From the IMG/VR virus record IMGVR_UViG_3300027734_000105, positions 1 to 50,582 of that record: 50,582 bases of DNA; one strand, written 5' to 3'. The notes beneath the pieces are model-generated. The model saw nothing but the letters and a program-made list of their open reading frames with translations. It did no database searches and was not told the DNA's origin. Position numbers and translations under genes: made by a program. Source of the DNA: a virus. Below are positions 1 through 50,582 of this stretch, in pieces (position 1 is the first letter of the stretch; each line of letters opens with the position of its first letter).

Positions 1-2
1 GT

Positions 3-68
3 CTGCACATTGCCATCTTGGAAGACAGAGCCGGAATGAAAACCACGTTTAAAAAGGAAGATAAATGA
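3..68 (+). CDS. C-terminal end of an upstream phage gene (partial)
   Basis: An open frame enters from the left edge and encodes about 21 residues ending in KKEDK before a TGA at 66-68. This TGA overlaps the holin ATG as ATGA, the coupling used throughout this genome, which is why I accept the frame as real. The remaining peptide is too short to assign a function. Position before holin and lysin suggests a virion or lysis-module gene. Confidence 0.5.
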   Translation: MHIAILEDRAGMKTTFKKEDK

Positions 69-577
69 TTCCAATTATCGGTGCATTGCTAGGCACACTG
101 GCTGAAAACGGGCTAGGTCTGCTGTCCAGCGCAATCCAAGCCAAGGGCAAAGAAGTCGTAGAGAACACGCTGGGCATCAAGATACCCGACAACCCTACCC
201 CTGCGGATGTTGAGCGCCTGCGCGAGTTGCAGTACCAGCATGAAGAGCGCCTGATTGAGTTGGGCATTGAGAAGGCCAAACTGGAGATGGCTGAAATGGA
301 ATTGGTTGCAAAGGCTGCGCAGAACGATGCCGACAACATCACTGACCGCTGGCAGGCAGACATGTCTTCTGACTCTTGGCTTTCAAAGAACATCCGGCCT
401 ATATGCCTTTTGGCTATTTTGTTGGCCTATTTTATTTTTACAACCATGTCGGCTTTTGGGTACAACGCTAACGAGGGGTACGTTAATTTGCTTGCTGGTT
501 GGGGACAGCTAGTGATGGGCGCATATTTTGCTGGCAGGACGGCTGAGAAAATTATAGAAATGAGGAGCGCAAAATGA
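65..577 (+). CDS. Holin, 3-TM gene-transfer-release type
   Basis: Predicted inner-membrane pore protein of 170 aa that times lysis. A hydrophobic N-terminus (about 1-22) is followed by a charged, coiled-coil-prone region (45-90). Then comes the conserved-looking DRWQADM...W..KNIRP stretch (94-112) and two membrane segments (about 112-130 and 140-157). This architecture matches the 'holin of 3TMs, for gene-transfer release' family (recalled PF11351 type). The adjacent endolysin gene supports the call. The start overlaps the preceding stop (ATGA), and a purine-rich AAAAGGAAG lies just upstream. It could instead be a generic membrane protein, but the lysis context makes holin most likely. Confidence 0.8.
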   Translation: MIPIIGALLGTLAENGLGLLSSAIQAKGKEVVENTLGIKIPDNPTPADVERLRELQYQHEERLIELGIEKAKLEMAEMELVAKAAQNDADNITDRWQADMSSDSWLSKNIRPICLLAILLAYFIFTTMSAFGYNANEGYVNLLAGWGQLVMGAYFAGRTAEKIIEMRSAK

Positions 578-912
578 GCTTAGTAGCTGAACAAGCCGCA
601 TTCTTGTTAGATGTGTGCAAGCTGGTTGAATACGCAACCAATCGAGGTTTTGTAGTCACCGGCGGTGAGCTTGCCCGTACTCCAGAGCAGCAGGCCATTT
701 ACTTTAAAACAGGCCGCAGCAAGACCATGAACAGCATCCACTTGAAGCGGTGCGCGATGGACTTCAACTTTTTTCTGGACGGCAAAATCATCTGGGACAA
801 GGGTATCTTGGCTCCACTAGGTGCGTACTGGGAAACCTTGCACCCCAAAAACCGTTGGGGCGGCAACTTCAAGAGCTTGGTAGACTGCCCGCACTTTGAG
901 CGAAACGTGTAA
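574..912 (+). CDS. Endolysin, M15-family peptidase
   Basis: Predicted zinc peptidase that cleaves peptide bridges of peptidoglycan at lysis. The 112-aa protein is essentially one catalytic domain. It carries the M15 signature S54-x-H56 ... A61-x-D63 (SIHLKRCAMD) and the downstream CPHFE motif with H107, so the two His and one Asp zinc ligands are all present. A GGELARTPEQQ stretch (30-40) matches the segment preceding the metal site in VanY/L-Ala-D-Glu peptidases. There is no cell-wall binding domain or signal peptide, so export probably depends on the holin. The start overlaps the holin stop (ATGA), giving a coupled holin-lysin pair. Exact bond specificity cannot be read from sequence. Confidence 0.85.
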   Translation: MSLVAEQAAFLLDVCKLVEYATNRGFVVTGGELARTPEQQAIYFKTGRSKTMNSIHLKRCAMDFNFFLDGKIIWDKGILAPLGAYWETLHPKNRWGGNFKSLVDCPHFERNV

Positions 913-920
913 ACGCTACC

Positions 921-3032
921 ATGCCACTACAAAAAATCCTTCTCAAGCCCGGTGTAAACAGGGAGAACACCCGTTACACCAACGAGGGGGGTTACTACGA
1001 GTCCGACAAGGTTCGGTTCCGTCAAGGTACACCCGAGAAGATTGGTGGGTGGCAGCGCATATCTGCAAGCACGTTCCTTGGATTGTGCCGTTCCCTTTGG
1101 AATTGGGTAACGCTGGGCTCCTTAAATCTGCTGGGGGTTGGTACAAACCTCAAGTTCTACATTGAGAGCGGCGGTGTCTACAACGACATTACGCCCATCC
1201 GCGCCACCTACACGCTGACCAACCCGTTCACCACTAACACGGCTACCAACACCGGAACAACTACAACGGTCACGGTAACCGATGCCAACGGCGGGTTCAT
1301 CAACAACGACTTTGTTACCTACTATGCGGGCGGCGCGGCTTCAGTCACGTTTAACGGCATCACCATCACGACTGGTACGGAGTACCAGATTACGTACGTA
1401 AGCTCCACGACCTACACCATCACGGTCACAGGTACGGCATCCGCAAGCTCCGCAGGAGGCGGGACAATCTACGCCGCCTATCAGGTCAACACCGGCCCTT
1501 CATTTGCTGCCCCACTGGTTGGATGGGGCTCAAGCACTTGGGGTTCTGGGACTTGGGGTATTGGCACTGCATCTACAGACGCAATGCGTATTTGGAACCA
1601 AATGAACTGGGGAGAAGACCTCGTGTACGGCCCCCGTGGGTCTCCGATGTATTACTGGGAAGCAGGCATAGGGGTTACCTCCACAACAATCACAATAACC
1701 ATTGCATCCCCCGGCGTAGTCACATGCAATTTAAACCTTGCAAATAACACACCCATCGTACTTTCCACTACTGGGTGGTTGCCGACCGGCTTGTTGCCGG
1801 GGGTTACCTACTACGTGCTGTTCCTTTCCTCGACTACGTTTAATCTTGCAACCACTGCCAGTGGCACACCTATTGTCACTACCGGAACGCAAGGCGGCGT
1901 GCATTCCGTCACCCCTCGTGGGGTACTGCTCTCCTCGCTTGCAGGCTCAGATGGAAGCTGCCCGCTGTACCAGAACTACTTCACGGTCTCAGATGCCAGC
2001 AGGTTCCTGATTGTGTTTGGAACGAACGACTACGGCAGCACCATCCTTGACCCCATGCTCATTCGGTGGTCTGACCAAGAGTCGTTGACTACGTGGGTTC
2101 CGGCGATTACAAACCAAGCGGGTAGTGTGCGCCTGTCTCACGGCTCCAAGATTGTCACTACGCTGCAAAGCCGACAGGAGATTGTGGTCTTCACTGACCA
2201 AGCACTCTACTCCCTCCAGTATCTGGGCCCTCCATTTGTGTGGGGCACTCAAATCCTTGGGGACAATTTATCCATTGCAGGGCCAAACGCAGCCGTAATT
2301 GCATCCGGGGTTACCTACTGGATGGGGGTGGAGAAGTTTTATAAGTACGACGGACGGATTTCAACCCTGCGTTGTGACTTGCTTCGCTACATCTACAGCG
2401 ACATCAACACCGCCCAATACGACCAAGTTTTTGCTGGCACAAGCGAAGGTTTTAATGAGGTCTGGTGGTTCTATTGCTCGGCTAACAGCAACGCCATTGA
2501 CAAGTACGCTGTTTACAACTACGTAGAAGACCTTTGGCACTACGGAACTATGGCCCGTACAGCTTGGCTAGATTCTGGCTTGCGCAACTACCCCATTGCG
2601 GCTACCTACACATACAACATTGTCAACCAAGAATTTGGTGTAGATGACAACGAGACAGGCACAACGCTGCCAATTGAAGCCACTATCACCTCCGCACAGT
2701 TTGATATTGGTGACGGGCATAACTTTGCGTTTGTATACCGTTTGATTCCTGACTTGACGTTCCGGGGCTCCACAGGCGGAACAACACCTGCGGTGACTAT
2801 GTACCTGCAAGGTTTAAACAACTCAGGCTCTGGAGTCACGCAGACCGGCAACGCAGGGGTAGCTAACACAGGCCCCGCCCCGTCCGTCATCAATGTGGAT
2901 GAGTTCACAGGGCAGATTTACATCCGTATCCGTGGTCGCCAGATGCAGATGAAGATTACTTCCAACACGCTCGGTACGCAGTGGCAGCTTGGTGCTCCTC
3001 GTATTGACATCAGACCGGACGGCAGACGATGA
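921..3032 (+). CDS. Large virion structural protein (head-completion/stabilisation-like)
   Basis: A 703-aa protein. The N-terminus (KPGVNRENTRYTNEGGYYESD...VRFRQGTPEKIGGW) and C-terminus (GRQMQMKIT...WQLG.PRIDIRPDGRR) are typical of a structural protein common in environmental podoviruses. It is often compared with P22 gp10-type head stabilisation proteins or tail-nozzle beta-propellers. Two Thr/Ser/Gly-rich beta modules (about residues 95-190 and 250-330) interrupt the core and look like inserted surface domains. The start has no strong Shine-Dalgarno and lies 8 bases after the lysin stop. The 3' end overlaps the next gene by 4 bases (ATGA). Assignment as virion protein is firm; the exact position in the virion is inferred. 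Confidence 0.65.
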   Translation: MPLQKILLKPGVNRENTRYTNEGGYYESDKVRFRQGTPEKIGGWQRISASTFLGLCRSLWNWVTLGSLNLLGVGTNLKFYIESGGVYNDITPIRATYTLTNPFTTNTATNTGTTTTVTVTDANGGFINNDFVTYYAGGAASVTFNGITITTGTEYQITYVSSTTYTITVTGTASASSAGGGTIYAAYQVNTGPSFAAPLVGWGSSTWGSGTWGIGTASTDAMRIWNQMNWGEDLVYGPRGSPMYYWEAGIGVTSTTITITIASPGVVTCNLNLANNTPIVLSTTGWLPTGLLPGVTYYVLFLSSTTFNLATTASGTPIVTTGTQGGVHSVTPRGVLLSSLAGSDGSCPLYQNYFTVSDASRFLIVFGTNDYGSTILDPMLIRWSDQESLTTWVPAITNQAGSVRLSHGSKIVTTLQSRQEIVVFTDQALYSLQYLGPPFVWGTQILGDNLSIAGPNAAVIASGVTYWMGVEKFYKYDGRISTLRCDLLRYIYSDINTAQYDQVFAGTSEGFNEVWWFYCSANSNAIDKYAVYNYVEDLWHYGTMARTAWLDSGLRNYPIAATYTYNIVNQEFGVDDNETGTTLPIEATITSAQFDIGDGHNFAFVYRLIPDLTFRGSTGGTTPAVTMYLQGLNNSGSGVTQTGNAGVANTGPAPSVINVDEFTGQIYIRIRGRQMQMKITSNTLGTQWQLGAPRIDIRPDGRR

Positions 3033-3379
3033 CATTTATTGTTACATCCGATACAACTCTAAATCGGGTAGTTGCGCCGCGTCTGCCTACGGCTACGCCA
3101 GAATACGACGTTAACTACCTCAACCAGCTTGATAACATCTTGCGGTTGTACTTCAACCAAGTCAACAACATACTGGGCCAGTTGAGTTCGGGCTCCGGGT
3201 ATATCCCGGCGTTGACCGTTTACACGGTAGCAACCCTCCCCAGCGCAGCCACTGCCGGTGTTGGGGCACGAGCCTTTGTGTCGGATGCCACCCTAGCCGT
3301 CTTTGCTTCTACCGTGGCTGGCGGGGGTGCAAACAAAGTTCCCGTCTACTCTGACGGAACCAACTGGAAAATAGGTTAA
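3029..3379 (+). CDS. Small virion-associated protein, unknown function
   Basis: A 116-aa protein translationally coupled to the preceding structural gene (ATGA overlap). The N-terminal half contains a helical YDVNYLNQLDNILRLYFNQVN stretch (split here by length: YDVNYLNQLDN, then ILRLYFNQVN). The C-terminal half is small-residue rich and ends in VPVYSDGTNWKIG. That ending recurs in tail-fibre or appendage-associated phage proteins, where it looks like a beta-strand cap. It may connect the preceding structural protein to an appendage. I do not recognise a characterised family, and the function is unassigned. Confidence 0.6.
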   Translation: MTFIVTSDTTLNRVVAPRLPTATPEYDVNYLNQLDNILRLYFNQVNNILGQLSSGSGYIPALTVYTVATLPSAATAGVGARAFVSDATLAVFASTVAGGGANKVPVYSDGTNWKIG

Positions 3380-3420
3380 AAGATACAATGAGCCGCTGCT
3401 CTACAGAAAAGAGGTAAATT

Positions 3421-6273
3421 ATGGCTTTCGGCTTTAACGATTTTGCAAAGTTTTTTGACCCAGTATCCGACCTACTCGGTACGTCTGGTAAGCGAGGCGT
3501 AGGACTGCTTCAGCAAAAGCCTGAAGATATTGCCATGACGGCAGCGGCTATTTATCTTGCAACGAATGGCATCCCAGTCACTCCAGAAAGCGTTGCTGCC
3601 GTTGAAACCGCTACCGCCACTGGCACTGCCGAAGCCGCCGCCGCTGAAGCTGCTGCACAAGAAGCCGCCCGCCTAGCCGCCGAACAAGCCGCCACTGAAG
3701 CTGCTGCACAAGAAGCTACTCGCGTTACTGCGCAAGAAGCCACCCAACAGGGAATCCTACAAGCAAACCAAATGGACCCTGGTTTACTAGGCGATGTAAA
3801 TGCGCGAGGTATACAAACTGCTGATACAAGCACTAATTACCTTCAAAACATACGTGACATGTTTAAAAAACCAGTCGATTTAAATTCTGGCACTAACATG
3901 TCTGAATTAAGTAATTTTAATCAAAATACTTTAGACAGTCCAATGGCACAAAAATCAGCTTATGCTGATTTAAATAAAGTACCGGCAGGTTTAGAAAGCC
4001 AAATCGGAACATCCAATATACCGACTGGTTATGCTGATTACAACAATAACGCTAAAGCACTATATAAAGGAAGTTTTGAAGATTTTCAACTAGATCAAGC
4101 TAGGCAAGCCGCAGCAGAAGGGGCTAAATTACCGTCTACTGTTGATATGTCTTTAGGGCGTCAATCCGTTCCTGATTACACGTCGTTTAGCGATTCTTTC
4201 CATAAAAGCAGCATAACTCCAGATAGGTTTCAAAACCTTGAAGGTTTACGTGTACCAGATAGTGGGCCTTATCAAATAGGAAGCGGAAATTATCTGGATA
4301 GCAATCAACCAAAAAGCATGCTTCGGCAGGGGATGGACCTTGCTGAAAAGTACTTTGACAAGGCGTCAAAATATGTAGAAACGGACCCTTATAAATCTGC
4401 TGCCCTTGCATATTACGGCGCGTACAAAACGGGAATGCTTGATCAGAAACCGGTAGAAGCCCCTGCGGACAATTACAAGAACCCGTACAGCATGGCTAAT
4501 TTCCAGCGCATGTCGCCTAGCCCATCTGCTTACCAATACAGACCCCGTTACGCCGAAGGTGGTATTGCCAGCGTGCAAGGGTACAAAAAAGGTGGGCGGT
4601 CTAAGACTGAGGCGGCAATGGATTTCTATGACGCTATGAATCCTGAGCCAGCAGCAGCGCCCTCTCTTGGCAATGTGGGTATCTACTACGATATGGACCC
4701 AGATACGCGGTATCTAGACCCAATGGAAGCCGCCATGGTGCGCATGTCCAAACTCAATAGCCGTACTAACGTGCAAGCTCCAACTATGACTCCCAATAGA
4801 CGCATGGGTGAGTTGGACTTCAAACCCGTCGCTGCTGCGCGGGGCGGGATTATGCATTTTGCTGAGGGTGGGTATAGCGCCCCTAGCTCAGGTACTTTTG
4901 CTCCCGGCACTGAGGCGGTGAAGGATTACGCTTTTAATGCACTTGCAAGGTCCAGTCAACCTTCATCGTTAAATCTTACTGCCCCAGGCCCTATAAATTT
5001 TAATCCAAATGCTCCGAGTACCCCGGTTGAAACTCCTATAACTAATGCCCAAAGTGCTGGTGGTGGAGGAGGCGGGGGTTATGCCAACAGCCCGGAAGGA
5101 CGCGCCGAAAGAGAAGCTCGTTTTGACAATATGACCGACGCGGAAAGAGAGGCTCATCTTGCCTCCAATGAAGCTATAGGTGAGGGCCTTGGAATAATTG
5201 GGTCTTTGCTTACGCCGGGTGTATTAGCTTCGAAAGTGTATGACGCTTTCACTGGTCCTGAGGAAAGCACAGGTGGCCCTACAAGATATACAGCCCCACC
5301 TGTAATCTCAAACGAAAATGATGAACCGGGCGATAGATTTGCGCCTGCGTATTCCCCAACATTGAGCCCCTCTAGCCTTGACCCTGCGCAACGGGCGCAA
5401 CTTGCCACTACTCATACAACTACAACCTTACCAACTCAAACATTTCCAACAACGCAGGCCCAAGCAGAGGCAGAGGCAGAAAATCGCAGTTTGTTAAGCC
5501 GGTATCCAGCCCCTGTTACCGAAGCGGCTCCAGTAGCTCCAGCCCCTGTTGGAATTACTTCTATCCCAGCCCCAGCCCCAGCCCCAGCCCCAGCCCCAGC
5601 CCCAGCCCCAGCCCCAGTGCCAATGATGACTGTTAAGGAGACATGGAATGGGGAAGATGCGCCGGACCCCGGACAAGGATGGACTCAGGAACGATTTGGA
5701 GCAAGAGATGGGACTAGATGGACTCGTCTGAAAGAAGTTCCGGCACAAACTACAGATGATGGCGAAGGAGGTTTCCGTACTTCTCCCGTAGGTGGGTGGG
5801 GTAGTTACGGTAACGCCGTGGGTAACGCTATGGGCCGAGATGCTACGGCTGGGAATGGATATGGCCCCGGCTATGGCGCTGTAGACCCCGGCTATCGTGG
5901 TGGTAGCGAAGCTGCTCAAGGTGGTCTTTCTACCCCCTACGGTTTCCAACGCATGGCCCGAGGTGGTATCACTTCTATCCATGCGCCGTACAACCTTGGT
6001 GGCTACGCTGCTGGGGGAAACCCTAGGCTACTTCGTGGGCCCGGTGATGGCATGAGTGACAACATCCCTGCTACCATCAACAATCGCCAACCAGCACGTT
6101 TAGCCGACGGAGAGTACGTCATCACTGCGGATGTGGTGTCACATCTGGGTAATGGCTCAACCGAAGCGGGCGCAAAACAACTTGATGCAATGATGAAACG
6201 AATACGCAAAGGCCGAACAGGCACTTCAAAGCAAGGTAAACAGATTGATCCTCGTAAGTATTTGCCTGCATGA
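3421..6273 (+). CDS. Large internal virion / ejection-type protein (950 aa)
   Basis: A low-complexity 950-aa protein. It has an Ala/Glu/Gln helical segment (about 60-115), an AT-rich segment of different composition (about 120-320) and repeated GGI-type motifs (YAEGGIAS, ARGGIMHFAEGG, ARGGITSI). A Pro-Ala run sits near residues 716-733. The compact C-terminus (about 870-950) contains LADGEYVITADVVSHLGNGS and the ending GKQIDPRKYLPA. This C-terminal block is recurrent in phage internal or tape-measure-like proteins. Shine-Dalgarno GAGGT lies 7 bases before the ATG. The neighbours are other internal proteins, so I infer a role in DNA ejection; no enzymatic motif was seen. Confidence 0.6.
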   Translation: MAFGFNDFAKFFDPVSDLLGTSGKRGVGLLQQKPEDIAMTAAAIYLATNGIPVTPESVAAVETATATGTAEAAAAEAAAQEAARLAAEQAATEAAAQEATRVTAQEATQQGILQANQMDPGLLGDVNARGIQTADTSTNYLQNIRDMFKKPVDLNSGTNMSELSNFNQNTLDSPMAQKSAYADLNKVPAGLESQIGTSNIPTGYADYNNNAKALYKGSFEDFQLDQARQAAAEGAKLPSTVDMSLGRQSVPDYTSFSDSFHKSSITPDRFQNLEGLRVPDSGPYQIGSGNYLDSNQPKSMLRQGMDLAEKYFDKASKYVETDPYKSAALAYYGAYKTGMLDQKPVEAPADNYKNPYSMANFQRMSPSPSAYQYRPRYAEGGIASVQGYKKGGRSKTEAAMDFYDAMNPEPAAAPSLGNVGIYYDMDPDTRYLDPMEAAMVRMSKLNSRTNVQAPTMTPNRRMGELDFKPVAAARGGIMHFAEGGYSAPSSGTFAPGTEAVKDYAFNALARSSQPSSLNLTAPGPINFNPNAPSTPVETPITNAQSAGGGGGGGYANSPEGRAEREARFDNMTDAEREAHLASNEAIGEGLGIIGSLLTPGVLASKVYDAFTGPEESTGGPTRYTAPPVISNENDEPGDRFAPAYSPTLSPSSLDPAQRAQLATTHTTTTLPTQTFPTTQAQAEAEAENRSLLSRYPAPVTEAAPVAPAPVGITSIPAPAPAPAPAPAPAPAPVPMMTVKETWNGEDAPDPGQGWTQERFGARDGTRWTRLKEVPAQTTDDGEGGFRTSPVGGWGSYGNAVGNAMGRDATAGNGYGPGYGAVDPGYRGGSEAAQGGLSTPYGFQRMARGGITSIHAPYNLGGYAAGGNPRLLRGPGDGMSDNIPATINNRQPARLADGEYVITADVVSHLGNGSTEAGAKQLDAMMKRIRKGRTGTSKQGKQIDPRKYLPA
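5566..5617 (+). repeat. Hexanucleotide tandem repeat (CCAGCC)
   Basis: About eight and a half near-perfect copies of CCAGCC encode a Pro-Ala run inside the 950-aa virion protein. The unit is a multiple of three, so slippage would change linker length without breaking the frame. Confidence 0.9.
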
Positions 6274-6701
6274 TTGAAGTCTCAATGGTTCCTAGGGAGT
6301 TTATAGACACCTGCTGGGACAAAGTTGAGGGGTATTTACAAAAAGCAGCCGAGCACACGCATGGGCGCTTTACAGTTGACGACATCTATAATTCCATTAT
6401 TGGTTATGACCATGACCTGTGGGTGGCTTATGACGGTGTTGAAATAAAAGGCGCTGTAGTCACTAATTTTGCCGTGTACCCACGCAGCAAGTACTTGACG
6501 ATGCAGTTTTGTGGTGGTGTAGAGCTAAAGAGTTGGAAAGACCCTATGCTGAGCCTTCTGAGACGTTACGCTAAAGACATGGGATGCGACGGCATTGAGT
6601 CCACAGCACGCCGAGGCTGGGCTAAAGTCTTTCAGAACGATGGCTACAAAGGTACTTGGGTTACTTTCCAACTGCCTCTTGAAGGAGTAGATCATGGGTA
6701 A
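6270..6701 (+). CDS. GNAT-fold-like internal virion protein
   Basis: A 143-aa protein whose pattern fits a GNAT (acyl-CoA N-acyltransferase) fold. There is a helical N-terminus (FIDTCWDKVEGYLQKAA), then strands around WVAYDGVEIKGAVVTNF and LTMQFCGGVE. A helix with LLRRYAKDMGCDGIE follows, then a final strand after RRGWAKVFQNDGYKG. The R/Q-x-x-G-x-G/A acetyl-CoA loop is not obvious. In T7-like phages the small internal core protein and nearby genes can carry degenerate GNAT folds, so a structural role is more likely than catalysis. It overlaps the previous stop (ATGATT context) and is followed by another overlap (6694-6701). A genuine host-modifying acetyltransferase remains possible. Confidence 0.5.
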   Translation: MIEVSMVPREFIDTCWDKVEGYLQKAAEHTHGRFTVDDIYNSIIGYDHDLWVAYDGVEIKGAVVTNFAVYPRSKYLTMQFCGGVELKSWKDPMLSLLRRYAKDMGCDGIESTARRGWAKVFQNDGYKGTWVTFQLPLEGVDHG

Positions 6702-9534
6702 AGGTGGTGGCGGAGCGCCTACGCAAACTAGCAGTACGGTACAGAATACAAACGTACCAGAGTACGCACGTCCGTATGTGGAGAACATGCTGGGGGCAAC
6801 CCAACAGCAACTGTTCAAGATGGATGGGAGCAATGTAACTGGCTTCCAACCCTACAAAGCATATGGTGGTGAATATGATGCTGCTGGCAATTTAACTAGC
6901 TACGACCCCAGCAGAGCTATTGCAGGATTTAGCCCACTACAGCAACAGGCCCAACAAGGCATTGCAGGCATGCAAGTACCGGGTGAATTTGGCGCGGCGG
7001 CAGGCGCTACTCAACAGGCAACGCAACGGGCTTTAGGGGCTAACTACGCCCCAAGCAACTACGGCAGTCAATTCAATCCCCAAGGTATTGGATATGGCGC
7101 GCAAACAATGCAGGGTTACCAGATGGGGCCTGCGGAACGTGTTCGCACCCAGAGTTTTACTCGACCCGGTGCAGCAGATGCTTACATGTCTCCGTACATG
7201 CAGAGCGTGGTGGACATCCAAAAGCGCGAAGCACAACGCCAGTCAGGTATCCAAGGTACGCAACAACAAGCACAAGCGGCTCAGGCCGGAGCTTTTGGTG
7301 GGGGTCGGGATGCCATCATGCGTGCGGAACGCGAGCGCAACCTTAGCCAACAGATGGGTGACATCCAAGCGCAGGGTTCCCAAGCCGCGTATCAGCAAGC
7401 ACAGCAGCAGTTCAATGCAGAACAGCAAGCACGGTTAGCGGCGCAGCAAGCTAATCAACAAGCAGGTCTTACTGTAGGCCAACAGAATCTAAGCGCTGCG
7501 CAACAGACTGGGCTGGCTAACCAAGCTGCACTGAATCAAGCAGGGCAGTTCAACGCTGGGCAGAACCTACAAGCAGCAAGCTTGGGTGCTCAGTACGGAC
7601 AAGCAGCCAATCAGCTTAATGAGCAGTCGCGTCAGTATGGCGCAGGCTACGGGATGCAGGGTTTACAGACTGGTCTACAAGGCGCTAACCAACTAGCCAG
7701 TATTGGTAGCCAAGGACTGCAAGCGCAACAGGGCATCTACGGTCTGCAGAATCAGGTGGGCCAGCAACAGCAGTTGAACCAACAGCAGGTTATCAACCAA
7801 GCAATGCAAGACTACGCCAACGCACAGCAGTATCCGCTGATGCAGTTGGGCACGATGTCTAATATGCTTCGTGGCCTGCCCATGCAGGCTCAGACTACCC
7901 AGCAGTACCAAGCGCAGGCTAACCCCATCACGCAAGGCATTGGTGCTGTTGGCGCTCTAGGTTCTTTGGCGCAGATGAAAGCAGAGGGCGGTGCTGTTAA
8001 GAGCATGGCCTCGGGCGGCATTACGTCCATTCCCCGCTACGACGTTGGTGGTGAAGTTATGAGCCAGCTTGCAACCATGCCAGATGAGGCCTTAAAGAAA
8101 GAGGCCACAGAATCTCCTAGCCCTAAAGTTCGAGAAATGGCTGTAGCAATCCTTAAACAACGCCAAGCTGGTATGGATGCAAGGCCTCAGATGTCTGCTG
8201 CGCCTGAGGGCGTGGGCCCTATGGGTGTGGACTACAACGCTGGTTACGCTGGTGGCGGCATCATTGCGTTCGCCGACGGTAAGAAAGTGGGCACATTGCC
8301 TCCGCTTACTGAAGAACAAAAACGTGCTATGAGCCAAGGGGTTATGCAAGCCACAGCTGCTGGCAATACATCAGGAAAGTTAACTGGTAACCCCCAAACC
8401 GCCCCACCTGAGCTACTCAGCAGAAACGCTCCAGCCTATGTTGGCCCCGATTTAATTGCCCCTGCGCCCGCCCCGCCCCCTGCACCTGAAGTTGACCCGC
8501 TCGCTGGTATACAGCTTGCTGCTACAAACGCACAAGCTGAAGCTGATAAAACGCAAGAAACACGCTACGCAGCCACATTAGCTGGTAGAAAAGCTCAAGG
8601 CCTTGACAACTCAGAGGCACGCGATCAGTACTTGAAGTCGCAACAAGCTCAACGCGCTGATACTGAGAATACTTTTAAAAATCGTGAATACCTACGCCGT
8701 GCAGAGTTTTTTGCAACGTGGGGTTCTACGCCGGGTAACACTCTTGTTGCTGGTATGACTGCGCTGAGAAAAACCATTCCTGACATGGTTCAAGACAGCA
8801 CGGATAAGCGTGCAGCAATGCAGCAAGCGGACAAGATTCTTTATGAACTGGGCGAAGCTACTCGGATGGAGAAGCTTGGTATGTGGGACGAAGCTGGTAA
8901 GCAAAAACAAAAAGCTGCTGAGACTGCTAGTAACTTACAAGAGAAACTTGCCACAGCTACGGCTGGTATTGCGGGCCAAAAGATTAGCGCTAAGGGTTCG
9001 ACTGATGCTGCCACTATACGCGCAACATCGGATGAAAAAGTCCAAGGCATGCGGGATGTGGTGGATAAACTAAAGATAGATAGCGATGCCGAAACGCGCC
9101 GTCAAGCTGCGCGACTATCCGCGCAAGCTAGGCAAGACGACGCAACGGGTCGCACTGACACTAAAAACCAAGTTTTGTACCAAGGCGCTCAATCTCTTGC
9201 TGCGACTGTTGAAAGCCGCATTGACAACATAATGAAAACCCCTGCGTATGAGCAGTTGCGCCAAACAGCCAGCATGCCTGAATCGTCTACTAATAAATCC
9301 ATCATAGATAGCGCCAAAAAAGCGCTTAAAGACTATGAAACTAGCTTTGCAAAGCAGCGCCAAATGGCAGACGATGCGCTTAAGATGGCTGAGTCGCGGG
9401 TTGGAATTACTCGTAGTGACGCTGCCCCTACTTCGGGAGCTACATCACAGGCTGAATTTGATAAGAAATGGCCTACACTTAAATCAGGACAAACACTAAC
9501 GGGCCCTGACGGCAAAACCTACACCAAGAAATAA
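6694..9534 (+). CDS. Gln/Ala-rich internal virion protein (946 aa)
   Basis: A 946-aa protein starting MGKGGGGAPTQTSS, a start seen in many podoviral internal or tail proteins. Residues about 60-400 are extremely Gln/Ala-rich and should form long helices. Around 425-530 are the same glycine motifs as in the 950-aa protein (SGGITSIPRYDVGG, GGGIIAFADG). A Pro-rich linker follows (about 585-600), then a long charged helical region (about 610-900). A GGAG Shine-Dalgarno precedes the ATG. Size, repeats and context between two other internal proteins suggest part of the ejected core or trans-envelope conduit. No lytic transglycosylase catalytic motif was found. Confidence 0.6.
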   Translation: MGKGGGGAPTQTSSTVQNTNVPEYARPYVENMLGATQQQLFKMDGSNVTGFQPYKAYGGEYDAAGNLTSYDPSRAIAGFSPLQQQAQQGIAGMQVPGEFGAAAGATQQATQRALGANYAPSNYGSQFNPQGIGYGAQTMQGYQMGPAERVRTQSFTRPGAADAYMSPYMQSVVDIQKREAQRQSGIQGTQQQAQAAQAGAFGGGRDAIMRAERERNLSQQMGDIQAQGSQAAYQQAQQQFNAEQQARLAAQQANQQAGLTVGQQNLSAAQQTGLANQAALNQAGQFNAGQNLQAASLGAQYGQAANQLNEQSRQYGAGYGMQGLQTGLQGANQLASIGSQGLQAQQGIYGLQNQVGQQQQLNQQQVINQAMQDYANAQQYPLMQLGTMSNMLRGLPMQAQTTQQYQAQANPITQGIGAVGALGSLAQMKAEGGAVKSMASGGITSIPRYDVGGEVMSQLATMPDEALKKEATESPSPKVREMAVAILKQRQAGMDARPQMSAAPEGVGPMGVDYNAGYAGGGIIAFADGKKVGTLPPLTEEQKRAMSQGVMQATAAGNTSGKLTGNPQTAPPELLSRNAPAYVGPDLIAPAPAPPPAPEVDPLAGIQLAATNAQAEADKTQETRYAATLAGRKAQGLDNSEARDQYLKSQQAQRADTENTFKNREYLRRAEFFATWGSTPGNTLVAGMTALRKTIPDMVQDSTDKRAAMQQADKILYELGEATRMEKLGMWDEAGKQKQKAAETASNLQEKLATATAGIAGQKISAKGSTDAATIRATSDEKVQGMRDVVDKLKIDSDAETRRQAARLSAQARQDDATGRTDTKNQVLYQGAQSLAATVESRIDNIMKTPAYEQLRQTASMPESSTNKSIIDSAKKALKDYETSFAKQRQMADDALKMAESRVGITRSDAAPTSGATSQAEFDKKWPTLKSGQTLTGPDGKTYTKK

Positions 9535-9540
9535 TTAACC

Positions 9541-12500
9541 ATGGTTTGGACTCCTCCTGCCGATGCTGTGTTGACACAGCCAAGCCCTGCAAAAACGTGG
9601 ACTCCACCGGCTGATGCTGTACTAACACAGCCAAGCACTACAAAAGCGTGGACACCTCCCGCTGATTCTATTGAAACGTCGCTTAGCCCTGCTGCGCCTG
9701 AGAGGGAGTCATTCCCGCTTTTGCGTGAAATTGCTGACGTACCGTTGAAGGTAGGTGCTGGTGCAATCACTGGAATACGGATGGTTGCCGATGCCTTCGG
9801 TGCAGATAGCGATGTATCAAAAAATCTTAGGGGTGTAGAGGACTACATCGCGGCGCTGTACAGCGCGCAGTCCAAGCAGGACAGTCAAGAGATAGCACGC
9901 ATCATGAAAGATGCAGAGGACAAGGGTGTCCTGTCGCAGGTGGTAGCCGCAGGTAAGGCTTTTAGCGTTGCTCCTGTAGACTTACTTTCTAACGCTCTTG
10001 GTACAGCCGCTCCCGCCATTGCTGCCGCAGTAGGCACTACTCTTACTGGTGGGGTTCCGCTCGTAGCTACCGCAGCAACGCTTGGTACTGGTGCAGTGAT
10101 GGGTGCGGGCACGATCAAGGGCTCTATCTACGAAGCCACTAAGGAAGTGCTTAGTGAAAAAACTAAGATGTCACCCGAGCAGATTGAGAAGGCTGCTGTT
10201 GAAGCTCAGAACTATGGTGGCAAGAACCTAGACCAGATTTTGATAGGCGCGGGAATCGGGGCTTTTGCGGCATCAAGTGGTGCGGAGCTTGCTATAGCTC
10301 GTCAAGTGGCTAAAGGGATTGCTACTACCGCAGCCCAGAAAGAAGCAGTCAAACTAGCCACTAAAGATGCTGCTGCAAAGGCTGTTGAGCGTGGCGTAGT
10401 AAAGCAGGCTGGAATTACTGGTGGCACAGAATTCGTAGGCGAAGGCTTCCAAGGCGGACAAGAGCAACTAGCTAAGAACCTTGCATTGCAACGGCAGGGC
10501 TTTGATGTGCCCACGATGCGTGGCGTTGCCGGACAAGGCGCTTTGGAGGGTCTGGCTGGCCTTGGTATGGGTGCTGTTTCTGGCGGGCGTGAAGCCTACA
10601 CTGCTAGGCGCGATGCTGCTGTACAGAACGTCATTGACCAGACTACAAAAGAACAGACGGACCTCAGAGACCGGTTTACAACTTCGAGCATGGACGTTAA
10701 GGAAGCTGACAGACTGCCCACTGAAGCCGAACTAGCCTCGCTCAACGCTGCTATTGCCGCCCCGCCCGGTTCGATCATTCCCCCGGCCCCTCCAAACCCG
10801 CTTGCAGAAAAACTCAAAGCCTATATAGACGCCATCCCCGAAGGCAAAGAAGCGGAGATGATCAAGCCGGAGGACACTCGGAAGCTAATAGCTCAGATGA
10901 AAGAGCTTGGCCTACCTGCGCCTAAAGCCGACAAGACTAAGGGCGAGAGCACTAGGGTGCTGGCTGTCCAAGCACTACGCCAGTATTTTGCCGCTGGTGG
11001 CGAACAACTCACAGACATCCCCGACATACAAGGAACTACCGATGGCACTCAAGCCGCTCAAACCCAGCAAACAACGGCGCAAGGACAACAAACAACCCCA
11101 GCCCCAGATGTAACGACCACTACCGTAACGCCTCCTCCTGCGCCCCCTGTAGATGTAACGCCCCCTACACCTCCGGCCCCTGTTGCTATCCCCATGAACA
11201 AGGCGTTTACCAACGTCTACACAAGCGCGCTTAACAAGCTTATTGCTAACCCCAACGACAAAAAAGCCCTAGACACGGTTAACTCGCTAGAGCGTAAGCA
11301 CAACATGCCGTTGACCGGCGCAACCCCTAAAGGCGGGGTGCTCAGTGCAGTAGATTCTTCGGCAGCGGCTAGGGCCCGAGCAGCAGATGCAAAAGCTCGC
11401 CTTGAAAAACTAGCTAAAGAAAACGTGACCCTAGCTGGGGATGTGAAATTTCAACCTTCTGGGTTCCCCGGCCCTGCATACAACCCCAAACCCCCTGCAC
11501 TTGGTACGCAATGGCAAACCGAGCCGGGCCCCTACGTGCGTCAACAAGCACCTGCAAAGCCTGCTGAGAAACCCAAGGCTGAGAAAGAAGAACCAAGCAC
11601 AGCTTATAAGTACGACCCTGACATAAGCCCTGAGCTCAACCAAGAGTTAGCTTATCAAATTGCTGCTGAAGAAGAGAGCCTGCAAGATGAACAACGACGG
11701 CTTGATTTTGAAGAGGTAGATGCAAAAGAAGCTGGTACTAGATTCAAGACTTCTAAAGAAGACATAGCTGCGTTTGAAAAAGTCAGAGCAGATCACAACG
11801 CTAAAGCTAAACAGCACAACAACCAACGCCTAGCAGCAATCAAAGCGTTAAAAGCTGCTAGTGATAAAGCCAATGAAGCGTTAAATGCGGAAGCAGAGTA
11901 CAAAAAATCTGCCGGTATTACCGAAGACGTTGAGCCTACAGAGTACGCTACTACTAGAGCGTTAAAAAAATTAAAAGGCAATAAGGCTAAGTTAACAGAA
12001 CTAGCAAATGTAGTAAGCAAAGCTATTGCTGAAGAAGAAAAAGCTAACGAATTGGTTAGGTCGTTTAGCCCTGAGCCAATACTTCTTATCCCGTCTTGGT
12101 CGGACATGGGCCCGCTCAAAGACATCTACTTCAAAGAGATTAGGTACGGGGATTACGTTCGTAAACAAGCGCAGCCAACAAGGGCTGACCTTGAAGCAGA
12201 GCGCGGCGCGCCGCCGCCAAGAGATGTGGCTATGTTTGAGCACCGCAAAGCGGCTCAGGCAGTGGTGCAGGCTTTGACTGACCGGTCATACAAGTGGCTA
12301 TCTGAGAGTGAAAAGCGTCTTGTCAATGTGTACAACGACTCCCGCCCCCATATGGGCAGGATATTTAGAAATCCGTTTCCCGCATGGCGTGATCTTTCTG
12401 ATGCGGCTAAGGAAGCATTTAAGAGTGGCTTGGTTAACAAAGAAGGCAAAACCAACTTCTCGGGGCTGCAGATAGACCGGGCGTTTACCAACTTGGCTGA

Positions 12501-15500
12501 GAATTTAGCTAAAGAGCCCTCTGACAAAATTGCAGCAGAAGAAGCCCAAATTAGACAGGGTAATGAAGAGCGTTTTTCAAAAGAAGGCAAAAAGTTTGAG
12601 ACCGCTCAAGAGCGGGTTCAGCGTGAGTCAGCAGAGCTAAAAGAACGCTTAAATAAAGGGTACGTACCCGAAGTTGATATATTTACGGGAGAGGTTACTA
12701 AGCCCCGGTTTGGAAGTGGCGCTAATGAAGTTAGGTCAGAAGGCCTTAACGACTACAAAAAACTGGAAGAGCTAATAGCTGATGGCAAGCTGCATGAGGC
12801 GTTGCTCCACATCAGCAACATGAAGTCCGTAAGCGCGTTCAACAAAATTATTGCCAACGCAGTGGCTTCTATGGTTAAGGAGATGAAGTCTCCTCCACTG
12901 CTTGTACTTACAAGAAAGCTATCTAACAACGACCTTGGGCAGTACGACCCTAGCCATGTATCTGGAGACAATGTACACATTGGCAAAATCTCCATTAGGT
13001 CTGCGTCACCTACTATTCTTTTGCACGAAGCTGTTCATGCAGTTACCGTGCAGGTGCTTTACAAGTACCTAAACAACCCTGAGTCGTTAACCTCCTCGCA
13101 ACGGGCAGCGGCTGAACAAATATTCAAAATCATGGCGGTTACCCGTGACCATGTCGATGAAGAAAACGTACCATTTGGTGAAAAATATCCTAATGCATAT
13201 GAGAGCGTATTTGAATTTCTTGCTTACTCAATAACTGACAGTGATTTTCAAAACGAACTGGTTGATATTAACTTACCAGCAGATAGCCGTCTTGGTTTTT
13301 TACTGTTCAATAAAATTGATGAACCCGAAACTGCAAATATAAGCAATATATCAAAAGCACCTATGTCTGCGTGGACGGCGCTCAAATTATCTGTTGCTGA
13401 GCTTATTGTCGTTGGGGTTCGGCTAGTTAAAACAAAAATTAACAAAACCAGACAAAAAGAATTAAAAAAAGAAGAGGAAGCTGGGTCAATTTCTGAAGAA
13501 GAAGCAGCGGTTAATAACTATAGGTATGTAAATAAAGAAGTATCGTTAGCTGACTTTTTGCGCTCAAAAAAGCGTGAAACCGAACAAGGTAAATACGTTC
13601 ATCAAAATTTCTTGATGGAGCTAGCCGCTGCTTTTGAAGATGTCATGGCTCCACAGACTAAAGCTATTCTGTTTGAGGCAGGAGATTTGTCGGCTAAGTC
13701 TAAGCCTGCACCTACGCCACGCACAGCCGAAGAACTTCGTAGTGGTGGTATCAATAACCCCAAGCTAAGAGAAGCTATGAAGGAGCAAGGGCTTCCTGAG
13801 GGTGGGCAAGATACCGGAGTGTTTAAGTCACTGCTTACGCAAAATGGATGGCGCAACATGGCGCGGCTGGTACAAGACCGGACGTACGAGGCTAGGAGCT
13901 ATTTCAGACGACAAGACTTGGGCGGTAAGGTCATTCGTGACATGACCAAGGCGTTCAACAACGTGACAGAACACCTCGACCTCTCTATGGGGGAGATGCG
14001 CAACTTCCTTGACCACCACCTGCGAGTGCCGCTTGAGGATTACAAAAAGGCGGTCAATGAGTACGTCAAGATAGCTGGCAAAGGATTTGATGAGGCACTT
14101 GTAGACCTGCAGTTGTTTGGCGAGATGCTGCACGAGCCTGAGCGCCGCTTGGCTAAATTTATTGTGTCTGTACCGCTCAGGACAATAAAAGACCTAATAC
14201 ATAACGGACAGCCTATTAGTGCCGCACAACGCCGCATTGACATCCTCGGAGACATGCGTACTGGTAAGCCGGGCATCATCCACAAGTTCAAACTGACAGA
14301 AGCCCAACGGACTGCGCTGTGGGCAGAACTAACGTACCTCTCTAAAAACTATGGTGACCCGTTTGGTGATAGCCCGCGCCTGTCAAAGGCCCAGATCGAT
14401 GCTGCAATAAAACGGCATCAAGAACAACTTAAAGCAAACCCCAGCTTAGCAACGTCTACAAAGAAAGACCCAAGGCTTGACATCGACAATAGCTTGTACA
14501 ACGCATTGGGTATAACGAACGATGAGGTTCAACTGCGCAAGACTCAGTTCAATGACAATGCCATAGTGTCTCCTGAGCGTAGGGCGGCGGCTATGAAAGT
14601 GTTTGAGACCATGCAGAGGATTAACAAGGCTACTGCTGACTTGAACAAAATTGGTAACTACTGGTCTACCCCCGTTGACAACCTTGTGGGGATGTACAAC
14701 TACCAACACTACATGCCGTTCAAGGGCAAGGCAAAACACTCTGAGGTTGACCACTCACTTGACCCTAACCGGATGGGCAACGGGGTAGACATGCAGGAGA
14801 TCGAGTACGAAGCCACAGGCCGTTTTAGTATTGCCGACAACCCTGTGCTGCAAGTATTGAACGATGCGTTCCGCAGCGCACGGCGTGCTGGTGTGCGTAA
14901 CTACACACAGTCAATCAAGAACGCTCTCTCCGCAGACCCCAAGTACAACCCTAACGGTACAGGAATCTTGCGCGGCGTTGTTCACAAGAACATCAAGTTT
15001 GAAGACCGTGGTGTGGCTAACCTGCAAGAGTTCAAAGGCGGTCAGTACATATTCCACTACAACGAAGACGGTTCTATTGACATCTTGAAAGTGACCGACC
15101 CCAAGCAGTTGCAAGCATTGCGCTACTCCTTCAAGGACAGCAACATCATGCTGCAAATGGCTAACAACGTCACTTCGTGGATTGGCTCGACGCACACTCG
15201 GTACAACCTCAACTTCGCACCGAAGAACTTCGTGGTCGATGCGCTGACCAACGCTTGGAATATTGGTGGGGGCAAGCTTGGCCCGTTGAAGTCCGCTACG
15301 TATCTCAAGGATGTTGCATACCAAGTGAGCAAGAACGGCCTTGGCAAGGCTCTTGAGGTAGCGATATTCCACGAGAAGGGTGACCCCGCAAGCCAGAAGC
15401 GATTGGCTGATATGGCGGATAAAGACCCGTTTGTGAAGGCCATGCTGGAGATGATTCAGTTTGGTGGCAAGACTACCTACGTGGAAAACTTCTCGCTCAA

Positions 15501-17022
15501 AGGCAACCTCGAAAAACTAAAGAGCTTTAAGCGCAACCGCATCTTGCGGACCAAAGACCAGATTGAGACGATGCTCGATAGCTGGAACGGCATGTTTGAA
15601 TTCACCAGCCGTACGGCTGCTTACATGCTTTACAAGGAGCGGTTCTACGCAGAGAACAAACTCACCATGTCAGACGTTAAGGCTCCGGGAGAAGCAATGT
15701 CTCCAGCAGAACGGGCGGCAAGCGTGCAGGCAGCGGCGGAGACTAAGAACCTAGCCAACTTTGAGAAGGCGGGCGAGAAGGCGCAACAGCTTGGTGCGTT
15801 GTATATGTTCATCAGGCCATCGGCTACCGGCGCGGTGCGGGCTATTGAGACCGTGGCCCCTGCTCTTACATCGGAAAAACAAGCTAGGGATAACATGCCC
15901 GCCAACATAGCTGGTGACAAGGCGGCAGCAGAGAAGTACATGGCTGAGTTCAAGGAGCTTCGCACCAATGCGCAGCTAATGACCGGCACGCTTCTTGGTA
16001 TTGGCTACACCCTGTGGTGGATGTCTTCACTGATGGCTCCCGATGATGAGTGGGACCGCAACTCCACTCAGTACGACAACATGCAGCAGTGGACTAAGTA
16101 CGCTCGGTTCCACATCCCCAACGGTGTGTCTGAAGCTATGGGCATGGGCAAGGACGTTGTGTTCCAGATGCCTTGGGGCTTCGGGCTTGGTGCGTTCCTA
16201 TCCATGGGGGCACAGATGGCGGGCATGATGCACGGGAACACCTCTCTCAAGGATGGCATGGGTAACATCGCGCTTGGTGCGCTGGCTGACTCGTTCTTGC
16301 CGTTGCCTGTGTCTCGCATCCCTATCACGGAGAAGCCCCTGCATTGGCTGGGCGATTCTCTGCTGCCTTCCGTCATGCGGCCCTACTTCGAGTACCTGTT
16401 CAATGTGAACGGTATTGGGCAGACTATCAACAGCGCATCGCAGCGGAAGTTCGGCGACGCCTTCACTGGTGGAGATAGGATTCCCGAGGCGTGGAAAGAC
16501 TTGTCAGCATGGGCGTACAACAGCACTGGTGGGGTACTGAACCTCAGCCCTAACACGATGTACTTCTTTGCCAACAGCTACGTAGATGGCTATGCGCGCT
16601 TAGGTGAGCTTGCGTATAGCTGGGTAGACATCGGCGCAGGCGATAAAAACTTCAACCCCAAGACAGACCTGCCATTACTTGGCTCGTTCTTCGGTGCTAA
16701 GTCCAACGTGGATGCGCGTGACTTCACAGCAGTTGAGGACAAGATAAAGAACCTAGATGAGCGGTCTAAAACGCTAAAGAAAACCTCAACTGAGGCCTAC
16801 TACAAGTTCATCTCAGACAACCCAACAGCGGAGCTTGCCGTGGGGGTTTACTACGCCCAGCTAGGTAGCTTGAACCGCATTAGGAAAGAGGCCAATGACA
16901 TCCGTGTCATGCCAATCTCCCTAAAGGACAGGCAAGATATGCTTCGGTTAAACATCCTGCGGCAGAACATGGTGAAGCGGCAGATGATTGAGGCATTCAA
17001 GGCCTATGGGGTTGAACCCTAG
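9541..17022 (+). CDS. Giant polyvalent ejection protein with HExxH metallopeptidase-like site
   Basis: A 2,493-aa protein, the largest in the window. It starts with three 17-residue repeats (WTPPAD...). Gly/Ala-rich hydrophobic stretches follow at about 141-195, 230-250 and 333-350, then a Pro/Gln/Thr linker (about 500-555) and a charged coiled-coil region. A zinc-peptidase-like HEAVH lies at 1162-1166, with candidate third ligand E1225 in the VFEFLAY stretch. The long C-terminus includes FIRPSATGAVRAIE and a hydrophobic segment GTLLGIGYTLWWMSSLM near 2150-2168. The C-terminus resembles large polyvalent protein domains of the LPD38 kind (recalled). Such proteins enter the cell with phage DNA. 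The start has no clear Shine-Dalgarno. The stop shares CTAG with the converging gene. Confidence 0.7.
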   Translation: MVWTPPADAVLTQPSPAKTWTPPADAVLTQPSTTKAWTPPADSIETSLSPAAPERESFPLLREIADVPLKVGAGAITGIRMVADAFGADSDVSKNLRGVEDYIAALYSAQSKQDSQEIARIMKDAEDKGVLSQVVAAGKAFSVAPVDLLSNALGTAAPAIAAAVGTTLTGGVPLVATAATLGTGAVMGAGTIKGSIYEATKEVLSEKTKMSPEQIEKAAVEAQNYGGKNLDQILIGAGIGAFAASSGAELAIARQVAKGIATTAAQKEAVKLATKDAAAKAVERGVVKQAGITGGTEFVGEGFQGGQEQLAKNLALQRQGFDVPTMRGVAGQGALEGLAGLGMGAVSGGREAYTARRDAAVQNVIDQTTKEQTDLRDRFTTSSMDVKEADRLPTEAELASLNAAIAAPPGSIIPPAPPNPLAEKLKAYIDAIPEGKEAEMIKPEDTRKLIAQMKELGLPAPKADKTKGESTRVLAVQALRQYFAAGGEQLTDIPDIQGTTDGTQAAQTQQTTAQGQQTTPAPDVTTTTVTPPPAPPVDVTPPTPPAPVAIPMNKAFTNVYTSALNKLIANPNDKKALDTVNSLERKHNMPLTGATPKGGVLSAVDSSAAARARAADAKARLEKLAKENVTLAGDVKFQPSGFPGPAYNPKPPALGTQWQTEPGPYVRQQAPAKPAEKPKAEKEEPSTAYKYDPDISPELNQELAYQIAAEEESLQDEQRRLDFEEVDAKEAGTRFKTSKEDIAAFEKVRADHNAKAKQHNNQRLAAIKALKAASDKANEALNAEAEYKKSAGITEDVEPTEYATTRALKKLKGNKAKLTELANVVSKAIAEEEKANELVRSFSPEPILLIPSWSDMGPLKDIYFKEIRYGDYVRKQAQPTRADLEAERGAPPPRDVAMFEHRKAAQAVVQALTDRSYKWLSESEKRLVNVYNDSRPHMGRIFRNPFPAWRDLSDAAKEAFKSGLVNKEGKTNFSGLQIDRAFTNLAENLAKEPSDKIAAEEAQIRQGNEERFSKEGKKFETAQERVQRESAELKERLNKGYVPEVDIFTGEVTKPRFGSGANEVRSEGLNDYKKLEELIADGKLHEALLHISNMKSVSAFNKIIANAVASMVKEMKSPPLLVLTRKLSNNDLGQYDPSHVSGDNVHIGKISIRSASPTILLHEAVHAVTVQVLYKYLNNPESLTSSQRAAAEQIFKIMAVTRDHVDEENVPFGEKYPNAYESVFEFLAYSITDSDFQNELVDINLPADSRLGFLLFNKIDEPETANISNISKAPMSAWTALKLSVAELIVVGVRLVKTKINKTRQKELKKEEEAGSISEEEAAVNNYRYVNKEVSLADFLRSKKRETEQGKYVHQNFLMELAAAFEDVMAPQTKAILFEAGDLSAKSKPAPTPRTAEELRSGGINNPKLREAMKEQGLPEGGQDTGVFKSLLTQNGWRNMARLVQDRTYEARSYFRRQDLGGKVIRDMTKAFNNVTEHLDLSMGEMRNFLDHHLRVPLEDYKKAVNEYVKIAGKGFDEALVDLQLFGEMLHEPERRLAKFIVSVPLRTIKDLIHNGQPISAAQRRIDILGDMRTGKPGIIHKFKLTEAQRTALWAELTYLSKNYGDPFGDSPRLSKAQIDAAIKRHQEQLKANPSLATSTKKDPRLDIDNSLYNALGITNDEVQLRKTQFNDNAIVSPERRAAAMKVFETMQRINKATADLNKIGNYWSTPVDNLVGMYNYQHYMPFKGKAKHSEVDHSLDPNRMGNGVDMQEIEYEATGRFSIADNPVLQVLNDAFRSARRAGVRNYTQSIKNALSADPKYNPNGTGILRGVVHKNIKFEDRGVANLQEFKGGQYIFHYNEDGSIDILKVTDPKQLQALRYSFKDSNIMLQMANNVTSWIGSTHTRYNLNFAPKNFVVDALTNAWNIGGGKLGPLKSATYLKDVAYQVSKNGLGKALEVAIFHEKGDPASQKRLADMADKDPFVKAMLEMIQFGGKTTYVENFSLKGNLEKLKSFKRNRILRTKDQIETMLDSWNGMFEFTSRTAAYMLYKERFYAENKLTMSDVKAPGEAMSPAERAASVQAAAETKNLANFEKAGEKAQQLGALYMFIRPSATGAVRAIETVAPALTSEKQARDNMPANIAGDKAAAEKYMAEFKELRTNAQLMTGTLLGIGYTLWWMSSLMAPDDEWDRNSTQYDNMQQWTKYARFHIPNGVSEAMGMGKDVVFQMPWGFGLGAFLSMGAQMAGMMHGNTSLKDGMGNIALGALADSFLPLPVSRIPITEKPLHWLGDSLLPSVMRPYFEYLFNVNGIGQTINSASQRKFGDAFTGGDRIPEAWKDLSAWAYNSTGGVLNLSPNTMYFFANSYVDGYARLGELAYSWVDIGAGDKNFNPKTDLPLLGSFFGAKSNVDARDFTAVEDKIKNLDERSKTLKKTSTEAYYKFISDNPTAELAVGVYYAQLGSLNRIRKEANDIRVMPISLKDRQDMLRLNILRQNMVKRQMIEAFKAYGVEP
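9547..9669 (+). repeat. Three tandem 51-bp coding repeats
   Basis: Two full repeats and one decayed repeat encode WTPPADAVLTQPS-type units at residues 3, 20 and 37 of the giant polyvalent protein. Codons differ between copies while the amino acids are kept, so the repeat appears selected at protein level. Confidence 0.85.
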
Positions 17023-17213
17023 CGGACACGCCAAGCGCGGACTCCCAAGTGCCCATCCTTGTGGGTCACAAAAGACTTGACCAGCATCCCAGCGCGCTTG
17101 GCCCCGCAGTCTAGGGCGTAGATCATCTCCGCAAATCGAAGGGTAGGGATAAAGAAGCTATCCCCGATCTCCATGCCGCTAAACGGGAACAGCCACTCAG
17201 GTTCCAGAATCAT
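17019..17213 (-). CDS. Small conserved phage protein, unknown function
   Basis: About 64 aa, with a GDSFFIP segment near the N-terminus and a KDGHLGVRAWRVR C-terminus. This pattern recurs in small phage proteins of unknown role. I chose the ATG at 17213 over an upstream TTG at 17216. The start lies inside the 3' end of the primase-helicase gene (overlap of about 17 bases), indicating coupling as the last gene of the leftward operon. Its stop and the stop of the giant virion gene on the other strand share the CTAG at 17019-17022. Composition suggests a soluble beta-rich protein; no catalytic motif was seen. Confidence 0.6.
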   Translation of the reverse strand: MILEPEWLFPFSGMEIGDSFFIPTLRFAEMIYALDCGAKRAGMLVKSFVTHKDGHLGVRAWRVR

Positions 17214-20043
17214 CAAAGATGTCCAGTTCGGTTTTGAACCAGTACAGGTACGCTGGGTCTACTTGGATAGCTGACTTCCAGCCAGTGGTTAACCGGCCCT
17301 TCTTGTCGTCTATCAGGATTTTCTTGCCCTTCATCTCAAACTCAAACTCGCGTGGGCTGATCTGCTTCTCAGCAAGGAACCTCTTGAACTCTGACTTTGA
17401 TACTTGCAGCAGATGCTCGTCGCTGCAAATCCTAGCCACGATCTGTCCACGGGGTTCCATCGTCACGTTGTTGTTCTTGATGACCAGTATGTTGCCCATG
17501 TTCCGGTTGATGAAGTCGCCCAGCAATGAAGAGTAGTCAGTACGGTTCACCTTGACCACGTTGTCCCTGATGTCGATCATGGCGCGGACAGTCTCGTGAT
17601 AGATGCGGTCAAGGTTGTAGGCGGTTATGTTGTGCTCGTTGGCAATTGATGCCCCGCCAAAGTTAGCGCCCACCAAGTTTTGATAGAACCGGTACTGGGT
17701 GTGGATTCCAAAGTCGCTCTTAAACTTCTCATTCCATTTGGCTATGTGGTCTAGCACGTAGTTGTCACCTAGGCGTATCACTTCCTTGATGAACATCGGC
17801 CCTGCATGACCGTAGTTGAAGTTGAAGGCATCAAAGATATATTCCCCTAATTGACCTTCACGTTCCAATAGCGAAGGTTTATGGATATGCAACTCAATCA
17901 GTCGTGCTGCCTCTCCATCGGGGTTAGCCTTGACGCTCTCCAACTTGCCGTAGATGGTGTGGTTGGTGGTGAACGTGGCAATCATGGATGCGGACATCTC
18001 GTATTCCCGCTCAGCGTTGACCGACCCCTGCATACGAATCTTGGCCTTGCCATGCGACACAGCGTGGATGAGCCGCCCCAAGTCTTCGGCCTTCTTATCG
18101 CCGATCTCATCAAGCCCAAACATCAAGCTGTGTAGTCCAAGGTATCGGCCTGTTAAGCCGTTCTCAGTAGCTGCCACAACGCTCAAGTTCTTCGGATTTC
18201 CAAACACGCTGAGACCCGCATACATAGCGCCGGTCTTGGCATTGCCTGACTTCCCAAAAAGACTCATAGCCACGCCCGAAGTGGACGTATAGCACATCAA
18301 TGGAGAGCCAAACCCGCTCATCGACGCAAAGGCATGCAACTCAAACTCAGGGTTGTTCAAGTAGTCCATCGACTCACGCCAACGTGCATACGTGCCATGT
18401 GGCACTAGGTGTTTTGCAAGGTTCTTAACGAACGGGGAGGACGGTGCGTCAATGGTCTCTCCGGTGATTGTGATTTCCTTCTTGCCTATAACGAAGCTGC
18501 GCTTAGGCCACCTAGCTTCGTCTACTCGTTCTTCTGTCCAACCCATCTGCATACGCATTTGGTCTGCCTTGTTCACTGTCTGCATATATTGAGCCCATTT
18601 CACTACGTAGTTCATTAGGTGTTCTGTGTTGTTGCTTGAAGCGAATACCCCGTTTGCTGCCATGAGCGCCTTGAATGCTTCCTTCGCGTACACCTGCTTC
18701 ATCGGTACAAGAAATTCCCGTACATCGTCTTTGGGTAAAACCAACTTCATCAGCAAGCATTCGCCATCGTGTGGGCTGAACATCCGCTGAATAGGGTACA
18801 GGTCATGGGGGAGGATGAGGATAGGGTCGTCTTGGTGCTTGATGCCTTTTTTATCTATCTTGGGTGCAGGGACGAAGTAGATGCCGCCGTTGACGCCCTG
18901 CACAAAGGGCATTAAGAATTCTGGAAATTCTGAAACCGTTTTGGTATTCGGTTCTTCCCGAACTGATTCCTCTTTATCAGCTTTTGCTGCGACCTTGAGT
19001 TCCCGTCCAAGGACGATGGGGCTAACAATCTTTCCCCGGTGTTGGCAGCTATCGCATCGCTCGGGGTAGTTTTCAATGAACCATGAGCAGGTGCGCGGAG
19101 CAGGAAAGCGACTTGCCTTGTCTTCTGTTTTATCATAGCTGTAGTCAGGGTGTTCGTTAGATATGTCATGGATTGCTGTGGCTGCGTCATCACAAAACTT
19201 GGCTATGGATAGCCCTGCAAACCACATCGGCTCCTCAAGCGTTGCGGCGTTCTCCAGCATGTACTTGACTTGGTTGCAGCCGCCTTCGTCATCAATGCTC
19301 TTCTGCGCTAACGCTGCGAACGTCTTGCCAAAGTTGTCCAGCTTGAGCATGGCCTTGGTGTCATCGTCCAGCCCCTTGGGAATCTCGGCAAGGATGTCTG
19401 CTACAGCTATGGGCAACGCCTCTTCAGCCTGCGCCCCTTCTGCTGCTGGGCCACCTAGGAACTCGCGGAACTCTTGCCAGCCATAGACATGAATCTCGTC
19501 GCTGATAACGGACGTAGGGCGCGGCGGGTCTGTCTTGAAGTTGCACGTGTCAGGTGAACGCATGATGCGTGAAGCATCGGCAGTCACCACGGGGTCGATA
19601 GTGATGTGGGACATGCACAACGCCTTGAACTTCTCAGCGTATGTCTTCCACTCTTCAGCGGGTATGTCTTCATCCATCAGCCAGTAAGCGTGTATGCCAC
19701 CGCCTGAGTCAATCACCACTGGGTCGGGTAGACCAGCAGCGCCTTGTAGCTTGAAGAGCGCAGTGTGCGCGTCAGCCTTGTCCTTGTAGTCCTTCTTTTC
19801 ACCAACGTCTAGGTCAATGAAGAATGACCGCACATACATGCAGTCAACCGCCTTACGGCTGTAGCCCTCAAAGGAGCCTAGTGCTACGAATACGTTCTGT
19901 GTCTTTTTTAGTCTCTCAATCGTGCTCAATACATCATCGAGTGTTTCTGCAAATCTGTTGCTGACCTTGCCGGTTTTGTCTATGCCACTGATACAGTAAA
20001 CACCCTGCGTGGGTAATGCTTTCTCGTAGAATTGTTTTAACAT
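17197..20043 (-). CDS. Primase-helicase (PrimPol-like AEP domain plus DUF927-like ATPase)
   Basis: A 948-aa replication enzyme. The N-terminal archaeo-eukaryotic-primase-like domain has the metal motif FFIDLD (D77, D79), the SGGGIHAYW motif (S113-W121, with H118) and a third acidic/basic motif around DASRIMRSPD (156-165). A Cys cluster (C319, C330, C333, with H335) may bind zinc. The C-terminal half carries Walker A GKSGNAKT (597-604) and Walker B LMFGLDEIGD (D645, E646), typical of DUF927/phage helicase-like ATPases. It should prime and unwind DNA for the phage polymerase, replacing a T7 gp4-type protein. It is preceded by a 129-base gap with a hairpin. The start context is weak, but no better start is evident. 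Confidence 0.85.
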   Translation of the reverse strand: MLKQFYEKALPTQGVYCISGIDKTGKVSNRFAETLDDVLSTIERLKKTQNVFVALGSFEGYSRKAVDCMYVRSFFIDLDVGEKKDYKDKADAHTALFKLQGAAGLPDPVVIDSGGGIHAYWLMDEDIPAEEWKTYAEKFKALCMSHITIDPVVTADASRIMRSPDTCNFKTDPPRPTSVISDEIHVYGWQEFREFLGGPAAEGAQAEEALPIAVADILAEIPKGLDDDTKAMLKLDNFGKTFAALAQKSIDDEGGCNQVKYMLENAATLEEPMWFAGLSIAKFCDDAATAIHDISNEHPDYSYDKTEDKASRFPAPRTCSWFIENYPERCDSCQHRGKIVSPIVLGRELKVAAKADKEESVREEPNTKTVSEFPEFLMPFVQGVNGGIYFVPAPKIDKKGIKHQDDPILILPHDLYPIQRMFSPHDGECLLMKLVLPKDDVREFLVPMKQVYAKEAFKALMAANGVFASSNNTEHLMNYVVKWAQYMQTVNKADQMRMQMGWTEERVDEARWPKRSFVIGKKEITITGETIDAPSSPFVKNLAKHLVPHGTYARWRESMDYLNNPEFELHAFASMSGFGSPLMCYTSTSGVAMSLFGKSGNAKTGAMYAGLSVFGNPKNLSVVAATENGLTGRYLGLHSLMFGLDEIGDKKAEDLGRLIHAVSHGKAKIRMQGSVNAEREYEMSASMIATFTTNHTIYGKLESVKANPDGEAARLIELHIHKPSLLEREGQLGEYIFDAFNFNYGHAGPMFIKEVIRLGDNYVLDHIAKWNEKFKSDFGIHTQYRFYQNLVGANFGGASIANEHNITAYNLDRIYHETVRAMIDIRDNVVKVNRTDYSSLLGDFINRNMGNILVIKNNNVTMEPRGQIVARICSDEHLLQVSKSEFKRFLAEKQISPREFEFEMKGKKILIDDKKGRLTTGWKSAIQVDPAYLYWFKTELDIFDDSGT

Positions 20044-20061
20044 GTCTCGCAGAGTTAAGAA

Positions 20062-20081
20062 GAGCGGAACTATGCCCGCTC
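20062..20081 (-). promoter_or_regulatory. Hairpin in the leader of the primase-helicase gene
   Basis: GAGCGG and CCGCTC arms with an 8-base loop lie 19 bases before the primase-helicase ATG, in a 129-base gene-free stretch (20044-20172). There is no clean U tract, so it is a possible attenuator or RNA-stability element rather than a proven terminator. Confidence 0.35.
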
Positions 20082-20172
20082 TGTTGATGAGGTGTGGTGG
20101 TAATGGATTGCACCATCTTCAAAACTGTTCCTTAAGCCCCTAATGGGGTATTTACAGACTCACCACAAAAAA

Positions 20173-20496
20173 TTATCTTACGTTGGGGTATATCCTTCCT
20201 ACCATTGCTTCAAGATATTCCAGCGCCACCTTGTTGGACTTAGCGGGTAGCAAGCCTTTGGCAGTGTCACTCTCAACAAGGTCTGTAAAGGTCTCGACCT
20301 TCAGTAGATTACGGTGTCGGATAGGTTTGCCACGGAACCAGCTAAACGCAGTCATCCTCGTCACACCAAGTGCCCACGCCACGTACTTAGCGGGTAGGTT
20401 AGCTTTGACGCATGCTAGCGCCAGCGCAGTGCCAGCCCTGTGGGGGTTGGCCTTGTGCAACTCAATTAAAAACGCTTCACTGTATGACCGTGACAT
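20173..20496 (-). CDS. Helix-turn-helix DNA-binding protein
   Basis: A 107-aa protein with a clear helix-turn-helix pattern at about 34-57 (LPAKYVAWALGVTRMTAFSW followed by FRGK). This resembles the recognition region of small phage regulators. The C-terminal half is short and helical and may dimerise. Shine-Dalgarno AAGGAAT lies close before the ATG, which follows the ssDNA-binding-like gene by 9 bases. Within the replication operon it could regulate replication-gene expression or act as an origin-binding initiator. It is also a candidate binder of the palindromes at the early promoters. Exact role unknown. Confidence 0.65.
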   Translation of the reverse strand: MSRSYSEAFLIELHKANPHRAGTALALACVKANLPAKYVAWALGVTRMTAFSWFRGKPIRHRNLLKVETFTDLVESDTAKGLLPAKSNKVALEYLEAMVGRIYPNVR

Positions 20497-20505
20497 TCCT
20501 ATTCC

Positions 20506-21366
20506 TTACTTCTTAGACCATTTTTTAACTACATCCGAAATGTCCTTCTCAGCGGCGGCGGGCTTTGTGGACTCGCGTTTGACTGGCTCTTCAACTTCGG
20601 GTTCGGGGGTGGCTGCGATGTCGTTACGATGGCTCGGCACTTCATCGGCTACATCTGCTTGGAAGACGTTCATCTTGATAGCAGACTCGGCAGCGGGGCT
20701 CTTCGCTTGTTGGGCGATGATGGGCAGGTCTTCATCAGGCACTTTGCCAGCGGGGGTGAACACAACCTTCGGCGCAGTGGCCTTGGTATCAAACGCCATC
20801 CGAGTGATGACCCGTCCTGCGCTGACGTTGTGTGACGCCAAGTGCTGGATGTAAGACCGGAAGGGGAATCGTCCGTTATCTTCTTTGCCGAAGGCCGACG
20901 TAGCGGGCAGCACCAGCTGCATCACATCGCCAGCAGGGTCGTTAGGCAATACCACCGCAGTGCGCCAAGACAGGCGGCAAGCTGTGCCAGTACCGTTCTG
21001 ACCGGAGCCTTTAACCGCTTTGGGGCAGTCAAGGCAAGCAGAGGCCAAGGGGTTCTTCACATCCGCATCGGGCTTCTCAGAGTCGGTAGACCAGCAAGCA
21101 GGGCTCACCTTCTGACCTTCTTGGAAAACGCCCTCGTAGAACATACGCGAGGCCTTGTGTGCCATCTTCACAAAGATGACGTTCATGTGGCGATCTTCGA
21201 TAGCGCCAATCTCTTTCCCGCCAGCGTACTTACGGAACACACCACCTTTGATGGAGATGCGTTTGCTCTGCCGCATACCGCCCGCTACTGCAAGGGTATC
21301 TTCGTCGAGGCCTTCGATGGGGGTCATTACTGCGCCGCCAAACAGGGTTGCGAGGTCATTACTCAT
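20506..21366 (-). CDS. ssDNA-binding-like replication protein with Cys cluster
   Basis: A 286-aa protein of a family frequently found beside phage primases and helicases and often labelled single-stranded DNA-binding. Visible features are a conserved four-cysteine arrangement (C91, C111, C114, C130) that may bind zinc. It is followed by beta-rich segments (TAVVLPNDPAGDVMQLVLPA and FPFRSYIQHLASH). The tail (about 240-275) is Pro/Glu/Lys-rich and low-complexity, ending in a Lys-rich peptide rather than the acidic tip of classical SSBs. Shine-Dalgarno AAGGAAA precedes the ATG. Position between HTH/primase and helicase genes supports a replication role. SSB activity is inferred from context and family memory only. 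Confidence 0.6.
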   Translation of the reverse strand: MSNDLATLFGGAVMTPIEGLDEDTLAVAGGMRQSKRISIKGGVFRKYAGGKEIGAIEDRHMNVIFVKMAHKASRMFYEGVFQEGQKVSPACWSTDSEKPDADVKNPLASACLDCPKAVKGSGQNGTGTACRLSWRTAVVLPNDPAGDVMQLVLPATSAFGKEDNGRFPFRSYIQHLASHNVSAGRVITRMAFDTKATAPKVVFTPAGKVPDEDLPIIAQQAKSPAAESAIKMNVFQADVADEVPSHRNDIAATPEPEVEEPVKRESTKPAAAEKDISDVVKKWSKK

Positions 21367-21392
21367 TTCAATTTTCCTTGTTACTAAATTTA

Positions 21393-21815
21393 CTAGTTGG
21401 AGGGTTTGCGCACGACAATCGTGAACTCCCTCATTACATTCACTCCGGGAGGTAGCCCATCGGCTTGGTTCTCCTTGAGGAACTCCTTGAAGTTGCCCTG
21501 ATGAATACGTGCTTCAAACAGGTCAACCGCGCCATTCGACAGAATGAATTTACGGAAGCTGTCTCCGTCATTTACGGTGTACCGCTCGTTCAACTTCCGA
21601 ATCACTGTGCCGTAACTCGTCCGTATGCTCTTCGCGTTGCTCTCGTTGCATGTGGACATGAAGGTCTGCTCAAGGAGGCTCAACTCATCGTCAAGCTCCC
21701 TCATTTGGCCCTTCATTTCCGCTTCCATTCTGTCACGCTCATTACGTATTGTCAAGTATACCTTGACCAATTCATCCAACTTTGTAGTTGCGATTTCATC
21801 TATTTCTTCAATCAC
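21393..21815 (-). CDS. Coiled-coil replication-module protein, unknown function
   Basis: A 140-aa protein. The N-terminal half (about 10-60) is heptad-like and charged, predicting a coiled coil. The C-terminal half contains FGT/YGT-type strand IRTSYGTVIRKLNERYTV and ends LPPGVNVMREFTIVVRKPSN. The same two-part design occurs in phage proteins encoded next to SSB-like and nuclease genes, but I know of no defined activity. Its start overlaps the helicase stop by 4 bases (ATGA), so the two are translationally coupled. It might be a recombination accessory factor or host-nuclease inhibitor; that is speculation. Confidence 0.6.
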   Translation of the reverse strand: MIEEIDEIATTKLDELVKVYLTIRNERDRMEAEMKGQMRELDDELSLLEQTFMSTCNESNAKSIRTSYGTVIRKLNERYTVNDGDSFRKFILSNGAVDLFEARIHQGNFKEFLKENQADGLPPGVNVMREFTIVVRKPSN

Positions 21816-23368
21816 AGTCCTATCTCCTGTCTGTATAAATCGACTAGTGCCTCATGGGAATTAACCTTGCCTTGCAGCATCTGATAGACCTTGCGCTCAG
21901 CCTCTGAGCCTTGCAGGTGAACCACAGTCATGCTGTTCACTTGTCCTACTCGGTCTATCCGCGCAACGCATTGCAGGTAGGTCTCTACGCTCATAACGGG
22001 AGACCAAAAGACAACGGTGTCTGCGGCGGTAAGGGTAACGCCGTGTGAGGCGGCTTGTGGTTGGATAACCAAGACCCGTGGGTCTGTCGCGGTCTGAAAT
22101 CGATTGATGATGTCAGCGCGTGCTCTTGCGGGTACGTCTCCGTTAATTATTTCATTGGTAACTCCTTCTTTAACTAGGTGGCGGGAAACAAGATCGATCG
22201 TGTGCCGAAACGGGACAAAAATAATTACCTTTTGCTCAGTTTCTTCTAGCACTTCCATCAAGGCGTTGAGGCGTGGGGCTATATCGAACTCCACCACCTC
22301 GTGGGTATCGGTGTAGATTGCTCCACCCGAAATCTGTAGCAGCTTGCTCAACTGAGCCGCTGCATTGACTGCGCTGATCTGCTCACCAGCAGCCTCAATC
22401 AGCATCTGACTTTTTAGCTGTTGGTAGTACCGCAAGACCATCGGGGACAGCGGCACTTCGCGTGTCTGATACACCAGCGGTGGCAAGTCCAAGCACTGTG
22501 CTTTCTCAAACCGGATAGCGGGCTGCAAGCAGTCGAACACTAGCTGCTTGGCGTAGGACTTGGGTATCCACTTGAAGCGTGTGATCTGCTGCATCACCTT
22601 GTCGCGCCACGCAGTGAAGTACTTGGGTACGCCGTTGGGATTGACTAGCTTAGCAAGGCCGAACGCATCCAGCGGTGACTGTGAGGCAGGTGTGCCCGTC
22701 ATCATCCATAGTCGTGTCGAGGGGGTGATTAGCTTCGCCAAGGTGCGCCAGCGCTTAGTGGTCACAGTCTTGTATGCGTTGGCCTCATCAATCACAATCA
22801 GGTCAAACCCTGCCTTGGCTATCTCAGGGGAGACTGTGTTTACCCCGTCGTAGTTGATGATGACGAACTCGTAGCTACCCTTGACTATCTTGGCCCGTTT
22901 TGCTGCATCGCCATAAGCCACACCCACAGTGCGGTGCATCGCTGTTTTAAATATATCTGCTTGCCATGCGGAGTACATGATGGACAGTGGACAGATGATG
23001 AGAACACGCTTTATTTGCCCTATCTGCATGAGGTAGTCAACGGCCCAAATGACTGAGGATGTCTTGCCCGTGCCAGCTTCATTGAAGCAGAAGCACCTGT
23101 CGCGTAGCGCAAGGAATGATGCAGTAGTTTCTTGATGCTTGAACGGCGTATACAAGCCAGGCCATGTGTACTCTTTGCTCATCGGGTTGGGTGCATCCCC
23201 GTAGACTTTGACCAAGCGTTGCATCTCGGTCAGACCCCAGTAGACTAGGACTTCTGCATCTGTCCCATCGTCCTTCAGCACCTCGCACTTGTCTATGAAT
23301 CCTACGATGTATTTCAAATCGGAGGAGGGCACTTTCAGATGCACTGCCGTGTCTTCAACTACAACCAT
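21812..23368 (-). CDS. SNF2-family (superfamily 2) DNA helicase/translocase
   Basis: A 518-aa two-lobed SF2 ATPase. Motifs visible: K77-H-Q79 ahead of the first lobe, Walker A EAGTGKT (97-103), a DEAN box (194-197), motif III TGTPAS (224-229) and an AD.VVFWSP strand. Motif VI is Q466-CVAR-IDR-VGQ476, the QxxxRxxRxGQ pattern diagnostic of SNF2-type enzymes. Phages of this type carry a similar protein in the replication module, probably for translocating on or remodelling protein-bound DNA during replication or recombination. No nuclease domain is fused. An AAGGAAC Shine-Dalgarno precedes the ATG, and the stop overlaps the downstream gene. Confidence 0.88.
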   Translation of the reverse strand: MVVVEDTAVHLKVPSSDLKYIVGFIDKCEVLKDDGTDAEVLVYWGLTEMQRLVKVYGDAPNPMSKEYTWPGLYTPFKHQETTASFLALRDRCFCFNEAGTGKTSSVIWAVDYLMQIGQIKRVLIICPLSIMYSAWQADIFKTAMHRTVGVAYGDAAKRAKIVKGSYEFVIINYDGVNTVSPEIAKAGFDLIVIDEANAYKTVTTKRWRTLAKLITPSTRLWMMTGTPASQSPLDAFGLAKLVNPNGVPKYFTAWRDKVMQQITRFKWIPKSYAKQLVFDCLQPAIRFEKAQCLDLPPLVYQTREVPLSPMVLRYYQQLKSQMLIEAAGEQISAVNAAAQLSKLLQISGGAIYTDTHEVVEFDIAPRLNALMEVLEETEQKVIIFVPFRHTIDLVSRHLVKEGVTNEIINGDVPARARADIINRFQTATDPRVLVIQPQAASHGVTLTAADTVVFWSPVMSVETYLQCVARIDRVGQVNSMTVVHLQGSEAERKVYQMLQGKVNSHEALVDLYRQEIGL

Positions 23369-23520
23369 ACTGTTCCTTACTAAATTAGATATGGCCCCTT
23401 ACGGGGGCTAGTCGGTCAGATCGATGCCGAAAGGAGCAAACACCTCTGACTGATACGGTTATGGGGGAAAGCCAAAATCATAAAAACCCCCGAGCGCCCA
23501 CTCGTACCTTACGGCGGTTC
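23369..23520 (-). promoter_or_regulatory. 152-base structured gap before the SNF2 helicase gene
   Basis: No gene fits here. Read leftward, it has a short GAG/CTC hairpin followed by GGGGGTTTTT (about 23478-23500), a possible terminator of the upstream HNH-like gene. A GCCCC-CGTAA-GGGGC hairpin lies at about 23393-23408. The leader motif AATTTAGTAAGGAA sits just before the helicase ATG. I found no convincing promoter in it. Confidence 0.4.
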
Positions 23521-23775
23521 TTACTTCATTGACCCATCAGACTTGCGGGCAAACGAACGATTCTTACTTGGACTCTCAAGCCGCACACCATCCTTGTTGG
23601 AGCCACCTTTAGACAATGCTTTGACATGGGCTACATCTTTGCCAGCGCGATCAACGCCCTTGGCATCAAGCTTTCTTCGCGCACGTTGGCGCTCCATGCG
23701 GTTGGGCAGTTCACCACGCTCTTGCTGCTGCTCGTACTCTTTCTTGTACGGCCTTGGTTTTTTAACGTATGGCAT
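23521..23775 (-). CDS. Small basic HNH-like protein
   Basis: An 84-aa, strongly basic protein starting MPYVKKPRPYKKEYEQ. The C-terminal half reads DVAHVKALSKGGSNKDGVRLE followed by SPSKNRSF (quoted in two parts because of length). The His, the GG-x-N and the N-R-S positions resemble a minimal HNH nuclease motif, and the protein type is widespread in phages. I reject a longer start at 23808: the ATG at 23775 has a GGAG Shine-Dalgarno 8 bases upstream and overlaps the preceding gene by 14 bases. It could act as a nicking endonuclease or simply be a DNA-binding basic protein. Zinc ligands for a full HNH are incomplete. Confidence 0.55.
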   Translation of the reverse strand: MPYVKKPRPYKKEYEQQQERGELPNRMERQRARRKLDAKGVDRAGKDVAHVKALSKGGSNKDGVRLESPSKNRSFARKSDGSMK

Positions 23776-23950
23776 CGCTGCTCTCCTGCATATGAATGGT
23801 CGCCACACTCGCGGCGCGGGTCTCGATGATGGCTAGTTTAAGCTGGTCTAGGGCTAATTCATAGTCCCTATCCAGCAGGTAGTCATGCGCCTTCTTCAGC
23901 GCCCGCTCAGCCATCATCATGGGGTGTGCATAGTCAATCAAAGTATTCAT
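23762..23950 (-). CDS. Small helical protein, unknown function
   Basis: A 62-aa, mostly helical acidic protein (MNTLIDYAHPMMMAERALKK...) with no recognised motif. It overlaps the upstream Cas4-like nuclease gene by 4 bases (ATGA) and the downstream HNH-like gene by 14. Placement between two nuclease-like genes is the only functional clue. Confidence 0.55.
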   Translation of the reverse strand: MNTLIDYAHPMMMAERALKKAHDYLLDRDYELALDQLKLAIIETRAASVATIHMQESSDAIR

Positions 23951-24612
23951 CGTTTTTCCTTGTAGTAGTCACAGGTTCTAACAGGACACCATCCACAGAG
24001 AGGCGTCGGGTTGGGGTTCCATACATCCGATGCGTATGAAGTATCCAGTTTAGCTAGTTGCTGGTGGAAGTAAGTCCAGAGCGTATCAATATCTTCTCGC
24101 TTGTAAGACTCATCCATGAAGCTATCGTAAGCAAGGAAGAGCAGCCCCGCCTTGATGGTCTGCACCTGAGGGAAGTGGGCAAAGGTCATCAACGCCATCA
24201 GCTTCAACTGCAAGGGTTCAGCGTACTTATTGCTGCCGGTCTTGTAGTCAATGATGTGCGCTGTATCTCCGTTAAGAATCAGCAAGTCCACGATGCCCCG
24301 CACCCAGTAGCCCTTGCCGTACTCACAAGCGTTACCATCTCTATCCATTGCCATCCTGTACTCAGGTAGCTTCTCACCCTCGGTCTCTATCAACACATCC
24401 AAGACAGGCTTGAAGCTAAGGTAGTTCTTAGCCAGCGGTGTGCCATCCTTCACATAGTTTTCTGCTGCCTTGTGCGCCTCGTTACCATACGTCATCGCTG
24501 CTGTAGGGGCTTTGAAGTAATACTTAAGCACCCTGATTTCCTGATACTGCTTGGGGCAGTTCATGTAGTCCTTCAAGGAGGAGAACGACCATGTGTAGGT
24601 AGGGGCAGTCAT
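23947..24612 (-). CDS. Cas4/RecB-like PD-(D/E)XK nuclease with Fe-S-type cysteines
   Basis: A 221-aa single-domain nuclease of the Cas4/AddB-C-terminal kind (PDDEXK_1 type). Residues fitting the active site are H47, D109 (GIVDLL), D122-x-K124 (IIDYKTG) and Q135. Four cysteines fit a 4Fe-4S site: C19 (NCPKQY) near the N-terminus and C206, C209, C214 (CGWCPVRTC) near the C-terminus, the usual Cas4/AddB spacing logic. It probably resects or processes DNA ends in replication-recombination. There is no CRISPR array or Cas1/2 nearby, so it is not part of a CRISPR system. The start overlaps the upstream zinc-ribbon gene's stop (ATGA). Confidence 0.88.
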   Translation of the reverse strand: MTAPTYTWSFSSLKDYMNCPKQYQEIRVLKYYFKAPTAAMTYGNEAHKAAENYVKDGTPLAKNYLSFKPVLDVLIETEGEKLPEYRMAMDRDGNACEYGKGYWVRGIVDLLILNGDTAHIIDYKTGSNKYAEPLQLKLMALMTFAHFPQVQTIKAGLLFLAYDSFMDESYKREDIDTLWTYFHQQLAKLDTSYASDVWNPNPTPLCGWCPVRTCDYYKEKR

Positions 24613-24779
24613 ACAGGTTCCTTTGGCTTTCGGCCTTTTCTAAATTGAGCAACTTGCTCCAGTGTGCTGAACTTGTGCCCGTTGGCGCACTCGTATCTGC
24701 GGTAGGTTTGATTCTCGGGCTTATCGCGGGTCTCTAGCACCCGTGTCCATGTCCCACACTTGAGGTTGGGGCACTTCAT
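24609..24779 (-). CDS. 56-aa NrdR-like zinc-ribbon microprotein
   Basis: A short gene easily missed by length filters. It encodes MKCPNLKCGTW..., then VLETRDK, RRYECANGHKFST and a basic tail. The pattern CPxxxC ... VLETR ... RRYEC-x-NGH-x-F-T-x-E closely follows the N-terminal zinc ribbon of NrdR, the repressor of ribonucleotide reductase genes. The ATP-cone domain is missing. Ligands would be C3, C8, C31 and H35. A GGAG-type Shine-Dalgarno precedes the ATG, and the stop forms ATGA with the Cas4-like nuclease start, which strongly supports reality. It may bind DNA or RNA polymerase; competition with host NrdR is a speculative possibility. Confidence 0.75.
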   Translation of the reverse strand: MKCPNLKCGTWTRVLETRDKPENQTYRRYECANGHKFSTLEQVAQFRKGRKPKEPV

Positions 24780-24790
24780 CCGTTCTTCTC

Positions 24791-25027
24791 CTAGTAAGTG
24801 CTCGACATACGTGAACGCACGTAGCCATCGTTGGGAGTAACTACCCCGTCCCTCGGCTCGTCGTAAAACCTCCGTACACCCATCACGCTACTCTTGATAA
24901 ACTTTTCCGGTGCTGCCCTGCGGATAGCCGCAATGACTTCATCTAGTTCCTTGTTGTCCACGTTGAAGTCTTCTCGCTTAGGGCGTGATGCCCATATCAG
25001 CATTTGCTGGTGTTCGATGCTAAGCAT
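24791..25027 (-). CDS. Small phage protein, unknown function
   Basis: A 78-aa protein (MLSIEHQQMLIWASRPKRED...), acidic-helical at the start and ending GYVRSRMSSTY. No known motif recognised. Shine-Dalgarno AAGGAG lies before the ATG, and the gene overlaps the upstream gene by 8 bases, consistent with one polycistronic message. Confidence 0.55.
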   Translation of the reverse strand: MLSIEHQQMLIWASRPKREDFNVDNKELDEVIAAIRRAAPEKFIKSSVMGVRRFYDEPRDGVVTPNDGYVRSRMSSTY

Positions 25028-25409
25028 TATTTTTCTCCTTCAGTAACTGCTCAATGTATTTCCCGTACTTACGGAATCGTCGCTTGTCTTTCTCATCTAT
25101 GTAAATAAACATATCTCTTTCCTCATCCGTCAACCCTACCCACGGGCGTTTGCGTTCTTTTAGGCTTGCGTCTAACCATTGGCCCAATCGGTCAATGTGC
25201 AGCATCCCTGTTGGCTCCTGCACTGGCTGGGGTGGGGTGGTTCGTTTAGACATCATGTGCGTCAGCAGCGGGCTATGCTTTCCGTTTGATTGCACAATGT
25301 GCAAAGGCTCTTGCGCTGGCTGTGCCAAGGCTGCTTTTGCTTCAATGATTGCTCGTGCAATCATTGCGTCTACTTCGTCTGCTGTATAAGTGCGCTCCCA
25401 GCTAGTCAA
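25020..25409 (-). CDS. Small phage protein with RPWVGLTDEE motif
   Basis: A 129-aa protein beginning at a TTG (25409) with AAGGAG 7 bases upstream. The N-terminal TYTADEVDAMIARAI segment is commonly the true start region of such proteins, so I prefer TTG to a later ATG. The centre holds KRPWVGLTDEERDMF. A related KRPWVDLSDSQIEQV occurs in the gene at 25644, indicating a shared short domain. It ends in a Lys-rich helix. Widespread in phages, function unknown. Confidence 0.6.
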   Translation of the reverse strand: MTSWERTYTADEVDAMIARAIIEAKAALAQPAQEPLHIVQSNGKHSPLLTHMMSKRTTPPQPVQEPTGMLHIDRLGQWLDASLKERKRPWVGLTDEERDMFIYIDEKDKRRFRKYGKYIEQLLKEKNNA

Positions 25410-25647
25410 AATTTTTCTCCTTCATACGTTTAATTCTTTCTAGCCGTTTGCGGTACGCTGCATCGTATACAACTAGCTCCATAGACTGCACTACCCTATC
25501 CCAATAGCGGACTTGGACTTCCATATGCGCCATACCGTCCCTAACTCCGTTGTCCGCATCCTGTCTTGCCTTCGCTTCAATTACGCGCATACGCGCATCG
25601 CCAACCATCTCCTTGGCGGTGTCAACGTCAAAGCTTCTTGGGGTCAT
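25402..25647 (-). CDS. Small helical phage protein, unknown function
   Basis: An 81-aa protein from the ATG at 25647 (MTPRSFDVDTAKEMVGD...). That ATG has AAGGAG upstream and forms ATGA with the previous gene's stop, so I reject a longer upstream start. It is predicted largely alpha-helical and charged, ending in Lys/Arg-rich RIKRMKEKNFD. No recognised family. Confidence 0.55.
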   Translation of the reverse strand: MTPRSFDVDTAKEMVGDARMRVIEAKARQDADNGVRDGMAHMEVQVRYWDRVVQSMELVVYDAAYRKRLERIKRMKEKNFD

Positions 25648-25910
25648 GTGTTCTTCTCCTTGATGAGAGCCTGTAGTGCCCTGCCAAATTGAATCTGACC
25701 CCAAGGCATTGCCGCACCACGGTGTAGCTTCGCAACGTCATGGTAGACCTGCTCAATCTGCGAGTCGCTCAGGTCTACCCACGGGCGCTTGTAGTCTTGG
25801 ATGTCATCGTCTTCTTCAACCTTCAACTTGTCCGCAGCCATCTGCCGCTTGGCTTGGAAACCGCGCTGCGGCAACTCAAGTTTTTCAAACAATGCGTCTT
25901 CATTTTTCAT
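25644..25910 (-). CDS. Small phage protein with RPWVDLSD motif
   Basis: An 88-aa protein from the ATG at 25910 (MKNEDALFEKLELPQRG...), chosen because it overlaps the stop of the membrane microgene as ATGA and has GGAG just upstream. It carries KRPWVDLSDSQIEQVYHD, a variant of the motif in the gene at 25020, and ends LQALIKEKNT, which is also similar. The two look like diverged relatives within one operon. Function unknown. Confidence 0.55.
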   Translation of the reverse strand: MKNEDALFEKLELPQRGFQAKRQMAADKLKVEEDDDIQDYKRPWVDLSDSQIEQVYHDVAKLHRGAAMPWGQIQFGRALQALIKEKNT

Positions 25911-26023
25911 ATAAAACTCCATACAACTAGGACAGCACCAACCACAGCAAACAGCACAGTGAATATGGTGACTGCAACAAAAACAAAACTGAAAATCATG
26001 TCCTCGTTTTCGTCGTCGTTCAT
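25907..26023 (-). CDS. 38-aa single-pass membrane microprotein
   Basis: A very short gene coding an acidic N-terminus (MNDDENEDM) and one hydrophobic helix of about 26 residues (IFSFVFVAVTIFTVLF...). It has ATGA overlaps at both ends, with the gene at 26020 and the gene at 25644, which makes chance unlikely. The acidic outside and strongly hydrophobic core predict an inner-membrane peptide. Possible roles include superinfection exclusion or a lysis accessory; none is shown. Confidence 0.65.
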   Translation of the reverse strand: MNDDENEDMIFSFVFVAVTIFTVLFAVVGAVLVVWSFI

Positions 26024-26247
26024 GGCTTGCCCCTTGCTCTTATTGCGTCAACAATCCTTTGTTTAACGTACTCAACACCTTGATGTTCTGTACCAAAGCC
26101 TTCGTGTTGCTGCAAGACGTTTTGTATGCACTCTTCACGCTCATCGGCTCGGATAAGGGCAGCATATTTTTTACGGTCAAAGTCAGAGGGGTTGACATAG
26201 CATTGCTCGGCCAACGCATCGTCCATCTTTATGTCTCGTTTGTTCAT
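26020..26247 (-). CDS. Small charged phage protein, unknown function
   Basis: A 75-aa protein (MNKRDIKMDDALAEQ...), predicted helical, ending VKQRIVDAIRARGKP. It overlaps both neighbours by four bases. No family recognised. Its C-terminal IRARGKP resembles the IEEDGKP end of the upstream gene only superficially. Confidence 0.5.
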   Translation of the reverse strand: MNKRDIKMDDALAEQCYVNPSDFDRKKYAALIRADEREECIQNVLQQHEGFGTEHQGVEYVKQRIVDAIRARGKP

Positions 26248-26468
26248 GGCTTCCCATCCTCCTCAATCAGGGCAGCAATGCGTCTGCGGTCACGTTGTAG
26301 GATTTCAAGCGTCCGTGTCTGCACGGGCATAGCCGTACCAGCCAGCACCAACTCAATGCACCGCGCCCGTACCTGTGCGGCTACAAACTCTAGCTTCTCA
26401 TCTTCGCCCAAACTGTCCCATTGGTTTTGATGGTCTGCTTGGCTGTTCCATAGGTCTTTGAAGTTCAT
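26244..26468 (-). CDS. Small phage protein, unknown function
   Basis: A 74-aa protein starting MNFKDLWNSQADHQNQW at the ATG 26468. This ATG has GGAGG 6 bases upstream and overlaps the upstream stop (ATGA); a TTG at 26540 would give an implausible Cys-rich extension. It is helical with no catalytic motif. It is encoded in the chain of coupled microgenes after the DNA polymerase. Confidence 0.55.
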   Translation of the reverse strand: MNFKDLWNSQADHQNQWDSLGEDEKLEFVAAQVRARCIELVLAGTAMPVQTRTLEILQRDRRRIAALIEEDGKP

Positions 26469-26677
26469 TTCGCCTCCCTCGCAGCAAGCATTGCGTCTGC
26501 TAGTTCGTAAGCATTTGTTGAAAGCAAAGCAAAGTCCCAAATATCTTCTTTAAGTATCTGCATAGCAAGGCCAGCGTAGTGGTCACGCATGGTCATGTCA
26601 CGGGCAAAGCCGCCTGTCTTCGCCATCCATGTGTCATCGCCTTTTGGCTGTGACATCAAGTGTGTTTGGTCTTTCAT
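26465..26677 (-). CDS. Small phage protein with AGLAM...LADAMLAAR motif
   Basis: A 70-aa protein. Its core DHYAGLAMQIL...AYELADAMLAAR is a recurrent phage motif, usually near the C-terminus of small hypothetical proteins. A relative (HAGLAMVGLL...AYQLADSMLIAR) is encoded at 29840-30046. It overlaps the neighbouring genes by 4 bases at both ends. Function unknown. Confidence 0.6.
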   Translation of the reverse strand: MKDQTHLMSQPKGDDTWMAKTGGFARDMTMRDHYAGLAMQILKEDIWDFALLSTNAYELADAMLAAREAK

Positions 26678-26871
26678 GCTTGCTCTCCTTGCAGTTCAGT
26701 TACTCGGCGCTTCAGCCGTTCGATTCGTTGGGTGTTGTACTCAACCATGCTGTATGCGTAGTCCAATGCAGACTCAGCTTCAAGCTTGCTTCGCTGTGCT
26801 TCCACTAACTCTTTCACCACCATCTCTAAGGGGGTCGGCTTAGCCAGCAGTCTCTTCGTCATCTCAATCAT
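26674..26871 (-). CDS. Small coiled-coil protein following DNA polymerase
   Basis: 65 aa from ATG 26871 (MIEMTKRLLAKPTPLE...), with a Leu-zipper-like C-terminus. I chose this start because it has the Shine-Dalgarno module CAAACGAAAGGAAGC, which is repeated exactly before the gene at 31250-32227. An upstream in-frame ATG at 26892, one base after the polymerase stop, is the alternative. Possibly a polymerase accessory by position; no direct evidence. Confidence 0.5.
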   Translation of the reverse strand: MIEMTKRLLAKPTPLEMVVKELVEAQRSKLEAESALDYAYSMVEYNTQRIERLKRRVTELQGEQA

Positions 26872-26893
26872 AAGCTTCCTTTCGTTTGACATA

Positions 26894-28759
26894 TTAACAC
26901 TCACCGTAGCTGTTTGCGTACTTCGCTTCACAAGACACGGGTAAACCCCTAGCCCAATCGGGGGGCACAGACATGCACTCGACGATGTATGCCATCGCGC
27001 TATCTAGTTCCTCCTCAGGAACCACGCACACCGCCGCGTCATGGACTGTCAGCGCCACGCGATAGCGTTGATTTATCTTGAGCATCTGCTCCCCCACGAC
27101 GATGCGCGCCAAGGCTTGCACCACGTTCTCAACCAGTGCGCCGCCCCATATGGAGACCTTGCCCTTGCGTGAGGTGTAGGCGTAGCCTGACTTCGGCCCT
27201 GTGGTGTCCAGCTTCAAGTCGGGGTAGCGGATGTACAGGCCGTTAGGCAGTTGGATGCCCTCCTTGACAACCTTGAGGCACTTGTGTTCGCCGTATGTGT
27301 AGGGCTCTGTGTCGCCCCAGTTGGCTAAGTCTTTCAACACCGCATCGCCATCTTTCCATAGTTGTATAACTTTGTCGTTGGTGGTGCGGTAGGTATCAAC
27401 ATAGCTTTTTGCTTCGTCTTCGGTAACCACTGCTCCCGGTGGTGTTGTCTTCAGCGTGTGCTGTAACTTTAATTTCCCAGTGCCGTAGCCAAGACCGAGG
27501 ATGCAAGTCTTACCCACGAAACGCTCAACAGGGTTGGCTTTGGAGATGGGACGGTCATATATCTTGGATGCAAACACAGAGTACACATCCTCACCATCGG
27601 CAAACTGCTTCACCACATCGTTCTGCCCAGCCAGCCACACAAGCACCCTTGCCTCAATCTGAGAAGAGTCACAGTTGATGACCACATGACCATCGGGCGG
27701 AATGACTGCGTTCTTCAACGCCTTCTTCTTTTTATCTCTTGACGGAAGGTTTTGGAAGTTCACCTTGTCGGAGCCAGCCCACCGGCCTGTGTGAGCACCA
27801 TAATATTTGAGGGGAATCGGTAGACGCCCTTTGTTGCGCTTGCCAACGTCTATGAATCTCTCAATGCGTGACTCTTCGATGGTGGACTTTGTGCCAAGGC
27901 GCACAGCGCATAGCTGTTGAACAGTCGGGTCTTCATGCTCAAGCAGCTTTAGAAACTCCTCGTCGTTCTTCGCCAACGCATAGGTCTCCTTGCCTGTGGT
28001 CTTACTAATCTTCATGGGTGCAGGGATGCCCCCCGCTTCCAGTAGCACTGCAAACTGCTTGTTGCTTGCCAGCTTCTTGCGAACGCTCTCAGCATCGTTG
28101 CAACCCAACGCGCCCATCAAGCCTTCCAACAACGCCAGCTTCTCCTCTTTCAGTTCGATAGCGCGGTCTTGCAGCAACGCATCGTCAACCATGAACACCG
28201 GATGCGTAAACATCCTCAGCGTCATATCGATAAGGCCCAACTCATCGTCAGGGAACGCGCTCGACAAACCTAGCCATAACTTGTAAGTTAACTCCACGTC
28301 ATTGATACAGTAGTCGCCGTATGTAGCGAGTTCTTCTTTGGTGAAGTCCTCTCTGCGTTTGCCCTCGGCTTTGAGCACCTCATCGCCTTTTTTGCCAATG
28401 CCATAGCGCGCACTAAGTGATGCCAGTGACCCACCTACGTCCACGCCGTGAAGTGCCCGCGCCATGCAAAGTGTGTCGAGCATGAACATAGGGGTAACAC
28501 CAAAGTGCCAGCTAAGAATGCATCCATCGAACAAGGTGTTGTGGCACAGCAGGGCATTAGTGTCCCACGGGAGCGTGGACAGATAGTTATGAATCTCATC
28601 CTTAGTCCCTGAGAACCAAGTAGATGGTGCATCGTCTATCTTCACGCCCACGCCTATTACCTCAAAGCGTCTGTCGCGCACATACTCCTCGGTGGTTTGA
28701 GTCTTGAACCCCAACCCCTTGGTGTAGTAGGTTTCAAAATCAAGCGTGATGATGCTCAT
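26894..28759 (-). CDS. Family A DNA polymerase with 3'-5' exonuclease domain
   Basis: A 621-aa replicative polymerase of T7/Pol I type. The exonuclease domain has DxE (D7, E9 in LDFETYY), HN-x3-D (N74, D78) and Y-x3-D (Y150, D154). The polymerase domain has motif A with D364 in CDSSQIEARV, motif B R413...K417...Y425-G-T-G, and motif C VHDAAV with H573-D574. The residue after the catalytic Asp is Ala575, where Pol I and T7 have Glu. Length is close to that of compact phage polymerases and below T7 gp5 (about 700 aa). The start overlaps the upstream stop (ATGA). With the primase-helicase and SSB-like protein it completes a phage-encoded replisome. Confidence 0.95.
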   Translation of the reverse strand: MSIITLDFETYYTKGLGFKTQTTEEYVRDRRFEVIGVGVKIDDAPSTWFSGTKDEIHNYLSTLPWDTNALLCHNTLFDGCILSWHFGVTPMFMLDTLCMARALHGVDVGGSLASLSARYGIGKKGDEVLKAEGKRREDFTKEELATYGDYCINDVELTYKLWLGLSSAFPDDELGLIDMTLRMFTHPVFMVDDALLQDRAIELKEEKLALLEGLMGALGCNDAESVRKKLASNKQFAVLLEAGGIPAPMKISKTTGKETYALAKNDEEFLKLLEHEDPTVQQLCAVRLGTKSTIEESRIERFIDVGKRNKGRLPIPLKYYGAHTGRWAGSDKVNFQNLPSRDKKKKALKNAVIPPDGHVVINCDSSQIEARVLVWLAGQNDVVKQFADGEDVYSVFASKIYDRPISKANPVERFVGKTCILGLGYGTGKLKLQHTLKTTPPGAVVTEDEAKSYVDTYRTTNDKVIQLWKDGDAVLKDLANWGDTEPYTYGEHKCLKVVKEGIQLPNGLYIRYPDLKLDTTGPKSGYAYTSRKGKVSIWGGALVENVVQALARIVVGEQMLKINQRYRVALTVHDAAVCVVPEEELDSAMAYIVECMSVPPDWARGLPVSCEAKYANSYGEC

Positions 28760-29205
28760 AATCCAAAGAGGCGAGTGTTACCAAGCGAACCTGCGCTGTT
28801 CAGCATGCCCCGCTGTTCGGAATAAAGCCGTTGTTGAAGCGCGGCGTTGTAAGCCTCTTGTTGCATTGCAGCGTTGGCTTGTTTCGCGGCAAGCTGTGGG
28901 GTGTTTACTAGCTGTCCATACATGGCTTTGGGGTCTGTCGCACCAAAGGCTTGTCTTACTTGCGCAGTGCTGTATGTCGCTATCCGTGACTTACCATCAT
29001 CTTCCTCGCCCGCGAGTCGCTTGAGTACCGCCTCGTTGAATAGGTCACGCATCATCTCGTTACGGGCGGCTTTGTACGCTTCCCATTCATCTAAGGTGAA
29101 GTTGTCTCTGAAATCTTCTATCAGCGTATCCCACTTGCATTGCTTAACAAATTCCTCGGGGTGGTCTTTCATTCGCGCTATCAGTATCTCTAGTCCTGTG
29201 AGCAT
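28756..29205 (-). CDS. Helical phage protein coupled to DNA polymerase
   Basis: A 149-aa protein with an N-terminal charged helical region (about 1-70) and a Gln/Ala/Asn-rich C-terminus (about 85-149) ending NTRLFGL. No known family. Shine-Dalgarno AAGGA precedes the ATG, and its stop is fused to the polymerase start (ATGA), so the two proteins should be made in related amounts. It is the first gene after a strong terminator at 29240-29264, so either read-through or an undetected promoter supplies its transcription. Confidence 0.6.
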   Translation of the reverse strand: MLTGLEILIARMKDHPEEFVKQCKWDTLIEDFRDNFTLDEWEAYKAARNEMMRDLFNEAVLKRLAGEEDDGKSRIATYSTAQVRQAFGATDPKAMYGQLVNTPQLAAKQANAAMQQEAYNAALQQRLYSEQRGMLNSAGSLGNTRLFGL

Positions 29206-29239
29206 TTCTTAATCCTTAAATAGTAAATTCAATAGATAC

Positions 29240-29264
29240 AAAAAAAGGCATGGCGAACCATGCC
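29240..29264 (-). terminator. Rho-independent terminator after the DUF3310 gene
   Basis: On the minus strand GGCATGG-TTCG-CCATGCC is followed directly by seven T. It is a perfect 7-bp stem with a UUCG-type tetraloop and U tract, lying between the DUF3310 gene and the polymerase block. Confidence 0.92.
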
Positions 29265-29274
29265 TCGTAAGGGT

Positions 29275-29853
29275 TTAGGAAAGGGACTTCAGCTTGTTGG
29301 CGTACCACACCATCTTGCCAAGGTCTTCATCTGCATCGCCCTTGAGTCCTGCTCGGCTAGAGTACTTCAAGATGTTGCCGCGCAGATAGCCACGGAACTC
29401 CTCAGGTGTCAGCTTCGCTTGGATAAAGTCGATGGTCTCTATGCCCCCTGCGGTGTAGTGCGGAGGGTGATTCACCATGTCTGCCTTAGGCTCTTCTTTC
29501 CTGACCCAACGGGCTTGCCCACCACCCATATTGATTAGTTCCAAGCCACCGACTACATCACCAAACTTAGGCTCTTCCATCGTGATGGGTAATGGTCGAT
29601 CTGCCATTGCTCTCTTCAACTCTACTGCGCGGCTAAGTTGTGACCCACGCTTGGATGGGGGCTTAGCTATACCGGTCATCTTGCGCGCCGCTGCGATAAG
29701 CAAATAAACATACTTGTTTGAGCATTTGAATTGCGCAGCAAGTGTCTTCACATCAGGCTTTTCCCCGTTGTGCAGCATTTGTCCAACCACGCGCACCTTG
29801 TCGTGCATCGCGCCCCACTTACCCTTCTTCAACTTCGGTTTAGTTACTGTCAT
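29275..29853 (-). CDS. DUF3310 (T7 gp1.7-like) protein with N-terminal HTH
   Basis: A 192-aa protein. Residues about 126-192 contain VNHPPHYTAGGIETIDFIQ and LRGNILKYSSRAG...DLGKMVWYANKL, the hallmark of DUF3310. That family includes T7 gp1.7, described as a nucleotide kinase. The N-terminal 33-58 region (DVKTLAAQFKCSNKYVYLLIA) looks like a helix-turn-helix, joined by a linker, so the protein may combine DNA binding with nucleotide metabolism. It overlaps the upstream gene by 14 bases and is followed by a strong terminator. The family call is firm. Nucleotide kinase activity is transferred from T7 and untested here. Confidence 0.8.
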   Translation of the reverse strand: MTVTKPKLKKGKWGAMHDKVRVVGQMLHNGEKPDVKTLAAQFKCSNKYVYLLIAAARKMTGIAKPPSKRGSQLSRAVELKRAMADRPLPITMEEPKFGDVVGGLELINMGGGQARWVRKEEPKADMVNHPPHYTAGGIETIDFIQAKLTPEEFRGYLRGNILKYSSRAGLKGDADEDLGKMVWYANKLKSLS

Positions 29854-30046
29854 GTGCCTTCTCCTTCTTTAGATGGCGTTTAACGGATACGATGCCAGCG
29901 GATTCTGACCTCGCTATCAGCATAGAGTCTGCTAGTTGATACGCGCGGCTAGGTATGTCTTGGTCGTAAACCCCTTTCATCAAAAGACCCACCATTGCAA
30001 GCCCCGCATGGACTTCTCGCAGTTGCTCTAAATCTTGTTCATTCAT
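29840..30046 (-). CDS. Small phage protein with AGLAM...LADSMLIAR motif
   Basis: A 68-aa protein. It shares HAGLAM-x3-L and AYQLADSMLIAR with the gene at 26465-26677, so the two are probably paralogs or members of one short phage family. The C-terminus is basic. ATGA overlap with the VRR-NUC gene and 14-base overlap with DUF3310 indicate tight coupling. Confidence 0.6.
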   Translation of the reverse strand: MNEQDLEQLREVHAGLAMVGLLMKGVYDQDIPSRAYQLADSMLIARSESAGIVSVKRHLKKEKAHDSN

Positions 30047-30348
30047 TCGGTATCCTCTACAAAAAACTCAACTAACAATTCGCGCAAGTCACCGACATTG
30101 TTCTCATCAACCACGAACGCAGTGCCGCCGTTCTTACGGATGTCGTATAGGTTTTTCTCTTGCAATGCTGTGGTCTTGCCGCCATTCGCTTTACACTCAA
30201 TACCGATGAACTGCCCGCGATAGCAAACAAGAAAGTCAGGCACACCACTACTGCCATATCCACCTGTAGCGGGCATGGCGTAGTACGCACCCAACTCCTT
30301 GAGTACCTTCTTAACTTTGTCCTTGACCCTGCGCTCAGGGGTCAGCAT
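30043..30348 (-). CDS. VRR-NUC domain nuclease
   Basis: A 101-aa stand-alone VRR-NUC nuclease. The catalytic pattern is complete: GVPDFLV (P37, D38), IGIECKANGGKT (E51, K53) and the downstream Gln in LQEKN (Q63). These single-domain enzymes are common in phages and probably cleave branched DNA intermediates (Holliday-junction-like or flaps), by analogy with FAN1/phage VRR-NUC proteins. It overlaps the upstream gene by 7 bases and the downstream gene by 4. Confidence 0.9.
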   Translation of the reverse strand: MLTPERRVKDKVKKVLKELGAYYAMPATGGYGSSGVPDFLVCYRGQFIGIECKANGGKTTALQEKNLYDIRKNGGTAFVVDENNVGDLRELLVEFFVEDTE

Positions 30349-31253
30349 GGTGTCACCACATAGGTATGGTCGTAGTGGGTCGGGCGCGTGTCGTAGAAGA
30401 ACACAGCGTCAAGTGAATCGTTGTACTCATCAACAATGGGTAGTCCACAATGCATGTGATGCTCTTTGTTCTCATAGACTGCTTTGGTCATGGTCATGAA
30501 CGCAATCAAGTTAGGGTAATCCTCTATGGACTTGTAACGCTTAAAGTCCTCAATCATCTCCGCTTTGTGTTCACCTGTATCAGTCGGAATCATCCGCATC
30601 TTGCCAATGAGATAGTCACCAAACTCGTCCACACCAATCATGTAGAAAGGATTTTGGAAAAACGCATCGGCCTTTTCATCTTTCATACGCTTGATGCTAT
30701 CAGCTTTATCACATTTGTCAAGTAAATTTTTACATTCACTTCGGTCAAGCGATAGCCCACGACTATCAATATCGCCATGCAAGTAGTAGGCAAGCAAGGC
30801 ATGAACAGAATTGCTGCTCAGGCTAACTTCCTTATTGGAATCTCCTAGCGAACGTCTCAGGTAGCGTACCGGAGCGCCAAGCATCTTCATCTTGCGGTCA
30901 ATCATGTTTCCTACTGGCGGGATGACTTTCTTAGCTTTCAGCACACCCATCAATGAGGACAGCTTTGCACTATGAATAGTCTCTTTGTCAGCCCTGTCTG
31001 AGCCGCGCTCCTTCATGTAGTAGGGCGAACGCCATGTGTATTCCAGTACACCTTCGGGGTTCTTGGTGCAGTTAGCTTTGCCTACGGCGATGCCGTATGG
31101 GTTGCACATCAACCACCCCGTGTTGGTACGCCGCGCCACGCGCAAGCCATGCTTGAATACGATCTCACGCACCAGTGGGAACGCAGGTGATTCGATCAAC
31201 TCGCGTCTGATCGTGCTGTCTTCAAAGCCATCAAGAAATAATGTCATGCTCAT
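30342..31253 (-). CDS. Uncharacterised protein of the MoxR/VWA cluster (303 aa)
   Basis: A 303-aa protein with no motif I can assign. Features seen: TGWLMCNPYGIAVGK near residue 45, a basic VGNMIDRKMKMLGAP segment, a helical SVHALLAYYLHGDID region and a His-rich C-terminus (ENKEHHMHCGLP, RPTHYDHTYVV). It shares a loose layout with the next gene upstream (IIGKTVDRKASRNLM, LDAMTLYAFGLNSDL), suggesting distant paralogy. The start overlaps the upstream stop (ATGA); a second ATG at 31247 with better GGAG spacing is possible. Its neighbours suggest it could be a substrate or adaptor of the MoxR/VWA pair; this is inference. Confidence 0.6.
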   Translation of the reverse strand: MSMTLFLDGFEDSTIRRELIESPAFPLVREIVFKHGLRVARRTNTGWLMCNPYGIAVGKANCTKNPEGVLEYTWRSPYYMKERGSDRADKETIHSAKLSSLMGVLKAKKVIPPVGNMIDRKMKMLGAPVRYLRRSLGDSNKEVSLSSNSVHALLAYYLHGDIDSRGLSLDRSECKNLLDKCDKADSIKRMKDEKADAFFQNPFYMIGVDEFGDYLIGKMRMIPTDTGEHKAEMIEDFKRYKSIEDYPNLIAFMTMTKAVYENKEHHMHCGLPIVDEYNDSLDAVFFYDTRPTHYDHTYVVTPC

Positions 31254-32227
31254 ACTCCATGTCCGTATTGTTTAACTTCAACGCCATCAACCATCAATGT
31301 GTAGCCCCACACGCTAGGCGGGTACACCTTGCCCATCTCATAGGTCACAGTCTTGAATGTGCTTGCGTTCTCCTTGTAGATTTGATGGCACAACCTAGCC
31401 TTCATAGAACTGAACACCTCAACCGCATCCTTGTGGTAATGCCATGACGATGGGTTTTTAATCCTCCATCTGAGATCACTGTTCAGACCAAACGCATAGA
31501 GAGTCATCGCATCAAGTGGCGCAGAAGACTTCATTGCCTCAGCAAGCATTAAAATTTCCTCAGGCAATTTATGTTCTATCTCCTGTTCAAGATAAATAGT
31601 CTTAGCTGTGTCCAACCATGATTCAAGGGTCATCGCCTTGCACATGGTCTCAGTTACTGTAAAGAAGTCTTTGTGGTTAGCCATCAGATTCCTAGATGCT
31701 TTCCTGTCAACCGTCTTACCGATGATGGTGATGTCCTTCGTAGGCTTCATGGTCTTGATGTCCACTCGCATCCCATGGTGTATGGGATAAAACCCGTTCC
31801 TCGCGCTGTTGAATACCATCCCACCCCTTCGTGAGTCGTTACTGAAGTACCCATAGCTTGCATCGCTAAGGAACTTACGCCCGCCTTGGGCGTAGCTATT
31901 CGCTGTGAATTCAAAGGTGTTGTCCGAACGTACAACGCCCATCTCGTGGGGCTTGTGAACCCACAGATAGTCCTGACCCCTAGTAGAGTCATGGTAGAGA
32001 TTCTTACCATTCTTCTTGTACTCAATAGCCTCCTCAGGCGTAACAGGTTGTTGAGAGTAAATCCATCCATTCATAACTCTGAAGAGAATCTCGCCGTTCT
32101 CCTCCTCAGCTAAGAAGTACTTAGTGTTCTGTCTGCGCCCCATGATGGGGAACCGATTGGTGCTGCCCCGATAGGGCTTCTCACTCAGGCTTATCCGCTT
32201 CAGTCGTGCGTAACTCAGGCTTATCAT
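31250..32227 (-). CDS. Uncharacterised protein of the MoxR/VWA cluster (325 aa)
   Basis: About 325 aa from the ATG at 32227 (MISLSYARLKRISLSEK...). This start is supported by AAGGAAG 6 bases upstream within the 15-base leader module shared with the gene at 26674. The protein is aromatic- and Tyr-rich (YGYFSND, FYPIHHGM), as in phage DNA- or nucleotide-handling proteins, but no catalytic signature is visible. It may be a distant paralog of the following gene. Coding of the upstream 91-aa gene runs 47 bases into this one, an unusually long overlap for the window. Confidence 0.6.
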   Translation of the reverse strand: MISLSYARLKRISLSEKPYRGSTNRFPIMGRRQNTKYFLAEEENGEILFRVMNGWIYSQQPVTPEEAIEYKKNGKNLYHDSTRGQDYLWVHKPHEMGVVRSDNTFEFTANSYAQGGRKFLSDASYGYFSNDSRRGGMVFNSARNGFYPIHHGMRVDIKTMKPTKDITIIGKTVDRKASRNLMANHKDFFTVTETMCKAMTLESWLDTAKTIYLEQEIEHKLPEEILMLAEAMKSSAPLDAMTLYAFGLNSDLRWRIKNPSSWHYHKDAVEVFSSMKARLCHQIYKENASTFKTVTYEMGKVYPPSVWGYTLMVDGVEVKQYGHGV

Positions 32228-32456
32228 CTTGCTTCCTTTCGTTTGTAATTTCATCTAGTGTTGACAACACATCGCGCCACAGGCGTGCTGAATGTTCTTG
32301 GTCGCGGGACTCCAGCGCATCTAGGGCGTGCATGTGGGCAAAGGCTCCGTATCGATGTAGCAACTCCTCAGCCACCTGACGCGAGAACCTCATCTTTGAT
32401 TGGGGGTGCGCCTCCCATACAACGTCCCCTCCTGCTATTGAAATCCTAATCGTCAT
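32181..32456 (-). CDS. Small phage protein overlapping both neighbours
   Basis: A 91-aa protein (MTIRISIAGGDVVWEAHPQSK...). It starts 11 bases inside the VWA gene and ends 47 bases inside the next one. A middle region with many His/Arg residues and an acidic-basic C-terminal tail are visible; no family recognised. The long 3' overlap leaves some doubt about the exact end, but the start context and compact packing favour a real gene. Confidence 0.5.
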   Translation of the reverse strand: MTIRISIAGGDVVWEAHPQSKMRFSRQVAEELLHRYGAFAHMHALDALESRDQEHSARLWRDVLSTLDEITNERKQDDKPELRTTEADKPE

Positions 32457-33750
32457 AGCTGACCATGACCTTCTTACCCGATGGGGGGTTGAACGACTTG
32501 CAATGCGTCACCATCCACAGGGTTGGACTAGAGATGTCCCACTTCACGTTGTCCTCGACATACCCGTCTGTGAACACAATCACGCAGTCCGCATTGATGC
32601 GATGCTCATTTATGTACTCACTGACACATGAGACCCTAGTTCCACCGCCGCCTTCGGGCTTGAGCATGGATGCAATGCCGGTGTAGTCACCGGAAAACTC
32701 CTGCGTCCCTGCCACCTCAGCGTCCCACCAAATGATGCGAACCTTCTCAGGTGAAGCGACCTCGCAAATTGAGACCAGTTCTGTAGCAAACTCGTTCAAT
32801 TCCTTCTCGCCAATCGAACCGGAAGTGTCAATCGCCACAATCACCTCGCCGATCGTCTCGTTGTCCATGCTTGGCAGATAGATGTCATTAGCCATGTGAC
32901 GCTTGTTCATGCGCCGCCATGTGTACTCGTCTTTACCGCGCACCGATGCAGACACGAACTCACGCAACTCATCACGCCAATCAACCTTGGGCTCCAACAT
33001 ATCGGAGATGGCTCGGGGCATCTTGCCACCCATGCGCCCTGCAAGGATGCCGCCCTCACGCAATGCTCTATCAATCTCCTCGTTCAAGTCCTTGCGTTCC
33101 TCATGGGACAGCTTGCTGATGTCGATGATGTCGTGCTCATCTGCGTTAGACAAGTCATAGGTCTTGCCGTTAACAGTCACCGACTCCCATTCGCTGTCTC
33201 CTTCAACATCGCTGTCTTGTGTCCCACCTTGGGGTGTGCCGTTACCTTGCCCGCCACCTGACCCGCCTTGCTTGTTACCCTTGCACTTAGGCTTCGCGTG
33301 TTTCTTCAGATAGTTAAACACCTCACGCATCGACCAATCGTGGAACATGGGGTCATAAACACCCCCATCCGGCAACTCGACCAAGCGTTCGTGTGAGTTA
33401 TTAACTGTTCCATCGATACAAGTGATGATGTCGTTCACCACAAAGTCAGCGGCAAGGTTTGCCATCTGACGGTTCTCCTTGAACATGGGTACGCCAAAGA
33501 TGGTCTGCTTCAGAGCAATGTGTAGGTTCTCGTGAAGTACCAACCCACGCAGTTGTGGTTCCTTAGTTATCTGCTCAATGAACTTGCGCCCGTACCGCTT
33601 GTTCACCCCATCGGTGTATGCAGTAGGACAATCGTCAATGACCGCACTCGTACCCATCAGCATCACGCCCGAGTAGAGCGCAGTCTGTGGGTGCTTGAAC
33701 ATGGTCATGTGTGCCCGCTTGATGCGGGCGGTCTGTGCGTCTCTTAACAT
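32446..33750 (-). CDS. VWA-domain protein with N-terminal metallopeptidase-like domain (DUF2201-like)
   Basis: A 434-aa protein with two parts. The N-terminal domain has HENLH at 73-77 and a downstream NLAADFVVND (D102), the HExxH plus Asp pattern of the DUF2201 putative metallopeptidase. A Gly/Ser/Gln linker (about 160-180) follows. The C-terminal VWA-like domain has a full MIDAS start, AIDTSGSIG (D308-x-S-x-S), and a later FTDGY (D395). DUF2201/VWA proteins normally pair with MoxR AAA+ ATPases, and the MoxR gene lies just upstream in this operon. Together they should act as a chaperone or remodelling machine that inserts metals or reshapes a client. The client in phage infection is unknown. 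Confidence 0.82.
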   Translation of the reverse strand: MLRDAQTARIKRAHMTMFKHPQTALYSGVMLMGTSAVIDDCPTAYTDGVNKRYGRKFIEQITKEPQLRGLVLHENLHIALKQTIFGVPMFKENRQMANLAADFVVNDIITCIDGTVNNSHERLVELPDGGVYDPMFHDWSMREVFNYLKKHAKPKCKGNKQGGSGGGQGNGTPQGGTQDSDVEGDSEWESVTVNGKTYDLSNADEHDIIDISKLSHEERKDLNEEIDRALREGGILAGRMGGKMPRAISDMLEPKVDWRDELREFVSASVRGKDEYTWRRMNKRHMANDIYLPSMDNETIGEVIVAIDTSGSIGEKELNEFATELVSICEVASPEKVRIIWWDAEVAGTQEFSGDYTGIASMLKPEGGGGTRVSCVSEYINEHRINADCVIVFTDGYVEDNVKWDISSPTLWMVTHCKSFNPPSGKKVMVSYDD

Positions 33751-34115
33751 TTCTTTATCTCCTCAGGTATATCAACTTCATCACCCAGCTTGGATGCAAC
33801 GTAGCAGCGCATGGCTGCAACGAGTGCGGTGGGGCCATCTTGAAAGTCCGTTTTATCTTCGTGGTTGGCAAACCATTTGCGTTTACCTCGGTCGTCTCCG
33901 ACCGTCACAGTCATGGGTGTTACCCCAATCTTCTCCCGCTCAATAATCGGCCCGCCTTGTGACCAGTCGGTAGAAGTTTCGTCAATCAAGAAGTCATCTT
34001 CGCCATCCCCTGATTCAATCCACACATGCGTGGCTGACATGTCAGCATCGGGATACTGTGCGCGGCACACCGCCCAATCAAGGGTGGCTCCTGTCAGTTC
34101 ATCCGTCTTCATCAT
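33744..34115 (-). CDS. DUF2591-like phage protein
   Basis: A 123-aa protein. Features that fit DUF2591 (the ninX-type phage family) are TDELTGATLDWAVCRA at the start, TDWSQGGPIIEREKIG in the middle and GPTALVAAMRCYVASKLGDE near the end. The fold and activity of the family are not known to me. It starts at ATG 34115 beside GGAG, sharing ATGA with the upstream membrane gene, and overlaps the VWA gene by 7 bases. It is probably an accessory gene carried along by the operon rather than part of the ATPase pair. Confidence 0.7.
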   Translation of the reverse strand: MMKTDELTGATLDWAVCRAQYPDADMSATHVWIESGDGEDDFLIDETSTDWSQGGPIIEREKIGVTPMTVTVGDDRGKRKWFANHEDKTDFQDGPTALVAAMRCYVASKLGDEVDIPEEIKKC

Positions 34116-34300
34116 TTAATCTCCTCAAAAATAAAAGCATTGCCATCGTCCACAAGTCGGACTTCCTTCTTGATTAACCTACGCAGATGATGGACAGTCA
34201 TGTACCTAAACATCCGCATCTCCTCACGCTTCTTAACCCATAGCATCGTCATCACGATTGCCCACGCGCCAAGGAACATCTCAGCCATACTGAATTCCAT
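34112..34300 (-). CDS. Small membrane-anchored protein
   Basis: A 62-aa protein with one N-terminal hydrophobic helix (MAEMFLGAWAIVMTMLW) followed by a basic, cytoplasmic-looking tail. A strong GGAGG lies 6 bases before the ATG. It is the first gene after the MoxR terminator. No family recognised; by position it might anchor the downstream VWA protein at the membrane (inference). Confidence 0.6.
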   Translation of the reverse strand: MEFSMAEMFLGAWAIVMTMLWVKKREEMRMFRYMTVHHLRRLIKKEVRLVDDGNAFIFEEIK

Positions 34301-34312
34301 AGAACCTCCTGA

Positions 34313-34340
34313 AAAAATAGAACCCCACCCTTCGGTGGGG
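34313..34340 (-). terminator. Terminator between MoxR gene and VWA gene block
   Basis: Minus strand CCCCACC-GAAG-GGTGGGG then TTCTATTTTTT. A strong 7-bp GC stem with GNRA-like loop and interrupted U tract directly after the MoxR stop. It would reduce but perhaps not abolish transcription into the VWA gene. Confidence 0.88.
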
Positions 34341-34346
34341 AGTTAG

Positions 34347-35483
34347 TTAGAACAAGTCGTGATTGTTCTTAGCCCACTCAGCGATCTTGAGATTGTTCCG
34401 CGCCAACTTCACGGACTTGGGTGTCCGCATCATCATGGTGAAAAACACACCTTGAATCTCGTTAGACGGAATGCGCTCGACATACTCCATGAACTTGGAC
34501 AGATTGTCTTGCGTCTCCAGTACATCTACTGCTTGAAACATAATCATCAACTGCGCGCTGATGTCCTTAGGCACTTCAATGGTTGACGGCGCTTTGATGA
34601 TGTCTTTCACATCGGTCAAGGATTTCTCCAATGCCATGAACGCTGCCATGTCGCCCGCCGCGCTGTGACCAATCGTGCCAGCCAACGCAGCTTGCGTAGC
34701 ATGTTCACCAATCGCATCACGGTAACGCACGATGACATCGCACTTCGCCAATGAGCGCGGAGATACAAAGGACAATGCACTCTTGTTAGGATGGAAGATG
34801 TACGGATTATCTTTCTGTGCATCGCCTTCTTTGTACGAAGCCAAGCTCCGTGGGAACATCGCCACAAACGCGCGGACTACGCGAGAGACACCATGCTCAG
34901 TCGCCCACTCAAGCCACTCGTTCGGGGTTGGCTTTGCCATCTGCAAGATACACACGCGATTGCCCGCATGAGAAAGCATCGTGTCGCCCACGCCATCGCT
35001 TGCATTGTTAGATGTTGCAATGACAATGGACTTCCGCTTGTTCTTCAAGTCCTCAGGCAATGGCACATCGCCCACCATACGCTCAAGCATGAGTCGCGTG
35101 AAGATGATTTGCAAAAGCTTGGGTGCTTTCATAAACTCATCAAGCATGATGACCTTGGGCTTGCCGTTGTGGATGTCAAACAGGCTCGACACATAGTATT
35201 CCAACTGCTGAGTCGCGTGGTTGGGGATGGTCATGCCGATGTCGCTCATGTCTTTCACAGGGCAATCGACATAGATGTAGTCGTACTTGTCACCTTCGAT
35301 GCTTGTGCCATCGCGCGGTGAACGCCACTTGTCCCCGTTATCCATGGCAATCATAGACAACAGCGAGGTCTTGCCACAACCGGGTTCGGACTGCACCACG
35401 ACAGTTAGTTCCTCACCGATGAGTGGGATGATTTTCCGCAATTCCTTGATGGACACGGTTTGGGTGAAACTGATTTTGGACAT
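34347..35483 (-). CDS. MoxR-type AAA+ ATPase
   Basis: A 378-aa AAA+ ATPase. Walker A is EPGCGKTS (33-40), Walker B VIMLDEF (D115, E116), and sensor-1 is the IATSNNASDGVGD region. The preceding LERMVGDVPLP segment is the typical MoxR/RavA insertion before the pore helix. MoxR proteins work with VWA-domain partners as chaperones; a VWA/DUF2201 protein is encoded about 600 bases downstream. A DUF3150-like gene is immediately upstream, all leftward. The start at 35483 lies in an AT-rich leader without a strong Shine-Dalgarno. Identification as MoxR-like AAA+ is firm; the phage function is unknown. Confidence 0.85.
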   Translation of the reverse strand: MSKISFTQTVSIKELRKIIPLIGEELTVVVQSEPGCGKTSLLSMIAMDNGDKWRSPRDGTSIEGDKYDYIYVDCPVKDMSDIGMTIPNHATQQLEYYVSSLFDIHNGKPKVIMLDEFMKAPKLLQIIFTRLMLERMVGDVPLPEDLKNKRKSIVIATSNNASDGVGDTMLSHAGNRVCILQMAKPTPNEWLEWATEHGVSRVVRAFVAMFPRSLASYKEGDAQKDNPYIFHPNKSALSFVSPRSLAKCDVIVRYRDAIGEHATQAALAGTIGHSAAGDMAAFMALEKSLTDVKDIIKAPSTIEVPKDISAQLMIMFQAVDVLETQDNLSKFMEYVERIPSNEIQGVFFTMMMRTPKSVKLARNNLKIAEWAKNNHDLF

Positions 35484-35562
35484 GATATAAACTTTCTTTA
35501 ACTATGATTGAACTGATGGCGTTAGTACTTATTGCCGTTTTTGCTACTTGCTTTACCTATAC

Positions 35563-36486
35563 TCACATGCATTGAAACGCACCGAACTTCGACAGGATGC
35601 TGTCCACATCCCCCTTCACGTTCGCGCGCACAGCGTCACTATCACGGATTAACTCCGCATCCACGCCCGTGAGGGCAACTTCCAATGAGGCGCGGGCTTC
35701 CTCCAATTCCGCATTGCCTGTCAGGTTGAACTGCTTAAACGATTCGCACATCTCCTTTGCCTTTTGGATAGTAGAGTCATAAATCTTGCGCTTCTTGACC
35801 TTGGTCTCCCCTGTGTTGTCATCAATGCCGGTTTCCTCCACGCCACAGCAATGGCTGATGGACTTCATGACTTCGATGAACCTTGATTGCTGCTCCACCA
35901 TAACGTGGGACACTATCTGCTCAGCTTGCTTGCTGTATGTGGCGAACAAGTCCTCAGCGATGTCAGATGCAATCCCACAGCGCCAATCACTCATGGGAAC
36001 CTCGGACACAAACAGATTCATGTCGAACCGATGCTCCAACTGCTCCTTCGGTGGGTAGTCTGTGCGGTTGAACATGTCACCCATGCCCGCCGCATTGAAC
36101 GCCATGTTGGACACGATGCTGTCGTAGTCCGCGAGGAACTCGGCCTTCAGTAAAGCAAATTGCGACTGATGCTCATCGTATTCTTTCTTGAACACAGGCA
36201 TGTCCACCGATGGCAGTAAGTGGTTGCCCTTGTTCCACGGGTATGTCCTACGCTGAAGCCAGTTGTATACTGTCTGCCGATAGTTCGCCAACGCCTTGTG
36301 CTTGGGATGGTCTGCCAACAGATGCTTAACATACCGGCCCGCGTTCTTACTCGCATGCTTTGCCGTAGTAACTTCATTACTGATAACACGGTCTTGCTTC
36401 GTAGCTGACCACACATTGATGTCTACGCACACAAGCACAGCCGATGATGCAAGGCTGATAAGGTGCTGAGGCTTTTGTAATTCCAT
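35563..36486 (-). CDS. DUF3150-like protein associated with MoxR
   Basis: A 307-aa protein from the ATG at 36486 (MELQKPQHLISLASSAVL...), which has GGAG 7 bases upstream. A longer start would run into the promoter. Segments such as INVWSATKQDR, HHKALANYRQTVYNW-like helices (HKALANYRQTVYNWLQRR) and an acidic helical C-terminus fit my memory of DUF3150. That phage family often neighbours MoxR and VWA genes. No catalytic residues were spotted. The gene is first in the unit driven by the promoter at 36571-36599, followed by MoxR and a terminator, so I infer it is a partner or client of the ATPase. Confidence 0.55.
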   Translation of the reverse strand: MELQKPQHLISLASSAVLVCVDINVWSATKQDRVISNEVTTAKHASKNAGRYVKHLLADHPKHKALANYRQTVYNWLQRRTYPWNKGNHLLPSVDMPVFKKEYDEHQSQFALLKAEFLADYDSIVSNMAFNAAGMGDMFNRTDYPPKEQLEHRFDMNLFVSEVPMSDWRCGIASDIAEDLFATYSKQAEQIVSHVMVEQQSRFIEVMKSISHCCGVEETGIDDNTGETKVKKRKIYDSTIQKAKEMCESFKQFNLTGNAELEEARASLEVALTGVDAELIRDSDAVRANVKGDVDSILSKFGAFQCM

Positions 36487-36570
36487 TTCGATTCTCCGTT
36501 CGTTTAACACACCATGTTTCCATGGGACACTAAGTCGGGCCGCGCTAAGGATGCTTTCCGACTTGCTTTG

Positions 36571-36599
36571 AGTATAACACAACTTGACATTTGAGTCAA
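36571..36599 (-). promoter_or_regulatory. Sigma-70 promoter for the DUF3150-MoxR unit
   Basis: Minus strand TTGACT, 17-base spacer, TATACT. The -35 lies within an inverted repeat TTGAC-N6-GTCAA (36584-36599), also found at the promoter at 38753. It sits inside the end of the upstream gene, so it is an internal promoter. Confidence 0.85.
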
Positions 36600-37039
36600 G
36601 GCTTTTGGGTAACTTTCTTACTTAGATGCGCTTCATCTACAGCCCGCCTGTGGAAATCATCTTGGTACAGGTCTCGGTGGTCTGCATCTCCCCCCATGTA
36701 CTCCTCCTTGTACCCCTCCTTGTTCTCCTTGGGTTTCTCGCCCGCTACTATCCTTGTGAGCAAGATATATAACTCCTCATCTGTCTGATGCCCTACGGGT
36801 TCGCCCTCGCCTATCCTGTACTCGTAGGGCGCATCGGGGCTGCAATAGAACAGCGGCCCGCTTATCACGGAAACTTCCGTCCCGCATGGGAACTCGTACC
36901 GCGCGTGGTAGTGCTTGCCTAACTTGCCACTACCCATTAACGCCGCCCCATGTTCGCCATGGGTTACTAAGAACTCCCTGTAGGGTAGCAGTGGGGTGAG
37001 AAATATCTCATCCATGTGGCTCATGTTATTGAGACGCAT
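36596..37039 (-). CDS. Hypothetical phage protein (147 aa)
   Basis: A 147-aa protein with no recognised family. A LYCSPDAPYEYR-like beta region (GPLFYCSPDAPYEYRIGEGE) occupies the middle, and the C-terminus is charged and His/Asp-rich. Three close ATGs (37039, 37024, 37015) are possible; none has a clear Shine-Dalgarno, so the start is uncertain. The 3' end overlaps the -35 region of the next promoter. Function unknown. Confidence 0.55.
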   Translation of the reverse strand: MRLNNMSHMDEIFLTPLLPYREFLVTHGEHGAALMGSGKLGKHYHARYEFPCGTEVSVISGPLFYCSPDAPYEYRIGEGEPVGHQTDEELYILLTRIVAGEKPKENKEGYKEEYMGGDADHRDLYQDDFHRRAVDEAHLSKKVTQKP

Positions 37040-37232
37040 ACTTGTTCAAGCCTTTCAAAAGGGTTAGGTCAGTCACTAGGATGTAATTGGACTTCGCCAT
37101 GGGTACGATGGTGCGAGTAGGCGCGGTCTCCTGTTCTGCGCATGGCATGCACATCTTGTAACCAAGAGCCCACCTCGCGGTGGGATACTGTTCATCGCAC
37201 TTGCGGCAATGTGGGGTGTGGTCAGTCATCAT
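37026..37232 (-). CDS. Small zinc-ribbon protein
   Basis: A 68-aa protein with CRKC ... CMPC, two CxxC knuckles 16 residues apart, typical of a small phage zinc ribbon. The rest is a basic, aliphatic tail. Such proteins probably bind nucleic acid or RNA polymerase. It overlaps the upstream gene by 11 bases. No specific family name is claimed. Confidence 0.65.
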   Translation of the reverse strand: MMTDHTPHCRKCDEQYPTARWALGYKMCMPCAEQETAPTRTIVPMAKSNYILVTDLTLLKGLNKYASQ

Positions 37233-37470
37233 CGTCCTCCTCGCGTTCGTATTTCACAAAGTCCTCGTCTTGCAGGGGCGGTAGTGCAAAGGCATCCTGC
37301 ACCATCTGCCACACATCCTGCATACTCTCCATATCCTCAGAGCCAAGACAAGGCGCGGCGTGTCCGGTGGGTTGTCCTGCTTTGTTGTAGACAACCTCTT
37401 GCAGACAATACCAATCCTCGCCCCCGTTATCCCGCTTGTTATTCACAAGCCGGTAGTTCCATGTAAACAT
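37222..37470 (-). CDS. Small conserved phage protein, unknown function
   Basis: An 82-aa protein from the ATG at 37470 (MFTWNYRLVNNK...), chosen over 37503 for its GAGGAG Shine-Dalgarno. The pattern of a Tyr/Arg start, QEVVYNKAGQPTG in the middle and VWQMVQDAFALPPL before an acidic tail (EEDDDD) is common among phage and prophage proteins. It probably folds as a small beta-alpha domain. Function unknown. Confidence 0.6.
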   Translation of the reverse strand: MFTWNYRLVNNKRDNGGEDWYCLQEVVYNKAGQPTGHAAPCLGSEDMESMQDVWQMVQDAFALPPLQDEDFVKYEREEDDDD

Positions 37471-37496
37471 CTTAGTTCTCCTCTTTCTCGTGGTCT

Positions 37497-37637
37497 TCAA
37501 CACAAATCAGGGCGACGACGCCGAACAGAAACCCACCGTTGAAAAGAGACACATAGCCGAGCCAGCACGCTGGCAAAGCCGAAGCCGACACATATACTCC
37601 CAAGCAGGGTCAGTCCTGCAACTAGTAATGCACTCAT
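37497..37637 (-). CDS. 46-aa membrane microprotein
   Basis: A short gene easily missed by length filters. It starts MSALLVAGLTLLGSICVG, continues as a hydrophobic helix of about 30 residues, and ends with an Arg-rich tail (RRRRPD) that should stay in the cytoplasm. AGGGG lies upstream of the ATG, and ATGA overlap with the gene at 37634 supports reality over a 63-aa shadow in another frame. A holin-like or exclusion role is possible, not shown. Confidence 0.65.
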   Translation of the reverse strand: MSALLVAGLTLLGSICVGFGFASVLARLCVSFQRWVSVRRRRPDLC

Positions 37638-37825
37638 GGCAGTTTCCCCTTTGGGTAGGTGTATGTGTAGGTGATCTCGTAGCCGAGCCCCCGCACACAG
37701 GTCAAAACGCGCTCAGTCAGCGTGGTCGTGCCTGCAATGGCGGCAAAGCGGAGGGCATCTTCGCAGACGGGATGAAATACTTGGTTGCCGAATTGGTCTC
37801 GTATCTCAACAGTTATTGATTTCAT
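37634..37825 (-). CDS. Small conserved phage protein, unknown function
   Basis: A 63-aa protein (MKSITVEIRDQFGNQVFHPVCEDA...). This layout, strand-turn-strand then a helix with LTERVLTCVRGLGYEI, matches a widespread small phage family whose role I do not know. Overlaps are 4 bases at both ends. Confidence 0.65.
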   Translation of the reverse strand: MKSITVEIRDQFGNQVFHPVCEDALRFAAIAGTTTLTERVLTCVRGLGYEITYTYTYPKGKLP

Positions 37826-38046
37826 GCTATCTCTCTTTCTACTGCTTTCAGTTGTTGGTCTTCACGGCAAAAGAGCCGTGCTACACGCTGAGCGTGTTCC
37901 AGCGATTCATAGTGGTCATTCTTGAGCCACAGTTCCCATGGCTCCCACTCGATATGGTTGGCAAAGTACGCGCCGTTGTAGCACCGCCGTTGCGGGTCAT
38001 CGTTGATAAGTCTGCCGCGCCTGATGTGCAGTTCGTACACTTTCAT
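37822..38046 (-). CDS. Hypothetical phage protein
   Basis: A 74-aa protein (MKVYELHIRRGRLIND...) with a Trp-rich middle (EWEPWELWLKND) and a helical C-terminus. No family recognised. ATGA overlap with the following gene, and a GGAG-like leader. Confidence 0.55.
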   Translation of the reverse strand: MKVYELHIRRGRLINDDPQRRCYNGAYFANHIEWEPWELWLKNDHYESLEHAQRVARLFCREDQQLKAVEREIA

Positions 38047-38074
38047 AGTTAATCTCCAATGGATGGGTGGGGGG

Positions 38075-38302
38075 TTAGGTAAGCAGTTGGACTTCGGTCA
38101 CTGCAAAGAGGTTGACTTCGCCATCCTCGTTGTGTGCGTCAGCCTGATTGCACAGCCACGCTTCGTAGTCGGCCTCGGCTTTATCCATGTATGCGTTGCA
38201 GGGCTTGCCGCCCATTGTCAGCACATAGATAGTGATTTCAACAGGTTGGTCGGCATTGTCAGCCTCAAGCTGGTCGAGGTAGAGGTTCTTCATCTGTCCC
38301 AT
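38075..38302 (-). CDS. Hypothetical phage protein
   Basis: A 75-aa, acidic protein (MGQMKNLYLDQLEADNAD...) ending FAVTEVQLLT. AGGAGA lies 6 bases before the ATG. No family recognised; an acidic mimic or inhibitor is conceivable but untested. Confidence 0.55.
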   Translation of the reverse strand: MGQMKNLYLDQLEADNADQPVEITIYVLTMGGKPCNAYMDKAEADYEAWLCNQADAHNEDGEVNLFAVTEVQLLT

Positions 38303-38322
38303 GGTGTTCTCCTAAAAATAAA

Positions 38323-38664
38323 TCAGATGTTGTCGTAGCCTGTGCAGAAGGCCCAGAGTGCGGCCTCGCTGTCTGGCTCATGGATGGTCAGCCCATCGAA
38401 CTCATTGTCGATGTCACCGAACTCATCAAAGTCGTAAGCCCGATCAAGGAACTCAAGATTCTGTGTGTGGTAGGTATCGACACGGAACTCAGTCTTCATA
38501 TAAGAGTCTACTGAGTCATAGGGAACTCTTCTTGCCAGGCTTGCCAGGCTGTAAGAAACTTTTGGTCGGTATTGTTTGCGGAGGTGGCGAGGCAGGGATG
38601 CGAGCCATGCGGTGGCATCACGCTGTTGGTCTGCTGTTGCGGTCATAAACGATAGTGTTGGCAT
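38323..38664 (-). CDS. Hypothetical phage protein, first gene of the accessory operon
   Basis: A 113-aa protein with a basic N-terminal half (LPRHLRKQYRPKVSY) and an acidic C-terminal half (FDEFGDIDNEFDG). AAGGAG precedes the ATG. It is the first gene after the promoter at 38753-38781, so it would be among the first leftward products. No family recognised. Confidence 0.6.
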   Translation of the reverse strand: MPTLSFMTATADQQRDATAWLASLPRHLRKQYRPKVSYSLASLARRVPYDSVDSYMKTEFRVDTYHTQNLEFLDRAYDFDEFGDIDNEFDGLTIHEPDSEAALWAFCTGYDNI

Positions 38665-38690
38665 TGTGTTACTCCTTCGAGGTTTGAAAT

Positions 38691-38706
38691 CCCACGCATG
38701 CGTGGG
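38691..38706. promoter_or_regulatory. Perfect 16-bp palindrome CCCACGCATGCGTGGG
   Basis: It lies in the leader between the promoter at 38753 and the gene at 38664. Related sites are at 39322-39339 and 40235-40252. No U tract follows, so an operator or RNA-structure role is more likely than termination. Confidence 0.7.
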
Positions 38707-38752
38707 GAACTGATTAACGGTGAACTCATCTTCTTCTACGCCCTACGCCCCC

Positions 38753-38781
38753 ATTGTAGGCGATTTTGACTCTTATGTCAA
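38753..38781 (-). promoter_or_regulatory. Sigma-70 promoter for the leftward accessory operon
   Basis: Minus strand TTGACA, 17-base spacer, TACAAT. The -35 falls in an inverted repeat TTGAC-N6-GTCAA (38766-38781), like the promoter at 36571. Confidence 0.9.
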
Positions 38782-38825
38782 GGCTTTATTTACATTAGTT
38801 AGGTAGTGGCGAGGTGGGTTGGGGC

Positions 38826-39201
38826 TTGTTCTATTTGTTCTATTTGTTCTAGTTTTTGACTTTTACATATAGAACAGGGTTTTGTGGGTTGGGCGTTTGT
38901 AAGTCGTTGATTTCATTCATAAAAATATTTTTATAAATTAAAAAAGAGAGGTTTGTTCTATGTTCTAGTGTTTTTGAGGGTATATGCCTCCTTTTGACGC
39001 TGTTTTTGCATAAGGCGTTGCAGAAGCTGCTAAGCCTCCACGCCCTGCAAGTTTTTGCCAAAATCTCCCCTATCCAAAAAAATTCGTAGAACATTAGAAC
39101 AAAACACCGTTTTTCCCTTTAAAATCAACGCTCAACCCTGTTCTAATAGTGTTATTAAAAACAGAACAAAGCCTGTTTTGCGGAACAGAAAACTAGAACA
39201 A
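38826..39201. repeat. TTGTTCTA / TAGAACAA box array
   Basis: Three tandem 9-bp copies start at 38826, 38835 and 38844. Further boxes lie at 38870 (inverted), 38953, 38962, 39087 (inverted), 39095 (inverted), 39140, 39162 (CAGAACAA) and 39194 (inverted). The left part is mainly TTGTTCTA, the right part mainly TAGAACAA, giving overall opposed orientation. Confidence 0.85.
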
Positions 39202-39218
39202 ACGCCATTTTCTATCGC

Positions 39219-39321
39219 GTACCGTTTGCTTAAACCAAGTATATGTACAATTTGTCTCGTGGTGTACCGTTTTCTTAATCCATAGAGCCTGATTCCGTGT
39301 ACTTCGCGTACCGTTTTCTTA
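39219..39321 (+). repeat. Three GTACCGTTTnCTTA direct repeats
   Basis: Copies at 39219-39232, 39264-39277 and 39308-39321, spaced 45 and 44 bases. That is close to four helical turns, so bound proteins would face the same side of the DNA. Confidence 0.85.
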
Positions 39322-39433
39322 TCCCACGCAAACGTGGGACGCTATTTAGTGGCTTGACTACGCTGTGCGCGCTCAAACAAGCCACGCCCCTCGCGCGCGC
39401 CCCACTATATAACTGGCATCAAAACGGCGGGCG

Positions 39434-39470
39434 CAAAAAAACCCGCTAGGCCTTGCGACCTAGCGGGTTT
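39434..39470 (-). terminator. Terminator of the first cassette gene
   Basis: Minus strand AACCCGCTAGG and CCTAGCGGGTT arms (11 bp) around an 8-base loop, then a T run. It immediately follows the 218-aa gene. Confidence 0.92.
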
Positions 39471-39482
39471 CATCTACCAATA

Positions 39483-40142
39483 TTATTTGGTATTGTACGC
39501 CTTCCAGAATGCATCAACCGCCATTCTGAATTGCACAGGGTTTGCGGTAGTGTCACCGCTACCTGCTTTTGCTTTTACTTTCACCGATTTTTCGAGACCG
39601 TCAAATGCTTTCTGCACCGATGCAGTAAACAAAACAATATTGCGGGTACGCCTTGCACCGGGTGTTGTCTCAGCGATAACGGCTTTTGCGGCTTTCACTA
39701 AATCGTTGAAACGATTAGTGGCATAGTCCTTCATAGCATCCCGATATTTTTCTACAATTTTGCGCCATGCTGGATCGTCTTTTGTCATTTGCCCATACTC
39801 ATGCGTTGTGATGTTCATGAGATAGTCCGCACTAATTGTCCGGCGCTCATGGTCTCCCGTGAGTTTTGTTGTGTCGATATCGGTCTCCGCGAGATAGTTT
39901 CCGCCGACATTGATAAACATCACGGGAGGGTGCAACGACCCCCATTTTTTCTGATAACCCGTTTTCAGTTCGGCTTTGCTTTCATCGGGGCATTCGGCGG
40001 GAAACCCTGCAATGTTTGCAATTGCATACTTTGCCATTTCCTGCACTTTGCCCGTCAAACCCGCGTGGGCATAGGCAAAATCGGAGAGTGATTTAAATTG
40101 CAGGGTTTCGCCTGCGGGAGATAGTTCGGCTTTTTTTGCCAT
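39483..40142 (-). CDS. Cassette gene product, unknown function (219 aa)
   Basis: A lysine/alanine-rich protein of about 219 aa from the ATG at 40142 (MAKKAELSPAGETLQF...), with AAAGGAAA upstream. A longer start at 40184 lies in the operator and is rejected. It is mainly helical: KVQEMAKYAIANIAGFP, then a beta-like PPVMFINVGGNYLAETD, then long helices, and a basic C-terminus. The gene has its own promoter, operator and terminator, as morons and early takeover genes often do. I recognise no family. Monocistronic, strongly promoted expression suggests a host-interaction protein. Confidence 0.65.
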   Translation of the reverse strand: MAKKAELSPAGETLQFKSLSDFAYAHAGLTGKVQEMAKYAIANIAGFPAECPDESKAELKTGYQKKWGSLHPPVMFINVGGNYLAETDIDTTKLTGDHERRTISADYLMNITTHEYGQMTKDDPAWRKIVEKYRDAMKDYATNRFNDLVKAAKAVIAETTPGARRTRNIVLFTASVQKAFDGLEKSVKVKAKAGSGDTTANPVQFRMAVDAFWKAYNTK

Positions 40143-40176
40143 GGTGACATTTCCTTTAAAAATGGAAAGAGAAATC

Positions 40177-40198
40177 GTCAACACCGATCTGTGCTGAC
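40177..40198. promoter_or_regulatory. Operator-like inverted repeat at promoter P1
   Basis: GTCAACAC-CGATCT-GTGCTGAC, 8-bp arms with one mismatch, at the expected start site of the 40205 promoter. It matches the repeat at 40882-40901. Confidence 0.7.
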
Positions 40199-40204
40199 AA
40201 TGTA

Positions 40205-40233
40205 ATTATCTCATAAACCACGCCTTATGTCAA
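40205..40233 (-). promoter_or_regulatory. Sigma-70 promoter P1
   Basis: Minus strand TTGACA, 17-base spacer, GATAAT, a near-consensus promoter for the 39483-40142 gene. Confidence 0.93.
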
Positions 40234-40234
40234 G

Positions 40235-40252
40235 TCCCACGCCTGAGTGGGG
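40235..40252. promoter_or_regulatory. CCCAC...GTGGG palindrome upstream of P1
   Basis: TCCCAC-N6-GTGGGG directly upstream of the P1 -35, related to palindromes at 38691 and 39322. Confidence 0.6.
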
Positions 40253-40291
40253 TACTAAATAGGCGCGATCGACCACGCTCGCCACACGCGC

Positions 40292-40315
40292 GCGGCAGAA
40301 AATAACTGGCATCAA
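40292..40315. repeat. Cassette boundary element, copy B
   Basis: 24 bases identical with copy C at 40986-41009, ending TAACTGGCATCAA. A shorter copy A (TAACTGGCATCAAAA) is at 39410-39424. Each lies just after a cassette terminator. Confidence 0.85.
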
Positions 40316-40327
40316 AAACGTGGGCGC

Positions 40328-40356
40328 AAAAAAAGGGCGGCTTGCGCCGCCCTTTT
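40328..40356 (-). terminator. Terminator of the second cassette gene
   Basis: Minus strand GGGCGGC-GCAA-GCCGCCC with flanking A/T runs, followed by TTTTTTT. Confidence 0.92.
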
Positions 40357-40369
40357 CAGTCAGTGGGGA

Positions 40370-40849
40370 TCAATCGCACTGAATCTCATACTTGAAAACC
40401 TCTTTCAGTTCCTTTCCGATTACCACCTTTCTGCAGGTTGGGGAATCATCTTTAACATAAACGCAAAGGGAAACCCGGTGGCCCTTTGGAAGGGTGAAGT
40501 GATAATCCCGATTCAAGCTCTCGGGCCACTCGCGAGTGCGAGTCAAACCATCTTCGCACAGTCCATCCAGGTATTCAACTAACGATGCAAGCACAGGAAC
40601 TTTAAAACTTTCCAGACCATACAAGTAGACGCCGATTTGGAAATTGTCCGAATAAGCGTCAGCGCTGACGTGAGCATTGACGTTTTTCAAGCCTGCGCCG
40701 GAGACAATCAATGCGATGGGGCGGAGGATTTTTTGAATCCGTGCCTTGTTAGAGCGGAGGATCGAAACGCGCTTCTTCGCGTTTGTTACACCTTCGGAGA
40801 GGTCGATAAGAGCGGAGTCAAAAGCGGAAGCGGCTGTAAATTGAGCCAT
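40370..40849 (-). CDS. Cassette gene product, unknown function (159 aa)
   Basis: A 159-aa protein (MAQFTAASAFDSALIDLSEG...). It has an N-terminal helical third (about 1-45) and a beta-rich remainder (NVNAHVSADAYSDNFQIGVYLYG and YHFTLPKGHRVSLCVYV; each no longer than needed here). AAAGGAAA precedes the ATG. A single gene with strong promoter P2, operator and terminator, like its neighbour. No family recognised. It is likely expressed early and strongly, and may act on a host target. Confidence 0.65.
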   Translation of the reverse strand: MAQFTAASAFDSALIDLSEGVTNAKKRVSILRSNKARIQKILRPIALIVSGAGLKNVNAHVSADAYSDNFQIGVYLYGLESFKVPVLASLVEYLDGLCEDGLTRTREWPESLNRDYHFTLPKGHRVSLCVYVKDDSPTCRKVVIGKELKEVFKYEIQCD

Positions 40850-40881
40850 GGTAATTTCCTTTGCAAAGGGTTTAGAAACTA

Positions 40882-40901
40882 TCAGCGCCGATTTGCGCTG
40901 A
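40882..40901. promoter_or_regulatory. Operator-like inverted repeat at promoter P2
   Basis: TCAGCGC-CGATTT-GCGCTGA, perfect 7-bp arms, at the predicted start site of P2. The spacer resembles that of the P1 repeat (CGATCT). Confidence 0.75.
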
Positions 40902-40908
40902 CAATGTA

Positions 40909-40937
40909 ATTATCTCATAATTGAGGCTATATGTCAA
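40909..40937 (-). promoter_or_regulatory. Sigma-70 promoter P2
   Basis: Minus strand TTGACA, 17-base spacer, GATAAT, for the 40370-40849 gene. Confidence 0.93.
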
Positions 40938-40985
40938 GTATGGCACCTGAATGGGCGCTCTCACACGCTCGCGCACTACACGCAC

Positions 40986-41009
40986 GCGGCAGAAAATAAC
41001 TGGCATCAA
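40986..41009. repeat. Cassette boundary element, copy C
   Basis: 24 bases identical to copy B at 40292-40315, immediately downstream of the terminator at 41013. Confidence 0.85.
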
Positions 41010-41012
41010 TGG

Positions 41013-41041
41013 GCCAAAAAAGAAGGGGGCCGAAGCCCCCT
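41013..41041 (-). terminator. Terminator of the third cassette
   Basis: Minus strand GGGGGC-TTCG-GCCCCC then TTCTTTTTT, right after the gene at 41046. Confidence 0.92.
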
Positions 41042-41045
41042 CCTC

Positions 41046-41297
41046 TCACTCGGCGTCGAACAGGTCGCGCTGTCGTGTCCAGTGCATGTCCATCATCACC
41101 TTAGCTGGATAGCCTTCGATGCCCTGCATCATCAGCCCAAATCGCACCAAGCTTGCAGATGTCCGCCCGTTGTCGGCTTGCAGTATCTTGCAGACATTCT
41201 TAAACTGGGCGTTGCCCAACCATTGCTTGCAGTCAGCCAATGCTTTCTTAACTGTCTCTTGCGACCCAAGGTCGCTGTACTGAATCTCATAGCTCAT
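41046..41297 (-). CDS. Hypothetical cassette protein (83 aa)
   Basis: An 83-aa helical protein (MSYEIQYSDLGSQETVKK...) with two cysteines and a Met-rich region (VRFGLMMQGIEGYPAKVMMDM). No family recognised. Second gene of the third cassette, separated from the first by a GC hairpin. Confidence 0.6.
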   Translation of the reverse strand: MSYEIQYSDLGSQETVKKALADCKQWLGNAQFKNVCKILQADNGRTSASLVRFGLMMQGIEGYPAKVMMDMHWTRQRDLFDAE

Positions 41298-41314
41298 GTC
41301 ATTGCTCCTAAAGA

Positions 41315-41332
41315 TGGGGGCCGAAGCCCCCG
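41315..41332 (-). promoter_or_regulatory. GC hairpin between the two third-cassette genes
   Basis: GGGGGC and GCCCCC arms around CGAA, with the same stem as the 41013 terminator but no U tract. It may be an attenuator or mRNA-stability element. Confidence 0.55.
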
Positions 41333-41336
41333 TTGG

Positions 41337-41531
41337 TTAATACACTGCGCGGCGACCACCGAGCAGCTTGCCGTGCTTGCCGTACACCACCGTGTATCGG
41401 GGCTTGTAGCAGCGTACCCAGTCAAGGGCGTCTGCTTCGTTGCGGGCCCACCAGTGATGGGCGTATCCGCTAGCTCTATCCATGGCTATCACTTCGTAGT
41501 GAGTGAGCCACAACCATATGGCTTTGAACAT
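41337..41531 (-). CDS. Hypothetical cassette protein (64 aa)
   Basis: A 64-aa Trp/Tyr-rich basic protein (MFKAIWLWLTHYEVIAMDR...). Shine-Dalgarno AAGGAG lies 6 bases before the ATG. It is the first gene after promoter P3. An N-terminal WLWLT segment is hydrophobic but too short for a certain membrane span. No family recognised. Confidence 0.6.
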   Translation of the reverse strand: MFKAIWLWLTHYEVIAMDRASGYAHHWWARNEADALDWVRCYKPRYTVVYGKHGKLLGGRRAVY

Positions 41532-41576
41532 ATGTACTCCTTCTCTGTCTCTTGCGACATGCTAGACAGTGATTGA

Positions 41577-41605
41577 ATTATCTCATAAACCACCCCATAT
41601 GTCAA
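41577..41605 (-). promoter_or_regulatory. Sigma-70 promoter P3
   Basis: Minus strand TTGACA, 17-base spacer, GATAAT, about 170 bases from the divergent late promoter. Confidence 0.92.
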
Positions 41606-41617
41606 GTTTGGCGCCTG

Positions 41618-41671
41618 AGACCCCCTCACCCCCCACCCCCAGATGCCGCGCGGGTCCCATCCGCCCCCCTA
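41618..41671 (+). other. C-rich tract before terminase genes, candidate pac/cos-type site
   Basis: A C-rich stretch (CCCCCTCACCCCCC and similar) lies between the divergent promoters upstream of the terminase genes. It holds no gene. DNA recognition sites for terminase often lie near terS; the assignment is a guess from location only. Confidence 0.25.
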
Positions 41672-41740
41672 TACACTTAGCAATAGACAAACGATTACCT
41701 CATTTTTCAAAACACCCCCCGTCACTAAATCCCGACCCCG

Positions 41741-41759
41741 TGTAAAAAAATTTTTTACA
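41741..41759. promoter_or_regulatory. Perfect palindrome over the late promoter -35
   Basis: TGTAAAAAA-A-TTTTTTACA, 9-bp arms with one central base, overlapping the -35 of the promoter at 41754. Confidence 0.75.
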
Positions 41760-41783
41760 AAAAATTCCCAAGTGCTATATACT
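41754..41783 (+). promoter_or_regulatory. Late sigma-70-like promoter for terminase operon
   Basis: TTTACA, 18-base spacer, TATACT. The predicted start falls at or next to the ATG at 41790, which has no Shine-Dalgarno, suggesting a leaderless message. Confidence 0.7.
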
Positions 41784-41789
41784 GCAGCT

Positions 41790-42365
41790 ATGACATCTCC
41801 GCTAGTGCCAACTATCGAGGAGAACATTCCTCTACCAGACAACTCCAAGGAAGCCTTTCCTGAGCTCACCCCTGCTCAGGAGTTGGAGATGCGCGCCAGT
41901 ACTATTAAGTTCTTCTCAGACTTAACAGGGTCACCTATATCCCCCACAAGTGACAACATGGACCAAGCTAAACAGCTGGCCCGCGACATGATCACCGACT
42001 CCCGGCATCGGCCCGACTTTGCCAAGTACCCCAACGAGACACTTGCTTTACTAGCGGGCATGGTTGCCCAGATGAACGTATCTATAGTGGAGGAGCTTTC
42101 CGACTTCAAGATGTATGTGGTCAATAAGCTGGTAATGGAGGTGGAAAATGCCAAAGACTCCAAGACGCGCATCTCTGCTATTGCTAAATTAGGTGAAGTT
42201 GATGGTGTGGATGCCTTTAAGAAGCGCACTGAGATCACCCACAAGGTGCAGACCATCGAAGAGGTCGAAAAAGAGCTACTTGATACCCTCGGGGCACTGG
42301 AAAACCGCGTAATTGACGTAGAAGCCCGCGAAGTTGTCCGGCTAGAACAGGAAGTCGATGAGTGA
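41790..42365 (+). CDS. Putative terminase small subunit
   Basis: A 191-aa, mainly helical protein from the ATG at 41790 (MTSPLVPTIEENIPLPDN...). A longer frame from 41643 would cross the promoter and is rejected. Helices in the middle (TLALLAGMVAQMN, VVNKLVMEVENAK) and an acidic C-terminus (VEKELLDTL, EQEVDE) fit a terS-like DNA-recognition protein. The main evidence is position: it overlaps the large terminase start by 8 bases. TerS proteins are poorly conserved, so the name is contextual. Confidence 0.65.
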   Translation: MTSPLVPTIEENIPLPDNSKEAFPELTPAQELEMRASTIKFFSDLTGSPISPTSDNMDQAKQLARDMITDSRHRPDFAKYPNETLALLAGMVAQMNVSIVEELSDFKMYVVNKLVMEVENAKDSKTRISAIAKLGEVDGVDAFKKRTEITHKVQTIEEVEKELLDTLGALENRVIDVEAREVVRLEQEVDE

Positions 42366-43881
42366 AGTCCTCAAACTGACCCCAGAACAGCTATTTAAGC
42401 TGCGGCAGGCGCTGCCTAAGATGCCTGAGAAGCAGAAAAGGCGTGTTCTTGAGCTTTTGAAGACCTATGACACCCAAATAACGCAGAATTTGGGCAAAGA
42501 GAGCTTCCTAGACTTCGTAAAACACGTATATCCAGGTTACAAAGTCGGTCCCCACCATCTAAAACTAGCCCAAATCTTTGAAGATATTGCCAAGGGCAAG
42601 AAAAAGCGGGTTATCGTCAACATTGCCCCCCGCCACGGCAAGTCTGAACTCATTTCCTACCTTGCACCTGCATGGTTCTTGGGTAAATACCCCCAGAAAA
42701 AAATCATCATGTCGTCCCACACAGCCGATCTGGCTGTGAATTTTGGTCGGCGCGTGCGTAACTTGGTGGGTTCAGAAAGCTACCGGGACATATTTCCGCA
42801 GATAGAACTGCAGGCTGACTCTAAATCAGCGTCACGATGGGGAACAAACTTCAATGGCGAGTACTTTGCAATCGGTGTCGGTGGTGCTCTTGCTGGGCGC
42901 GGGGCTGATCTTTTTATTATTGACGATCCTCATTCTGAGCAAGAAGCTAAAACTGGAAAGCCCGAAGTCTTTCTTCCTGCTTGGGAGTGGTTTCAGTCTG
43001 GTCCTCTTCAGCGTCTTATGCCGGGTGGGGCGATTGTTGTTGTTATGACCCGTTGGTCAAAGCTTGACTTGACTGGGCAGATCGTATCCCAGATGAACAA
43101 GGAAGAGGGCGTTGACCAGTGGGAAGTGGTTGAGTTTCCAGCGATTAAAGATGACGGAGAAGCTCTGTGGCCTGAGTTCTGGCCCGTGGAAGAGTTGCTT
43201 GCTAAGAAGGCAGGGCTGGATGTGCGCTACTGGAATGCCCAGTACATGCAGAATCCCGTCTCAGAAGAGGGCGCTCTCATCAAGCGGGAGTGGTGGAAAG
43301 TGTGGGAGAAGGAAGACCCACCCGTATGCGACTTCACTATTATGAGCTTGGATGCAGCACAGGAAGCCAACAACCGATCGGACTACAACGCCCTGACTAC
43401 GTGGGGTGTGTTCTTCAACGAAGAGACCAACAACTTCGCCATCATCCTACTTAATTCAATTAAGAAACGTCTAGAGTATCCAGAGCTTAAGAAGTTAGTT
43501 CTAGCAGAGTATAAGGAGTGGCAACCGGACGCCTTCATGGTAGAGAAGAAATCCAACGGTTCTGCCCTGTATCAGGAATTCAGACGAATGGGTATTCCGG
43601 TTGGGGAGTTCACCCCCGGCAAGGGACAGGACAAGATTGCTCGGGTCAATGCTGTGAGCGACCTGTTTGCATCTGGGATAGTATGGGCCCCGGACCGCCG
43701 GTGGGCCAAGGATGTCATTGAGGAATGCAACGACTTTCCTAGTGGCACTAACGACGACTTGGTAGACTCTACTACGCTGGCCCTTTTGAGGTTTCGGCAA
43801 GGTGGGTTTTTACGTCTCCCTTCGGATGAGCCGGAGGATGACTTCCTGTACAAGTACCGCAAAAAAGCGGCGTACTATTAA
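42358..43881 (+). CDS. terL: Terminase large subunit
   Basis: A 507-aa packaging motor. The ATPase half has Walker A APRHGKSE (90-97) and Walker B DLFIIDD (about 184-190), with the coupling region downstream. The nuclease half (Terminase_6C/RNase H-like) has acidic residues D332 (MSLDAAQEA), E396 (MVEKKSNG) and a C-terminal acidic DDLVD (467-470), as needed for two-metal DNA cleavage. A local stretch (about 42891-43065) uses markedly more T-ending codons than its surroundings. With the small subunit and portal it packages the genome into the procapsid. The start overlaps the small subunit by 8 bases. Confidence 0.95.
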   Translation: MSEVLKLTPEQLFKLRQALPKMPEKQKRRVLELLKTYDTQITQNLGKESFLDFVKHVYPGYKVGPHHLKLAQIFEDIAKGKKKRVIVNIAPRHGKSELISYLAPAWFLGKYPQKKIIMSSHTADLAVNFGRRVRNLVGSESYRDIFPQIELQADSKSASRWGTNFNGEYFAIGVGGALAGRGADLFIIDDPHSEQEAKTGKPEVFLPAWEWFQSGPLQRLMPGGAIVVVMTRWSKLDLTGQIVSQMNKEEGVDQWEVVEFPAIKDDGEALWPEFWPVEELLAKKAGLDVRYWNAQYMQNPVSEEGALIKREWWKVWEKEDPPVCDFTIMSLDAAQEANNRSDYNALTTWGVFFNEETNNFAIILLNSIKKRLEYPELKKLVLAEYKEWQPDAFMVEKKSNGSALYQEFRRMGIPVGEFTPGKGQDKIARVNAVSDLFASGIVWAPDRRWAKDVIEECNDFPSGTNDDLVDSTTLALLRFRQGGFLRLPSDEPEDDFLYKYRKKAAYY

Positions 43882-43887
43882 GGACAG

Positions 43888-44154
43888 ATGATGGCTACGC
43901 AGAAATTCATGGGGCGTAATCAATTGGTGGACCGGCTTGCAGCGCAGGTTGGTAACAAGGATACTGCCATTGCCATACTAAAGAAACGTGGTCAAATGAA
44001 CGATGACGGCACGCTAACATCAGCAGGTCAGAAACGTAACTCGATGACAGCCGAAGAACGTGCGGTAGATAGAACCGTCAAACGGCAAGGGCACAAGCCG
44101 CAAGACTACACATATAACCGCTCAACAAACCGAGCGACTTTGAAGGACAGATGA
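43888..44154 (+). CDS. Small conserved protein between terminase and portal
   Basis: An 88-aa basic protein (MMATQKFMGRNQLVDRLAAQ...). LTSAGQKRNSMTAEERAVDR and a C-terminal YTYNRSTNRATLKDR are typical of a phage family found just before the portal. Its start lies in a 19-base sequence duplicated exactly at the portal start. It overlaps the portal by 4 bases. Function unknown; a virion or packaging accessory role is inferred. Confidence 0.65.
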   Translation: MMATQKFMGRNQLVDRLAAQVGNKDTAIAILKKRGQMNDDGTLTSAGQKRNSMTAEERAVDRTVKRQGHKPQDYTYNRSTNRATLKDR

Positions 44155-46685
44155 TGGCTACTAATATGGACCGGGCACTATATGCCGCCCCTCAAGGACT
44201 TGACCAGCTTGAGGGGATGGACGACGAAGAACCACTACAGATTACGGTGGTGGACCCTGAGTCAGTAGATATTGAGGGGCCCGGCTTCTCTATGCACATT
44301 GAGCCTGCCGATGACGAAGAAGATGACTTCGACGATAACCTAGCTGAGAGGATGGATGAGGGTGACCTAGCCCAGTTGGCAGGTGACCTGATTGAGGACT
44401 ACGACACCGACATTGCCAGCCGCAAGGACTGGGTACAGACATACGTGGATGGGCTGCAGTTGTTGGGTCTGAAGCTTGAAGAGCGGATGGAGCCATGGCC
44501 CGGTGCTTGTGGTGTGTACCACCCGCTGTTGGCAGAGGCCGTGGTTAAGTTTCAAGCTGAGACCATGATGGAGACCTTTCCTGCATCAGGCCCGGTCAAG
44601 ACCCAGATCATCGGCAAAGAAACGCCAGAGAAGAAGGCTGCGGCTGAGCGCGTTCAGAACGACATGAACTATCAGATGACTGATGTGATGGTCGAGTACC
44701 GGCCTGAGCATGAGCGCATGTTGTGGGGCTTGGGGCTAGCGGGCAATGCGTTCAAGAAGGTGTACTTCGACCCGGCATTGAATCGTCAGGTGTCTATGTA
44801 TGCGCCAGCGGAGGACGTGGTTGTGCCATACGGTGCGTCCAGTCTAGAGTCCTCGGAGCGGGTTACGCACGTCATGCGTAAAACAAAGAACGAGCTACGC
44901 CGACTTCAGCATGAAGGGTTTTACAGGGATATAGACCTTGGAGACCCTATAAATGTCATGGATGACATTGAGAAGAAGATTGCTGAGAAGTTAGGGTTCC
45001 GTGCTACCCAAGACAATCGGTACAAGTTTTTGGAGATGCAGGTTGACCTCGACCTCAAGGGCTACGAGCATACAGATGAGGATGGCGAAGAGACAGGCAT
45101 AGCGTTGCCGTACATCGTCACTATTGAGAAGGGAACGGGAGAGATTCTCTCTATCCGCCGCAACTGGAGACCTGAGGATGACCATCATCAGAAACGTGCT
45201 CATTTTGTGCATTACCCCTATATTCCAGGTTTTGGTTTTTATGCTTTTGGCCTTATTCATCTTATTGGTGCTTACTCTAAATCTAGTACTAGCATTCTTC
45301 GTCAGCTTGTGGACGCTGGGACACTTTCTAATCTTCCTGGTGGTTTCAAGACTAGAGGACTCCGCACCAAAGGTGATGACACGCCAATCTCGCCGGGAGA
45401 GTTCCGAGACGTAGATGTACCGAGTGGCACTATCAAGGACAACTTGATGGCCCTGCCTTACAAAGAGCCTAGCCAAGTACTGATGGCCTTGTTGCAGCAG
45501 ATGATTCAAGAGGGCCGCAGCTTCGCTGGCTCTATGGAGTTGAATGCCTCCGACATGTCTGCACAAGCTCCCGTGGGCACGACACTAGCGATTCTTGAGC
45601 GTAGTCTGAAGACTATGAGTGCGATTCAAGCACGCATCCACTACGCGATGAAGCAAGAGTTCAAGCTCCTGCGGGACATCATCCGTGACTACACCCCTGA
45701 TGACTACAGCTACGAGCCCGAAGAAGGTGGGCGGCAGGCCAAGCAGTCTGACTATGACTTGGTGGATGTCATCCCCGTTAGCGACCCCAACGCCACTACC
45801 ATGGCACAGAAGGTTGTGCAGTATCAGGCGGCTCTACAGTTAGCCCAGACAGCCCCGCAGTTGTATGACCTCCCCATCTTGCATCGTCAGATGTTGGATG
45901 TGCTTGGCATCAAGAACTACCAGAAGCTTGTACCCATCGAAGACGACATGAAGCCGCGCGACCCCGTGACGGAGAACATGAACATCCTCAAGGGAAAGCC
46001 GGTCAAGGCGTTTTTGTACCAAGACCACAAGGCACACATCACTGTGCATATGGCGGCGATAAAAGACCCGCACATCCAAGAGCTAGTGGGGCAAGACCCG
46101 CAGCTTCAACAGAAAGTGATGGGGGCTATGTCGGCCCACATTGCGGACCACTTGGGTATGGAGTATCGCAAGCAGCTTGAGCAGGCTATGGGTCAGACAC
46201 TACCGGCCTACGAGGATGATCAAGATGAGGCGATGATGTCTCCAGAGATGGAGGTCAAAGTGTCGCAGATGGCAGCGCAGGCAGGCCAGATGTTGCTCCA
46301 GCAGCACCAGCAAGAAGCTCAGCAAGCCAAGAATGCGCAGGCAGCGGCTGATCCGCTACTTCAGCTTCAGCAGCAAGAATTGCAGATCAAGCAGGGCGAG
46401 TTGCAACGCAAGTCTCAGAAAGACATGCAGGATATGCAGGCCAAGATGGCTCAGATTGATGTTGAGCTCAAGCGGATCGAAGCCCAGCAGGAAACTGAAG
46501 GAGCCAAGCTTGCCGTGCAGGCTCAGAACAACGAGAAGCAACGTGAGCATCAGCACACATCGGAAGGCTTTAAGGCCAAGGTGGATATGGTGAAACAAAA
46601 CGCGCAGCTTCAACAGCAACGAGAAATGCAAGCAGCACAGGCTGCACAAAATCAAGCGGCGAAGCCCGCGAAGAAAGGTGAATGA
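44151..46685 (+). CDS. Portal protein
   Basis: An 844-aa portal of the P22-like large podoviral type. An acidic N-terminus (about 1-85) precedes the portal core, with typical stretches WPGACGVYHPLLAEAVVKFQ and MLWGLGLAGNAFKKVYFD. The C-terminal third is a long Gln-rich coiled coil (about 690-844), as in portal barrels that extend into the capsid. Codons around 45190-45370 shift to T-ending usage, hinting at local recombination. The dodecameric portal would dock terminase and later the tail. The gene overlaps its neighbours by 4 bases. Confidence 0.88.
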   Translation: MMATNMDRALYAAPQGLDQLEGMDDEEPLQITVVDPESVDIEGPGFSMHIEPADDEEDDFDDNLAERMDEGDLAQLAGDLIEDYDTDIASRKDWVQTYVDGLQLLGLKLEERMEPWPGACGVYHPLLAEAVVKFQAETMMETFPASGPVKTQIIGKETPEKKAAAERVQNDMNYQMTDVMVEYRPEHERMLWGLGLAGNAFKKVYFDPALNRQVSMYAPAEDVVVPYGASSLESSERVTHVMRKTKNELRRLQHEGFYRDIDLGDPINVMDDIEKKIAEKLGFRATQDNRYKFLEMQVDLDLKGYEHTDEDGEETGIALPYIVTIEKGTGEILSIRRNWRPEDDHHQKRAHFVHYPYIPGFGFYAFGLIHLIGAYSKSSTSILRQLVDAGTLSNLPGGFKTRGLRTKGDDTPISPGEFRDVDVPSGTIKDNLMALPYKEPSQVLMALLQQMIQEGRSFAGSMELNASDMSAQAPVGTTLAILERSLKTMSAIQARIHYAMKQEFKLLRDIIRDYTPDDYSYEPEEGGRQAKQSDYDLVDVIPVSDPNATTMAQKVVQYQAALQLAQTAPQLYDLPILHRQMLDVLGIKNYQKLVPIEDDMKPRDPVTENMNILKGKPVKAFLYQDHKAHITVHMAAIKDPHIQELVGQDPQLQQKVMGAMSAHIADHLGMEYRKQLEQAMGQTLPAYEDDQDEAMMSPEMEVKVSQMAAQAGQMLLQQHQQEAQQAKNAQAAADPLLQLQQQELQIKQGELQRKSQKDMQDMQAKMAQIDVELKRIEAQQETEGAKLAVQAQNNEKQREHQHTSEGFKAKVDMVKQNAQLQQQREMQAAQAAQNQAAKPAKKGE

Positions 46686-46888
46686 TGGACGATGGTCGCA
46701 AGCTAATCAGCATCATTAACCAACGAATTGACGAAGGCGTCAAACACATCGAAGAATCTCTAGCCGCGAAAGGGGCTAAGAGCTTTGACGATTATTGCGA
46801 GATGTGTGGGGTTATCAAAGGTCTGCTCACCGCTCGCTCTTATCTATCAGACCTTACACACCAACTGGAGAAGTTAGACGATGAATGA
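46682..46888 (+). CDS. Small conserved portal-adjacent protein
   Basis: A 68-aa helical protein (MMDDGRKLISIINQRID...), with two adjacent ATGs; the second (46685) has better spacing from AAAGGTG. Similar short proteins follow the portal in many podoviruses. Unknown function; perhaps an assembly factor. Confidence 0.6.
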   Translation: MMDDGRKLISIINQRIDEGVKHIEESLAAKGAKSFDDYCEMCGVIKGLLTARSYLSDLTHQLEKLDDE

Positions 46889-47288
46889 AGCTTATGACAT
46901 CAGGGCGGTGGACTTGTCCGCTGTACTGAACACATCAGCAGAAGAGAAAGCAAAACAGTTACCCATGCCTTCGGGCTATCGGATTCTGTGCGCCGTACCG
47001 GAAGCTGAGAAAGAGTATGAAGGCGGTCTCGGTTTGGTTAAGGCAGATGAAACCATGCGCAATGAAGAGTTGCTCACCACGGTTCTGTTTGTCGTTGATC
47101 TGGGTCCCGACTGCTACAAAGACCCAACTCGGTTCCCCACCGGGCCATGGTGCAAAAAAGGTGATTTTGTCTTGGTTCGGCCCCACGCTGGCACTCGACT
47201 GCTCATCCATGACCGTGAATTCCGCATCATCAACGACGATTCTGTCGAAGGCGTTGTAGAAGACCCACGGGGAATCAAACGCAAATAA
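46881..47288 (+). CDS. GroES-like co-chaperonin
   Basis: A 135-aa protein. After a short N-terminal extension, residues about 27-123 follow the GroES pattern: LPMPSGYRILCAVPE, a mobile-loop region, a TTVLFVVDLGPDCYKD strand and a KKGDFVLVRPHAG...LLIHDREFRIINDD segment. This matches GroES GD-V-Y/F-GT and hairpin positions. T4 gp31 is the precedent for a phage co-chaperonin that adapts GroEL for folding its capsid protein. Location between portal and scaffold/capsid genes supports a capsid-folding role. Start overlaps the preceding gene by 8 bases. Sequence similarity to GroES is modest, so structure prediction would be decisive. Confidence 0.72.
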   Translation: MNEAYDIRAVDLSAVLNTSAEEKAKQLPMPSGYRILCAVPEAEKEYEGGLGLVKADETMRNEELLTTVLFVVDLGPDCYKDPTRFPTGPWCKKGDFVLVRPHAGTRLLIHDREFRIINDDSVEGVVEDPRGIKRK

Positions 47289-47297
47289 GGAGCGCAC

Positions 47298-48272
47298 ATG
47301 TCTAGATTCGGAGAAGAATACAAGTTTCCTGATGAAATCGCTGCCAAGGCAGACGATGAGCAGAAGATGGAAATTACTGTTGAGGGTGATGAAGACGTAG
47401 AAGTCAACATCGTTGATGACACCCCTAAAGAAGACCAGCATATTGACCCGTTGCCGGAGTCAATCAAGGATGACCTTGAGAAGGCTGATGAATCTGCTGA
47501 GTATTCTAAGAATGTAAAGCAGAAATTTACGCAGTACAAAAAAGCTTGGCACGACGAACGTCGGGCTAAAGAGGCGGCTCTCCGTGAGCAGCAAGAGGCT
47601 TTGACGGCTGCGCAGCAGATTCTGGATGAGAATCGCCGACTGAGAACTATGGTACAGAGTGGGGAGAAAGAACTAATCTCTACCTATCAGAGTTCAGCCG
47701 AAATGGAGCTTGAAACAGCTTCTAGGAACTACCGGGAAGCGTATGACTCGGGGGATTCCGAGAAATTGCTAAATGCACAGCGGGAATTGACACGGGCGGA
47801 GATGAAGCTAGATAAGACTAAAAATTATCGGCCTACTGTACAACCGCCTGAAAATAGTGTACAAACTACACCGCAACCGCAAGCGGCTCCTCAGATGGAC
47901 CCTAAGGTCGCAAACTGGGTGTCCAAAAACCCTTGGTTTGTGTCCCGTGACAAAGTGGCAATGCGCAAGTATGCCGAAGGTGTCCACGAAGAGTTAGAAG
48001 CGCGGTACGGTAGAGCATTTGTTGGTACTGATGAATATTTCACCAGTATTGATAAAGAAGTCCAACGTAGGTTCCCAGAAGAATTTACGGCTTCTAAGAA
48101 CGATGGTGGTGATAAGCCCCAGCGTACAAGACCAAGCACGGTGGTAGCACCAGCTAAACGCAGTACTGCGCCGAAGCAAATCCAACTGACTAAAACTCAG
48201 GCTGGCATTGCTAAAAAACTTGGAGTAACTCTTGAGCAATACGCTCGGGAAATAAGTAAATTGGAGGCCTAA
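47298..48272 (+). CDS. Scaffolding protein
   Basis: A 324-aa, acidic, helical protein. It has an acidic N-terminus (about 20-80), a long coiled coil (about 75-160), a Pro/Gln linker and a conserved-looking C-terminal block (FVGTDEYFTSIDKEVQRRFPE, split by length if needed; here F-V-G-T-D-E-Y-F then DKEVQRRFPE). The C-terminal end is basic. Low-complexity acidic coiled-coil architecture between the portal and major capsid genes is characteristic of scaffolds that guide capsid assembly and leave the head. Shine-Dalgarno AAGGAG precedes the ATG. Confidence 0.8.
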   Translation: MSRFGEEYKFPDEIAAKADDEQKMEITVEGDEDVEVNIVDDTPKEDQHIDPLPESIKDDLEKADESAEYSKNVKQKFTQYKKAWHDERRAKEAALREQQEALTAAQQILDENRRLRTMVQSGEKELISTYQSSAEMELETASRNYREAYDSGDSEKLLNAQRELTRAEMKLDKTKNYRPTVQPPENSVQTTPQPQAAPQMDPKVANWVSKNPWFVSRDKVAMRKYAEGVHEELEARYGRAFVGTDEYFTSIDKEVQRRFPEEFTASKNDGGDKPQRTRPSTVVAPAKRSTAPKQIQLTKTQAGIAKKLGVTLEQYAREISKLEA

Positions 48273-48273
48273 G

Positions 48274-48723
48274 ATGGCTGAGAACAGACTACAACGCGAG
48301 ATGACTGCACGGGTGATGGACGAACGTCCTAAGAAGTGGATGCCAGCCGAAATGCTGCCTGAACCTGACAAACAACCGGGCTATGCGTACAGATGGATTC
48401 GGGTTTCTACTTTGAATGCTGCTGATCCTCGTAATATCTCGGGCAAATTCCGAGAAGGATGGGAACCAGTCGGTATTGAAGAGCAACCTAGATTTCGGTT
48501 ATTGGCTGATCCAACTAGTCGATTCAAAGACAACATTGAGATTGGCGGGCTATTGCTCTGCAAGACACCAGAAGAGTTTGTTGAACAGCGAGATGAATTT
48601 TTCGCAAATCAATCACGGGCTCAGATGGAAGCTGTAGACAATACCATGATGCGCCAGAGTGACCCGAGGATGCCGCTGTTTAAAGAGAAGAAATCCTCGA
48701 CTAGCTTTGGAAAAGGTATTTAA
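48274..48723 (+). CDS. Capsid-module protein, unknown function
   Basis: A 149-aa protein (MAENRLQREMTARVMDE...), with RWIRVSTL, FREGWEPV and GGLLLCKTPEEFVEQRD segments. Such proteins are regularly found between scaffold and capsid genes in podoviruses and are probably minor virion components. GGAGG precedes the ATG by 7 bases. No enzymatic motif. Confidence 0.65.
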   Translation: MAENRLQREMTARVMDERPKKWMPAEMLPEPDKQPGYAYRWIRVSTLNAADPRNISGKFREGWEPVGIEEQPRFRLLADPTSRFKDNIEIGGLLLCKTPEEFVEQRDEFFANQSRAQMEAVDNTMMRQSDPRMPLFKEKKSSTSFGKGI

Positions 48724-48740
48724 TTTTTTTGGAGTTAACT

Positions 48741-49337
48741 ATGGCTTATCCTACCGTTAGCGCTCCGTATGGCCTAAAGCCTGTCAATCGAATTGACGGC
48801 ATGCCTTACGCCGGTGCTTTCCGTCAGATTCCCGTTGCTGCTTCGTTTGCTACTGCTATCTTCTTTGGAGATACGGTTCAAATTGACAGTGATGGCTATC
48901 TGATTAAATCAACCACTACCAACTCGGGTACTATCGTCGGCGTTTGCATGGGCGGTCAGTATGTCAACTCTAGCGGTCAAACCGTTCAGGGTCAGTACCT
49001 ACCGGCTTCTATCTCGACCTCGACTAACCTTGCATACGCATACGTAATTGATGATCCTATGGCCCTGTTCAAGGTCGCCGTGGTTTCGTCTGGTACGACC
49101 ATGAGTTCCGCAGGGCGCACTGTGGTGGGTACTAACTTGGCTTTGGTATTGAACGCTGGCAGCACCACCACTGGTGATTCTGCTTTCGCCGTTACCTTGA
49201 CCGGTGCTGGTACTACCGCAACTATCCCAATCCGTGTTATCGACGTAGTGCCTGAAACTGCTACCGCAGCCGACACTTACACCGAGCTATTGGTGAAGAT
49301 TAACACTCACCAATATAACAACACCACTGGTGTTTAA
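48741..49337 (+). CDS. Putative head decoration/minor capsid protein
   Basis: About 198 aa from the ATG at 48741, which has GGAG 7 bases upstream; a TTG start at 48729 is rejected. Thr/Ser/Val-rich and beta-strand dominated (for example SISTSTNLAYAYVIDD), with NRIDGMPYAGAFRQIPV near the start. This composition suits a trimeric capsid decoration or fibre-like head protein, consistent with its position immediately before the capsid gene. Assignment is by composition and context. Confidence 0.6.
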   Translation: MAYPTVSAPYGLKPVNRIDGMPYAGAFRQIPVAASFATAIFFGDTVQIDSDGYLIKSTTTNSGTIVGVCMGGQYVNSSGQTVQGQYLPASISTSTNLAYAYVIDDPMALFKVAVVSSGTTMSSAGRTVVGTNLALVLNAGSTTTGDSAFAVTLTGAGTTATIPIRVIDVVPETATAADTYTELLVKINTHQYNNTTGV

Positions 49338-49347
49338 GGAGTAAATC

Positions 49348-50262
49348 ATGGCTATTTCACGCGCACAACTACTTAAAGAGTTGCTTCCCGGTCTGAACGC
49401 TTTGTTCGGCCTTGAGTATGCTACCTACCAAGAAGAGCACAAGGAACTCTACGAAACTGAGACCTCCGAGCGTTCTTTTGAAGAGGAAACCAAGCTGTCT
49501 GGCTTTAGTGCTGCACCGGTTAAGAACGAGGGTTCTGCCATCCAGTACGACAATGCACAGGAAGCATGGACTGCACGCTACAACCACGAAACCATCGCTT
49601 TGGGCTTCTCCCTGACGGAAGAGGCAATCGAAGACAATCTGTATGACAGCTTGTCCGCTCGTTACACCAAGGCTCTGGCTCGCGGTATGGCGTACACCAA
49701 GCAAACCAAGGCTGCTGCGGTTCTGAACAACGGCTTCACTAACTCCGCTGCATACTACGGCGGCGACGGTGTACCTCTGTTTAGCACTGCTCACCCGCTG
49801 ATTAGCGGCGGCACTAACAGCAATCGTCCTTCCACTAACGCTGACCTGAACGAGACTTCTTTGGAAGCCGCCGTTATTCAGATCGCTGCTTGGACTGATG
49901 AGCGCGGTTTGCTGATTGCAGCTAAGCCCAAGAAGCTGATTGTTCCTCCTGCTCTGCAGTTCGTTGCTACCCGTCTGTTGGAAACCAGCCTCCGTGTTGG
50001 CACTACCGACAACGATATCAACGCGTTGAAGAACAATGGTTCGATCCCCGAAGGCTACACCGTCAACCACTACCTGACCGATACCAATGGCTGGTACTTG
50101 ACGACTGACGTTCCTAACGGTCTGAAGCACTTCGTTCGTACTCCGCTGGCTAACAGCATGGACGGCGACTTCGACACCGGTAACGTCCGTTACAAGTCCC
50201 GCGAGCGTTATTCGTTCGGCTGGTCTGACCCTCTGGGTATGTTCGGTTCACCCGGCGCTTAA
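49348..50262 (+). CDS. Major capsid protein (HK97-type candidate)
   Basis: A 304-aa protein with AAGGAG 7 bases before the ATG and a strong terminator after it, fitting a highly expressed gene. Features: a helical N-terminal arm (LLKELLPGLNALFGLEY), an E-loop-like region with ETSERSFEEETKL, and a later GVPLFSTAHPL followed by a helical-beta C-terminal domain ending FGWSDPLGMFGSPGA. Length and layout fit an HK97-fold capsid protein of the Mu gpT-like branch. Unlike its neighbours, codon use is strongly C-ending in several stretches, which fits high expression. Confidence 0.85.
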   Translation: MAISRAQLLKELLPGLNALFGLEYATYQEEHKELYETETSERSFEEETKLSGFSAAPVKNEGSAIQYDNAQEAWTARYNHETIALGFSLTEEAIEDNLYDSLSARYTKALARGMAYTKQTKAAAVLNNGFTNSAAYYGGDGVPLFSTAHPLISGGTNSNRPSTNADLNETSLEAAVIQIAAWTDERGLLIAAKPKKLIVPPALQFVATRLLETSLRVGTTDNDINALKNNGSIPEGYTVNHYLTDTNGWYLTTDVPNGLKHFVRTPLANSMDGDFDTGNVRYKSRERYSFGWSDPLGMFGSPGA

Positions 50263-50273
50263 GCTGGGGTTGA

Positions 50274-50303
50274 GAAAAGGGGCCTTGTGCCCCTTTTCTT
50301 TTT
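50274..50303 (+). terminator. Terminator after the major capsid gene
   Basis: AAAAGGGGC-N5-GCCCCTTTT then CTTTTT. Strong GC stem with U tract 12 bases after the capsid stop, a usual way to raise capsid expression over the genes behind. Confidence 0.93.
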
Positions 50304-50334
50304 GGTGTATATTGTTCCCATTCCGGGGTTACCG

Positions 50335-50379
50335 GCGCATCAAACTAGTCCCGGCTAGACGACATACCGATTGATGCGC
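50335..50379 (+). promoter_or_regulatory. Structured leader hairpin before the last gene
   Basis: GCGCATCAA and TTGATGCGC perfect 9-bp arms around a 27-base loop that itself contains CTAG-N6-CTAG. It lies in the leader between the capsid terminator and the 50404 gene. Too short and without the arms of a tRNA. Confidence 0.65.
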
Positions 50380-50403
50380 TCTACTTGTATGTGAGGATTT
50401 ATC

Positions 50404-50582
50404 ATGGGATTCGCTACTCATCTTGGCCCGTGGCTGCTTGGCACTGTTCGCAACACCACTGGCACTACCGTCGGCACTATTGAAAACTGTGGCGCGACCA
50501 TGGTTTCTCAGACCTTTAAAAAGAACTACACCGGTCAAGCTGCCTCGGCAACCACTGACACTATCTGTGTTCTCCCTGCTGG
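50404..50582 (+). CDS. Virion-type structural protein, truncated by the window edge
   Basis: An open frame of 59 codons running off the right edge. It starts MGFATHLGPWLLGTVRNTTG and continues Thr/Gly-rich, which is usual for phage head-decoration or head-tail proteins. GAGGA precedes the ATG. It is separated from the capsid gene by a terminator and a hairpin leader, so it may have separate expression control. The C-terminus is not visible. Confidence 0.65.
   Translation, partial: MGFATHLGPWLLGTVRNTTGTTVGTIENCGATMVSQTFKKNYTGQAASATTDTICVLPA

Follow-up and report, generated by a model that had tools for sequence, protein, structure and literature searches.

A terminator-promoter boundary module and a variable small-gene slot in a putative early-gene array of uncultured freshwater phages

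The window, a virus record of 50,582 bases, carries at the start of its leftward gene block an array that is probably an early leader: a run of separately promoted and terminated cassettes in which the genes of one slot are exchanged at the joint between cassettes. Each intercassette region, as read from alignment of related loci, is a composite of terminator, GANRCCAGTTAT followed by CGCGCG, dyads, a sigma-70-like promoter, a predicted leader hairpin and an RBS. The internal cassettes hold a conserved set of predicted genes, namely paralogs of family F01 and, optionally, family F02. The slot between a 64-aa gene and the first element holds small predicted genes that differ between phages, and alignments lose homology at the element's 5' edge.

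Anatomy of the array in the window

None of 50,697 phage records is a near match to the window. Its late genes (terminase, portal, capsid and a GroES-like co-chaperonin) run rightward as one block; those for DNA metabolism (family-A polymerase, helicases and exonuclease) run leftward as another, and the array lies at the start of the latter, adjoining terminase. On the minus strand the first unit consists of a promoter at 41605, the 64-aa gene, an 83-aa gene, a terminator and an element; the second of a promoter at 40937, the 159-aa F02 gene, a terminator and an element; and the third of a promoter at 40233, the 219-aa F01 gene, a terminator and an element. Three self-contained minus-strand units of this kind had been proposed in an earlier sequence-only reading. 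Its promoters, its perfect terminator for each unit and its conserved element just after each terminator were all recovered, the terminator positions it gave being the T-run side of the hairpins, and self-containment is supported by the promoter and terminator that each unit possesses. The 5' leader hairpins and the dyad beside the -35 were absent from that reading. The features, in transcriptional order, are:

41577..41605, minus strand: cassette 1 promoter, TTGACA-17-GATAAT with extended TG, 11/12
41545..41569, minus strand: cassette 1 5' leader hairpin (CTGTCT/AGACAG), from sequence reading
41337..41531, minus strand: 64-aa gene, conserved first gene, located before the first element in 119/123 relatives
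41046..41297, minus strand: 83-aa gene in the hypervariable slot; its family, v03, recurs sporadically in distant lineages
41023..41040, minus strand: cassette 1 terminator, perfect 6 bp stem with UUCG loop, then T run
40996..41009, minus strand: boundary element 1 (TTGATGCCAGTTAT), 25-base identity with element 2
40909..40937, minus strand: cassette 2 promoter, TTGACA-17-GATAAT with extended TG, 11/12
40880..40903, minus strand: cassette 2 5' leader hairpin (GTCAGCGC/GCGCTGAT), compensated changes versus cassette 3
40370..40849, minus strand: 159-aa gene, family F02
40335..40352, minus strand: cassette 2 terminator, perfect 7 bp stem, then T run
40302..40315, minus strand: boundary element 2, exact tag match
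40236..40251, no strand: operator-like dyad CCCACGCCTGAGTGGG adjoining the -35, dyad family D7, conserved in aligned copies
40205..40233, minus strand: cassette 3 promoter, TTGACA-17-GATAAT with extended TG, 11/12
40174..40201, minus strand: cassette 3 5' leader hairpin, from sequence and a folding test of the F01/F02 leader class
39483..40142, minus strand: 219-aa gene of family F01, its ATG preceded by an RBS; starting from the GTG at 40184 the product would have 233 aa
39442..39467, minus strand: cassette 3 terminator, perfect 9 bp stem, then T run
39409..39422, minus strand: boundary element 3 at the array end, exact tag match
39323..39338, no strand: array-end dyad CCCACGCAAACGTGGG; relatives have TTCCACG-N4-CGTGGAA at the same place

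The 50.6-kb window contains four promoter-type sites scoring at least 11/12, three of which form the array; Markov shuffles contain 0.37 on average. Three minus-strand sites within 1.5 kb occurred in 0/60 shuffles. This scoring covers the window promoters; the predicted promoters of relatives are weaker (TTTACT/A). Folding of the terminator regions gave a median z of -3.3.

The leader hairpins start at about the predicted transcription starts. Between the F02 and F01 leaders of the window the stems differ by compensated changes (GCGC/GCGC versus GCAC/GTGT, with a G-T wobble beside them), and 182 leaders from relatives had a median folding z of -2.4 versus -0.4 for coding controls, their stem sequences being widely different. 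Folding, compensated pairing and divergence of the stems together favour an RNA structure over a sequence-specific operator, the ordinary function of which would be protection of the 5' end. Next to the -35, the dyad resembles an operator and is a candidate binding site. A perfect palindrome, CCCACGCATGCGTGGG, at 38691-38706, between a promoter at 38781 and a gene start at 38664, is the dyad seen beside the array promoters and suggests one regulator for several early promoters.

Further repeats lie nearby. Directly past the array end, at 39215-39335, there are three copies of GTACCGTTTKCTTAWWCCA with 44-45-nt spacing and none elsewhere in the window; they are iteron-like and possibly mark an origin or a regulator site. 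One exact GTACCGTTT match was found in the neighbourhood of locus L005, and TTTGTTCTA repeats occur at 38825-38977 around the 38849-39094 ORF. A phage virion RNA polymerase was considered as the user of the promoters and rejected. The 2493-aa protein encoded at 9541-17022 does match a PHROG of that name, but the match covers a stretch with LLHEAVH, an HExxH motif of the metalloprotease kind. Polymerase motifs were not found, and the family name is probably misleading in this case.

The boundary element and the genes it accompanies

The window holds exact copies of the tag TAACTGGCATCAA at 39410, 40303 and 40997 only. These are three exact 14-mers, compared to 4.2 matches expected when up to 3 mismatches are allowed. 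The second and third of these copies share an identical stretch, as had been noted, although its length is 25 bases and not 24. Every copy sits directly after a terminator, at the 3' end of a unit. There is no tag upstream of the 41605 promoter, and no promoter of the TTGACA-17-GATAAT type after the 39410 tag. As elements and terminators are equal in number and none precedes the first promoter, the element belongs to unit ends.

Relatives were collected by a terminase search, which gave 80 related loci, and by an F01 profile, which gave 80 more; all are metagenome assemblies. An element profile found 328 copies in these loci, 328/328 in array orientation. Among the 128 loci with a usable core, 72 had three copies, 34 two, 17 one and 5 four. 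Across 155 dereplicated copies GANRCCAGTTAT was nearly invariant, with GA.RCCAGTT essentially invariant at about ten positions and followed by the CGCGCG block; the 100% figures for the core are slightly inflated because it was located by its CCAGTT (7/328 hits deviate or are cut). The element was far more conserved than the genes, in line with the contrast between flanks and genes anticipated from the sequence. The layout was aligned over 105 promoter-bearing and 50 other copies. Copies preceding F01 or F02 run in the order terminator, TTTGATACCAGTTATTT, TCGCGCGCGTG, CAAGCGCGCTAAATAG, CCAT(N)CCCCGTGAAACTTTACTTAA, -10-like TA..T, hairpin and RBS, with a median distance from element to start codon of 167 nt for F01 and about 152 nt for F02. 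Array-end copies keep the element and have TTAATTAGCGTTCCACG-N4-CGTGGAA; such a promoter is absent from them.

A search of the viral collection with the element pattern alone returned 85 stretches, and F01 or F02 was found in 81/83 new loci, the 2 remaining having a single element near one contig end. Database occurrence of the tag was confined to one uncultured, mostly freshwater group of tailed phages, and the same pattern had 0 hits in 84,980 bacterial and archaeal genomes, bacterial absence being judged by the element pattern. Over the full length of 13 contigs from relatives, most occurrences of the short core were array copies, and the others were scattered singles. No score near gathering was obtained from Rfam, and readings of the element as an IHF site, a DnaA box or a Chi-like site were rejected by eye as the variable positions misfit. 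The carriers appear to be lytic-looking and the group widespread. The closest terminase relatives of the window are HTVC023P/HTVC027P, 023Pt_psg01, DSL-LC04 and MinM2. The annotated hosts of cultured terminase relatives (SAR11, cyanobacteria and a lake gammaproteobacterium) do not pin down the host of the array phages, and neither F01, F02 nor the element was found in the terminase neighbourhoods of these cultured phages.

Complete inter-element intervals in the terminase-selected loci held F01 in 48/58 cases, F02 in 8/58 and something other than these in 2/58. F02 and the slot genes are present in some close relatives and absent in others; F01 is in nearly all. In the F01 tree proximal and distal copies form old clades, and the paralogs are mostly positionally stable. 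The only clear sister pair consists of tandem copies in one locus (L043:7140-7835 and L043:8026-8700), which by its place in the tree appears to be the sole clear case of recent duplication or conversion. The slot, from the 64-aa gene to the first element, comprised 36 gene families in 41 arrangements over 71 distinct slots.

The genes had been said to match no known family, and F01 and F02 gave no usable hits against PHROG, Pfam, PADLOC and PDB sequences; their profiles are unrelated to each other. Structure prediction, proposed earlier for the array products, was applied to F01 and F02 with AlphaFold2 and returned confident folds (pLDDT 88.7 and about 88.1, respectively). The F01 model had no fold match at E <= 0.001 in PDB and BFVD, nor did the F02 model have a structural match at that threshold. 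A weak resemblance of F02 to nucleotidyltransferases of the Pol-beta and Rel folds (E 4.5e-3, TM about 0.35) was rejected. As judged from profiles and the predicted fold, F01 is a new family with no detectable relative in sequence or fold. By position and promoter type, early host takeover would be the likeliest role of F01 and F02. The earlier suggestion that the array genes serve host takeover or defence gains nothing from the family searches, which gave no hits.

Turnover in the slot and at cassette joints

In six pairs of loci (L007/L008, L004/L092, L155/L157, L157/L163, L070/L153 and L049/L125) a block of 90-96% identity starts 4-7 nt before CCAGTT. This start coincides with the first conserved base of element 1, and the preceding sequence is unrelated. 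Among deduplicated events 8% of left block ends lie no more than 15 nt from an element versus 2.1% expected, whereas right block ends show no enrichment (1% versus 2.3% expected); these events are not fully independent, some loci being the same contigs fetched twice.

The clearest mosaic is L092, in which a window-like slot appears to be joined to an L004-like F01 cassette at the tag. Identity to the window is 90.8% over its slot and terminator, which have no match to L004 except for 49 nt. For the segment from element through F01 to the next element, identity is 94.1% with L004 and falls to 61% with the window and 62% with L005. The right flank is 97.6% identical to L005 versus 82% to L004 and the window, this right-hand switch being located 0.2-0.4 kb beyond element 2 and not at the element. 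In L005 the F02 cassette is missing and the boundary is chimeric between two window copies. On the promoter side this boundary agrees with the window's copy ahead of F01 at 33/36 positions versus 17/38 for the copy ahead of F02, and on the terminator side with the copy ahead of F02 at 30/40 versus 23/40 for the copy ahead of F01. This supports one clean cassette loss or gain with a chimeric boundary.

These observations can be accommodated in a single scheme. Host RNA polymerase would transcribe each unit soon after entry, as suggested by host-type promoters and a location where the leftward block begins. The terminators would insulate the units, so that a slot gene could be replaced without disturbing the next unit. 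Slot genes would be swapped through crossovers, or through joints favoured by selection, at the conserved sequence between cassettes, and whole cassettes would now and then be lost or gained there. That the element is near-invariant points to a second role, most simply the binding of a phage or host factor. Against this scheme stand the unenriched right block ends, the right crossover of L092 beyond the next element and the vertical inheritance of most F01 cassettes.

A conserved element will by itself halt a homology block nearby, and the position of a break is therefore no proof of recombination there. This leads to a possible, though less probable, account in which the element is purely a regulatory or DNA-binding site conserved by function. 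Adjacent sequence would turn over by any mechanism and only look element-bounded as conservation resumes at the site. The near-invariance in divergent phages indeed exceeds what homology for recombination needs, and the element is kept after the last cassette, where no such promoter follows. In addition, the variable dinucleotide of GANRCC matched between the last two elements of a genome in 63/112 cases versus 31 expected in a naive test, as one trans-acting factor would produce, although the flanks of the elements follow position; nearest-neighbour contrasts here are weak (3 joint changes). The agreement within a genome could reflect gene conversion or a co-evolving binder. Against a purely regulatory site, homology resumes at 90-96% for about 900 nt or more, well beyond the element itself, and the L005 boundary is chimeric between two copies. 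More speculatively, and with rather low probability, GANRCCAGTTAT-CGCGCG might be a dedicated site that is read by a phage-encoded factor, marks cassette ends and directs joints, in effect a docking site for early-gene exchange in lytic phages. F01 and F02 would in that case be candidate readers since they nearly always accompany the element.

The sequence-only reading had taken the layout for a moron array whose identical flanks allow genes to be exchanged. Exchange at the flanks held in part: turnover stops exactly at the element in several pairs, and one cassette loss or gain was found, so that the model applies to one slot and to gain or loss of whole cassettes. It does not extend to the array at large. 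A classical array of independently acquired, host-derived cassettes, freely swapped at all positions, is very unlikely. It would account for the promoter-gene-terminator units and for a slot with so many families, but the same two families, F01 and F02, occupy 56/58 internal intervals, the F01 clades follow position and the element was not found in the 84,980 bacterial and archaeal genomes searched. Furthermore, the GC content of the array genes is 47-57% compared to 51.0% for the window. With an sd of 3.4 across 500-nt windows, the genes deviate by no more than about two standard deviations and are not atypical, so the usual mark of recently imported morons is missing. Least credible of all, assemblers might have joined unrelated metagenome pieces at a repeat found 2-4 times per genome and common to co-occurring phages, but several pairs from different samples show the breaks, each of the two forms in the L155/L157/L163 group came from assemblies of more than one sample, with matching comparison results for L156 and L157 and likewise for L163, L164 and L165, and the window array was also found in L002 with matching spacing.

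Relation to known systems

Exchange of slot genes within a separately promoted leader, the reading favoured here, bears on how small early genes are swapped while expression is kept, an open question in lytic phages that has been studied mainly in T4-like phages. An unrelated freshwater phage group appears to have reached a similar promoter-terminator module with a near-invariant motif added, and exchange is confined to one slot whose joint can be mapped. This slot also provides a ready list of 36 small families that are likely early-expressed, and F01 is of interest as a new family with a confidently predicted fold. In a limited literature check, the promoter-terminator boundary module of these uncultured phages is previously undescribed.

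Several known systems share parts of this arrangement. Morons of lambdoid phages are ORFs flanked by their own promoter and terminator (PMC1524935), as the array units are; the array differs in its unexceptional GC, in that most cassettes are conserved and paralogous and in that no recent import was seen between elements. The SAS/ESAS repeats of cluster K mycobacteriophages are short gene-boundary repeats suggested to be regulatory and possible targets of homologous recombination (PMC3203893). The array motif is likewise a short repeat tied to gene boundaries, but SAS/ESAS are named for translation starts, whereas the array motif lies behind terminators, with about 150-170 nt between it and the next start codon. 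The haloarchaeal virus HGTV-1 has a repeated promoter and inverted-repeat motif before many ORFs, likened to PeSLs by its authors (PMC3950731); its promoter motif is archaeal and TATA-like, and no evidence links it to the array. Site-specific cassettes of the integron type come with a cognate recombinase, and no integrase or recombinase was found among the window ORFs searched, small ORFs being covered in part.

The closest known kind is the PeSL (promoter-early stem-loop element) of T4-like phages. In the accounts given in PMC4503421 and PMC3950731, which cite Arbiol et al. 2010 (10.1093/gbe/evq006) and Comeau et al. 2014 (10.1093/gbe/evu129), a PeSL combines a terminator stem-loop and an early promoter between small early genes and is proposed to mediate gene shuffling among related phages. 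The intergenic element of the array likewise combines a terminator stem-loop with a predicted early promoter. As far as these accounts go, the array differs in belonging to an unrelated phage group and not, by its closest terminase relatives and its family-A DNA polymerase, to a T4-like myovirus, in having only 2-4 copies in one place with the near-invariant motif added after the terminator, and in that turnover is found in one slot whereas PeSLs lie in a dense hyperplastic region. Shuffling of the PeSL type may be reflected in the breaks at the element and in the L092 mosaic, but the signal lies on one side and covers a single slot plus cassette loss. Judged by its predicted parts, the array module is PeSL-like in its working, outside the T4 family that defines PeSLs.
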